Positions 1-41,397 of a stretch of DNA of 41,397 nt are shown piece after piece. The translations under genes and the position numbers were made by a program. Origin of the DNA: a virus. Position 1 is the stretch's first letter; each line of letters begins with the position of its first letter. Under the pieces are notes generated by a model that was given only the letters and a program-made list of their open reading frames with translations, was not told the origin of the DNA and did no database searches. The stretch is from IMG/VR virus record IMGVR_UViG_3300030116_005516, positions 1-41,397 of that record; one strand, given 5' to 3'.

Positions 1-139
1 TTCTTGCTGGCTCTGAAATATAAGACATAAGAGATTGTAAATATTGTTGAGCTAGCGCAACATCGTTAGGTTTTTTTGTCCTAGCTGCTCTTAAAACACT
101 TGTTCCAGTTTGATTTACTAAAGAAGTAAATTTTTCTGG
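1..139. repeat. Terminal direct overlap, left copy
   Basis: These 139 bases match 41259-41397 except at position 62 (A here, G at 41320). This is the signature of a circularly closed assembly, or of a circularly permuted, terminally redundant phage genome. The difference is synonymous (Asp GAT versus GAC on the minus strand), so it may be a real population variant rather than an error. The unique genome length is then about 41,258 bp. Confidence 0.95.
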
Positions 140-3070
140 TAAATTTTCTACAGCGAGTTTATTTGATAAAACCTCATAAGCAACTTTAGCTTGTAAATTT
201 TGTTCTTCAGCGCCTGCTTTAATTACATCTATTCCCCTAGTGCCTTTTGCCTTTGTTGCTTTTTCTCCACCAATATTTTCTACCATTGACTCTACTAAAT
301 CAACTATTGGCAATCTACTAGGTTCTGGCTTATCTCCAGACATTAAGTCTACACGAATATTGTTAAAGTATTCTTCTTTTGTCCTTGTAGCAGTTTTTGT
401 TGCCTCAACTGCTCCTTGACTTTGAGGTAATTTTGCGTCTATTTCAAGCGCTAATTCTTTTGCATTTTGCATAGTTGCCGTGTCATACAATTCTTTATAA
501 TTTGCTTTAACATGGTTTCTTAAAGACATTGGAGCATTTATGTCTTTTAAATATCTTAAAAGATTGTCTTTTGTCATTCTTAAGCCAGTTTCTCCAAGTT
601 CAAAAAGTTTTTTAATATCAGCAACTAATTCTTGATTTTTTAATTGTTGTTCAATTCTTTCTTTTTGAGTCTTTTTTATGTTTCTGCCAACGCTACCTTT
701 TGCTGTTCTTGTTGATATATTTTTTGTTATTCTTTTAACAAGTTGTTTAGGAGACATTACATTTCTTAAATCATTTTGAGATTTCAATAAAACTTTATTA
801 GCTGTATCTATTGAGTTTTTAAGTAATTCAATCCTTGGAGACTGAACACCTGTTGACAAAGATTGTTCTCTTAGTTTATCTATTTCTTTTAATGATTGAG
901 ATATACTTCTATTTAATTCAGAAATTTCAAGTTCATATTTTTCTGCAAGAATTTGTTTATTTTGTATTCTTCTAGCAGAAGCTCTTGGGTCTCTCATTTT
1001 CGGTTGTACTTCTGGAGTTGAATCTTCAATTAAATTTCTAGGTTTTGGCTTTGTTGCTGTAACAGGAAGAGGTTGTTCTTTTGTTTTTTCAAATATTTTA
1101 ACTAAATAATCACCTTTTGCTGTTTTGCCATAACGAGCAATAATATTTTGACCAACATATTCTGAAAGTTTTTGTTCAATAAAGTCATCTACTTTTTCTT
1201 TAGTTTTATATCTTCTTGCAGGCTCATTTTTTATAGGCTGAGTATCTTTTCCCTTATTTAAATCTTTTGAAGTTTTTAATTTTATTTCTTGTACTATTTC
1301 AGTTGGACTTTGTTTTTGTGTTTTTTTAGTTGTTTTTATTTTTGGGTCTGCAATTGCTGTAGTTTTTTGTGTTTTTTGTTGTATTTTTTTAACAGACTCT
1401 TCTATTTTATTTGCTTTTTCTTTTACAAGTCTTTGTTTTTTAACAGCTTCTACAACAGGAATATCTCTCGTTAAGTCAAGTTCTGTAGATACTTGTCCTT
1501 TTTTTCTTGCAGATGATTCTGCAAATTGTAATTCTAATTGGTCAACTGAAACCTTATCTGCTTTTTCTAATAATTGTTTTTGTTTGTAACCTTCAATATA
1601 ATCAGTTATTAACGCATCTGTTTGTATTTGCTCTGCTTTTCTTTTTAACTCAATATTTTCTTTTAACGCTTTAGCGTCTTTTAACATTTGGTCTGTTACA
1701 ACATTTTTAACAGGTTTATCATTTGCTATGTCAACAACATCTCTAAACTCTTTATTTTTTTCAATTATTTTAGAATTTGTTTTGCCAAGGCGAGTTAATC
1801 CATGTGCAGTAAAAGCAGTATAAAGTCCTGCTGTTTTAAATATATGCTGTCTTGCTTGATTTTTTAACGAATTTAATTCTTGCTCAGAATATTCTTTTCC
1901 AAATAGTCCAAGAAATGGATTAATAACATCAACTACGTTTGAAGCTAGCATTAAATTATTAAATTCTTCTGGAAACATTTTAAGTAAACCAACAACAGTT
2001 TCTTCTGGCTTTACTAATAAATTTGTTGAAATATCAATTGCTCCTCCGGGCATTTCTGCAAGCGTACTAAGAAAATTTACGCCTAGGTCAACTACTTCTT
2101 TAACTCCTTTTTTGTCTTCATATCTTGAAGTATCTAAAATTTTTATATTTCTTAACCCTGTTTCAACTAATTGTCTAGTAGCAGGCCCAAGCTGAGTTCC
2201 TTTTAATTCAGACGTAAATCCCTCAAAAGTTTGTCTTTTGAACATTTTTTCAGTTGCAGGACTAACAACATCTGTAGAGCTAGCGACCATTGGTTCTGGC
2301 ATAGGAATATTTTGTACTATTTGTTCAGTATCTCGTAAAATTCTTTGAGGAACAATCTCCTTTCCATCTTCTTGAGGAGTATAATTAACTTTTATAGCAT
2401 TTGATTTTCCAGCAGATTCTGCTAATAATATTTGCTTATAAAGTTGTGGGTCTAAAAATTTTCCTTCTTCATTTATAGAGTTAATTACTTCTGGAGAAAC
2501 CCCATATTTAGTTATCATATCTTCATCTGTAATGCCTTCAAATTGTTTATGAGCGCCTTTTTTATAAGCAACCCAATTAGAAGGGCCATAAGTATTTTTT
2601 GAAATTATAGAAGCTAGCTCTATGTTTTCTAATGGACTAAGGTCTCCAACACCTTTACCAAATAAATCTTGAGATGTTTTGTCGTGGTACAAATCATTTA
2701 TTTGAAATAATCCATAATCTGTGCTGTGAACTTTTTGATTATTTTCATAATCAGCAAGATTGTCAATATTTTTTAATGTTGTTTCAGAAGAATCTTTTTG
2801 ATTTAATTCTAAATTAAGTATATCGTCGCCTGTTGGGTCAATAGTTTTAATAGAAATATTTGAAGTATCTGTGCTAGATAAAGGGTTTTGTATAGTTACT
2901 TTGTTTTCAAATGTATTAAAATCGCCAATATCTAAAGTAGTAGAAACTTGGTCATAAAACGCCTTTCTTGATTCCGAGTTTTGCATTTTATTTGAAAATG
3001 TATCAAAATCACCAATATCATAATCTTCAGATACTCCGTTGTATAAATTTCTAAGCGATTCAGTTGTCAT
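1..3070 (-). CDS. Giant internal virion protein, amino-terminal part (gene crosses window ends)
   Basis: The ATG at 3070 overlaps the stop of the upstream gene (TAATG). The frame stays open to base 1 and, after removing the 139-bp overlap, continues into the frame ending at 39232, giving 1698 residues. A short repeat opens the protein (DIGDFDTF near residue 19, DIGDFNTF near 48). Around residues 117-172 there is a lysozyme or transglycosylase-like stretch (YGLFQIN, then YGPSNWVAYKKG). The middle is long, Lys/Glu/Gln-rich and probably helical. Size, late position and this domain resemble ejected inner-core proteins such as T7 gp16, which open the cell wall during DNA entry. The comparison is by architecture only, and the catalytic Glu is not certain. 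Confidence 0.85.
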   Translation of the reverse strand, partial: MTTESLRNLYNGVSEDYDIGDFDTFSNKMQNSESRKAFYDQVSTTLDIGDFNTFENKVTIQNPLSSTDTSNISIKTIDPTGDDILNLELNQKDSSETTLKNIDNLADYENNQKVHSTDYGLFQINDLYHDKTSQDLFGKGVGDLSPLENIELASIISKNTYGPSNWVAYKKGAHKQFEGITDEDMITKYGVSPEVINSINEEGKFLDPQLYKQILLAESAGKSNAIKVNYTPQEDGKEIVPQRILRDTEQIVQNIPMPEPMVASSTDVVSPATEKMFKRQTFEGFTSELKGTQLGPATRQLVETGLRNIKILDTSRYEDKKGVKEVVDLGVNFLSTLAEMPGGAIDISTNLLVKPEETVVGLLKMFPEEFNNLMLASNVVDVINPFLGLFGKEYSEQELNSLKNQARQHIFKTAGLYTAFTAHGLTRLGKTNSKIIEKNKEFRDVVDIANDKPVKNVVTDQMLKDAKALKENIELKRKAEQIQTDALITDYIEGYKQKQLLEKADKVSVDQLELQFAESSARKKGQVSTELDLTRDIPVVEAVKKQRLVKEKANKIEESVKKIQQKTQKTTAIADPKIKTTKKTQKQSPTEIVQEIKLKTSKDLNKGKDTQPIKNEPARRYKTKEKVDDFIEQKLSEYVGQNIIARYGKTAKGDYLVKIFEKTKEQPLPVTATKPKPRNLIEDSTPEVQPKMRDPRASARRIQNKQILAEKYELEISELNRSISQSLKEIDKLREQSLSTGVQSPRIELLKNSIDTANKVLLKSQNDLRNVMSPKQLVKRITKNISTRTAKGSVGRNIKKTQKERIEQQLKNQELVADIKKLFELGETGLRMTKDNLLRYLKDINAPMSLRNHVKANYKELYDTATMQNAKELALEIDAKLPQSQGAVEATKTATRTKEEYFNNIRVDLMSGDKPEPSRLPIVDLVESMVENIGGEKATKAKGTRGIDVIKAGAEEQNLQAKVAYEVLSNKLAVENLPEKFTSLVNQTGTSVLRAARTKKPNDVALAQQYLQSLMSYISEPAR

Positions 3071-3705
3071 TAGTAAGTTATTTTTTTTCTTGTTTTTTGT
3101 TTTGGTGCAGAAGTTGATTGCTCAACTCCATATATATTAAAACCTTTTTCAGCTAATTTTGTTTCTATATCTTTAAGTCTTTTTTCGTCTTCTTCTGTAT
3201 AATTTTTAGGTATTATGCCTTTTTCTATAAACATTAAATCTAAAGCATCAAAATTTTTATTTTTTCTATTTAACAATGTTTTGCGGTCAGCAATCATTCT
3301 TTGAATATCTTTATTTTCTATTTCTATTTCTCTTTTTTTAGGGTTTTCTGGTTTAAATAAAGGCCTACTGCTTACAAATTTATAACCTTTTGGCATACCA
3401 GCATTTTTATCTTCTTCAGTTGAAATATAATTTTGACCCATAAACTGACCTTTATTTACATTTCCATCTTTAGAAAAATCTTCAAACTTAGGTTCTTTTT
3501 CTTGTACTTTTTTAGTCATCAATGTTGTAATTTGCCCATCTCTTCCTATTGATACTAAATTTCCATCAACTGTTCTATATTGAGGTCTATTACCTTGTTG
3601 TTCTGCTTTGTAATACTTTTCTCGTTCTTGAGAATTATGTGTAAGGTAAGTGCCTAATAAGTCTGTTAAAAGATTTGCATTAAATGTAGGGTCTCTGTAT
3701 GCCAT
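3070..3705 (-). CDS. Hypothetical virion-region protein (211 aa)
   Basis: The ATG at 3705 follows a GAGG ribosome site. The protein is hydrophilic and rich in Lys, Glu and Asn. It starts with a short segment (MAYRDPTFNANLL) typical of small internal virion proteins, contains many charged, probably helical stretches, and ends with a basic tail. No catalytic motif or membrane segment is seen. Its stop overlaps the start of the giant gene, so the two are translationally coupled and probably act together in the inner core or ejection apparatus. Family not recognised; the role is inferred from position only. Confidence 0.75.
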   Translation of the reverse strand: MAYRDPTFNANLLTDLLGTYLTHNSQEREKYYKAEQQGNRPQYRTVDGNLVSIGRDGQITTLMTKKVQEKEPKFEDFSKDGNVNKGQFMGQNYISTEEDKNAGMPKGYKFVSSRPLFKPENPKKREIEIENKDIQRMIADRKTLLNRKNKNFDALDLMFIEKGIIPKNYTEEDEKRLKDIETKLAEKGFNIYGVEQSTSAPKQKTRKKITY

Positions 3706-3714
3706 AATTAACCT

Positions 3715-4173
3715 CTAATATTTCATTTTTTCAAGTTCTAAAGTTCTAAGTAAATCATCTATTTGAAACAATTCTGATTCTTTTTTTCGTCCTAAATTTA
3801 GCCTATCCATATTTAATTTAGCCACAGAAGCGTCCATAAAAGTTTCTCTTTGCCGATTAATGCTATCTTTTCGTCTTTCTAAATCTTGATTAAAAGCATC
3901 TACAAACCCTCTACCTTTTATTCTAACATCACCTTCTTGTCTTATATCGTATGATTCATTTAAAAACTTTTCTAACCCAGTTAAATATTCTGCTTGAGAA
4001 CCTTCTGTTGATATTCTTCCCATTTCATTAAAAAATTGACTTATACCACCTCTTCTATCACCAATAGAAGAAATCATCTCAGAAATCATAGCTTTACTTC
4101 TATCAGCCTCTTTTCTTCCATAAGTTTTTCCAAAAACTCCAAAACTTCCAGATGCTGGATGCCATTTTTCCAT
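3715..4173 (-). CDS. Hypothetical virion-region protein (152 aa)
   Basis: The start at 4173 has a clear TAGGAG site. The first residues are Gly- and Trp-rich (MEKWHPASGSFGVFGKTYG). The rest is a charged, probably helical body with many Arg and Asp residues and a Lys/Glu coiled-coil-like end (DRLNLGRKKESELFQIDDLL). It lies between two other genes of the presumed inner-core cluster, nine to ten bases from each. Small helical proteins at this position are often injected with the DNA in podoviruses, but nothing here proves that. Family not recognised. Confidence 0.75.
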   Translation of the reverse strand: MEKWHPASGSFGVFGKTYGRKEADRSKAMISEMISSIGDRRGGISQFFNEMGRISTEGSQAEYLTGLEKFLNESYDIRQEGDVRIKGRGFVDAFNQDLERRKDSINRQRETFMDASVAKLNMDRLNLGRKKESELFQIDDLLRTLELEKMKY

Positions 4174-4182
4174 AATAATCTC

Positions 4183-5103
4183 CTAATTATAATATTTATT
4201 TCTTGACAGTAAAGAACCTAATGTTGCTATAGCAGGGCCAATAAGTTGTCCGCCCGGAATTAAACTTATTCCAGCTCCAGCAGTTGTTAGGGTGTTAGAA
4301 GGCGTTAGCCTTTTTGTTCCAATATCAAATAAGCCTCTTCCTGCTGATAAAGCACTTAAACCAGTTCCAATGGCGCTTCCAGCAGAACCTAGCGCGCTAG
4401 AACTTTCAGTAGCAGGAGGAGCAGGCATTACATCTATTTGTTCCATTTGTATCGGATTTAATAAACTTCCATCTCCAACTGGCCTTGGTTTTATTGTAGG
4501 TCTGTTTACACCAACACCTTGACCCATTTGACTTATAGGGATTTGACCCGCTGTTAAAGTTTTTTGCAAACCTTCATCTGAAACCATTGGAGGAGGCGGA
4601 GTTTGTGTTTCAAAAGGTTGAAGATTTGTGTTTAATTTTAAATTTGGATTTAAATTACCAAGCATAGACTCTCTTGCTGTCATTCCAGAATAAGTAGTTG
4701 TTGGCCCTCTGTTAGCTGATTGAAAGTCTCCCATTTGAACTGTTCTGTAATCTCCACCATCTCCTATTCCAAAAAATTCTCTTAAGTTTATTTCTGGAGA
4801 TTGACCAGCAACAATATTAGAAACACCTCTTTCCATGCTTTTTCCAGCCACATCTGGATTTAAAAGAAAATCTTTAAAAGTTAATTCTGGATTTCCTCTA
4901 CGAGCTAATAAATAATCTTTTCTAGTTTTAATTCCTTCAAGTCCAATTTTTCCTGCTTTGCTTACTGCTACTGCCCTGTCTTTATCTTTTTGTTGTTCTC
5001 TTTTCATATTTTCTCTTATTAGTTTTAATAAAAAACTAACATCAGACCTTGCTTGTTGCGCACCACCACTTCTATTTTCTAGTAATTCTTGTATTGTTGC
5101 CAT
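4183..5103 (-). CDS. Gly/Ala-rich internal virion-like protein (306 aa)
   Basis: The start at 5103 follows GGAGAG. The amino third is charged and helical (residues 1-90), the centre is Pro/Gln/Thr-rich, and the carboxyl end is a long Gly/Ala/Ser/Leu-rich stretch (SALGSAGSAIGTGLSALSAG and onward) that could insert into a membrane. This soluble-helix plus hydrophobic Gly-rich-tail pattern is common among ejected podovirus proteins that help form a trans-envelope conduit. It sits directly upstream of the other presumed inner-core genes. The assignment rests on composition and synteny, not on a recognised domain. Confidence 0.7.
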   Translation of the reverse strand: MATIQELLENRSGGAQQARSDVSFLLKLIRENMKREQQKDKDRAVAVSKAGKIGLEGIKTRKDYLLARRGNPELTFKDFLLNPDVAGKSMERGVSNIVAGQSPEINLREFFGIGDGGDYRTVQMGDFQSANRGPTTTYSGMTARESMLGNLNPNLKLNTNLQPFETQTPPPPMVSDEGLQKTLTAGQIPISQMGQGVGVNRPTIKPRPVGDGSLLNPIQMEQIDVMPAPPATESSSALGSAGSAIGTGLSALSAGRGLFDIGTKRLTPSNTLTTAGAGISLIPGGQLIGPAIATLGSLLSRNKYYN

Positions 5104-5118
5104 TTTATCTCTCCATAT

Positions 5119-6309
5119 TTATGACGTATGTATTGCATCTGCTACATTAAAAGTTTGTGTTTCTCCAAAAGGTTGAAATGAAACATTAACTTGACTTCTT
5201 AATAAAGCTTTATTTGAAACTTGGTCTGAAGTAGTAACTCCGGGATTATTTCCTCTTAAACCAACATCAATAACTAAAGACCAAAAATCTGTATCGTGAA
5301 CTGCTCCAGTTCCACCAGTTGACCAAACAGAAGTGCTTACTCCATCACTATGGTTTGCAGGAGTAAAATTGTGTGTTCCATATATTTTTATTTTATCTAC
5401 AGGGCTATAATATGTATTACCTTCAGTTCCAGCGGCAATACTTCCATCAGCATTTTGAGTTTCTCCTGCTGTAACTATGTCTTCAGATATTTTTTTAAAA
5501 TTAGAATTAGTGTTACCTGTTCCTATTGTAGCATATGAGCTAGCACCTAAATCTGTTCCTTTTGTATCTGTTGTTGCATATTTACCATGAGAAAGAACAT
5601 ATTCATTTGTAACAGTAGAGCTGTCTGCTAGGTTAACATCTCCAGCAGGACAAGTGTAAGTTTGTCTATGAACTGGCCTACTTTTATAAAATACATTTCT
5701 TCCATTTGAAAATTGATTTAATCCATGACCAGAAGCATTATTTATTCTCGATATTAAATGATATTTTATAAATTGAGAACAATAGTCTCCATAAGGATTT
5801 GTTCTATTTACATACCATGTTGCATTTAAATCTGCTGTTGTCAATGTAGCTCCTGTGTCATCCCAAACATAATCGCTACCAGAAGCAGAAACAACAGAGG
5901 GTGTTATATTATTTAATGCAACTCCACCAGAAGCAGTTGTAAGTCCACTTGGTGCTACTGCTCCACCAGATAACGTCATTCCTCCTGCGATAAAAAATAA
6001 AAAACAATCATAGTCAGCAAAAGAATGTTTCATTAAATCTCTACCTCTATTTTGAAAACCTTTAAAAGCATCAGAAAAAGGAGAAGTTCCGCTTTGAGCA
6101 AAACTATTAGAATATTTAATTGCATTAGGTACGCTTCCTGCTGAAGCTGTTTCTGCATCATGCACTTGCTGAATAAAGTCATCTTTACTATCATTATTAT
6201 TATGATTGACAACATTAACATATAAAAGTCCAGAAATCAACCTTCTGTCTGGCATTTTTATAAATTTTTTTACCTGTTCAACTCTTTGATTTGTATTTTG
6301 TACGCCCAT
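5119..6309 (-). CDS. Virion structural protein candidate (396 aa)
   Basis: The ATG at 6309 lacks a good Shine-Dalgarno site, so it may depend on coupling to the upstream gene that ends six bases earlier. The sequence is rich in Ser, Thr, Gly and Asn with short beta-like segments (FADYDCFLFFIAGGMTLSGG), typical of a folded virion protein rather than an enzyme. It has no signal peptide or catalytic motif. Its place between the fibre-like protein and the inner-core cluster suggests a head-tail or tail component. Family not recognised. Confidence 0.75.
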   Translation of the reverse strand: MGVQNTNQRVEQVKKFIKMPDRRLISGLLYVNVVNHNNNDSKDDFIQQVHDAETASAGSVPNAIKYSNSFAQSGTSPFSDAFKGFQNRGRDLMKHSFADYDCFLFFIAGGMTLSGGAVAPSGLTTASGGVALNNITPSVVSASGSDYVWDDTGATLTTADLNATWYVNRTNPYGDYCSQFIKYHLISRINNASGHGLNQFSNGRNVFYKSRPVHRQTYTCPAGDVNLADSSTVTNEYVLSHGKYATTDTKGTDLGASSYATIGTGNTNSNFKKISEDIVTAGETQNADGSIAAGTEGNTYYSPVDKIKIYGTHNFTPANHSDGVSTSVWSTGGTGAVHDTDFWSLVIDVGLRGNNPGVTTSDQVSNKALLRSQVNVSFQPFGETQTFNVADAIHTS

Positions 6310-6314
6310 AATTA

Positions 6315-7526
6315 TTAAGGATAAGTTTCATAATCGCCAGAATCTGGCTCTAAATATATATTTATTATTGAAAAATTCTGTTTAAAATCTTCATGTCCAG
6401 TTGAAAAATGATATGTGTCTTTTTTCATTTGTATTCCAGAAGCAAAGTAGCCAGTTGGTGCATTTGATGCAGCGTGCAAAAAAACATTTCCAGTTGTGCT
6501 AGCTCTTACAACAGTATTTGTATTTGTAACAATGCTTGTTTCTCCTACCGAGTCTATTGTTATGCCTGCGCTTCCGTCTAAAACAAACTCTCCTGTTATA
6601 TCTAATTCTGGAGTGCTATCAACATTAAATTGAAATCTAGTAGTTGAACCATCGTCCATCGTTATGGCGTCTCCATCGGCAGACAATACAATATTTCCAG
6701 AAGAATCTAGCGTAACTGTAGTAGCATCTACCTCAAAAGTTCCATCTGCTGTAATAGAAATATTTCCAGCGCTAGCATTATCATCTACTGTTGTTATTGA
6801 AAGAGTACCATTTGTTCCAGCCTGTATAGTAACTGTATCATCCGTAGAAGGAGTAAATACAATATTACCTGTTGTAAGATTTATATTTTTTGAATCAGCT
6901 AAAGTTAAACTTGAAACGCCTGTTTGGTCGGCACTATATGTTAAGTCTCCACTTATTGTTACTGCTGATATATCTCCGCCATCTATATCAAAAGCACTAC
7001 CTTCTATTTCTACAGAACCAGCTTCTAATTTTTTTCCTAATGTGATTTTTTCTCCGCTATCTGTTGTAACAAATGTAAGATAAGCATTGTCTGCTTCTTC
7101 AATAATTAATGAGCTAGCTTGATTATCTGGTATTTTTATTGAATTTTCTCCAGCAACTGTAAATTGCAATGCTCCGTTTCCGCCACCCAAACTTAAATCT
7201 CCAGTCATTGCTCTTGTTCCATCTACAAGTAAATATTGAGTATGGTCGTCAGAAAGCAATCCATTTAATGATGAGTGAGTTGTAACGCCAGAACTTGTTC
7301 CCATTGAGCTAGCAGAAACATTTCTGATTGCTGGCATTTCCCCAGAAGAAGCAATGGCAACCCAGTTGCCTTGTGCCTTAACATACTGAACAGTTCCAGA
7401 ACCTTCTACTTGCCTAAAAGATATATCTCCATTGCTCCCCTGCGATGCCTCTGGTTTTCCTGTTCCAAAAGTTGGTTGCTTGGATTTTTGATGCAATAAT
7501 ATTCTTTCTTCTCTTGTAAGTGCCAT
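6315..7526 (-). CDS. Tail fibre-like protein with repeated beta segments (403 aa)
   Basis: The start at 7526 overlaps the stop of the upstream 896-residue gene. Near residues 84-112 there is the pattern HSSLNGLLSDDHTQYLLVDG followed by TRAMTGDLSLGG, which is common in phage fibres and spikes. The centre consists of repeated short beta strands with Asp/Gly/Thr turns (for example ISGDLTYSADQTG and VTLDSSGNIVLSADGD), as expected for a triple beta-helix. No carboxy-terminal chaperone is present. It probably forms a fibre or spike attached to the tail, complementing the larger fibre at 35451-38588. Confidence 0.75.
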   Translation of the reverse strand: MALTREERILLHQKSKQPTFGTGKPEASQGSNGDISFRQVEGSGTVQYVKAQGNWVAIASSGEMPAIRNVSASSMGTSSGVTTHSSLNGLLSDDHTQYLLVDGTRAMTGDLSLGGGNGALQFTVAGENSIKIPDNQASSLIIEEADNAYLTFVTTDSGEKITLGKKLEAGSVEIEGSAFDIDGGDISAVTISGDLTYSADQTGVSSLTLADSKNINLTTGNIVFTPSTDDTVTIQAGTNGTLSITTVDDNASAGNISITADGTFEVDATTVTLDSSGNIVLSADGDAITMDDGSTTRFQFNVDSTPELDITGEFVLDGSAGITIDSVGETSIVTNTNTVVRASTTGNVFLHAASNAPTGYFASGIQMKKDTYHFSTGHEDFKQNFSIINIYLEPDSGDYETYP

Positions 7527-10216
7527 TATTTTACATTTTTAAGTCTATAGATAAATGTTATATCATTTATTTCAAAAGTAGCGCCAACTGTACCATCGCA
7601 ATGCAATTGAAAGCTGTAAATATTATTTGCTTGCGAAGAAGTAGCTGGCTTTAATTCTGCATGATACCAAGTTGTAATATCTCCGCTTTTATTTTCTAAA
7701 GGACTTGTATCAGCGCTTCCTGTAGGTTTACCGCTTGTAGTGCCTTCAAAGTTATATAAAGTATCGGTATCTCCATTAATACTGTATTTTACTAATAAAC
7801 TTGAAGCATCACCTTTGTAAGATAAGCGAACTCTATATATTTTTTTTCTTATTGCAGGCTGACCAAAATCAATATCTTTTGTTTTGTAGGAAAAATTAGA
7901 ACTAGATGTTGACTCTGGATTAAAAGTCATAATATCTGAATCTGTATTACTCAAATAAATTAAATTTTGACTTCCGTCAATTGCAAAATTAGTCATATTT
8001 GTATTTATTGTAATTTTATTTATGCCTTTTGTCCATGATTTTAAAACAAAATCATAAAGAAGTATATCTTTATTTTCATTTTTAATTATAATTTGTCTTT
8101 TTTTAGGAATATATCCAATGTGAGCAGACGACATATCTGAATCATCGGAGCTACCATCTTCTCCATCAGTTATAAAAGACGACCAGCTAGCTTCGCTTAT
8201 AAGTCTTATTCCATTTTTTTCTAATAAATTTTCAACAGAGCGTCCATCATAAAAATAAACTCCAAATTCATTAAACCAAGCAATTCCAAAATCTGTTTTT
8301 GTAACATGATAATCAAAAGCGCAACCTTTATTTACATATGTATCTTCTAAAAATTCAATATTTTCAGCAATATTTATTATGTACATTGTTTTTTCTTTAA
8401 ACTGTAAGAGTCTATCTGCAAAAGCTTCTAGCTTTACAATACTTTCTCCATCATTTACAACAACATCAATTTTACCCATATTGTCTGGAAACACATCAAA
8501 TTTATTTATTTGACTTTTTAAAATTCTATCTGGATGAGTTTTATTTATTTGTTTTATATTTCCTATGTAAGAACGTCTTCCATGAACAACTGCTGTTTTA
8601 TATGTAGCTGTAAGCGACTTTACCTGTCCGCTAAAACCATTTATTGTTCTAAAAGTATCAACTCCATTTACATTTGCAGGACTAACACCTTTAATTACAG
8701 AGCTTTTATTTAAAAAAGTTCCAGACGTATTTGAAGTATTTGCCATGGCGTATGCTATTGTATCTCCATCTGGTAGCCATTTTAAGCCTTTATCAATAAA
8801 GTCTAGTTCACCAATAAGATAAAAATTATCATTTTGCTGTACTTTAAAATATAATCTTGAGCCTGTAATTCTTCTACTTATATCATAGCTCCCACTTGTA
8901 TTGCATGGATTTGTATAAATATCAAAATTTAAAAGAAGTGGCGCGCCAGCAATTCTTATTTTATTTACATTGTTTGCATCTGTATCTTCAAAAAGAAAAG
9001 GAAGAGATTCTTGTTTTTCATCATCATATAAATATGAATGAAAAAACGTATATGTACCTACTTGAAATCCTGTTAATGAAACATCTTTACTTAGTACAGG
9101 GCCGCTTACATAATAAGTAGGAGAAGCTGTGCTACCATTGCTATCTTGAACATTTATTAAATATTTATTAAATGTGTCTCCTAGCGATGCAGTTCCTTTT
9201 GTTATATTTGAAGAAGAACATACTAAAAAGTTCCAACAATCTGGCTCAATTTCAGTTTTATTAAAATCAAAGTCTAAAAAAGAGGCGTCTCCAGAAGTAA
9301 AATGAGAAATTCTTGCTAATGTTAAATCTGCATATTCAGCAGAACTTATAAATATTGCAACAATAAATGTTGCGTCTTCTGATATTGTATATGCTATGCT
9401 TTCTTCTGTAATTATAGATAAAACATTGCTTGAGCTTGATGTTGCTTTTACATTATTGTCTCCAAAAACAGGAAAATGCGTTATGTCATCAGACAAATTT
9501 ACATTAGTTCCTGCCCAATCAGATGCTGTATTTGGCAATATTTCAGTAAACTGCACACCTACTCTTAAATTTACAGCCATATTTCTTGCAACAGCATCAG
9601 AAGAGCTGTCAGCAACAGAACCAACATATTCTGAATTTGTAGAGTTTACTGTGTTTGTATCATCTGGGCCAGCAAAAGGAGTTGAAATTAAACATCTTCC
9701 AAGAGTAGGTGATGATATTGCTGAATATTCTGTTCTCCAACCAATTGCTCCAGAATCTGCATTAAGAGCATCAAATCTTTCATCACTTATATAGCCAAAC
9801 CAAAGACCAGCGTTATTTAATTGTCCGTCTCCAATTCGTAAATTTCCATCTCCAACATAAAAAACAGGATGTGTTGTGTCTAAACCGCTTATTTGAGCAG
9901 TATCCCAACCCTCACTATCTTTTATATCAAAATTATTATTTGTTGAGTCATATGCGATTATAAATGTTTCATTTCCAGCACCTCCATCTAATTGTAAATC
10001 ACTAGCCATTGTAAATAATCCGCGATTTGCTAGAATAGAACAGGTATTTGAGTCTGAGCTGTTTATATCAACTCCACCTAAAGTGCATAATCTACCGAGC
10101 TTGTCAATTTTTACATCTTGAAGTTGAGGAGATTCAATATTTTGTATATCTCTTGGGTCGGTGTTTGAGTTAATACCGCCGTGAAATCCTTCTATTATAA
10201 ATGGTTGTTTTGGCAC
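7526..10216 (-). CDS. Large tail nozzle or tubular-like protein (896 aa)
   Basis: The start at 10216 overlaps the stop of the 217-residue gene. The opening motif (EGFHGGINSNTDPRDI, then QLQDVKIDKLGRL) is of the type seen in large podovirus tail proteins that begin with a GG(I/L)N segment. The body is beta-rich with recurring short strands and ends in a beta-sandwich-like region. Its size and its place directly after two adaptor-like genes match P22 gp10 and T7 gp12 nozzle proteins, which form the distal tail tube. Functional equivalence is inferred from size, order and composition. Confidence 0.75.
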   Translation of the reverse strand: MPKQPFIIEGFHGGINSNTDPRDIQNIESPQLQDVKIDKLGRLCTLGGVDINSSDSNTCSILANRGLFTMASDLQLDGGAGNETFIIAYDSTNNNFDIKDSEGWDTAQISGLDTTHPVFYVGDGNLRIGDGQLNNAGLWFGYISDERFDALNADSGAIGWRTEYSAISSPTLGRCLISTPFAGPDDTNTVNSTNSEYVGSVADSSSDAVARNMAVNLRVGVQFTEILPNTASDWAGTNVNLSDDITHFPVFGDNNVKATSSSSNVLSIITEESIAYTISEDATFIVAIFISSAEYADLTLARISHFTSGDASFLDFDFNKTEIEPDCWNFLVCSSSNITKGTASLGDTFNKYLINVQDSNGSTASPTYYVSGPVLSKDVSLTGFQVGTYTFFHSYLYDDEKQESLPFLFEDTDANNVNKIRIAGAPLLLNFDIYTNPCNTSGSYDISRRITGSRLYFKVQQNDNFYLIGELDFIDKGLKWLPDGDTIAYAMANTSNTSGTFLNKSSVIKGVSPANVNGVDTFRTINGFSGQVKSLTATYKTAVVHGRRSYIGNIKQINKTHPDRILKSQINKFDVFPDNMGKIDVVVNDGESIVKLEAFADRLLQFKEKTMYIINIAENIEFLEDTYVNKGCAFDYHVTKTDFGIAWFNEFGVYFYDGRSVENLLEKNGIRLISEASWSSFITDGEDGSSDDSDMSSAHIGYIPKKRQIIIKNENKDILLYDFVLKSWTKGINKITINTNMTNFAIDGSQNLIYLSNTDSDIMTFNPESTSSSNFSYKTKDIDFGQPAIRKKIYRVRLSYKGDASSLLVKYSINGDTDTLYNFEGTTSGKPTGSADTSPLENKSGDITTWYHAELKPATSSQANNIYSFQLHCDGTVGATFEINDITFIYRLKNVK

Positions 10217-10869
10217 TATTCAGATTTACTCAAGAAAGGAGCTAGCGCGTTTACATATTCTGCTAACAATTCTTGATACTGAGCGCGATGGAGTATAACT
10301 ATTTCACTATCTTCATCTTCGTTAAAAAACGTAATTTGTCTTTGTTTTAATCTTGCGCTAGCACCAAGAACTAGAGCATGTTCTAGCTCATTAGGAAATT
10401 TAGAAACAGAAGAATCTCCATGTTCAATCGTTGGATTTTGCATAGAGTAAAATCTTGCAGGGTTATTTGATGAAGGCTCTGGATAAACATAAATATCATT
10501 ATCATTAAAAGTCCATCTTGGAGCTTCGTCTGTAGCAAAAAAAATACTTTGAGGGTTTTGAATTTTTCCATTTAAAGAAGCATTAGCAAAAACGCAAGAT
10601 AAATACAGGTCTGTAGTGCTGTCGCTTTCTCTTCTTTCTACTAATAAAATTCTTGAGCCTTCAACATCAGATGAAATTGGATTAGAAGTAACATTTGAAG
10701 ATTTTGTTGCATATTGAAATAATATATTTGGATTTACTTTATTAATAATATCAATTGCTGTATCCTGCAAAGCATCTTGTATTGCCTGCTCATTTGCACT
10801 TGAATCATCTGAACCAATGCTTGCAGTTGCTCCAATTAAATCCTCTATTCTAGTTTGAAAAGTGGCCAT
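10216..10869 (-). CDS. Head-tail adaptor-like protein (217 aa)
   Basis: The start at 10869 overlaps the previous stop. The amino half is helical (TRIEDLIGATASI, QAIQDALQDTAIDIINKV), followed by short beta strands and a carboxyl helix (RAQYQELLAEYVNALAPFL). Small alpha/beta proteins between capsid and nozzle genes in podoviruses usually form the dodecameric adaptor under the portal. No motif fixes the family, so adaptor is a positional call. Confidence 0.65.
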   Translation of the reverse strand: MATFQTRIEDLIGATASIGSDDSSANEQAIQDALQDTAIDIINKVNPNILFQYATKSSNVTSNPISSDVEGSRILLVERRESDSTTDLYLSCVFANASLNGKIQNPQSIFFATDEAPRWTFNDNDIYVYPEPSSNNPARFYSMQNPTIEHGDSSVSKFPNELEHALVLGASARLKQRQITFFNEDEDSEIVILHRAQYQELLAEYVNALAPFLSKSE

Positions 10870-11786
10870 TAATCATCAGCTCCTGTTGTATTTTCAATTG
10901 AACCATTTCTTGTTGTTACAAAAACTTGCATAGGATTTGGAATTATGTGAGGCATTGGTTCTTTTGCCCTTGAAGTTTCAATATAATCTTGTTCTAGTTT
11001 TTTTGCTAAACCCATATGCCCGCTACCAACTTGAAGATTTCCCCCAAGATTTAAAAAGTGTCCTAGTGTATTGTGTATTGCTGCTGGAATTAACTGTTCT
11101 GGCAAGTCAACTCTACTAGCAACGCTTGTTTTTGGCTCTGGTTTTGCATAATAATACACTTTTAAAGTATTTCCACTATCTGGATTTTTTGTTAAATACA
11201 GTTTTTGAGTATCTTCTTGCCAAAACCCACCACTTGAATATGCTGTTGTTCCACTAGAAGAATTTACAGCAACTGAATAACTATTATCGTCAACTTTTGT
11301 TATTGAAAGTCTTTTACTATTTAAATGAGATATTTTAGTTGCAGTTGTATAATGCCCTTTGATTTCGCTAAATATAACAAAATCTCCTGTATCTAAACCA
11401 TGAGAAGATGAAGTTATAACTGTAGGACTTGCTGATGTTATACCTGTTATTGAACCCGTAGAAACATCTGTTTTTATATAATATCCAATTTTAGAAACAT
11501 CGTCGTCATCAACATTAGATATAATTGCAGACTCATCTACAAACGGAACGTCTGCTTGGTCAAACTCAACTTTATATATTTGCCCAGAATAATTAGATTT
11601 TGTAAATACATATTCTTTCCCGCTTGAAGAAAATGTTTGATAATCTTTTTTTCTTACTGCTCTCATCGCAATATCGTTTACAGCTTGGTCAAAATATATT
11701 TCCATTAAATTGTGAGAAACAGGTAGTTCAACTCCACCTGTTATAACTCCAGCGTCTATTAATTCATATGCTTCTTGGTATCTCAT
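10869..11786 (-). CDS. Adaptor or connector-like structural protein (305 aa)
   Basis: The start at 11786 overlaps the stop of the 38-residue gene (ATGA). The first 60 residues are helical and resemble the adaptor folds that open with a segment like YQEAYELIDAG. A central beta-rich domain (SITGITSASPTVITSSSHGL) looks like the small immunoglobulin or SH3-like insertions found in connector proteins. A carboxyl region of helices follows. It lies just after the capsid gene and before two further tail genes, which supports a role at the head-tail junction. Confidence 0.65.
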   Translation of the reverse strand: MRYQEAYELIDAGVITGGVELPVSHNLMEIYFDQAVNDIAMRAVRKKDYQTFSSSGKEYVFTKSNYSGQIYKVEFDQADVPFVDESAIISNVDDDDVSKIGYYIKTDVSTGSITGITSASPTVITSSSHGLDTGDFVIFSEIKGHYTTATKISHLNSKRLSITKVDDNSYSVAVNSSSGTTAYSSGGFWQEDTQKLYLTKNPDSGNTLKVYYYAKPEPKTSVASRVDLPEQLIPAAIHNTLGHFLNLGGNLQVGSGHMGLAKKLEQDYIETSRAKEPMPHIIPNPMQVFVTTRNGSIENTTGADD

Positions 11787-11899
11787 TTATTTTTTTTCTT
11801 TCTTCTTTTGCGAAGCCTTGATTTTTTTAAGGTTTTTACCATTCTTGACGAGCCATCACTAAAAACCATTGCTCCTGTTCCGTATGTTGTTTTTTTCAT
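11783..11899 (-). CDS. 38-aa basic protein echoing the capsid amino terminus
   Basis: The ORF starts at ATG 11899 and ends in TGA at 11783-11785, overlapping the next ATG. Residues 6-19 read YGTGAMVFSDGSSR, nearly the same as YGTGTAMQFSDGSQR at residues 5-19 of the capsid protein encoded just upstream. The rest is a Lys/Arg tail (KKSRLRKRRKKKNK). It has only a weak ribosome site and lies directly after the 13-bp stem-loop that follows the capsid gene. It may be a partial duplication of the capsid start fused to a nucleic-acid-binding tail; function unknown. Confidence 0.6.
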   Translation of the reverse strand: MKKTTYGTGAMVFSDGSSRMVKTLKKSRLRKRRKKKNK

Positions 11900-11906
11900 A
11901 TTCTTT

Positions 11907-11935
11907 AATACTAGGGGCAAAATGCCCCTAGTATT
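11907..11935 (-). terminator. 13-bp perfect stem-loop after the capsid gene
   Basis: AATACTAGGGGCA (11907-11919) pairs perfectly with TGCCCCTAGTATT (11923-11935) around a three-base loop. It lies between the capsid stop and the 38-residue gene. There is no clear U-run on the transcript, so partial attenuation or protection of the capsid mRNA 3' end is more likely than full termination. Confidence 0.65.
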
Positions 11936-11947
11936 GGTTATTTGTTA

Positions 11948-13399
11948 TTAGACTAGCTTAAGAATAGCATGGGTTTGCTCATTACGAACTTCCATACCAA
12001 CTTCCATTAGCCACTCATCTGTTTCTCCGTCTCTACCATCTTTCACAATATCTTTGCGAAGTTGCATATCACGGCCAGCCAAAGGACGAACTGAAAAGTT
12101 TGCAGGGTCAATTGCAATTGCATAATCTTCATATGCGCCTTTTAGATACGGATGAGGAACAAAATCAAGTTGACCAACTGGCCCCATGTAGGAGCGAACT
12201 CTTAGTCCACCTTTTGTTTCTTCTCCAGTATCGTAAAAACCAGTATTTCCAGTTCTTACAGCACCAGCTAATTGAACTAGCCACTTATTTGATGCAAAAA
12301 CAGTTTTTGTCATACTTCCAGAAACCATATCTGAAAATACATACTCAACAACTCCATCAAGATTGCTAACTCCTTCGCTATAATCCCATTGAAGATTAGA
12401 ATTTCCGTCTGCATTTAGAGATTGAATTGCGCCTGCTGTTCCACCAACGCCTAATCCTTGAAAAGTCCTTTTAGGATTTTCAGCAGTAGCGTCAAGAGAA
12501 ATAGCTCCATTTGTAAGCATTGCCCATTCAATATCTCCTTTTATTTTTGCTAGCTTTCTAGCTTGTAAACGAGATAGTTCAGAACCGCCATAATGCTCTG
12601 ATACTTTTGCAGTACCTGTTATTGTATATGGTTCACGAAAAATTTGCGTACAATTTTTCAATCTGCGTACTTTCTTGCGAGTTTCTGAACCAACAGCAGA
12701 ACCTTCAGCAATTCCAGCGACACCATTTTCACGCATAAAGTAATCAGCGTCAGCAAAATTAGCTTCACCGAAACCATTGCTTCCACTATGATTTTGATAT
12801 CCGTAAAAATCTGTTGCCGTACCATTATCATAAAAACGACCAGCATTAGCAACATATGTTAATGTCATTACACCAGAGCTATTTGCGACAATTAAGTCTG
12901 TGCCATCTGCTTCATTTTCAGTATTATAAGCATCAAGACTTGCATGAGCATGCGCCCCTACAAATTGAACCATTAAATCTGTTGCTGAAGCGTGATTTAC
13001 GCCTTTACCAACAGCAATACAAATTAAATGAGTAATGTCACTATCGCTAAATGAACTTCCTGTATGAGTTGCGGAATATATACCGCCAACTTCAAACATT
13101 TCCATTTGTGCTTGTCTTTCGCAAATTAAAATTGCATTATCGCCGTTATCACCAGCAGATGCGGTGTCTGAAAGTTGAGCGGCAGTTGTTGTAAACTTCT
13201 CGCTCTTTTTAATCATATACTCGTCTTCCATCCATTCAAAGATAGGCACAGGGGTAACAACTGACTGTAACCCGAACAGAGAGAAGATAGGAGTAACATT
13301 TGGATTGTAGTAATGGATTTTATCGCCCAATTCAAGAACTTGTCTTTGAGACCCGTCCGAAAATTGCATGGCTGTACCAGTACCATAACTTGTAGGCAT
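11948..13399 (-). CDS. Major capsid protein (483 aa)
   Basis: The start at 13399 follows AGGAGG, the strongest ribosome site among the structural genes, as expected for the most abundant virion protein. It lies directly after an acidic scaffold-like gene in the order portal, scaffold, capsid. The amino region (NPNVTPIFSLFG, then PIFEWMEDEYMIKK) resembles HK97-fold capsid proteins of the SU10/DUF5309-like type. The carboxyl part has helices and a late beta segment (VRSYMGPVGQLDFVPHPYL) consistent with the P and A domains. The fold assignment is inferred; identity as capsid is well supported by position, length and the following stem-loop. Confidence 0.85.
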   Translation of the reverse strand: MPTSYGTGTAMQFSDGSQRQVLELGDKIHYYNPNVTPIFSLFGLQSVVTPVPIFEWMEDEYMIKKSEKFTTTAAQLSDTASAGDNGDNAILICERQAQMEMFEVGGIYSATHTGSSFSDSDITHLICIAVGKGVNHASATDLMVQFVGAHAHASLDAYNTENEADGTDLIVANSSGVMTLTYVANAGRFYDNGTATDFYGYQNHSGSNGFGEANFADADYFMRENGVAGIAEGSAVGSETRKKVRRLKNCTQIFREPYTITGTAKVSEHYGGSELSRLQARKLAKIKGDIEWAMLTNGAISLDATAENPKRTFQGLGVGGTAGAIQSLNADGNSNLQWDYSEGVSNLDGVVEYVFSDMVSGSMTKTVFASNKWLVQLAGAVRTGNTGFYDTGEETKGGLRVRSYMGPVGQLDFVPHPYLKGAYEDYAIAIDPANFSVRPLAGRDMQLRKDIVKDGRDGETDEWLMEVGMEVRNEQTHAILKLV

Positions 13400-13432
13400 A
13401 TATACCTCCTATTTTTACACCTACACTAAAGT

Positions 13433-14359
13433 TTATTTTTTATAGTGTGGCGTATTTGGATTATTAAAAGCCATAATTCCTTTCCAAAAATCATCAACTG
13501 CTTTTTCTTCTGGCTCAATAGCATTTGGAGCGCTTCCACTTACGGATGCAGCGCTGTTTTGCTTGTTTTTTGCTTTTAAGACAGGCTGTTTAGTTTCTGA
13601 ATTAGAATTATTGTTTTTTTGTGATAAAGTTTTCCACACTTTAACCAAGTTCTCCTGCGAAACATTATTTGGGTCTTGCATAAACTGACGATATTCAACT
13701 ATTTCAGTATCGCTTAACCCCATTTTCTGTAACGCTACAGTTTCAGCATCAAAAGCTTGAGATTGATTTAACTCAGCTTTTAATTTTTCCACTTCTATCA
13801 TGGCTTGAGCAGCTCCTTGACGAATAAGCCATTCGTCTTGAGCTTTTCTCCATTTTGCGGAGCTAGAATTATCAACGCTTTCATCAAGAACGTCATAATC
13901 ATCTGGCTTAACAGGCGGTGAGTTTAAATCCCTTTGTTGTTCTTTAACAGATTCTGTTAATTTTTGAACAACTTCTGGGTTTGATGCTAAAAAATTATCT
14001 AACTGCTCTAGCTTTTCAAACTTATCTTTTTGAGAGTTCCATTCATTTCTTTCCTTATCTGATTTTGATTGGAGCTGTTTGTAAGCTTCAGCAAGTTGTT
14101 TTTGTCCTTCAGCATCATTTTTAAACTTGTTCTCAATGAGCCATTGTTCAATCTGTGATTCTTCTTGTGTTTCTTCTTTATCCTTCTTCTCATCAGCTTG
14201 AGCTTCTTGAACTTCGCTAGATTCTTCAGCCGATTGCGTTTCTGTCTCAACCGCGCTTTCTTCTGTTGATGAAGAGCCATTATTAAATGCGTCTAATTCA
14301 TTAAATAGGTTATCTTCGCTCATTTGCTCATTCTGGTTTTTCTGGTCTTCGTTTGTCAT
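13433..14359 (-). CDS. Scaffolding protein (308 aa)
   Basis: The start at 14359 follows AAAAGGAG. The protein is very rich in Glu, Gln, Asn, Ser and Lys. It has a disordered acidic first third (residues 1-75), long coiled-coil helices (KQLQSKSDKERNEWNSQKDK and onward) and a Lys-containing end. This acidic, helical, low-hydrophobicity profile between portal and capsid genes is typical of podovirus and siphovirus scaffolds, which guide procapsid assembly and are then released. No protease motif is seen. Confidence 0.8.
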   Translation of the reverse strand: MTNEDQKNQNEQMSEDNLFNELDAFNNGSSSTEESAVETETQSAEESSEVQEAQADEKKDKEETQEESQIEQWLIENKFKNDAEGQKQLAEAYKQLQSKSDKERNEWNSQKDKFEKLEQLDNFLASNPEVVQKLTESVKEQQRDLNSPPVKPDDYDVLDESVDNSSSAKWRKAQDEWLIRQGAAQAMIEVEKLKAELNQSQAFDAETVALQKMGLSDTEIVEYRQFMQDPNNVSQENLVKVWKTLSQKNNNSNSETKQPVLKAKNKQNSAASVSGSAPNAIEPEEKAVDDFWKGIMAFNNPNTPHYKK

Positions 14360-14383
14360 ACGATGCTCCTTTTAAGTTATCCG

Positions 14384-16390
14384 CTATGCTAGCGGAGCTT
14401 TTGTTTGTGAGTTAATCGCTTCTTGAACCATAGACAATTGCTCGCCGACCGAGCGAGTTTTGTCTCTTTGTCGCGCTTTTTCTAGCTTTGCGTTTGATTT
14501 TATGTTGCTTACTGCCTCAGAAACTGGCTTTGTCGCTTCACTAATCTCTGCGCGCATATTAGCATGGAAAACTTCGCGCTCTCTGGTTTGTAAATCTCCG
14601 GACATCCTTTTAAGCTGTTCTTGCGCTTGTTGCAATTGAGCTTGCAAGTTTGAAATCTCTCCCATTCTTTGCATTAAGGATGCCTTGTCTATATTGCCTT
14701 TCATATTCATAATAACTTGAGCTTTATCATAAATACCAGCATTTAATAGAGTTAAATCTTTTTGCAGTTCTGCCATTGGTGATTTAGACCTTGTAGAACC
14801 AACAACAACCCTCACATCAAATTGAGAGGTTTGCATGTCATATAATTTTTTTACCGCGCCTGTTTTGTCATCAATTACAGGTATATTTAAATTTATTTCA
14901 CTTTCTTCGCCAGTTGGACTTAATATTCTTAATGTTCTTTGTTGGTCATAAACATCTGGCATCCATTGAGTAATTATTTTACCACACCTAGTTAACATAT
15001 CATAAATAGGCAATATTTTCCAATTTTGTTTACGACTTGAAGATTCATCCATTATTTGTGCTTCACCAACTGTACCCGGAGCGCCTTGAGCATTTCCTTG
15101 TAAAAATTTATACGCACCGAAAACAGTCTCTATATCAATTTCATATCTTCCTTTTTCAGTATAAAGTTGAGAAGAGACTGCGGGGGGAGCAAATTCTTTT
15201 ATTTTTCCAGATGCTAAAGCACCCGGATTTGCTCTGATTATTGCATTAGGAACATGCCACTTTTGTATTTCGCTAGCATCAATAGCTCCATCTTCATATA
15301 AGAGCTTAAAATTGGTAGTAGCGTTTGTATGTGAGATTATAAGCGCTTCGGTGCGATTAAGCATACGTTGCGGTGTTTTTGCATGTCGCACATCTCCACT
15401 TGGAAATGGATTGCCTGCATGCTCATTACACGCAACTACAATAGGGTATTCAGAAATTGGCAATATATCATCATAAAGAACTGTATCGCCTACAACAAAA
15501 ACTTCTCTTATTCTTGTTTGATATGCTATTTGTTCTGTTATAATTCCTTTTTTTATAAAATCTTCATATTGCTTGTCTGAAATTAAATCTAAATATTCTT
15601 CTTTGGTATAAAGTTTACTTTTACCTGTTTGCATATCTAAAATTAAAGCATGAGGAATGTTCACTTTAGTAAAGTAACAATATTTTCTTACTTTATCTTG
15701 ATGGTCGTGAGCCATTCCCCCTCTTGTTTCAATATGGTCTCTTGAATACTTACCAGACTCCTGTTCATTTCTATGAGAGTCTGTTTGAGCATCTTCAATT
15801 TCTTTTGCATATTTAGGAAAAAGTATTTTTAAATGTTCTTTTGTATGTATGTCAGAATAAATAATTGCGCTAGCATCAGAAAAATCTGATAAGCTAGAAT
15901 TTGGGTCAACAAATATTGATTCTGGTGGCATACGTTTTACTTTTATTGTTCCAAGGCCACCATCTCCTTTCCAATCTGGATAGATATACATATAAGCTAA
16001 ACCTTTTACAATAAAATCTTTACATGCCTGTCGAAAATGTATATCCGCGTCTGAGTCGTACCATATTTTATCTAAAAGTTGGTCAAAGACAAACGCTGCA
16101 TCATTATCGGTTTTACCAACGGCATGGACATCCCACTCTGGAGCAGATGCAGCTATGTTTGCCAATACTTGCTCAACAGCAGGACGTATTTTGTTATTAG
16201 ATTCGGGGGGTTGCCCCACACTAAGCAAGTAATTTTTTTGCGCTTTTGTTAGTTGAGACCCTAAATAAAATTCATGGTCTTCTGACATTTGAAAACGAAA
16301 CTCGCTAGAAGAGCTTTCAAACAGCAAATAGTCTGCCCTTACCTCCTCTGCGGAAATTTTTTTAGTATCTAGCTTACTTAAGTTTAACAT
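14384..16390 (-). CDS. Portal protein, P22-like (668 aa)
   Basis: The length is within the range of P22-type portals. The amino region (EFRFQMSEDHEFYLGSQLT, then NKIRPAVEQVLANIAASAPEW) and the following wing segment with DKIWYDSDADIHFRQACKDF match that family well. The carboxyl 80 residues form a Gln/Arg-rich coiled coil (LQAQLQQAQEQLKRM) equivalent to the barrel. The ring sits at the capsid vertex and is the DNA channel and packaging dock. It lies between the large terminase gene and the scaffold gene. A 72-bp gap upstream separates it from the terminase and shows no gene. Confidence 0.85.
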   Translation of the reverse strand: MLNLSKLDTKKISAEEVRADYLLFESSSSEFRFQMSEDHEFYLGSQLTKAQKNYLLSVGQPPESNNKIRPAVEQVLANIAASAPEWDVHAVGKTDNDAAFVFDQLLDKIWYDSDADIHFRQACKDFIVKGLAYMYIYPDWKGDGGLGTIKVKRMPPESIFVDPNSSLSDFSDASAIIYSDIHTKEHLKILFPKYAKEIEDAQTDSHRNEQESGKYSRDHIETRGGMAHDHQDKVRKYCYFTKVNIPHALILDMQTGKSKLYTKEEYLDLISDKQYEDFIKKGIITEQIAYQTRIREVFVVGDTVLYDDILPISEYPIVVACNEHAGNPFPSGDVRHAKTPQRMLNRTEALIISHTNATTNFKLLYEDGAIDASEIQKWHVPNAIIRANPGALASGKIKEFAPPAVSSQLYTEKGRYEIDIETVFGAYKFLQGNAQGAPGTVGEAQIMDESSSRKQNWKILPIYDMLTRCGKIITQWMPDVYDQQRTLRILSPTGEESEINLNIPVIDDKTGAVKKLYDMQTSQFDVRVVVGSTRSKSPMAELQKDLTLLNAGIYDKAQVIMNMKGNIDKASLMQRMGEISNLQAQLQQAQEQLKRMSGDLQTREREVFHANMRAEISEATKPVSEAVSNIKSNAKLEKARQRDKTRSVGEQLSMVQEAINSQTKAPLA

Positions 16391-16462
16391 TTAACTACTC
16401 TAATGTTACAAAAATGTTTTGCAAAACTCAAAATTTTTTATTAAATAAAATAAAAATGTAAA

Positions 16463-18118
16463 TTAAGCCTCTACAAAGTCTATTGCGCTAAACATTTGAC
16501 CTGTTTCCCAATCAACAGATGTTACCGGAGGAGGTGCTACCCACTCACCTTTTTCATTTTGTTCAACATCTGGAGACCAAATATCGTCAATTGCCCATCT
16601 TAGCGCATCTAAAGTATCTTTTTTAAATGTTCCGTGTTCTTTAAAGTTTAATAATTCAGTCTCAAGTTCATCATGCGACTCTTTTAAAAAAACAGAATGT
16701 GATGCAAAGTGAGGTTGCATTTGTTTTATTCTGTAATACTTTGCTTTTATTGCTTTTCTTGTATTTATATTATAAAAAAGTCCAGTTTCTTTTGAATGAC
16801 GCCTAACATAGTCTGCTAGCATAACATGCCCAGTTTCTTCAATTTTTATATCTTTTGGATGATATGCGTCTGCAAGTTCAAATATTTTATCTGCTCCATC
16901 CATTGGAGCAACTTGCCCTCTAAAATACTCTACAACATAGATATTAAATTTTTTATCTACAGCAATTACCATAATAACAGTATAATCTGCTTTTACATTT
17001 TCACTTGAAGCTGGGTCAACGCCAATAAAGATATTAACAGGAATTTTTTCTCTTCTTCCTTCATCTGTTCTTATAATAAAACTTTGATTATCTTCGTACA
17101 TATAGCGACCTTCCCAAAATCGCAAATCTTTTTCTTTAAAAATACGAAAACTATCGTCAACAGGAATGTTTTGATATTCTTGATAAAAGTAAGCAATGTC
17201 TCCTTCTGACTTTAGGCGTTCTTTTTCAGCCATTAACCAAGAATAAGGCCTTCTATCTGGCCAAAGAACTTGAACATTTCCTTTTTTATCTGTAAATTCG
17301 CTACCCTCAGTTCCAAACTTTCCTTCTGGTAAATCTTGAGGAACAGCTTGAAAAAATAAAGACTTCCAACCCTTGACCTTATAATTGCCTTCTTTGTCGT
17401 ATGCTAAAGGGCCAGCAATTCTATTTAAATAAGCATCGTTATCTACAATTGTACCTATAAATACTAGCTTTGCGTCTCCAGAGCCGGGAATAACAGCAGC
17501 GTTAAGCCATCTGCGAAATTTATCGCGAGCTGTAGGGGTGGTGCTGTTTGCCTCGCCTTCTCCATCGTCAATTATTGTTAAAGTTGGGCGATATGCTCCA
17601 TATTTTAATCCACGAACTTTTTGACCTGTACCTCTAATAAGACATTTACACATTATGTTTGGTTTTCCATCTCTATCTACAGCACCAATTATTTCTTTTT
17701 CTTCTTTTCCCCAGATTGGCCCTTTTCTATCGCCAAAAAAGTATTTTATTTTAGGGTTAAACTCAATTTCATTGCCAATTGCTTCTAAATTGTACTTAGA
17801 TTGCATTTCAGATTCAGAAATAAGTAATAAAAACTTTTCTTCGCCAAATAATATTCTGTGAAGTGGGTATATTAAGTTTATAAAAGTAGATTTTGCATGG
17901 TCTCTTGGTGCAACTACAGCTAATTTATCTCCACTATCCATATCTATTAAAGTTTTTGCAATTGTTCTATGAAAATTTGGCGATTTTGAACGCACATGAT
18001 AGTGCATTGCGTTATCTTTGTCTCCAAACAGTATTTCAGCAAAGACAAAAATGTCTAAATACATTGCTTGAAGCATTTCTATCTTTTTTTTAGCGTCTTT
18101 TTTGTTAAGATTCACCAT
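16463..18118 (-). CDS. terL: Terminase large subunit (551 aa)
   Basis: The ATPase that drives DNA into the head, with a nuclease that cuts it. Visible motifs: Walker A-like APRDHAKST at residues 70-78, Walker B TLTIIDDGE at 179-187, and a nuclease domain with GVDPA (Asp368), IEETG (Glu427/428) and DALRWAIDD near the end, giving the three acidic metal ligands of the RNase H-like fold. Length is normal. The start at 18118 follows AGGA and overlaps the end of the 74-residue gene. The circular permutation and P22-like portal suggest headful packaging, though the cutting mode cannot be read from this gene alone. Confidence 0.92.
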   Translation of the reverse strand: MVNLNKKDAKKKIEMLQAMYLDIFVFAEILFGDKDNAMHYHVRSKSPNFHRTIAKTLIDMDSGDKLAVVAPRDHAKSTFINLIYPLHRILFGEEKFLLLISESEMQSKYNLEAIGNEIEFNPKIKYFFGDRKGPIWGKEEKEIIGAVDRDGKPNIMCKCLIRGTGQKVRGLKYGAYRPTLTIIDDGEGEANSTTPTARDKFRRWLNAAVIPGSGDAKLVFIGTIVDNDAYLNRIAGPLAYDKEGNYKVKGWKSLFFQAVPQDLPEGKFGTEGSEFTDKKGNVQVLWPDRRPYSWLMAEKERLKSEGDIAYFYQEYQNIPVDDSFRIFKEKDLRFWEGRYMYEDNQSFIIRTDEGRREKIPVNIFIGVDPASSENVKADYTVIMVIAVDKKFNIYVVEYFRGQVAPMDGADKIFELADAYHPKDIKIEETGHVMLADYVRRHSKETGLFYNINTRKAIKAKYYRIKQMQPHFASHSVFLKESHDELETELLNFKEHGTFKKDTLDALRWAIDDIWSPDVEQNEKGEWVAPPPVTSVDWETGQMFSAIDFVEA

Positions 18119-18329
18119 GTTTTCCTAAAAATCCTTCTAAAAGTTCTAATTGAGCCTCATAAACGTCAAGCTCTTCAAGCAAACTTAAAATATATTTTGC
18201 AACAATGCCATCAACAAAATACTGCTTATCATCAATATAAATAATTCCTTTTTGATTTACGTCTATTTCGTTACTTGCTTTATTTGTTTTACTTTTGTAC
18301 TTTTTTATTTCTACTGTTTTCTGAGCCAT
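18105..18329 (-). CDS. Small protein between terminase genes (74 aa)
   Basis: The start at 18329 overlaps the last 41 bases of the upstream terminase-small candidate, and the stop overlaps the large-terminase start. The first 25 residues are Lys/Asn-rich; the second half is a predicted amphipathic helix (YILSLLEELDVYEAQLELLE). No strong ribosome site precedes it, so coupling is likely. Family not recognised; the position suggests a packaging accessory. Confidence 0.65.
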   Translation of the reverse strand: MAQKTVEIKKYKSKTNKASNEIDVNQKGIIYIDDKQYFVDGIVAKYILSLLEELDVYEAQLELLEGFLGKHGES

Positions 18330-19077
18330 ATGTTGTTTCTGCTATTGTTTTTCTAACAGATGCTAGCTTTTTTATATCTCCATCTGACAAAGCAAAGACG
18401 CCTTCAATCTGTTCTTCTTTCTTTTCTTTTGATAAATGTCCAAGCATATCACTAACTCTATTTAAAGCATTTAGTTTTGTTGCAGGAGGAACATCTCCAT
18501 CAATCATATCTCGATATTTGTTAGCAACCCAATCATCATCCATTCCAAGATTGCTTAGTTTTTCTCTCATATTCATAGATATATATTCCTTAATATGTTT
18601 TCTTTTTAAAACCATCATGCCTCTGCGCAATGACTGCTCTGGATTATTGTCTTTATATACAGACTGATAAGCAAATATAATAGAGTCAGCTTCCCACATG
18701 CCATTTTTATCCATTTTACCATTCATAAATAAATTATCTACAAATGCTCTTTGTTTTGCAGTAGGTCTTACATCTTTTATCAAATCTTTTCCAAAATAAT
18801 ATTTATCTCTATCATAATCTGGCTGTTTATAAGCAAAAATATTGCTTTTATGTGTTCCTGTATCGCCAAAACCTGTTTTTATAAAAGTGTATTGTTTTTT
18901 AACGTTTTTAGGATTTTCAAAGCGACGACCTAGACACTTAATTACCTTTTCATCTCTTGTAAATATCCAATCATCTTTTTTGGCTTTGCGCCAATCATCA
19001 ATTGGAACAATATTAAGTTCTAAGGCTTCGTTTAAAGTATATACGTCAAATATTTTACCGCGACACTTTACTTTCAT
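18289..19077 (-). CDS. terS: Terminase small subunit candidate (262 aa)
   Basis: Residues 103-155 carry a helix-rich segment (RPTAKQRAFVDNLFMNGKM, then IIFAYQSVYKD) that resembles the DNA-binding region of terminase small subunits, with the usual T-x-K-Q-x-x-F-V pattern. A first domain of about 90 residues is extra compared with typical small subunits and contains DDWRKAKKDDWIF. The carboxyl part has charged helices (DGDVPPATKLNALNRVSDML). The position just before the large subunit supports the call. It would recognise the packaging start on the phage DNA. The family match is by pattern only. Confidence 0.65.
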   Translation of the reverse strand: MKVKCRGKIFDVYTLNEALELNIVPIDDWRKAKKDDWIFTRDEKVIKCLGRRFENPKNVKKQYTFIKTGFGDTGTHKSNIFAYKQPDYDRDKYYFGKDLIKDVRPTAKQRAFVDNLFMNGKMDKNGMWEADSIIFAYQSVYKDNNPEQSLRRGMMVLKRKHIKEYISMNMREKLSNLGMDDDWVANKYRDMIDGDVPPATKLNALNRVSDMLGHLSKEKKEEQIEGVFALSDGDIKKLASVRKTIAETTYGSENSRNKKVQK

Positions 19078-19079
19078 TC

Positions 19080-19463
19080 TTAAGCATTTCGCACTTTTTT
19101 TGCAATTGAAGCGCTGTATTTTGCTTTTCTTCTTGATTTTGCATTTGCAAGACGTTTTTTGCGATTTGTGCTAGCTTTTTCAGCAGGACTTAGACTTTCT
19201 CTTACAGATTTTGGTAAATAACGACCTCTTTTAGACTTGGGTTTCTTTTTATCGCCTTTTGAAACATAATCCCACTTTTGGTCGCCCCATTTTTTTAATT
19301 TATTACTTGATGATTTTTTACCAGAGTAAGTTCCGCCAGCATCTTTATAATATTTTACTGCAAGTTGCATGGCTCTGGCTGAATGTTTTCCACCCATTTT
19401 TGCTCTTGCTCTTGCTTTTGCTCTTGCCCACTTAGCAGGGTCTCTTTTTTTAGCAGTTGACAC
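19080..19463 (-). CDS. Basic DUF5872-like protein (127 aa)
   Basis: GTG start at 19463 preceded by GTAGGTAG and overlapping the upstream stop. It is very Lys/Arg/Ala-rich. The order of motifs (DPAKWARAKARAR, KHSARAMQLAVKYYKDAGG, KKWGDQKWDY, RYLPKSVRESLSPAEKA) matches my recollection of the DUF5872 family found in phages and giant viruses. Function is unknown; the charge suggests nucleic-acid binding or a virion DNA-compaction role. It belongs to a cluster of four small basic proteins upstream of the terminase genes. Confidence 0.7.
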   Translation of the reverse strand: MSTAKKRDPAKWARAKARARAKMGGKHSARAMQLAVKYYKDAGGTYSGKKSSSNKLKKWGDQKWDYVSKGDKKKPKSKRGRYLPKSVRESLSPAEKASTNRKKRLANAKSRRKAKYSASIAKKVRNA

Positions 19464-19666
19464 TATCTACCTACTTTTTTTTGAGCTATTTTATGAGATT
19501 CAGAAAAAGTTTTGCCGTTTTTCATTGCAGTAGCCATCATTTTTAAGTGTTTAGCAGTATGATGTTTAGAGTGCTTTACCATTGCATTTGCTTGCCTAGT
19601 ATTTAAGCCACTTATTGAAACACCTTTTATGCTTTTTGGAGACTTGGATGTTTTTTTCTTAACCAT
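19463..19666 (-). CDS. Small basic protein (67 aa)
   Basis: Lys/His/Met-rich protein with a short helix (KHLKMMATAMKNGKTFSESH). Similar tiny basic proteins ending in KVGR or KVGK occur beside DUF5872-like genes in environmental phages. It may bind DNA or RNA; no catalytic residues. The stop overlaps the next start, so the two are coupled. Confidence 0.65.
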   Translation of the reverse strand: MVKKKTSKSPKSIKGVSISGLNTRQANAMVKHSKHHTAKHLKMMATAMKNGKTFSESHKIAQKKVGR

Positions 19667-19667
19667 A

Positions 19668-19784
19668 TTAATATTTTTTCTTTTTCTTTTTTGACTTCAT
19701 TATTGCACTTTGAAGCTTTTTAGGTAAAGTTTTTTGTTTTTTAGTTAATGTTTTGCCTTTTTTTGCTTTTTTACCATATTTCAT
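19668..19784 (-). CDS. 38-aa Lys-rich protein
   Basis: The ATG at 19784 is preceded by AAGGAT and the ORF ends in TAA at 19668-19670, two bases before the next gene. About half of all residues are Lys (for example KYGKKAKKGKTL and a KKKKKK tail). The segment LPKKLQSAIMKSKKK recurs, as I recall, in small proteins of marine phages. Function unknown; probably binds nucleic acid. It fills the gap between two other basic genes. Confidence 0.65.
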   Translation of the reverse strand: MKYGKKAKKGKTLTKKQKTLPKKLQSAIMKSKKKKKKY

Positions 19785-19806
19785 AATACATCCTTATTTG
19801 TTTTTA

Positions 19807-20130
19807 TTAACACTTCCACCTTCTTCTAGCTTGTCTTATCCTAGAATTAGGGTCATTTCTTGTTTTTGCAGAACTTCTTTTAAGTTGGCCAAGAGAACGC
19901 GCACAATAAGATTTTCTACGCTTCGCTGCCTTACTTCCGGGTTTTACTTTTCCCGTAACTGCTGTTTTTAATTTACTACCGGGATTTGCTTTTCTATAAG
20001 CCATAACGCCTTTTTGAGTCATTCCTGCGCCAGACTTTGTTTTTCTGTAGTTACCACCCTTACCTGTTGTTCTAGGTATTGGGTTTTCGCTTCTTTTATT
20101 TTTTGTATATTTTTTTCTTACTCTGCTCAT
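19807..20130 (-). CDS. Basic DUF6321-like protein (107 aa)
   Basis: The start overlaps the previous stop (TAATG). The motifs GAGMTQKGVMAYRKANPGSK and KPGSKAAKRRKSYCARSLG, with a carboxyl end in RRWKC, match the pattern I associate with DUF6321, a small basic family of aquatic viruses. The two Cys residues (in SYCARS and WKC) are conserved in that pattern and could bind metal. Function unknown. Confidence 0.7.
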   Translation of the reverse strand: MSRVRKKYTKNKRSENPIPRTTGKGGNYRKTKSGAGMTQKGVMAYRKANPGSKLKTAVTGKVKPGSKAAKRRKSYCARSLGQLKRSSAKTRNDPNSRIRQARRRWKC

Positions 20131-20330
20131 TAAAAAGGAGCTTCTTCTTCTTTATTTGTAACTTTGAAGGATATATATTCTTTTCCGTTTGCGCTTATTT
20201 TTTTCCAACCAGCAATTTCAACATCTTTCTCGTTTATTTTACCTTGTCCAGTAAAGTCTGGTTGGGTTTCTTTTTCTTTTCCTTCGTTCTTAAACATTGT
20301 AAAAGTATTGTTTTTATGTTCGTATGCCAT
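20130..20330 (-). CDS. DUF736-like small protein (66 aa), first gene of the minus-strand operon
   Basis: The ATG at 20330 has GGAG eight bases upstream; a longer reading from 20354 lacks one. The pattern NNTFTMFKNEGKEKETQPDF, then GWKKISANGKEYISFKV, is that of small phage proteins related to DUF736 or single-strand-binding-like folds (FkN-x-K-...-qPdytG-...-W.K...G..YiS). It may bind ssDNA. It is the first gene leftward from the divergent region. Confidence 0.65.
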   Translation of the reverse strand: MAYEHKNNTFTMFKNEGKEKETQPDFTGQGKINEKDVEIAGWKKISANGKEYISFKVTNKEEEAPF

Positions 20331-20343
20331 TTTTTCTCCAGAG

Positions 20344-20378
20344 TTATAGCGCAAAAATTATTATTTGCCCCGCTATAA
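20344..20378. promoter_or_regulatory. 8-bp inverted repeat upstream of leftward operon
   Basis: TTATAGCG (20344-20351) and CGCTATAA (20371-20378) form a perfect inverted repeat with a 19-base AT-rich spacer, 14 bases upstream of the 66-aa gene start. Another short one (TAACA..TGTTA) follows at about 20381-20395. Either could be an operator for the minus-strand transcript. Confidence 0.4.
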
Positions 20379-20429
20379 ATATAACAAAAATGTTACAGTA
20401 ATAAAAAGAAATTAAATTGAGTTCGCGCT

Positions 20430-20485
20430 TTAGGTTTATAAATCTTAGGTTTATTAACCTTAGGTTTATATATATATATATATAA
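20430..20485. repeat. Three 15-bp iterons plus (TA)n tract, candidate origin
   Basis: TTAGGTTTAT starts at 20430, 20445 and 20460, exactly 15 bp apart; the full units are TTAGGTTTATAAATC, TTAGGTTTATTAACC and TTAGGTTTATATATA. The last runs into an uninterrupted TA repeat. Direct iterons beside an easily melted tract are the standard layout of initiator-dependent origins. The location between divergent operons fits. Confidence 0.6.
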
Positions 20486-20516
20486 TAAAACTAATATATA
20501 CTAACCTCATCTTTAT

Positions 20517-20599
20517 CTTCTATATTGCATAGCTTTGCTATGTTTTAGCTATTATTATTTTATAGCCTTGCTATTAATTAGCTATAGCCTTGCTATTAA
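20517..20599. repeat. AGCYTTGCTAT repeats, including a 17-bp direct duplication
   Basis: AGCTTTGCTAT occurs at 20531-20541 and AGCCTTGCTAT at 20564-20574 and 20586-20596. The last two lie in a 17-bp perfect direct repeat (TATAGCCTTGCTATTAA at 20561 and 20583, period 22). A fourth copy is at 21432-21442. Each can also fold as a short hairpin (ATAGC..GCTAT). Positions 20517-20541 match 28725-28749 in the DUF1376 gene at 24 of 25 bases. Confidence 0.7.
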
Positions 20600-20670
20600 G
20601 ATTAACAATAACTGCATTTACAGTTATAGCTAATTTACCTTTTTTTATAGCAACACCCTAAACTCAAAAA

Positions 20671-20699
20671 TTGTGCAAAAAATGGATGAGGTGTACTAT
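20671..20699 (+). promoter_or_regulatory. Possible sigma70-type promoter for the rightward operon
   Basis: TTGTGC (20671-20676), a 17-base spacer and TACTAT (20694-20699) give a moderate match to bacterial -35 and -10 boxes, pointing toward the plus-strand genes. It is about 300 bases upstream of the first coding start. Weak evidence; AT-rich DNA yields such matches by chance. Confidence 0.3.
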
Positions 20700-20961
20700 A
20701 CGTATGGACACCCCCCACCTTACGCGTTCGGCTTGGCGATTTTTGGTTGAGTACGCGAAACGCGTTGTACAGGTCATGCCCGCAATCATTCTTTTTTTTG
20801 CCGTCAATCCTAACTCATGCTAGCACTTGCTATATCGTCGGTATAGTTGATTTTGCTAGGTTTTGCCTTGGTTTGTTTGTAAGTTTGGGTATCGCCGACG
20901 GCAAGAAGCCGAAGGTTTTAACATCACATGCGCTTCACCACATATGCGCATGAATAAAACA

Positions 20962-20988
20962 CGCGAAGGACACCACTTCGCGAAGGAG
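20962..20988 (+). promoter_or_regulatory. Stem-loop abutting the ribosome site of the 118-aa gene
   Basis: CGCGAAG (20962-20968) pairs with CTTCGCG (20976-20982) around a 7-base loop, and AAGGAG follows at 20983-20988 with the ATG nine bases later. The stem ends exactly where the ribosome site begins, so it could stabilise the mRNA 5' side or control initiation. Confidence 0.5.
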
Positions 20989-20997
20989 AAAACCACT

Positions 20998-21354
20998 ATG
21001 AAAGAATCACTATGCGTGTATAAAAATAACACACCCGCTAATGAAGAGCGCGTACCAAAGAACACCCAAGAACTAATCCAAGAAGAGTTCAACTTCGCAC
21101 CTACAGGCGAAGAGAACCTCGCGCTAGATGTCTTCGCCGAGGACTTCCAAGCTAGCCAAGAACGCGCTAAAATAGAGCAGGCGTGGATGAACGCGAAGGA
21201 CGGCAACCTAGCTATGCTAGACTCCGAAGGTGCTAACTGGGATAGTTCTACCCACATTCCCGAAGGGAATATTCAAATCCCAAAGGGATTTAGCTTCGAC
21301 GAATCAACCGAGTGCTACACAGACGGATGCACATGCTCACGAAATCACGCGTAG
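20998..21354 (+). CDS. Hypothetical protein in a GC-richer island (118 aa)
   Basis: The ATG at 20998 is chosen because AAGGAG lies nine bases upstream; a longer open frame from 20863 has no ribosome site. The protein is acidic and hydrophilic (KNTQELIQEEFNFAPTGEEN, then LALDVFAEDFQASQERAKIE). It has two related IPEG/IPKG motifs near the end and a Cys-containing tail (ECYTDGCTCSRNHA), which could bind a metal. G+C is clearly higher than in the surrounding genes, and the mRNA contains several perfect short hairpins. It is the first gene of the rightward block. Family not recognised. Confidence 0.65.
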   Translation: MKESLCVYKNNTPANEERVPKNTQELIQEEFNFAPTGEENLALDVFAEDFQASQERAKIEQAWMNAKDGNLAMLDSEGANWDSSTHIPEGNIQIPKGFSFDESTECYTDGCTCSRNHA

Positions 21355-21370
21355 AGCAGAATACACAGCC

Positions 21371-21424
21371 AAGCCTAGAGGGTTCTATCCGTAGGATAGC
21401 TAGGTTCGATTCCTAGCTAGGCTT
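21371..21424 (+). ncRNA. tRNA-like element: acceptor stem plus T-arm with a short hairpin
   Basis: AGCCTAG (21372-21378) pairs perfectly with CTAGGCT (21417-21423), extendable by A71-T124. Inside, CTAGG (21400-21404), the canonical T-loop TTCGATT (21405-21411) and CCTAG (21412-21416) form a T-arm stacked directly on the acceptor. Where a tRNA would have D and anticodon arms there are only 21 bases, containing CTATCC-GTA-GGATAG. No CCA is encoded. This is too short for a decoding tRNA. It could be a tRNA mimic processed by RNase P, or the remnant of an attachment site matching a host tRNA 3' end. Confidence 0.5.
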
Positions 21425-21468
21425 CTATTATAGCTTTGCTATAACCCTAGTTATAACAAGCCGTAATA

Positions 21469-21528
21469 TAACTAACAACACCCTAACCCTCGAAGTAGGT
21501 AGGGAGTAGTTTTTAACTAACAACACCC
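21469..21528 (+). repeat. 15-bp direct repeat in the leader of the 89-aa gene
   Basis: TAACTAACAACACCC occurs at 21469-21483 and again at 21514-21528, 45 bp apart (about four helical turns plus). A related AACACCC is at 20651-20659. The second copy is 8 bases before an AGGAGG ribosome site. The regular spacing on one helix face suggests a protein-binding site, or a duplicated leader. Confidence 0.5.
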
Positions 21529-21544
21529 AAAACAGGAGGATAAA

Positions 21545-21814
21545 ATGAGTAAAAAACATTTTATTAAGTTTACCAAACTTGTCGCAAAATGGTTTCGCCT
21601 TATTAACACCATGCAAGAACAAGCGGAAAAAGAGATAGAAGACATAAAAGCCTTTGGCTTTGCTAAAGAGCAACACTTTCCACTATCCGCAGGTGATGTA
21701 CAAAAAATCATCTTTGATGATTTAGCACAACTTTTTAAGGTGGAGAATAGCAAATTTGATAAAAACAAATTTGATAAAGCACTTTGGAATGAGTTTAGAC
21801 GGCAAGCAAACTAA
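21545..21814 (+). CDS. Hypothetical helical protein (89 aa)
   Basis: The ATG at 21545 follows CAGGAGG with seven bases spacing, a strong site. The first 40 residues are an amphipathic helix (FTKLVAKWFRLINTMQEQAE) followed by charged segments; no cysteine and no membrane span. The size and position in the rightward block suggest an early accessory function. Family not recognised. Confidence 0.7.
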   Translation: MSKKHFIKFTKLVAKWFRLINTMQEQAEKEIEDIKAFGFAKEQHFPLSAGDVQKIIFDDLAQLFKVENSKFDKNKFDKALWNEFRRQAN

Positions 21815-21833
21815 AATAACCAAACTAAGATTT

Positions 21834-21862
21834 CTAGCTTTTATGCGTTTTATAAAAGCTAG
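21834..21862 (+). repeat. 11-bp stem-loop A, upstream of the small membrane gene
   Basis: CTAGCTTTTAT (21834-21844) pairs perfectly with ATAAAAGCTAG (21852-21862) around a 7-base loop. It lies between the 89-aa and 43-aa genes and shares the CTAGCTTTT..AAAAGCTAG core and overall length with stem-loop B at 22005-22047. There is no U-run, so it is not a standard terminator. Confidence 0.7.
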
Positions 21863-21890
21863 TTATCTTAACAAACAACAGGAGAATGAA

Positions 21891-22022
21891 ATGATAAAAT
21901 TATTAGAACGCGTAGAGAGATTTTTAGCATCCGACACCTTTGGTGCTATAATAACCGCACTTGCCTTAATAGGCATAATAACGCACATGATAAGGTTTTA
22001 TAATATTAATTCTAGCTTTTAA
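21891..22022 (+). CDS. Small single-span membrane protein (43 aa)
   Basis: The ATG at 21891 is preceded by CAGGAG at 21880-21885. The first 17 residues are charged (MIKLLERVERFLASDTF), then one hydrophobic segment (GAIITALALIGIITHMI) and a short polar tail. A longer reading from 21756 overlaps the previous gene and lacks a ribosome site. It is bracketed by two related stem-loops (21834-21862 and 22005-22047). A membrane role is likely; target unknown. Confidence 0.6.
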   Translation: MIKLLERVERFLASDTFGAIITALALIGIITHMIRFYNINSSF

Positions 22023-22047
22023 CGCTTTTGAAAAAGCTAGAATTAAT
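22005..22047 (+). repeat. 16-bp stem-loop B, upstream of the AAA+ gene
   Basis: ATTAATTCTAGCTTTT (22005-22020) pairs perfectly with AAAAGCTAGAATTAAT (22032-22047) around an 11-base loop. It contains the stop of the 43-aa gene and lies 35-40 bases before the ribosome site of the AAA+ gene. The core matches stem-loop A. Confidence 0.75.
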
Positions 22048-22093
22048 AAAAATCGACCAACAACCAAACCGCCGAAATCGGCAAGGAGAAAAT

Positions 22094-23326
22094 ATGCAAC
22101 CATACACAAAAACAGAACTCAATGCCATGTCTCATGGCAGAGTTAAAAAGCTAGCTATCGCCAAAGCTAAACAACTTAAAAAGCCTCGCTCATGGATTCA
22201 GATTACACCCAAAGATAAACTCATAGAGTTTATAATGACAGGGGGTTCAATTCCACCTTTAGGTGAAGGCACAACCAAAAACCCTGTTCCAAAGCCAACA
22301 CCGACTCCAACACCTACACCAACACCTACACCTTCACAGGGCGGTACACTTGAAGACATGATGGCTAACATGGTGCTAGACAAAATAAAGCCTGTAATTA
22401 ACGACGGAATTAGCAATGCTATTGAAGGAACTGAGCAAGGCTTAGTTGAAACCTTTAATACTAAGACCGACGAACTTAAAAAGAAGGTAGACGAAAAAAT
22501 CAACCACTTGCAAAGACCAATCAAGGTATTCATTAATGATGTCGAAGTTAAAGATGTTGGCGGTATAAAACATAAGCAATTTGACTTTGTGCTAGAATGT
22601 CTAAAACTCTTCAAAAGAGTTTGGCTTTGTGGCCCAAGTGGCACAGGCAAATCTTACTTGATAGAACAATGCGCTAAAGCCTTAGGCTTTGATGCACAAA
22701 GCGGAACATATGAGTATTTGAAAGGTTCGGCCGGAGTTACAGAATCACATATGACAGGACGAATGACTTTTGACGGAACATTTATTGACGGAGCAGTTGC
22801 TAGGTCATTTAGAAATGGTACATTTCTATGTCTCGACGAATTTGACGGCTTTGATGCTAACTGTGGTCTAGTGTTTAATAGTGTCTTCGACAACCAAGGC
22901 ATTTTATCGACTCCAAATGATAAAAACAATCCGTTTGTCCTCAAAAACGAAAACTTTCATGTAGCCGTAGCGAGTAACACATGGGGTGATGGGAACGATT
23001 TTGAATTTGCAGGACGGGGTCAGCTAGACTTAGCTACGCTAGACAGATTACAAGCTGTAAAAGTTCATGTCGAATATGACAAAAACATTGAAAGAGCGCT
23101 AGCTGGTGAGTTTACTGACATGGCAACTATGTTGTGGTCGCTCAGAGACAGATGCGAGCAAGAACATGTTAGGCGTACTATTAGCACACGGCTTTTTCTC
23201 GACGGCCAAAAATGGATGCTAGCAAAAAAGAGTAATGCCCAATTCTTGGACATTATTACAACAGGTTGGACTAAGGAAGAGAAATCCAAGGTTAATGTTT
23301 CACAATTAAAAAGGGAGTACAAATAA
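22094..23326 (+). CDS. MoxR/CobS-type AAA+ ATPase (410 aa)
   Basis: The ATG at 22094 is chosen for AAGGAG six bases upstream; an upstream ATG at 22028 lies inside stem-loop B. Residues 1-50 form a small helical SAP- or HeH-like domain. A six-fold Pro-Thr linker (68-80) and a coiled segment (to about 140) follow, then the ATPase: Walker A GPSGTGKS at 180-187, Walker B FLCLDEFD at 244-251, sensor-1 Asn at 295 and a likely Arg finger at 318. MoxR-class enzymes remodel partner proteins together with a VWA protein. The next gene overlaps its stop (TAATG) and is a VWA-like candidate, so the two probably form one complex. Target unknown. Confidence 0.85.
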   Translation: MQPYTKTELNAMSHGRVKKLAIAKAKQLKKPRSWIQITPKDKLIEFIMTGGSIPPLGEGTTKNPVPKPTPTPTPTPTPTPSQGGTLEDMMANMVLDKIKPVINDGISNAIEGTEQGLVETFNTKTDELKKKVDEKINHLQRPIKVFINDVEVKDVGGIKHKQFDFVLECLKLFKRVWLCGPSGTGKSYLIEQCAKALGFDAQSGTYEYLKGSAGVTESHMTGRMTFDGTFIDGAVARSFRNGTFLCLDEFDGFDANCGLVFNSVFDNQGILSTPNDKNNPFVLKNENFHVAVASNTWGDGNDFEFAGRGQLDLATLDRLQAVKVHVEYDKNIERALAGEFTDMATMLWSLRDRCEQEHVRRTISTRLFLDGQKWMLAKKSNAQFLDIITTGWTKEEKSKVNVSQLKREYK

Positions 23327-24237
23327 TGAAAAACCTATACAGTAGAATTTTAGAACCTAAAATTATAAATGACAGATTTGAGGGAAAGCATGCAATCATT
23401 AACATGCCGGACATGAGGACTATGCTAGAATGTATATACGAAAACAAATTGTTTTTTGAAAGGGTCGGAACTAAAGGTTCATCTAGGCATGAATGGACAT
23501 ATGGGAAGCATATATCCGGAAGAGAAAATCTAAAAAGGGCGCTAGAAATGGGTAGGACTTCAGATGCAGTCATTAATCTATACAAAAAACTACGAAACAA
23601 AGTAGAGTCTCGTGTAGATATTTCTAAATTTACAGGCCAAGGCTTATCATGTAAGCGCAAAAGGGTTGTCAGAGATGACGGCGATGACTTAAGTATGTCG
23701 AGATTAATGGGCGGTAATGACCAATATTGGAATACAACTTTGCGAAAATCAAAGCGCGCTAATGTGAGGATTGGGATGAACATTGCAATTTCTCACCTAC
23801 ACAATGAAAAAGATTTTGCTAGGCTCGGAGCAATATTAGCACTCACAAGTGATATGCTAACTAAAATGGGTTACGCCGTCGAAGTAATTGCATATCAGTT
23901 TGGAGGGTATGCTAGCAACGGCACTTACGATTGGAAGTATCTAGGAATTTCAATTCCTATCAAAAAGCCAAATGAACCGCTTGATATTCACAGGCTTATG
24001 AGCGCCGGTCTAAGTGGTCTATTCAGAGACTTTATTTTTGGACTCAAAGACATAGAGTACAAATCAAATTCTAGCTTGGGTTATCAAGCAGAGACCACAG
24101 ATACATACAAGCGAGAGTTAAATTTACTCCATGTGGTCGAGCAAAAGTTTTGCTCATCCGACGAGAAAGCGGTAGATGGATTAGCACAGGCAATGCAAAA
24201 TATTGCAGAGAGGCCGAAGTGGTTCGGCAATCGTTAA
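23326..24237 (+). CDS. VWA-like partner of the AAA+ ATPase (303 aa)
   Basis: Coupled to the ATPase gene by TAATG. Residues 117-122 are DDGDDL, followed by a basic segment and a Rossmann-like strand-helix-strand (RIGMNIAISHLHN at 148-160, helix to 180, then AVEVIAYQFGG). This is the order of the VWA core in phage proteins that accompany MoxR/CobS ATPases; some are catalogued, as I recall, as DUF7192. The usual metal-site DxSxS is replaced by a sequence around AISHLH, so metal binding is probably lost. Likely an adaptor or scaffold for the ATPase. The family call is from pattern and context. Confidence 0.6.
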   Translation: MKNLYSRILEPKIINDRFEGKHAIINMPDMRTMLECIYENKLFFERVGTKGSSRHEWTYGKHISGRENLKRALEMGRTSDAVINLYKKLRNKVESRVDISKFTGQGLSCKRKRVVRDDGDDLSMSRLMGGNDQYWNTTLRKSKRANVRIGMNIAISHLHNEKDFARLGAILALTSDMLTKMGYAVEVIAYQFGGYASNGTYDWKYLGISIPIKKPNEPLDIHRLMSAGLSGLFRDFIFGLKDIEYKSNSSLGYQAETTDTYKRELNLLHVVEQKFCSSDEKAVDGLAQAMQNIAERPKWFGNR

Positions 24238-24239
24238 TA

Positions 24240-24271
24240 AATTATTACTTATTTTTATGAAAGTAATAATT
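24240..24271 (+). repeat. 11-bp stem-loop C after the VWA-like gene
   Basis: AATTATTACTT (24240-24250) pairs with AAGTAATAATT (24261-24271) around a 10-base loop, directly after the stop of the VWA-like gene. The same stem sequence recurs at 24985-25015, bracketing the two genes between them. Confidence 0.65.
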
Positions 24272-24292
24272 AATTAAAAAAACGGAGGAAGA

Positions 24293-24496
24293 GTGAAATC
24301 ACAAAAAAATAAAATTAAAAACATAAAAAACAATAATGAGCCAACCCATGAAGAAATAATACAATATATAGAAGATGCAGGATATGGTGGCCATGCGATA
24401 GGGTTAGACGGCAATCCAATTTCTGAAACATATGAGGACGCCAAGCAAGAGTTGATATATGAAAAACAAAATAAAAAAATAAATAAAAAACAATAA
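24293..24496 (+). CDS. Hypothetical small protein (67 aa)
   Basis: GTG start at 24293 with GGAGG five to nine bases upstream. Lys/Asn/Glu-rich with a short ordered centre (EEIIQYIEDAGYGGHAIGLD) and charged ends. The stop is nine bases before the next start. Lies inside the stem-loop C/D bracket. Family not recognised. Confidence 0.6.
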   Translation: MKSQKNKIKNIKNNNEPTHEEIIQYIEDAGYGGHAIGLDGNPISETYEDAKQELIYEKQNKKINKKQ

Positions 24497-24505
24497 GGAG
24501 ATTAC

Positions 24506-24985
24506 ATGAATATATTTGCATTACACAACAACCCTGTTATATCAGCAAAGATGCAACATGATAAACATGTTGTAAAAATGATACTTGAAAGCGCACAAAT
24601 GCTGTGTAGCGCGTTTAAAAAATCAGATAATGCGCCGTATAAAAAAGCGTATTACAATCATCCCTGTACAAAATGGACAAGACAAAGTTTTGAAAATTTC
24701 TTTTGGTTAATAAAACACGCCAAGTCTTTGTCAAAAGAATACTCAAAACGATTTGGCAGGGTTCATGCTAGCGACAAAGTTATATCTTGGTGTTGGGAAA
24801 ATGTAAGCAAGCTTAAGTTTGAACAAGAAGGTAGGACAGATTTTGCTCAAGCTATGCCTGTTGAATATAAAAATAAAGATTCTGTGCAAGCATACATAAA
24901 CTATTACATAGGAGAAAAGCTTGGCAATAATCCAAAGTGGACAAATTCAGAAATACCAAAAATTTTTAAGCCATATATTAATTAA
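24506..24985 (+). CDS. Pyr_excise-like protein (159 aa)
   Basis: The start follows AAGGAG. The opening MNIFALHNNPVISAKMQHDK, then HVVKMILESAQML, the central NHPCTKWTRQSFENFFWL and the late FAQAMPVEYKNKDSVQAYIN match a phage family often annotated as pyrimidine dimer DNA glycosylase (Pyr_excise-related). His/Lys and Trp/Arg clusters are conserved in that family. Whether it repairs UV damage is not shown; the family label is loose. It may act on damaged or modified bases. Flanked by stem-loops C and D. Confidence 0.7.
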   Translation: MNIFALHNNPVISAKMQHDKHVVKMILESAQMLCSAFKKSDNAPYKKAYYNHPCTKWTRQSFENFFWLIKHAKSLSKEYSKRFGRVHASDKVISWCWENVSKLKFEQEGRTDFAQAMPVEYKNKDSVQAYINYYIGEKLGNNPKWTNSEIPKIFKPYIN

Positions 24986-25015
24986 TTATTACTTTTGTTT
25001 TGTGAAAGTAATAAT
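24985..25015 (+). repeat. 11-bp stem-loop D after the Pyr_excise-like gene
   Basis: ATTATTACTTT (24985-24995) pairs with AAAGTAATAAT (25005-25015) around a 9-base loop. It begins at the stop codon of the Pyr_excise-like gene and precedes the next ribosome site by 14 bases. It has the same stem as stem-loop C. Confidence 0.65.
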
Positions 25016-25039
25016 AAATTAAATAAACAAGGAGTGAGT

Positions 25040-25486
25040 ATGACACCAGAAAAAGTTTTCAAGCTTGCCAAAATGGTAGCAAAAAGACTTCCCTCGGAAG
25101 TGGCAACTATGGTTGATATTTTCATAGGTTATGCACTTAATATAGTCTTTGGTGCAATTAGCAAGGCGGTAAAGGGCGCACCTTTTACAAGTGTTAGCGC
25201 TGAAGTAAGGCAAAAAATGGTAGCCTACATCATAGTTGATTGCAATAAATATATTGCTCCGCTTAGAGAAATTTTGACAGGAGAAAAAACAGAATTTGAC
25301 GCTACTTTTTTAGCAAGAGAAATAAAGGCAATCGAAAAAGACCAATCAATCAAGGCTAAAGTAGTAAGCGAAGGCAATCAAAAAAAGGTACAAATAGCCG
25401 TTGGATATGAAGTGCGAGGAGAAGAAAACAAAGAACTTGAAAAGTTAATGAAAAAAGCATCACTTAGCAAAACCGCAAAAGCTTAA
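25040..25486 (+). CDS. Hypothetical protein (148 aa)
   Basis: The ATG at 25040 is chosen because AAGGAG lies six bases upstream; a longer reading from 24995 uses TTG within stem-loop D. The amino half is helical and fairly hydrophobic (VATMVDIFIGYALNIVFGAI), with one possible membrane segment. The carboxyl half is charged, Lys/Glu-rich. It lies just before a PC4-like gene and may be co-expressed with it. Family not recognised. Confidence 0.65.
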   Translation: MTPEKVFKLAKMVAKRLPSEVATMVDIFIGYALNIVFGAISKAVKGAPFTSVSAEVRQKMVAYIIVDCNKYIAPLREILTGEKTEFDATFLAREIKAIEKDQSIKAKVVSEGNQKKVQIAVGYEVRGEENKELEKLMKKASLSKTAKA

Positions 25487-25504
25487 AACAAAAAAGGAGT
25501 TAAT

Positions 25505-25726
25505 ATGACACTACACACAATCGAACTATCACCATCAACACAAATCAGAGTATCTAAAGATACTGTAAACGAAAAAACATTTGGACAGGTTCGTGTTTGG
25601 ATAAAGAAAAAAGGCGAGAGCGAATATACGCCAACAAAAAAAGGCGTAGCATTTAGTCTTGAAAAAACAGGCGAGTTAGTCCAAGGACTTCTAAACCTTG
25701 AAGACTCAATAAGTGCTAAAGCTTAA
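25505..25726 (+). CDS. PC4-like ssDNA-binding protein (73 aa)
   Basis: The start follows AAAGGAG. Residues 10-65 show the PC4/Sub1 pattern: beta strands with an FGQVRVWIKKKG turn, then YTPTKKGVAFSLEKTGELVQ, the Lys-Lys-Gly and following helix that grip single-stranded DNA. Length fits a minimal PC4 domain. Such proteins bind ssDNA or melted promoters. It may protect replicating DNA or adjust transcription of the early block. Family call by pattern. Confidence 0.65.
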   Translation: MTLHTIELSPSTQIRVSKDTVNEKTFGQVRVWIKKKGESEYTPTKKGVAFSLEKTGELVQGLLNLEDSISAKA

Positions 25727-25741
25727 GCTAGCACAACACAA

Positions 25742-25768
25742 AAAGGGGGAGTATGTTGCTCCCCCTTT
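25742..25768 (+). terminator. 10-bp GC-rich stem-loop after the PC4-like gene
   Basis: AAAGGGGGAG (25742-25751) pairs perfectly with CTCCCCCTTT (25759-25768) around a 7-base loop. The 3' arm ends in three U, so it may terminate or attenuate transcription after the PC4-like gene. A weaker AGAGTT..AACTCT hairpin follows at 25800-25816. Confidence 0.7.
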
Positions 25769-25840
25769 GGTATATACAAAATATCTAATATTAGAGATTA
25801 GAGTTTTAAAAACTCTAGCATTAGAGAACAGGAAAATAAA

Positions 25841-26152
25841 ATGAAATTTTATCACGGAAAAAATCATCACATGTGGAGCTATTGTATTCCACTAGGACAA
25901 TATATTAGTAAAGACGGCAGAAAATATGATTTAGGGGTTTTTATTAAAAGTAAAAAAAGGGTTTCTTTTGCCATTGTATATGGAAAAAAAGGAGATGAAT
26001 ACATTTCTGGAGAAATTTGGAGTTTAGACCATGAATTTGGAGGTTGGTTTGAGGGAGATTATAGGACTGAAACTATCAAAAGATACAAAAAATACTTAAA
26101 AAAAGGGGTATTAAATGAAAACAATATTAAAAAGATTAAAAGAAACAGTTGA
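25841..26152 (+). CDS. Hypothetical protein (103 aa)
   Basis: Start preceded by AGGA. A beta-rich sequence with many aromatic and Gly residues (HMWSYCIPLGQYISKDGRKY, then VSFAIVYGKKGDEYISGEIW) and a Lys-rich tail. The pattern suggests a small globular domain. The end overlaps the next gene by 38 bases. Family not recognised. Confidence 0.6.
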   Translation: MKFYHGKNHHMWSYCIPLGQYISKDGRKYDLGVFIKSKKRVSFAIVYGKKGDEYISGEIWSLDHEFGGWFEGDYRTETIKRYKKYLKKGVLNENNIKKIKRNS

Positions 26153-26330
26153 GGGTGTCGAACAATCACTTATAAATGATTTCGAGTGTATAACCGATTC
26201 TGATTGGATAAATGGTTGGGAAACGAACACCGATGAAGGTTCAATAGCCTTTGACATTGGGTACAGAAATGGAATTAAATACGCTATATATTTATTAAAA
26301 AACAAAAAAAAGGAGAGCATAAAACAATGA
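26115..26330 (+). CDS. Hypothetical protein (71 aa)
   Basis: The ATG at 26115 follows AAAAGGGG inside the previous coding frame. Acidic centre (NDFECITDSDWINGWETNTD), then a helix (YRNGIKYAIYLLKNKK). The stop overlaps the next start (ATGA), so translation is coupled. Family not recognised. Confidence 0.55.
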   Translation: MKTILKRLKETVEGVEQSLINDFECITDSDWINGWETNTDEGSIAFDIGYRNGIKYAIYLLKNKKKESIKQ

Positions 26331-26590
26331 GCATATCAGAAGTAAACCAATTATATAAACCAAAATCAACAGATATTCAAGCTATAATAGATGAATTAGA
26401 CATAGGCAAAAATATAGAAGAGCGGACAAATCCATTTAGCGGAGAATCTATTGAGTTAAACCCAACAGAAGTTGCTTTATATGACTATCTAATGGGTTGT
26501 GAAATAATGAATAATTTTAAAGACAGCGATGTAATCAAAGATTGGTTTTTAAAAAACAATTCAAAAGCGTATATGACGCTATTAGATTAA
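26327..26590 (+). CDS. Hypothetical protein (87 aa), last gene of the rightward block
   Basis: The start at 26327 has AAAGGAG upstream and overlaps the previous stop. A small acidic protein (IQAIIDELDIGKNIEERTNP, then ALYDYLMGCEIMNNF). It is followed after eight bases by the terminal stem-loop. Family not recognised. Confidence 0.6.
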   Translation: MSISEVNQLYKPKSTDIQAIIDELDIGKNIEERTNPFSGESIELNPTEVALYDYLMGCEIMNNFKDSDVIKDWFLKNNSKAYMTLLD

Positions 26591-26598
26591 TATATAAC

Positions 26599-26624
26599 GA
26601 GGGGAAGCCACCACACTTCCCCTC
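26599..26624. terminator. 9-bp GC-rich stem-loop between convergent operons
   Basis: GAGGGGAAG (26599-26607) pairs perfectly with CTTCCCCTC (26616-26624) around an 8-base loop, between the last plus-strand gene and the last minus-strand gene. It has no U-run on the plus strand, but its site between convergent transcripts fits a bidirectional stop. Confidence 0.7.
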
Positions 26625-26647
26625 AACAACCAACGAGCGTATATGTT

Positions 26648-26663
26648 AGGAGAAAACCACTAT
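26648..26663 (+). repeat. 16-bp copy of the 118-aa gene start region
   Basis: AGGAGAAAACCACTAT matches 20984-20999 exactly, which is the ribosome site and first two start-codon bases of the 118-aa gene. Here the next base is T rather than G, and the frame closes after six codons. It looks like the relic of a duplicated or replaced gene start. Confidence 0.5.
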
Positions 26664-26667
26664 TACA

Positions 26668-27042
26668 CTAGTTGTTTTTTAATTCGCTAAACACCTTTTT
26701 AAAATCTTTTGCCGTAGGGTATATTTTATAATCCGCATCTTTTTTAGACAATAAAAACTTTTTATTTTCGTTTTTTTCTTTTTCCCAAGTCTTCTCGTTG
26801 TCAAAAACACCCATTGGAGAAAATTTATAAGAAACATTTGCCGGAACATCATTAAACTGTTTAAGAGAAGTTGCTAGTTTTTCTATTTCTTTAAAAGCAG
26901 AACCTTTACCTATCCTACCTTTTCTAGCATAGTGACAAATATGTAATATTCCGTCCATAATTTGATATGTTTTACTTACGCTATTTTTAAGGTGAGCGCC
27001 TAAATGGTCTCTCTGTTCTTTATAATTTTTTTTAAGCATCAT
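26668..27042 (-). CDS. Hypothetical protein (124 aa), last minus-strand gene
   Basis: The start is coupled to the previous stop (ATGATG). Helical amino half with several His and Cys residues (YKEQRDHLGAHLKNSV, then ILHICHYARKG), then Lys/Asp/Phe-rich segments. No signal peptide or membrane span. It is the final gene of the leftward transcript. Family not recognised. Confidence 0.65.
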   Translation of the reverse strand: MMLKKNYKEQRDHLGAHLKNSVSKTYQIMDGILHICHYARKGRIGKGSAFKEIEKLATSLKQFNDVPANVSYKFSPMGVFDNEKTWEKEKNENKKFLLSKKDADYKIYPTAKDFKKVFSELKNN

Positions 27043-27269
27043 CTATCCTTTTTATTTAAGTATTCATAAATAACTTCAATATCTTCAGTATTCGAGCTAG
27101 CATTTACTTTAGTAAACTCGCTGCGAAATATTTTATTTTCTAGCTTTTCAAATTTTATGTTAATAAACCATCTTAACATGTAGTGATTTATAACAATCAA
27201 AACAGCTATGTACACTAATGTAAAAACATCAAAGCCATTTTCAGATAAAGATTGTAACCAATATATCAT
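27039..27269 (-). CDS. Small membrane protein (76 aa)
   Basis: Start at 27269 with GGGAG upstream. One hydrophobic segment near residues 15-35 (VFTLVYIAVLIVINHYMLRW), then a charged coiled carboxyl part ending in KKDR. Likely single-span with a cytoplasmic helix. Third of three consecutive tiny membrane genes. Confidence 0.65.
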   Translation of the reverse strand: MIYWLQSLSENGFDVFTLVYIAVLIVINHYMLRWFINIKFEKLENKIFRSEFTKVNASSNTEDIEVIYEYLNKKDR

Positions 27270-27270
27270 A

Positions 27271-27357
27271 TTAAAATTTCTCCCACAATAAATATAAATA
27301 AAGACTATAAATTATGATAATTAAAGCAGTAACTCCTATTATTTCAAGTGAAATCAT
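27271..27357 (-). CDS. Tiny membrane peptide (28 aa)
   Basis: ATG at 27357 with AAGGAG eight bases upstream; the stop is at 27271. The sequence (MISLEIIGVTALIIIIYSLY then LYLLWEKF) is almost entirely one hydrophobic helix with a charged end. A strong ribosome site and tight packing between two genes support it despite the length. It may be a holin-like or regulatory peptide. Confidence 0.5.
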   Translation of the reverse strand: MISLEIIGVTALIIIIYSLYLYLLWEKF

Positions 27358-27363
27358 TTTATA

Positions 27364-27513
27364 TTAACTCCTTTTTTGATAAAAACCTTCTATCCATGTA
27401 AAAATTGACAATAACATAAAAGCAATTATTAACAAACTAATACTTAATAAACAAGCCGACCAACTAAAAATAAACAAATGAATCACCCAGTTTGATAAAT
27501 CAAACACTATCAT
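27364..27513 (-). CDS. Small membrane protein (49 aa)
   Basis: ATG at 27513 overlaps the end of the 78-aa gene in another frame; the stop is at 27364, inside the ribosome site of the next peptide. A long hydrophobic stretch (HLFIFSWSACLLSISLLIIA, then FMLLSIFTW) gives one or two spans. The first of three consecutive tiny membrane genes. Start uncertain (an in-frame GTG lies two codons on). Confidence 0.5.
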   Translation of the reverse strand: MIVFDLSNWVIHLFIFSWSACLLSISLLIIAFMLLSIFTWIEGFYQKRS

Positions 27514-27736
27514 TATTTTCTTTGCCTAAGTCTTCTTCGTTTTTAAAAAACTTTATATAATCTCTATACTTGTCTTCAATTTCCATTTCGTTAATCCTGC
27601 CAAGTAGCAATCTTCTTTTAAACATCTCTTTACGCGTTCCATATTGCAAGGTTAAGCTGTCGTTTAGCGCAGAATCATCTCCGCTAGCATCAAATTGAAC
27701 AGTTTGCGACAACCATTGTTCTTTAGTAATTGACAT
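27500..27736 (-). CDS. Hypothetical protein (78 aa)
   Basis: Start at 27736 with CAGGAG. Charged, with a helical centre (TRKEMFKRRLLLGRINEMEI) and an acidic end. It is reached by the transcript after the folded element at 27764-27843. Family not recognised. Confidence 0.65.
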   Translation of the reverse strand: MSITKEQWLSQTVQFDASGDDSALNDSLTLQYGTRKEMFKRRLLLGRINEMEIEDKYRDYIKFFKNEEDLGKENNDSV

Positions 27737-27763
27737 ATTTTCTCCTGTTTTTATTTAAAAAAT

Positions 27764-27843
27764 AACGCGCACAACTTGTTAGATGCGGAGTAACTAGGCT
27801 TTTGGAGGGGGTAGTTGTGGGTAGCCTATTTGTCATGCGCGTT
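27764..27843 (-). other. Folded RNA element with nested stems
   Basis: AACGCGCA (27764-27771) pairs with TGCGCGTT (27836-27843), and inside TAGGCT (27795-27800) pairs with AGCCTA (27823-27828), enclosing a run with GGAGGGGG. On the minus-strand transcript the outer stem is followed by ATTTTTT, terminator-like, and then by the ribosome site of the 78-aa gene. One arm lies in the end of the 79-aa coding frame. It could be an attenuator or a regulatory leader. Confidence 0.5.
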
Positions 27844-28065
27844 TTTATTTCTACAATTTTTACATAAAACTTTTTTTTTGCCATAAGTTGGAAAGTTTTT
27901 ATAAAAGTAAACTTGAGTATTTTTTGATGAAGTATTAACCTCCTCCCAACAGTTCTTACAGCTTTTACAATAAAATACAGCGTCATCAGCTTTTTTACTA
28001 TCGTAATTTTTTCGAGAATACGAAGTTTCTATAATTCTTGGGATATAATCAATTATGTTTGTCAA
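27826..28065 (-). CDS. Zinc-ribbon-like small protein (79 aa)
   Basis: Starts at a TTG (28065) with only a weak ribosome site (AGAG); no ATG or GTG lies in the frame before the motif. Residues 33-36 (CKSC) and 68-71 (CKNC) form two CxxC pairs 31 residues apart, as in zinc ribbons; an extra Cys is at 39. Lys-rich. It may bind nucleic acid or a host protein. The upstream gap 28066-28143 holds a short TACTTT..AAAGTA hairpin but no gene. Confidence 0.55.
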   Translation of the reverse strand: MTNIIDYIPRIIETSYSRKNYDSKKADDAVFYCKSCKNCWEEVNTSSKNTQVYFYKNFPTYGKKKVLCKNCRNKNAHDK

Positions 28066-28143
28066 TTTTTTATCTCTAAAAAATTTCTTATTACTTTTTT
28101 AAAGTAGCGCCAACCAACATTTATAAAAGCAGTATTCAACTGA

Positions 28144-29112
28144 CTATACCCCAATTTTATTCATCATAGATTTAAAATTATCTTCAAATTCTTTTTTATG
28201 AATGTTTTCTAATGAAGAGTTTTCTTGTTTTCTAGTTTTGTGTTGTTTATCTGACCTTTTGAAACTAGCTTTTATTAATTCATACTCTTTTTTACTCATA
28301 AAAAACCCTTCTCCACAATCGCAAATCCCATCCTCTGCTGTTGTAATTTTATGTTTTGTGGTTTTTTCTTTTAAACATCCATCACATATGTAATGCCATT
28401 CTTTTTTTTGCATTTTTAAATTTTGAACTACTTTAGCTTTACCAATCAACTCATCATCATATCTTTCTTGATGCAACCAACTGCTAGCCATAGGAATAAA
28501 CTCCGCTTCTGTATTATTTTCTTTCCATTGTTTAATGTATGCAATTAAACCATCAATAATTTTTTCTTTTTGCACTCCCTTTTTTCTAAGCATTATATAC
28601 TTATCTTTTGCTCTTTTTTTATTGTCTTTTCTTGGATATATTTTCCAAAATTCTTGTTCAAACTCTTTTAAATATATATTATTATAATTTATTTTTTTAT
28701 CTTCTACTTCAACTTCTTCTTCTACTTCTATATTGCATGGCTTTGCTATAGGTTTGCTATGGCTTTGCCATCTTTTTAAAGCACCTTTCCTACCATTGGC
28801 TGACATTCTTTCTCTATATGCAATAGAATTTCCCCTTTCTTCTTCTAACCTTTTATTATATAACCTACCATTTTTTTCAAAAAATCTAGGCTTAACCTGT
28901 TCCCAATCTTTTTCAAAATTAGGATGATTTTCGCATAAAATTCTTATATGCTGTTCATTATTTGGAAGTGAACCTTCTATCCATTCATGTAATAAAAGTG
29001 TTATATACATACCTCTTTGGCTCATTGTCATTATTTTTACATTAATATCACTTAAAAAATCTCCTGCATATAATTGAAATGCAGGTGATTTACCTTTTTT
29101 AAATTTTGACAT
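28144..29112 (-). CDS. DUF1376-type replication initiator candidate (322 aa)
   Basis: Residues 9-95 (PAFQLYAGDFLSDINVKIMT, then GMYITLLLHEWIEG) are the DUF1376/YdaU-like domain, a winged-helix-type fold found in phage replication modules. A linker (115-150) contains the tandem DNA repeats, then a second helical domain (EQEFWKIYPRKDNKKRAKDK) typical of phage replisome organisers. The carboxyl part has CDGC (243-246) and CDC (264-266), a possible zinc finger. Start follows GGGGG and overlaps the resolvase stop. It probably binds the origin and recruits host helicase; no phage helicase is present. Confidence 0.75.
   Translation of the reverse strand: MSKFKKGKSPAFQLYAGDFLSDINVKIMTMSQRGMYITLLLHEWIEGSLPNNEQHIRILCENHPNFEKDWEQVKPRFFEKNGRLYNKRLEEERGNSIAYRERMSANGRKGALKRWQSHSKPIAKPCNIEVEEEVEVEDKKINYNNIYLKEFEQEFWKIYPRKDNKKRAKDKYIMLRKKGVQKEKIIDGLIAYIKQWKENNTEAEFIPMASSWLHQERYDDELIGKAKVVQNLKMQKKEWHYICDGCLKEKTTKHKITTAEDGICDCGEGFFMSKKEYELIKASFKRSDKQHKTRKQENSSLENIHKKEFEDNFKSMMNKIGV
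28725..28771. repeat. Three tandem 11-bp repeats in the initiator gene
   Basis: GGCTTTGCTAT, AGGTTTGCTAT and GGCTTTGCCAT follow one another without a gap at 28739-28771. With the preceding bases, 28725-28749 matches the candidate origin at 20517-20541 at 24 of 25 positions. They encode part of the linker (KPIAKP). They may be binding sites for the encoded protein. Confidence 0.7.
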
Positions 29113-29532
29113 CTATTTTCCCCCTAAAATATCAATTAGTTTATTTGAATTTTCAAACTCCTGTATTTTTTCAGAATATATACTAGCTTCCTCTTCGTGT
29201 TTTTCATAGGATTCATCTTCCTCGTCTTGTATAAGTTCTAAAAAATCATCATAAGGAATAACCGCATAAGCCTTACCCCTGTCTTCTTTAACAACTTGTA
29301 AGTCAACTTCTTTTGTATTAGGCTTTATCCACTTTGCTATATTTTTTCTAACTTTACATTGAACTCTCCAATCTTTGCCTTTTGAAGTAAGCAAAACATC
29401 AACTTCTTCTCCGTAACCCAAGCTTAAACCATTGCTAGCATATGCTCTTTTTGATTCAATCCCGTAACTTTTTGCCGTATTTACGACTTCTCTTTCAAAC
29501 CTGTTTCCTTTCTGCTTACTTCTACTTGACAT
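29113..29532 (-). CDS. Hjc-like Holliday junction resolvase / PD-(D/E)xK nuclease (139 aa)
   Basis: Start with TAGGAG. The pattern KGNRFEREVVNTAK (Glu13/15), then YGEEVDVLLT (Asp45) and WRVQCKVRK (Gln58-Cys-Lys60) is that of PD-(D/E)xK junction resolvases: an early Glu, a metal-binding Asp and an (E/Q)xK. The acidic carboxyl tail (DEEDESYEKHEEEA) is extra. It would resolve branched recombination or replication intermediates before packaging. It sits between the initiator and a recombination set. Confidence 0.75.
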   Translation of the reverse strand: MSSRSKQKGNRFEREVVNTAKSYGIESKRAYASNGLSLGYGEEVDVLLTSKGKDWRVQCKVRKNIAKWIKPNTKEVDLQVVKEDRGKAYAVIPYDDFLELIQDEEDESYEKHEEEASIYSEKIQEFENSNKLIDILGGK

Positions 29533-29541
29533 GTTTAACTC

Positions 29542-29799
29542 CTATGTAAAAGATAGATTATAATTATCGCCAATACTAGTAGGTTCTGAATACACATATT
29601 TAGCATAAGTAGAACTTTTATCTGATTCTACGCTCTTGTATGTGCATTTTTCAGTTGATATATTATAACCTTCTTTTCTTAAATCATTAATAATCGCCGC
29701 CAATCTTGTAATTCTATATGATTGTATTGCGCCCCAACTTGTTATACTTCCATTCGATTTTAAATGATTTAATATTATAGATTTTTGAGACAAACCCAT
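29542..29799 (-). CDS. HTH_39-like DNA-binding protein (85 aa)
   Basis: Start overlaps the annealase stop. The sequence SIILNHLKSNGSITSWGAIQ, then YRITRLAAIINDLRKEGYNI, matches the small helix-turn-helix family (HTH_39) seen in phage recombination modules, with the usual I-T-R-L-A recognition helix. A basic, Tyr-rich end follows. It may regulate the module or assist resolvase or annealase. Confidence 0.75.
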   Translation of the reverse strand: MGLSQKSIILNHLKSNGSITSWGAIQSYRITRLAAIINDLRKEGYNISTEKCTYKSVESDKSSTYAKYVYSEPTSIGDNYNLSFT

Positions 29800-30509
29800 T
29801 ATTGATTCCTGTTAATTGCATAGTTTTTAACTTCTTCTTCTGTGTCATTTGTATGAACTTCAATAGGCGCATTATCAAACAATCCATGTTCTTTTTCAAA
29901 CTGCTCTTGCTCTCTGTCCACTTTAACAGTTTTTTTAACAGGCTTAGTGCTTTCAGCAGTTCTATATATTAACTCTGCGCTTGCTTTTGCTTTTATTTCT
30001 TGATTGTCCATTTTTGATACAATAAAGTCTAAATACGCTTTTGGTATCTCTTTCCATTTCATCTGACTATATTTTCCAAACCCAACCTTAGATTCTCTAG
30101 TGTCTTCATTCCAATTTAATGGTTGTTCTGAATTAAAAGGTTTTGTTGTTTTTTTTGGAATAACAGAAACTCCATTTTTTTGTTGTTTTATAGCATTTTC
30201 AACTTCATTTGCAGATGCAAACTCTGACCCTACAAACCCTGCGCTAGCTAATGCTCTACCTATAGCGCTTGTTTCGCAGTTTTCAATTGCAGATGTTTTA
30301 TTTATATGCCCTTGATTGTATGTTTCTTGAGCATATCCTTCATATATGCTGTCTGCAACTTTAATAGTTGTTTTCATTAAAACAGTATTTCCGTCGTTAA
30401 TAATTATTTCTGTTGTAATGCTTTTTATGTCTTCTTTATGTTGCTCGTGAAAAAGTTCTATTCTTTCTGCAACAGTTCGGTATTGTTTTCCATGTATGTT
30501 TACAGGCAT
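29799..30509 (-). CDS. ssDNA-annealing-like recombination protein with ExoX-like end (236 aa)
   Basis: Start with TAGGAG. Residues 1-105 (TVAERIELFHEQH, then INKTSAIENCETSAIGRALA and FASANEVENAI) resemble Rad52/ERF-type phage annealases, in which the ETSAIGRAL helix is conserved. Residues 140-170 (VGFGKYSQMKWKEIPKAYLD) match the small ExoX-like carboxyl domain, which binds DNA or a nuclease partner. It would pair complementary single strands during phage recombination. The superfamily is fairly clear; the exact subfamily is not. Confidence 0.65.
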   Translation of the reverse strand: MPVNIHGKQYRTVAERIELFHEQHKEDIKSITTEIIINDGNTVLMKTTIKVADSIYEGYAQETYNQGHINKTSAIENCETSAIGRALASAGFVGSEFASANEVENAIKQQKNGVSVIPKKTTKPFNSEQPLNWNEDTRESKVGFGKYSQMKWKEIPKAYLDFIVSKMDNQEIKAKASAELIYRTAESTKPVKKTVKVDREQEQFEKEHGLFDNAPIEVHTNDTEEEVKNYAINRNQ

Positions 30510-31025
30510 TTATATTTCTCCTATTTTTGGTTTTATTACATTGGTTGTTTTGTATGAAAATTTTGTTTCTTTGTTTTCTTCGTAATCGTTAGGAACTTCT
30601 CCTGTTTCTTTTATATATTTTATAATGGCGTTTTTATCCGGCTTTTCAGTAATTTTTGTAGGTATGTTATTACTATAAGAATACTTAAGCAAATCTGAGT
30701 CTTCTCCAAACTTTCTAGTTGTTCTTGTGGTTAGTTTTAAAACTCCATTTGGCATGTTCGCAGTTTTTTTATCAGTATCAGCGTTGTAATCTTTCATGTA
30801 TTCATTTAATATTTGTTCTCTATATATAATTTGCTTATGAACTGATTTTACTCTTCTGTCGTAAAACTCTACCGCATCTTGCTTTTTTCCTTGGAGTTCT
30901 TTTATTTCGTTTTCTAATTGTCCTATTTTCCATAAAATTTGGTCAGCATGAATATCAATAAGTTTATCGTTTTCTACTTCATCATGTAGTTCTTCTAGTT
31001 GGATTTCACTATTGTTGTCTTTCAT
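30510..31025 (-). CDS. Gp157-like protein (171 aa)
   Basis: Start with TAGGAG. A long coiled coil (ILWKIGQLENEIKELQGKKQ, residues 30-80) is followed by a beta region (MPNGVLKLTTRTTRKFGEDS) and IPTKITEKPDKNAIIKYIKE, the hallmark order of the Siphovirus Gp157 family. In some phages it sits next to annealases and is proposed to block host nucleases or give resistance. Ends directly before the annealase gene. Confidence 0.75.
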   Translation of the reverse strand: MKDNNSEIQLEELHDEVENDKLIDIHADQILWKIGQLENEIKELQGKKQDAVEFYDRRVKSVHKQIIYREQILNEYMKDYNADTDKKTANMPNGVLKLTTRTTRKFGEDSDLLKYSYSNNIPTKITEKPDKNAIIKYIKETGEVPNDYEENKETKFSYKTTNVIKPKIGEI

Positions 31026-31197
31026 TTTTATCTCCTAATATATTTTTTTTTAAATGATTTTTAGTTTCTTCGCTTGGAGTAACTTTATAGCCTTTGTTTT
31101 CAGCAAGAGTATAAATAAGCTGATAAAACTCCCTTACCTCTTTTTCTGAGGTTTCATTAGGCGGTTCTATTTTCATTTTTAACTCTTTATCTGACAT
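31009..31197 (-). CDS. Hypothetical small protein (62 aa)
   Basis: Overlaps the previous and next genes by 11-17 bases. Charged (KEVREFYQLIYTLAENKGYK), with no Cys and no membrane span. Family not recognised. Supported mainly by tight coupling. Confidence 0.5.
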   Translation of the reverse strand: MSDKELKMKIEPPNETSEKEVREFYQLIYTLAENKGYKVTPSEETKNHLKKNILGDKNERQQ

Positions 31198-31393
31198 AAT
31201 TAGTTATTCCTTTGACAACAATATTGTTAAAATAGCCACAATTTCCCTGCTCTACGCTACAATCTTTACCAACAAAATTTTTATCTGCCACAGTTCTTAG
31301 CTTTCCATTTATCCTTGTAAACATAATACCTAAACACTTTCCAGTATTATAGTTAGCGCAGTTTTTTTGGGCCACCACTTTGGTTTTTTTCAT
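31187..31393 (-). CDS. Hypothetical Cys-containing protein (68 aa)
   Basis: ATG at 31393 is preferred; the longer frame begins with GTG inside the stem-loop at 31411-31452. Four Cys residues (CANYNTGKC, then CSVEQGNC) could bind zinc. It shows a Gly/Asn-rich fold. Family not recognised. Confidence 0.5.
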   Translation of the reverse strand: MKKTKVVAQKNCANYNTGKCLGIMFTRINGKLRTVADKNFVGKDCSVEQGNCGYFNNIVVKGITNYVR

Positions 31394-31410
31394 TTTAATT
31401 GCCTTTTTAT

Positions 31411-31452
31411 TAATTATTAGTTCTTTCACTAATGTTCAAGAACTAATAATTA
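31411..31452 (-). repeat. 15-bp perfect stem-loop over the end of the excisionase-like gene
   Basis: TAATTATTAGTTCTT (31411-31425) pairs with AAGAACTAATAATTA (31438-31452) around a 12-base loop. One arm contains the stop codon of the 63-aa gene. There is no U-run. It may terminate, protect or translationally separate the two genes. Confidence 0.7.
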
Positions 31453-31641
31453 TAAAGAGGCTATTGGTTTATATTCTGTATTATTAACAAACTTATAAAG
31501 TTCTGTAGACATTATAATAAAATTTTTACCATTTGGCTTGCTTGCTTTTAGCTTACCAGAATGGATATACTGCCTAACTGTCCATTTAGATACTTTAAGT
31601 TCTTCTGCTACTTCAGATATAGTAAGAAAGTTTTCTTTCAC
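31450..31641 (-). CDS. Excisionase-like DNA-binding protein (63 aa)
   Basis: GTG start at 31641 with AAGGAG four bases before. The pattern FLTISEVAEELKVSKWTVRQ, then YIHSGKLKASKPNGKN, is the MerR-like winged helix of the excisionase (HTH_17) type. It binds DNA as a small regulator. No integrase is present, so a lysogeny role is unlikely. The 108-bp upstream gap is AT-rich with only a weak TTGTTT..AAACAA hairpin. Confidence 0.75.
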   Translation of the reverse strand: MKENFLTISEVAEELKVSKWTVRQYIHSGKLKASKPNGKNFIIMSTELYKFVNNTEYKPIASL

Positions 31642-31749
31642 AATGCTCCTTTGTGTATTTGTTTTAGGTTGGTTTGCATATATTTGAATTAGTTTAATAT
31701 GCTCTTTGTGAAGTTAATAAAGATTTTGTTTAAATAAAACAATAATTTA

Positions 31750-33201
31750 TTAAACTTTAATACTTTTTTTTAATTTATTTATAATTGGCTTTCTTGATTT
31801 TATTTCACATCCATTATGTAAGGTTATTCCATTATGTATGCTGTGTGGAACAATCTGAAATAATCCGTTGCCATCTTGATAATTAACTATTGCAAACCCT
31901 TGTTGCCAATCATTTCGAGGACTAAAGGCGGGAACAATGTTCGATTCAATTCTAGCAACAGTTCCGGGTGAATATGCAACATAAGTTCTTATTCCCTGTC
32001 TAGGGTGTACAGTTTTTTGAGCCATTTCATGTCTATGAATATGCCCAACTATTTCAGAGTTTCTAGCTTGAGCTAAAATTGCCTTTACTGTGTCTGCGTT
32101 TCCTTTTCTGGCTACAGTACCATGAGATATTCTTAAATTATCATTTAGCCAATATTCTCCTGCTGGATAAGGGCCACAATACTCAACATCTAGGTCGTCT
32201 AATGCTAGCAAGGTTGGTATTGTCATTTGAAGTTTTTTTGGCTCATTTGCTGGTTTTAAATTATAAGCAGCGACTATATTTTTAGAGATAGCTTTGCTCA
32301 TTCTAAGCTCATGGTTTCCCTCAATATAAATCATTTTATTACAATGCTGTCTAAATTCTTTTGTCCACCAATATAGCTCATTAATTGCAGGCTGTGTAGT
32401 AAAGAAAAATTCTGGAGATACTAAAAATTTATCTGACCATTCTGGCAAATCTAGCATGTCTCCTAAATATATAATTATATGCGGTTTTTCTTTTTCTGCT
32501 ACTTGCAAAATACAGTCAAGTGCGTTTCTGTCGTGAAAAGGGTCTAGTTTTCCAGTATTAAAACTTCTTCTAAAGCCAAACTGAGCATCTGGAATAATAA
32601 GAGCTTTTTTATATTTTGACTGCTGCGTTGGTGCTAGCTTTGGCTTTTTAAAGCTGGTTGCTGCTATTGGCTTTACATGAGGAAACTCTACTTCAACTGG
32701 TTTTATTCTTACCAGCCATGCTTTTACTTGAAATAAAGGCCTGTGAACAATCGCCTCTGATGTTTTCATGGCAGTTTCCCATTTATTTACAACATATCTG
32801 TCAACTGACCATATAGATGTGTCTACATTACAACTTTTTAATAGTTCATCTAAAGTTTTAGGGTTTCTTTCTCCCCTGTAGTCAAGAATTGCATAATTAC
32901 CAATAACTTCAAAGTTTTCACCTTTTTTGTTATATAATTCATTGTCTTTATTGTAAAATTCTTCTGCAAAAATATTGCTTCTTTCGTTATGTTTTTTTAT
33001 TGCATCTCTTAAGTCTGTAGTAGGGTCAATATTTAATCGCCCTTTTCTTTTTTGAGACCTAACAGCTTCTGCTGTAAAGTGAGTATTTGGGTATTCTTTT
33101 GAAAGTATTTCTGCGGTTTCAGCGTAACTATGGCCAGTAAGCAATAATTTTGTTGCCCTAGATTTTTTTTCCTTTGTCCAATTAATGGGAGGATTTATCA
33201 T
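31750..33201 (-). CDS. Metallophosphoesterase with N-terminal HTH-like region (483 aa)
   Basis: Residues 200-395 carry the calcineurin-like core: LIIPDAQFG (Asp205, with Gln207 where His is usual), IYLGDMLDL (247-251), IEGNHELR (295-298), RISHG (His360) and GHIHRH (386-390). Together these are the dinuclear metal ligands. Residues 12-57 resemble a helix-turn-helix (LLLTGHSYAETAEILSKEYP). It could act as a phosphodiesterase or nuclease; large phage metallophosphoesterases with a DNA-binding start are known. Substrate unknown. The ribosome site is weak. Confidence 0.8.
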   Translation of the reverse strand: MINPPINWTKEKKSRATKLLLTGHSYAETAEILSKEYPNTHFTAEAVRSQKRKGRLNIDPTTDLRDAIKKHNERSNIFAEEFYNKDNELYNKKGENFEVIGNYAILDYRGERNPKTLDELLKSCNVDTSIWSVDRYVVNKWETAMKTSEAIVHRPLFQVKAWLVRIKPVEVEFPHVKPIAATSFKKPKLAPTQQSKYKKALIIPDAQFGFRRSFNTGKLDPFHDRNALDCILQVAEKEKPHIIIYLGDMLDLPEWSDKFLVSPEFFFTTQPAINELYWWTKEFRQHCNKMIYIEGNHELRMSKAISKNIVAAYNLKPANEPKKLQMTIPTLLALDDLDVEYCGPYPAGEYWLNDNLRISHGTVARKGNADTVKAILAQARNSEIVGHIHRHEMAQKTVHPRQGIRTYVAYSPGTVARIESNIVPAFSPRNDWQQGFAIVNYQDGNGLFQIVPHSIHNGITLHNGCEIKSRKPIINKLKKSIKV

Positions 33202-33214
33202 TATGGCTATTTAT

Positions 33215-33691
33215 TTACACCTCTAAAGCTCTTTTACACCAACCATAATAATATTTTTCTAGCTTTGGTTTTTTTAGAACTAAGCTGGCATAATATTTTA
33301 GCCTATAAGCTCGCAACCTTGATTCTTCTAGCTTTGACTTTCCAGCGTTTCCAATTGTTTGAGGGCCAATTCCGCCATCAATATCAGTTGGAACTCCTTT
33401 TGCATTAATAGCTTCTTGTAATATTTTTACCGCCCTTCTTTTTCCCATATTTACAACCATATCAAAATATATAAGCTGTAAATTATTAGGAAGTTTAGCG
33501 CATTTTGCTTTTTCCCAATAATCTCTAAAATATATGCTAACTACATCTGCCTTTGTAAGATTTTTTATATCTAAATGAGGATAAGCTTTTCTGCTTATTC
33601 CCATGTTAGTTTCTCCTCCGGGGTCAATGGGGTCATCTACATAACCGCCTTCGTGTTTTAAAATTACCTCTATAGCTTTTTTAAAAGTCAT
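33215..33691 (-). CDS. GH108 endolysin (158 aa)
   Basis: Residues 7-35 (IEVILKHEGGYVDDPIDPGG, then ETNMGISRKAYP) carry the GH108 signature with catalytic Glu14 in HEGGY. The rest matches the GH108 plus peptidoglycan-binding part (DIDGGIGPQTIGNAGKS). It cleaves peptidoglycan at the end of infection. Its start overlaps the stop of the upstream small gene. No signal peptide; export would need a holin, for which small membrane proteins lie just upstream. Confidence 0.88.
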   Translation of the reverse strand: MTFKKAIEVILKHEGGYVDDPIDPGGETNMGISRKAYPHLDIKNLTKADVVSIYFRDYWEKAKCAKLPNNLQLIYFDMVVNMGKRRAVKILQEAINAKGVPTDIDGGIGPQTIGNAGKSKLEESRLRAYRLKYYASLVLKKPKLEKYYYGWCKRALEV

Positions 33692-33864
33692 ACGCCAATT
33701 TTTTTAAGTAAAACACTCTTAATTACCTTCCAAAGAGCTTCAAGTATTTTTTGTTCTGTTTTTTCAGAAATAATAGGTATATCAACTGCTTTATTAATTT
33801 CAGCAATTATTTCTGCTCCATTTTTATCCGACAATAAATCATCTGCTATTAATTTTGCTAACAT
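33688..33864 (-). CDS. Small helical protein next to the endolysin (58 aa)
   Basis: ATG at 33864 preceded by AAAGGAAAA; the stop overlaps the endolysin start (ATGA). An amphipathic helix-rich sequence (LAKLIADDLLSDKNGAEIIA) with a Lys-rich end. Resembles small proteins found before endolysins in marine phages. No clear membrane span. Confidence 0.55.
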   Translation of the reverse strand: MLAKLIADDLLSDKNGAEIIAEINKAVDIPIISEKTEQKILEALWKVIKSVLLKKIGV

Positions 33865-33865
33865 A

Positions 33866-34012
33866 TTAGTTTTCCTTTATTTTTTTTGTTTTTAAATATA
33901 AATAATAAATATTAACCGAAAACATAACACACATTAGTAATCCAGATATAATGTCTGTATAGTAAACAATTCCTAAACTTGTGCTAATTCCACTTACTTT
34001 TAAACTATCCAT
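33866..34012 (-). CDS. Small membrane protein, holin candidate (48 aa)
   Basis: ATG at 34012 overlaps the upstream stop (TAATG). One hydrophobic segment (GLLMCVMFSVNIYYLYL) followed by a Lys-rich tail (KTKKIKEN), as in minimal holins. Position just before the endolysin cluster supports a lysis role. Not proven. Confidence 0.5.
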   Translation of the reverse strand: MDSLKVSGISTSLGIVYYTDIISGLLMCVMFSVNIYYLYLKTKKIKEN

Positions 34013-34329
34013 TAATGCCTTCCATTTATTCTACTTAAACTTCCTTTTACCTCGCTAACTTGATTGTCTAAATCATTGACTTCTTTTGTTAGCGCGTCAA
34101 ATTTTCTGTCTAGCTTATCATCAGATTGGTTCCACCTATTAATTAATTTAATAATCATTCCCTCCATATTTTCTAAAGTTTCACTTTGCCCTTTGTTTTC
34201 AACTTTTAAATTTTCTAACACTTCTTGTTGTTTTGCAGATTTATTAGATAAAGATATAACTAAATATACAAACATAGCACCAACAACCCCAATCATTCCA
34301 GCTTCGCCATATATTGCCATAAAATCCAT
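34012..34329 (-). CDS. Membrane-anchored coiled-coil protein (105 aa)
   Basis: ATG at 34329 is chosen for AAGGA upstream and TAATG coupling; a longer frame from a TTG at 34353 is less likely. One amino-terminal hydrophobic segment (MIGVVGAMFVYLVISL), then a long coiled coil (NKGQSETLENMEGMIIKLIN and a second heptad run). This pattern fits holin/XhlA-like or spanin-like lysis proteins. Confidence 0.6.
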   Translation of the reverse strand: MDFMAIYGEAGMIGVVGAMFVYLVISLSNKSAKQQEVLENLKVENKGQSETLENMEGMIIKLINRWNQSDDKLDRKFDALTKEVNDLDNQVSEVKGSLSRINGRH

Positions 34330-34649
34330 TATTTCTTTTTCCTTTTTCTCCAAGACAGAGGGTTGATGTTAAGCTCTTTTTCATAGAACTTTAATTTATT
34401 TTCTAGCTCTTCTAGCTGTGCAGATTCTTCCAACTCATGTTTAGCAAGGAGGCTGCGAATTTCATTATTCGCCTCCAACATTCCTTCTTCAAGCTTTGCA
34501 ATTCTTGTTTCAATGCGGTAGTAACCCCATACAAGGCAAGAACACAATACAATAATTTGAGCCATCCATTTAAGGTTGATGCTAATAACAGCGTTATCGT
34601 CAATAACATTAGTGCGATAAGACCTAGCGGTTTTTGGTTTTTCATTCAC
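34329..34649 (-). CDS. Single-span coiled-coil membrane protein, i-spanin-like (106 aa)
   Basis: GTG start at 34649 overlaps the stop of the lipoprotein gene. A hydrophobic segment (WMAQIIVLCSCLVWGYY), then a coiled coil (RIAKLEEGMLEANNEIRSLL) and a Lys/Arg-rich end. The topology of an inner-membrane spanin, next to a lipoprotein gene, suggests a two-part spanin pair. Topology-based only. Confidence 0.55.
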   Translation of the reverse strand: MNEKPKTARSYRTNVIDDNAVISINLKWMAQIIVLCSCLVWGYYRIETRIAKLEEGMLEANNEIRSLLAKHELEESAQLEELENKLKFYEKELNINPLSWRKRKKK

Positions 34650-34896
34650 TTACTACTTTTACTTCTTCATATTTAGAATGATTATAGCACCAAATTTTTC
34701 CATTATATATTGTTGAATTATAATAATGAACAATAGAATCTTGGTCTATAATTTCTTGAAAAACAGATGGTGAATACTCTTCATCTAAAGCATATCCCAT
34801 TATACTCCACCCAGCACAACCAACAAAAGAAATTGATAGAAATATTATTAAAATATTAATTAGACTTTTTTTCAACAACTTCCATTCCAGTTTCAA
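34642..34896 (-). CDS. Small lipoprotein, possible o-spanin (84 aa)
   Basis: A signal segment (LLKKSLINILIIFLSISFVG) ends in Cys27, a lipobox, so the protein is probably lipid-anchored. The mature part is short with two further Cys/Trp-rich stretches. The first codon is TTG at 34896; a later TTG near 34878 has a better GGA site upstream, so the start is uncertain. Adjacent to a spanin-like gene. Confidence 0.5.
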   Translation of the reverse strand: MKLEWKLLKKSLINILIIFLSISFVGCAGWSIMGYALDEEYSPSVFQEIIDQDSIVHYYNSTIYNGKIWCYNHSKYEEVKVVSE

Positions 34897-35092
34897 TTAA
34901 AGCATCTTCACAACCTTTAAGACCAATTCTAAGTTGAGTAAGGTTAAAAGAAGCTCTATCAATCTTGTTCATTAAATCCTGCCTATGTTGTAAAAATGTT
35001 TTTTGTTCCGGTGTTAGAGCGTCTAAATCTTCTTGTGAATACTCTTTACCAAATATATTTATTGTCGGCATTTCTTTTTCTTTTTTTGCCAT
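34856..35092 (-). CDS. Small helical DUF6447-like protein (78 aa)
   Basis: Start with TAGGAG. The order INIFGKEYSQEDLDALTPEQ, then HRQDLMNKIDRASFNLTQLR, resembles a small family seen beside fibres and endolysins in aquatic phages; the DUF6447 name is from memory. Two helices, no membrane span. It may be a chaperone or minor virion protein. Confidence 0.6.
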   Translation of the reverse strand: MAKKEKEMPTINIFGKEYSQEDLDALTPEQKTFLQHRQDLMNKIDRASFNLTQLRIGLKGCEDALIETGMEVVEKKSN

Positions 35093-35114
35093 TATTAACT
35101 CCTATTGTTATTGT

Positions 35115-35441
35115 TTAAAGTTTTTTAAAATCCTCGATAGCTAATGCAAGACCATCACTATATGCTTTGGCGTTTGCCATTTCATCATCCCATCTTTTCT
35201 TTTCTTGTTCTAATTGTGCTAGTGACCATTCTCTTTCATTGTCTGGCATAGCCTCACCAGTTTCAGAATCCCAGCACTTACAAGCACAAACAATATAACT
35301 TTCTTTTACTGCATCTTGTTTAGCTTGTACTACTTCACCAGCTTCATTTTTAATTTCTTTTTTAGCTGGAGATATTTCTCTTTCTTTCTTAGCAAAATCT
35401 GCTGTTTTGCCTTTTTTTTCTGCATATTTTGACCAATTCAT
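35115..35441 (-). CDS. Hypothetical protein downstream of tail fibre (108 aa)
   Basis: Start with TAGGAG, nine bases after the fibre stop. Lys/Glu-rich and acidic, with a Cys pair (YIVCACKCWDSETGE) and a long helix (REWSLAQLEQEKKRWDDEMA). It could be a fibre assembly factor by position; no chaperone family is recognised. Confidence 0.6.
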   Translation of the reverse strand: MNWSKYAEKKGKTADFAKKEREISPAKKEIKNEAGEVVQAKQDAVKESYIVCACKCWDSETGEAMPDNEREWSLAQLEQEKKRWDDEMANAKAYSDGLALAIEDFKKL

Positions 35442-35450
35442 TAGGTTCTC

Positions 35451-38400
35451 CTATTTAAGTTTATTTTCTAGTTCTGTTACTTTTGTTGATAACTCTTTTA
35501 CAGCCTCAATTAATACTGGGATAATTCCATTCATTGTGATTGATTTATAATATTCGCCATCTTCTTTTTGTCTAATACCACTTTCATTATATACTAAATC
35601 TGGTAATACTTTTTCAAGTTCTTGAGCAATTAAACCATATTTAGTTCCTTTACTCATATCAGCTTCTTCTTTCCAAGAGAAAGTTCTACCTTGTAGTTTA
35701 TTTATTGTATCTAAACCATTGTCAATGCTTTTTATGTTTTCTTTTAATCGTTCATCAGAAATATCATTAGAACTTGAACCAGTAAAAGTTCCATCTCCAG
35801 CTATTGTTAATCTTGTTGCACATCCATTTGCACCACTATTTTTAGTTTGAAATTCTAATTTACTTACTTGGTTTGCTCTTGTAATATTACCACCAGTTGT
35901 AATTGTATTAATCATAGCGGCAGAGGCATAATCAGCATCATTACCTTGCCCTAGCCAAACTATTTGACCAACTATATCATTTGCAACAGTTGGCTTTGAT
36001 GTACCATTTGCAAAATTAAAATCTAATCTACCACCAATTTTTGAACCATCTGGGGTTGCTGTATTTCTTAGAGTCATAAAAGGATAATCAACTGCCTCTA
36101 TAGTGAATTGACTACTAGAAACTTGTGATGATGCTCCTATAAGTAAACCACCAGCGTGAACTGTTGCTGCCTTATCATAAGCCATATAAACATCTGTTAC
36201 AGCCGAGTTTCCAAGCGTAACTGAATTATCTGATACTCCAAGTGTTTCTGAACCAATAACTGTTTGATTTACTGCACCGCTTCCAGTTGTATCTGCATCC
36301 CATCCAATAACAGTATTTTCAGTTCCGCCTGTTACAGTATTTGCAGATTGATAACCCAGTGCTGTGTTCTTTGCTCCAGTTGCGTTATATAAAGTAGCAT
36401 AACCTACTCCAGTATTTCCATTTGATTGTGCTGCTCCACCTAATGCTCCGTCTCCGATTGCTACTATATTTGATGCTGTGGTTATGTTTGCACCAGCAAC
36501 ATTCCCACCGATAACAACATTAGATGAACCAGAGGTACTCGCACCTAAAGCACTAACACCTATTGCAATATTATTAACACTATTTGATAAAGCTCCATCT
36601 AGAGCATAGCTTCCAATAGCGATATTTTTATTACACGCTCCAGCATCAGTTCCGCTCATAGCTTGATAACCTATTGCAATAGAATCATCACAAACATCAG
36701 CAGCAACTAAGGCTTGATAACCAACAGCTAAATTTCTTTCTCCAGTCGTAATAGCGTTTGCGGCACTATCGCCAATTGCGACCATACCATCTGAAACTAC
36801 ACTAGATGAACTTACTGAATATGCCGCATCATGTCCTATTGCTACAATGCTACTTGCGGTAGTTGCAAGAGCCAATGTTCCAGCACCTAAAGCAATATTT
36901 TTATCTCCAGTTGTTATTTTAAATGCCGCTTGTCTACCCACCCCAACATTATATTGTGAATCTGTTACAGCTTCTAATGCTTTTATTCCTACTGCTACAT
37001 TATCTGTACCAGTAGTAATATTATACAAAGCTGAACTTCCTACTGCTGTATTTGCACTATGACTTTGCCCACTTGCTCCTAGACCAGCAGAATGACCAAT
37101 TAAAGTATTGTCTGTTCCAGTAACATTTCTATAACCAGCCATAGTGCCAACGCCAACATTTTTAGAGTTTTCATCAGCATCCATGTTTTGACTATAAAGA
37201 GATTCAGCACCTATTGCTGTTGTTTGGTTTCCAATTGTTTCAGAACCTAATGCAATATGTCCTATAGCAACATTAGAATCTCCAGTAGTAAGACCATCTA
37301 AAGATTCTGCCCCCATTGAAGTATTTTTAACACCGCTTGTTATTGACAGTCCACTTACATAACCTACAGCAGTATTAGATTGCTCTCCATCTACACCAGT
37401 TAAAGCACTCAATGTTTGATAACCTACTGCTGTGTTTCTATCGCCAACTGTCAATGAATCCATACTCTCATAGCCTATTGCAGTATTATATTGACCAGCA
37501 GTTAAAGCGTTTGCAGCCGCATATCCTACAGCAACAGTTCCTTGTGCATCTGATGTTAAATTACCTCTACAAGCCGCAGCTCCTAATGCAACTACTCTTT
37601 GAGGATTTGTTGCACTATCTATTGAATTTACACCAATAGCAACATTGTAATCTCCAGTAGTTATTGCATGACCAGAATTATGTCCAATAAGAACATTGTA
37701 TTCTGAATTATTTGTTAAATCATCACCAGCAATATTGCCAAATACTGTATTTCCAGTACCACTATCATTATTACTTAATGAAATGCGAGAGTTAGAGTCT
37801 ATTCTTAATCTAGTTGCATCGCTGTTTGTTACATCTTGAATCATAAAAACACTACCACCATAAATTCGCCAATCTTGGTTGTCATCAGTATCTTCTAAGA
37901 AAATATTTGGCTCACTTGCTGCTATGTGTAAAGTAGAATTGGCATTTATACTGCTAGTTCCAATACCTAGCTTTCCACCTTTAAAATATGAATCTCCATC
38001 AGTTCTAATTTGTACATTTACAGTAGCAGAGTTATTTTTACCAAATATATAGCCACCATCTGTTCCATAAGCTACAATTTCCCAAGCTGGATTTGTGTTA
38101 TTATGATAAAATGTATTTATACCATCTCCAGAATGGTCGCCTTTAATTTCGAGCTTTTGACCAGCAGAACTTTTGCCAATTCCTACATTTTGATTAACAC
38201 CATCTAAAACCATAACAGCAGTTCCAGTTGAATCTGCTGGAACTCCATCTGCTGCATTTGAAACAATAAAAGACAAATCTCCATAAGCAGTACCACCATT
38301 CCCAATAGACCAATTTCTACTGTCTGAATTTGAATTTACATCTGTTAAAAATACTTTAGCCATTCCAGCCCAAGTACCAGTATCGCCAGATATATCTAAT

Positions 38401-38588
38401 TTAGCTTTTGGTTGACCACCAATACCTAGCCTATCTGTATTAAGGTATAATGGAGTTGCATCATTATCTCCAGTTTTTACTTGTACTGCATTACTGTTAT
38501 TACCAGCTACTGTTGAATCTGTATTCCCATTTAATTTTAAAAGTGAGGTGTAGCTACTCGCTATACTATTTCCTGTAAAACTTGCCAT
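35451..38588 (-). CDS. Tail fibre with YadA-like repeats and Peptidase_S74 chaperone (1045 aa)
   Basis: The first 270 residues are beta-rich with an LGIG motif (DRLGIGGQPKAKLDISGD). From about 280 to 790 there are many imperfect 14-28 residue repeats of the type NTAVGYQAL / NVAIGxxAL, as in YadA heads and marine phage fibres, forming a trimeric beta-roll. The end (SDERLKENIKSIDNGLDTIN, then YGLIAQELEKVLPDLV) is the Peptidase_S74 intramolecular chaperone with the Ser-Asp self-cleavage site. It recognises the host surface. Codon use and motif content differ from neighbours (no GCTAGC within about 6 kb), which suggests recent exchange. Confidence 0.85.
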   Translation of the reverse strand: MASFTGNSIASSYTSLLKLNGNTDSTVAGNNSNAVQVKTGDNDATPLYLNTDRLGIGGQPKAKLDISGDTGTWAGMAKVFLTDVNSNSDSRNWSIGNGGTAYGDLSFIVSNAADGVPADSTGTAVMVLDGVNQNVGIGKSSAGQKLEIKGDHSGDGINTFYHNNTNPAWEIVAYGTDGGYIFGKNNSATVNVQIRTDGDSYFKGGKLGIGTSSINANSTLHIAASEPNIFLEDTDDNQDWRIYGGSVFMIQDVTNSDATRLRIDSNSRISLSNNDSGTGNTVFGNIAGDDLTNNSEYNVLIGHNSGHAITTGDYNVAIGVNSIDSATNPQRVVALGAAACRGNLTSDAQGTVAVGYAAANALTAGQYNTAIGYESMDSLTVGDRNTAVGYQTLSALTGVDGEQSNTAVGYVSGLSITSGVKNTSMGAESLDGLTTGDSNVAIGHIALGSETIGNQTTAIGAESLYSQNMDADENSKNVGVGTMAGYRNVTGTDNTLIGHSAGLGASGQSHSANTAVGSSALYNITTGTDNVAVGIKALEAVTDSQYNVGVGRQAAFKITTGDKNIALGAGTLALATTASSIVAIGHDAAYSVSSSSVVSDGMVAIGDSAANAITTGERNLAVGYQALVAADVCDDSIAIGYQAMSGTDAGACNKNIAIGSYALDGALSNSVNNIAIGVSALGASTSGSSNVVIGGNVAGANITTASNIVAIGDGALGGAAQSNGNTGVGYATLYNATGAKNTALGYQSANTVTGGTENTVIGWDADTTGSGAVNQTVIGSETLGVSDNSVTLGNSAVTDVYMAYDKAATVHAGGLLIGASSQVSSSQFTIEAVDYPFMTLRNTATPDGSKIGGRLDFNFANGTSKPTVANDIVGQIVWLGQGNDADYASAAMINTITTGGNITRANQVSKLEFQTKNSGANGCATRLTIAGDGTFTGSSSNDISDERLKENIKSIDNGLDTINKLQGRTFSWKEEADMSKGTKYGLIAQELEKVLPDLVYNESGIRQKEDGEYYKSITMNGIIPVLIEAVKELSTKVTELENKLK

Positions 38589-38592
38589 AATA

Positions 38593-38721
38593 TTATCCTA
38601 TATCTTCCCAGTTTCTATTTTCATTTTCCCAATTATTTGTAACACCATTCCATAGTACATCTAAAATAAATGAAACTGATTTAGCGACTATTGAAGTCAG
38701 TCTTAATCTTAATCTTAACAT
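38593..38721 (-). CDS. Small protein upstream of tail fibre (42 aa)
   Basis: ATG at 38721 directly after the stop of the 127-aa gene; stop at 38593, five bases before the fibre start. The start is Leu/Arg-rich (MLRLRLRLTSIVAKSVSFIL), and the end is Trp/Asn/Glu-rich. It has only a weak ribosome site but fills the gap exactly. May be a minor fibre-attachment peptide. Confidence 0.4.
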   Translation of the reverse strand: MLRLRLRLTSIVAKSVSFILDVLWNGVTNNWENENRNWEDIG

Positions 38722-38723
38722 TT

Positions 38724-39107
38724 TTACCCAACGTAAGCTATAATTGAACCGCTATTTATGTCAATTTCAGTCCAACGTCCAAAAATAACGCTTCCTTGAG
38801 GAAAAGAAACAGAGTTGTCTATTTGTTTTCCGCCAGAACCTACGTCAGAAGTTTCTGACCCGTCTGCCATGTCTCCTGCTGCGCTAGCAGTATTAAAATA
38901 TAAAGTAGCATCTTCAGCAATTAATCCTCCTGTGCTATCAAAAGTTGTATCGGTTAAACATTGAATTGATACAAAAACACTTCCAGAAGGAGGTTTTATT
39001 GCATCTGAGCTAGCAGTTGTATATATAGAGCCAAGTTGGCCTAATCCTACATTATTTGACTCAACAACCGAGTATTTTCTTGATTTTGGTTGCTCGTAAT
39101 TTGCCAT
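38724..39107 (-). CDS. Small structural protein candidate (127 aa)
   Basis: Start with AAAAGGAG. Beta-rich and Ser/Thr/Gly-rich (GSVFVSIQCLTDTTFDSTGG) with no charge clusters or signal, as for head decoration or small tail proteins of environmental phages. The 124-bp gap upstream (39108-39231) is AT-rich and may carry a promoter for the fibre genes, but no clear boxes were identified. Family not recognised. Confidence 0.65.
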   Translation of the reverse strand: MANYEQPKSRKYSVVESNNVGLGQLGSIYTTASSDAIKPPSGSVFVSIQCLTDTTFDSTGGLIAEDATLYFNTASAAGDMADGSETSDVGSGGKQIDNSVSFPQGSVIFGRWTEIDINSGSIIAYVG

Positions 39108-39231
39108 ATAATTCTCCTTTTTTGTTTGTGCGCCTTACCGACCGAGAATGATTGACATGGACGCATCAATAATTTCTGGTTGTAATATAATAAAAAACTA
39201 TAAAATATAGAAGATATAAATATATAAAATA

Positions 39232-41397
39232 TTATTGAGCTAGCAACTCTTTTAAAAGTTCTAATCTTTCTTCATCGGTGCTTACTTCATCTGTCATTTC
39301 AGCTATAGACATTTTAAGTTTTATTGGTTCATACTTTTCACTATGTAACATTATTCTATACATTCGTATAAGTTGTTCTTTTTTGTCACGAATTAACTTG
39401 TATCTAGCGTAATTATTTAATTTATTGTATTCATCTGTTTTTATTACAGTATCAACAAACTTATAAAGCTCTTCCCCAGATACTTTTATTAATTGAAAAT
39501 GTTCTTCTGGTGTTAAATTTATTTTTGCTAGCTCTGAAGCAGTATAAAAAGGACTAGCGTATTCAAAACCTCTGTCTTTTTCAAAAAATACATTTTGTAT
39601 TTCGTTGTAAACAGGGTCGTTTTTTGGTATGGTTTCTCTCATTGCATACAAACCTCCAACTGCATCTGGAAAAGGTATTACTCTTCCAAAAGGGTCTAAA
39701 GCATCCAAGTTGCTACCTTCAACAAACCATGGAAAAACGCCTTCTGTTTGGCTAATAGCAACATCTCTTAAATTTACATTTTCATCTATATCGCTTAATT
39801 TTAATTTTCTAGTTCTATTTGGATTTATAATATTTTGAAGCTGTCTTACTGTTCCCGGAACTGCCATTCCAGCAGTAAAATTAAAAAAGAAATTAACTGC
39901 ATCTTTTCTACCATTTAAAACTTTAAATAAATCACCTGTTCCTCCAAAAAATGGATTTTGTAAAAATGCACTTAACAACTCTTCTGAAGTTTCTCCTATT
40001 ACTTTTCCATAATATTCAATATTTTCTTTTTTGTTTTGTTCATCTTCACTTACTCTTAAATAAGCATCAAGTAAAGTTAAATAACTTGAAATAGGCTCAA
40101 AACCTCTATAACTTACCCAATTACCATCAGCAGTTTTTACTGCATACTCCTGCTCTCCATTAACAGTTCTCATGTCTCTTTCTTCTTTGCTTATATTTGA
40201 CCAATCTCCTGTTATGTTATCAGATGATTTTTCTAAAATAAATCTATTTATTAAATACATTGCTCCTAAACCACTAGACATTTTACCAAGTTCAGTAGAT
40301 AAAGCTCTGCTACCAGCTCCATCTTTTGAATATGCCTCTCTAGCTGCTTTCCAAAAATTTGGACTCAACAATCTAAAAGGAGTGTGTTCAATAGTATATT
40401 TAAATAAATTAGTAGCTGTATTAAAAAATGGAACTAACATTTGAGCAAAGGCCGCCGGAGCAGTATTACCTGTTCTCATTTTATTTAAATATTGTCCAAT
40501 TTTTCCTAATTCTCTTTGAAATGTTATATATTCTCCAGACCGCACTGCTTCTTTTAAAAGTTTTGGGTCAAGAGACTTGTCTTTCATTATTTCGCTAGCA
40601 CGCTGCAATATGTTTGCTTCTGTTTTGTAGCCTTCTTTTATAGCTTGTCTTATTGCAAAACGATTCATATAACCATTTGTTATAGGAACTCTAAACATTA
40701 TATCAACCATACCTTGCAATCTTTGAGGAGTCCTTATTATAACGCCTTTTTTGCCTTTTATATCTTTATGAGTAAAACCTTCTCGTTTAAAAAATGTACT
40801 TTGTCTTAATGCAACATCATTTTCTTTAAACATTTCATACATTAAATTTCCAGCTTCTCTAAAACCTCTTACATGACCATTAAATTGAGCGCCTATTTCA
40901 AGCCTATTCATTTGGTTTTTACTTAAATTTCCAAATTGCCCATTTGATAGTTTATAAAGACCTTTGCTTGAATTTGCAATTACATAGTCAAATCCAAACT
41001 CAAAAGGCATCCTAGCATACGCATCAAGCGTTGACATTGTATTTCCAGCAAGACTTCTTACTAAAGAAGAACCTGTTGCTAGCTTCATGTTTCTTCCCCA
41101 TTCTGCTACCTTAAACCAAGCACTTCTTTTTACTTCTTTTCTATTAGATAAATCTAAAAGCAATTGTTGAACTTCTGGAAAATCTCCAAACTCATTTGTA
41201 TATTTTTTTAATAGACCTACTTCTTGATTAAAAGTAACATCCCTCATAGTCCTAACTGTTCTTGCTGGCTCTGAAATATAAGACATAAGAGATTGTAAAT
41301 ATTGTTGAGCTAGCGCAACGTCGTTAGGTTTTTTTGTCCTAGCTGCTCTTAAAACACTTGTTCCAGTTTGATTTACTAAAGAAGTAAATTTTTCTGG
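39232..41397 (-). CDS. Giant internal virion protein, carboxyl part (runs off window end)
   Basis: The frame is open from 41397 to the stop at 39232 and continues in phase from the left end of the window across the 139-bp overlap. There is no need for a start at the internal Met at 41286. The part is helix-rich. Segments such as SSLVRSLAGNTMSTLDAYAR and MPFEFGFDYVIANSS, with some hydrophobic stretches (LGAMYLINRFIL), resemble domains of large injected or polyvalent proteins. It ends with an acidic Glu/Leu helix. Together with 1-3070 the protein is about 1698 residues. Confidence 0.85.
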   Translation of the reverse strand, partial: PEKFTSLVNQTGTSVLRAARTKKPNDVALAQQYLQSLMSYISEPARTVRTMRDVTFNQEVGLLKKYTNEFGDFPEVQQLLLDLSNRKEVKRSAWFKVAEWGRNMKLATGSSLVRSLAGNTMSTLDAYARMPFEFGFDYVIANSSKGLYKLSNGQFGNLSKNQMNRLEIGAQFNGHVRGFREAGNLMYEMFKENDVALRQSTFFKREGFTHKDIKGKKGVIIRTPQRLQGMVDIMFRVPITNGYMNRFAIRQAIKEGYKTEANILQRASEIMKDKSLDPKLLKEAVRSGEYITFQRELGKIGQYLNKMRTGNTAPAAFAQMLVPFFNTATNLFKYTIEHTPFRLLSPNFWKAAREAYSKDGAGSRALSTELGKMSSGLGAMYLINRFILEKSSDNITGDWSNISKEERDMRTVNGEQEYAVKTADGNWVSYRGFEPISSYLTLLDAYLRVSEDEQNKKENIEYYGKVIGETSEELLSAFLQNPFFGGTGDLFKVLNGRKDAVNFFFNFTAGMAVPGTVRQLQNIINPNRTRKLKLSDIDENVNLRDVAISQTEGVFPWFVEGSNLDALDPFGRVIPFPDAVGGLYAMRETIPKNDPVYNEIQNVFFEKDRGFEYASPFYTASELAKINLTPEEHFQLIKVSGEELYKFVDTVIKTDEYNKLNNYARYKLIRDKKEQLIRMYRIMLHSEKYEPIKLKMSIAEMTDEVSTDEERLELLKELLAQ
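41259..41397. repeat. Terminal direct overlap, right copy
   Basis: Matches 1-139 apart from G at 41320 against A at 62. It lies within the giant virion protein gene and marks where the circular map was opened. Confidence 0.95.

Follow-up and report, generated by a model that had tools for sequence, protein, structure and literature searches.

A conserved phage RNA, predicted to fold as a shrunken tRNA cloverleaf, lies in the 3' UTR of a single small gene

The window, by which we mean the whole 41,397-nt stretch analyzed here, is a 41.4-kb virus record whose terminase, portal, capsid and tail genes lie on the minus strand and in which a short rightward operon begins near 20.7 kb. On the plus strand, a small gene, hereafter the upstream gene, is followed by an ATACAC box and by a 54-nt element at 21371-21424 with a tRNA-like fold that comprises an acceptor, a T-arm and a middle hairpin (Table 1). 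An earlier note on this DNA had described a perfect acceptor helix of 7-8 bp, a perfect 5-bp T-stem with the loop TTCGATT and, in the 21 bases between them (21379-21399), a 6-bp CTATCC/GGATAG hairpin. All three were recovered, the acceptor with 8 perfect pairs. The same note held that there was no room for D or anticodon arms; both arms are in fact there in shrunken form, so the element is no bare minihelix. The mini D-stem amounts to a single A-U pair in the window and reaches up to 3 pairs in relatives, and the anticodon-like arm has no anticodon loop. Judged from its sequence, the element is thus a shrunken cloverleaf of acceptor, mini D-arm with GG, shortened anticodon-like arm and T-arm. 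CCA is not encoded 3' of the acceptor in the window, where the next letters are CTA.

Table 1. Positions of the upstream gene, the ATACAC box and the parts of the tRNA-like element in the window
Feature	Position	Strand	Remarks
Small upstream gene, 118 aa, ATG at 20998	20998-21354	+	Stop codon 16 nt before the element
ATACAC box	21361-21366	+	Invariant in 18/18 aligned relatives
Acceptor helix, 5' strand AAGCCTAG	21371-21378	+	Two-sided changes in 7/8 pairs among relatives
Linker AGGGTT, predicted mini D-arm with invariant GG	21379-21384	+	One A-U pair in the window
Anticodon-like arm CTATCC-GTA-GGATAG	21385-21399	+	6 pairs, 3-nt loop
T-arm CTAGG-TTCGATT-CCTAG	21400-21416	+	tRNA T-loop consensus
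Acceptor helix, 3' strand CTAGGCTT	21417-21424	+	8 perfect pairs with 21371-21378

Searching the window with a descriptor that combined the T-loop consensus, a 5-bp T-stem and an adjacent 7-bp acceptor returned one site, the element itself, compared with 0.01 matches per Markov-randomized window. Folding thermodynamics were weak for the flanked stretch (z -1.38) because its CTAG repeats permit a competing hairpin; the reality of the fold is settled by covariation in relatives, not by thermodynamics. A pattern scan for an acceptor and a T-arm with a free middle yielded eight contigs, and scans with the neighboring AAA+ (CobS-like) protein and the terminase yielded over 100 loci. By covariance model, 43 contigs including the window (each contig counted once) carry the element, so that the search for the same fold in related phages proposed by the earlier note located it at the same place. 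Members scored 44-83 bits with the family model, near-complete genomes contained one element each, and in every contig with both, the element and the terminase were on opposite strands. The fold is kept while identity of the CobS-like neighbor protein drops to 51%. In three bacterial control genomes with normal tRNA sets, the family model reached at most 24.6 bits.

We assessed covariation in a covariance-model alignment of 28 members (A4). Overall, 96.6% of its paired cells were paired, compared with 81.9% in shuffles, and 16 of the 20 pairs showed two-sided change, compared with 6.0 in shuffles; two-sided changes occupied 62 cells and 32 further pair types were seen, counts that overstate independence, the alignment being fitted to the structure and the sequences being related. 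None of 500 column shuffles reached any of five covariation measures, and sliding the partner by one column, as a control, lowered pairing to 45-64%. The T-stem was 100% paired with two-sided changes in 4 of its 5 pairs, and the anticodon-like arm had them in 5 of 7. Between lineages, helices are replaced wholesale. The acceptor occurs as AAGCCTAG/CTAGGCTT, AACCCTAG/CTAGGGTT, ACCACCA/TGGTGGT or CTCCCTAG/CTAGGGGG, the T-stem as CTAGG/CCTAG, GTAGG/CCTAC, AGGGG/CCCCT or AGCAG/CTGCT, and the middle stem as CTATCCC/GGGATAG or CTTTACC/GGTAAAG. The T-loop TTCGANT (UUCGANU in RNA) and the linker GG are invariant across members. Since compensatory changes exceed both the shuffle and the slid-partner controls, the element is a conserved structured RNA. 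The earlier note had named such changes in homologues beforehand as a test, and they strongly support its suggestion of tRNA mimicry.

The smaller parts of the fold were consistent as well. The mini D-stem has 1-3 pairs, with at least one pair in all 17 distinct linkers (such as GTC-TGG-GAC, GTT-TGGG-AAC, ACT-GGGG-AGT, CT-TGG-AG and AG-ACGG-CT), and a total of 33 D-stem pairs compares with 17.8 in re-dealt linkers, a count made with hand-set linker boundaries and including one row, L093, that is no secure member. The anticodon-like arm has a 6-8 bp stem with a small loop of 3-6 nt, and the 3' strand of the acceptor/T stack measures 13 nt rather than 12 in 27 of the 28 members. A canonical T-arm and acceptor are also what a decayed ordinary tRNA gene would leave behind. 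Decay is, however, extremely improbable here: all members across diverged viruses are without an anticodon loop, their stems are kept by compensation, and a full tRNA stands at this place in no relative.

The element lies where transcription diverges, upstream of the terminase genes, and the T-hairpin was detected as terminator-like. Both facts would suit a DNA-level hairpin, such as a cruciform, an origin or a packaging signal, or else a terminator of transcription. We nevertheless consider such a role very improbable, as the family model is strand-specific (about 77 versus 21 bits) and G-U pairs on the plus strand outnumber A-C mismatches 7 to 3, a strand bias that fits an RNA read from the plus strand. 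Moreover, the T-loop consensus is an RNA feature, and no conserved U-tract accompanies it.

At the margins of the family, several candidates were set aside. In L093, a distant relative, an acceptor and a T-arm joined by a 10-nt linker with no middle hairpin lie at the corresponding place (356-398). As a version of the element lacking the middle hairpin it was not counted, as its 24.7 bits equal what 3' parts of genuine bacterial tRNAs attain (24.6). L081 carries a T-loop-like hairpin at the equivalent position, which does not fit the family model, and the distant terminase relatives L086, L087, L090, L091, L105 and L187 gave no convincing element, even in unfiltered searches. Among 50,697 named phage records there were no close relatives of the window; short nucleotide matches in named phages were T-arm-like stretches of 20 nt, and one of these is annotated as a tRNA.

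Of 20 loci compared, 19 have a homologous upstream gene, which ends 16-47 nt before the element, whereas the genes that come first on the downstream side belong to nine clusters with no relation to one another. The upstream gene differs from its counterpart in L002 at 28, 22 and 56 first, second and third codon positions, the third-position excess of a coding sequence; it matched no PHROG or Pfam family and is probably an early gene. With a profile of this gene we recovered 33 distinct contig stretches that hold its 3' end, leaving out five more that end at a contig edge, and all 33 carry ATACAC and a T-arm after the stop codon. The element therefore belongs to the 3' UTR of one gene. This location fits the earlier note's proposal that the structure marks an mRNA processing site; the cutting itself is a prediction that we take up below. 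The ATACAC box starts at a variable distance, 4-25 nt, upstream of the acceptor stem, and is apparently single-stranded. As a repeated promoter it was rejected, since GAATACACA is no more frequent in the window than chance predicts and the distance to the fold varies; a search for a single-subunit RNA polymerase, run without a positive control, found none.

A fixed 3' UTR location, together with an invariant and apparently single-stranded box, would also suit a cis element that is never cut, its fold shielding the upstream message from 3' exonucleases or controlling the operon by way of a bound protein whose site includes ATACAC. We found nothing to account, on this view, for the keeping of a full tRNA shape, with T-loop, GG and acceptor, in place of some other hairpin, and we regard this explanation as improbable.

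Part of the element resembles a bacterial tRNA in letters as well as in shape. The earlier note had suggested a relic of an attP site matching the 3' end of a host tRNA gene, and comparison with bacterial tRNA 3' ends did return a match: 24 nt of the element (CTAGGTTCGATTCCTAGCTAGGCT) recur as the 3' terminus of tRNA-Arg(CCT) in genomes of Algoriphagus and further Bacteroidota. In addition, two relatives (L197 and L198) encode a tyrosine integrase. However, for about 8-10 unconstrained bases to match one tRNA among many genomes is near chance, the matching acceptor is one variant of several, and most relatives have a different one. Such attP sites lack a 5' acceptor strand; the element has one, and it covaries with its partner. 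No integrase was found in the window, in agreement with the earlier note, and the two integrase-bearing relatives have a separate, likely real attP about 160 bp from the integrase (L197 1219-1349, L198 1254-1384). These sites consist of tRNA-Arg ACG-like and tRNA-fMet CAT-like halves that span the tRNA from its anticodon loop (CTACGGA, CTCATAA) through its 3' end, and in both relatives the mini-cloverleaf lies 12-14 kb from integrase and attP. An attP site or relic is thus almost certainly not what the element represents.

Because these two relatives have an integrase and attP-like sites, part of the virus group is probably temperate, and their attP sequences could reveal the hosts. Separately, L122, L128, L131 and L136, from Algoriphagus and a Spirosoma-labelled MAG, hold extra tRNA-Arg(CCT) 3' ends without a full tRNA, which look like attachment-site duplications of unrelated integrated elements.

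We then compared the element with known RNAs. None of 4227 Rfam families matched it; the closest, mascRNA-menRNA (RF01684), scored 23.1 bits for the window, 24.8 for L013 and 37.3 for L067, against a cut-off of 42.5, and L029 gave no match to this model at E ≤ 1. Falling below 42.5 bits, the element is not a member of that family, though it is built alike: mini D-arm with GG, long anticodon-like stem, compact loop, T-arm and absence of linkers were all found. With mascRNA and menRNA, at the 3' ends of the MALAT1 and NEAT1/MENbeta lncRNAs, it shares an acceptor stem, a tiny D-arm with GG, a canonical T-arm and almost no single-stranded linkers, as well as an anticodon-like stem of at least 6 pairs with a compact loop, often UUU, and a place at the 3' end of a longer transcript. 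Its length is 54-64 nt across members, compared with 56 in the Rfam model. For human mascRNA, RNase P cuts the MALAT1 3' end, RNase Z trims and CCA is added; in the crystal structure, the T-loop is held by two guanines of the reduced D-arm, the anticodon stem is longer with a compact UUU-like loop, and eight linker residues are lost (PMC11693755). The likeness is most likely convergent. The known RNAs derive from vertebrate lncRNAs and have an acceptor/T stack of 12, whereas the phage element sits in a phage mRNA, where its processing is predicted, has a stack of 13, and is accompanied by an ATACAC box where MALAT1 carries a triple helix.

Plant mitochondrial t-elements, which sit behind reading frames, offer a second parallel. 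They are tRNA-like structures in transcripts and are cut by an RNase P activity (PMC4919922). The phage element shares with them a tRNA-like structure within mRNA transcripts; t-elements differ in being organellar and cut by a protein-only RNase P. Phage-encoded non-tRNA RNAs cut by bacterial RNase P are also on record, namely M3 RNA and the C4 RNA of P1/P7 (PMC11143913). The element is likewise a phage-encoded non-tRNA RNA, with its cutting only predicted. C4 is an antisense regulator, whereas in the fold of the element the T-loop and GG are the only sequence-conserved free segments, and the Rfam model of C4 antisense RNA gave no match even at E ≤ 10.

Resemblances to other tRNA-like molecules were partial. 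An acceptor stem and a T-arm with a TTCRANY loop are tRNA features, but there is no 7-nt anticodon loop on a 5-bp stem and no normal D-arm. Covariance searches with tRNA and tmRNA models, proposed in the earlier note, came back empty at the Rfam curated cut-offs; ARAGORN found no tRNA genes in the window or the scanned relatives, and for tmRNA neither Rfam nor ARAGORN gave a match there, nor was there a tag frame. tRNA-Sec shares the 13-long acceptor/T stack and is the second-best Rfam match of L067 (29.3 bits, cut-off 47), but the element is without an anticodon loop and a long D-arm. Similarly, the tRNA-like domain of tmRNA shares the acceptor, T-arm and reduced D region, but the element is without an mRNA-like part. 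The model of the streptococcal sRNA SpF41 (RF02435) also combines acceptor, hairpin and T-arm elements; its score of 15.9 bits against a cut-off of 52 is at chance level.

Given the mascRNA-like features and the place at the 3' end of a reading frame, we infer cutting by host tRNA-maturation enzymes. That the element is a phage counterpart of mascRNA or t-elements, which these enzymes cut at the 3' terminus of an early message, is an explanation to which we give about an even chance. The GG of the mini D-arm would dock into the T-loop in the manner of the tRNA elbow, host RNase P would cut on the 5' side of the acceptor, at its first nucleotide, and the 3' end would be trimmed by RNase Z or by exonucleases. 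Cleavage would give the upstream mRNA its 3' end, parting it from the downstream genes, and would release a stable tRNA-like RNA of about 55-60 nt, as happens with mascRNA at MALAT1 and with t-elements in the mitochondria of plants. Having no anticodon loop, the RNA is unlikely to be charged or to decode. Several observations count against this processing model. The acceptor is followed by U73-CUA or -CAA, while bacterial RNase P prefers RCCA, and RNase P processing does not account for the invariant ATACAC box. The 13-long acceptor/T stack may also shift or weaken cleavage.

The main rival to processing at the mRNA 3' end is a tRNA mimic that acts in trans by occupying a tRNA-handling host factor, the upstream gene merely supplying the transcript. 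Candidate targets would be a T-loop modification enzyme, the CCA-adding enzyme, RNase P, EF-Tu or a tRNA-targeting defense protein. T-loop, GG and fold are very strongly conserved while stem sequence is not, as expected for recognition by shape, and the single copy per genome and the absence of ARAGORN tRNA genes are also in keeping with a mimic. A decoy, however, would not have to be tied so strictly to where one gene ends, and the 13-long stack is unlike an EF-Tu ligand. We judge this rival unlikely, though a serious contender, and it may be combined with processing.

tRNA mimics made or cut by tRNA enzymes are already known; what appears new is a conserved family of this design in phages, and the open literature that was searched contained no description of a mascRNA-like phage RNA. 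Known tRNA mimics that make RNA ends through tRNA maturation come from mammalian lncRNAs and plant mitochondria. If the processing model is true, the same mini-cloverleaf design arose independently in bacterial viruses, and phages have one more way to process transcripts in addition to sites for RNase III and RNase E. A bolder proposal, which we hold to be doubtful, is a phage RNA class not described before: a mimic without an anticodon, convergent with vertebrate mascRNA, that host tRNA-processing enzymes would excise from an early mRNA and that, free and abundant, would act in trans on the host's tRNA machinery or on tRNA-targeting defense. In this family of uncultured bacterial viruses, evolution has preserved a tRNA look-alike, keeping the fold while the letters change, and the element offers a natural 55-nt substrate for defining the minimum needs of bacterial RNase P, RNase Z, CCA-adding and T-loop modification enzymes.

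Three further features of the window are worth recording. A strong hairpin (AAAGGGGGAGTATGTTGCTCCCCCTTT) lies at 25742-25768 between small rightward genes, and a long one (TTAATACTAGGGGCAAAATGCCCCTAGTATTGG), probably a terminator, at 11905-11937 between the capsid gene and the next gene. Similarity of the capsid protein itself (11948-13399) to podovirus capsids, for instance those of Cronobacter phage A24 and of Roseobacter phage CRP-810, is confined to the C-terminal half of those proteins (residues about 219-482) and leaves the N-terminal half unmatched.
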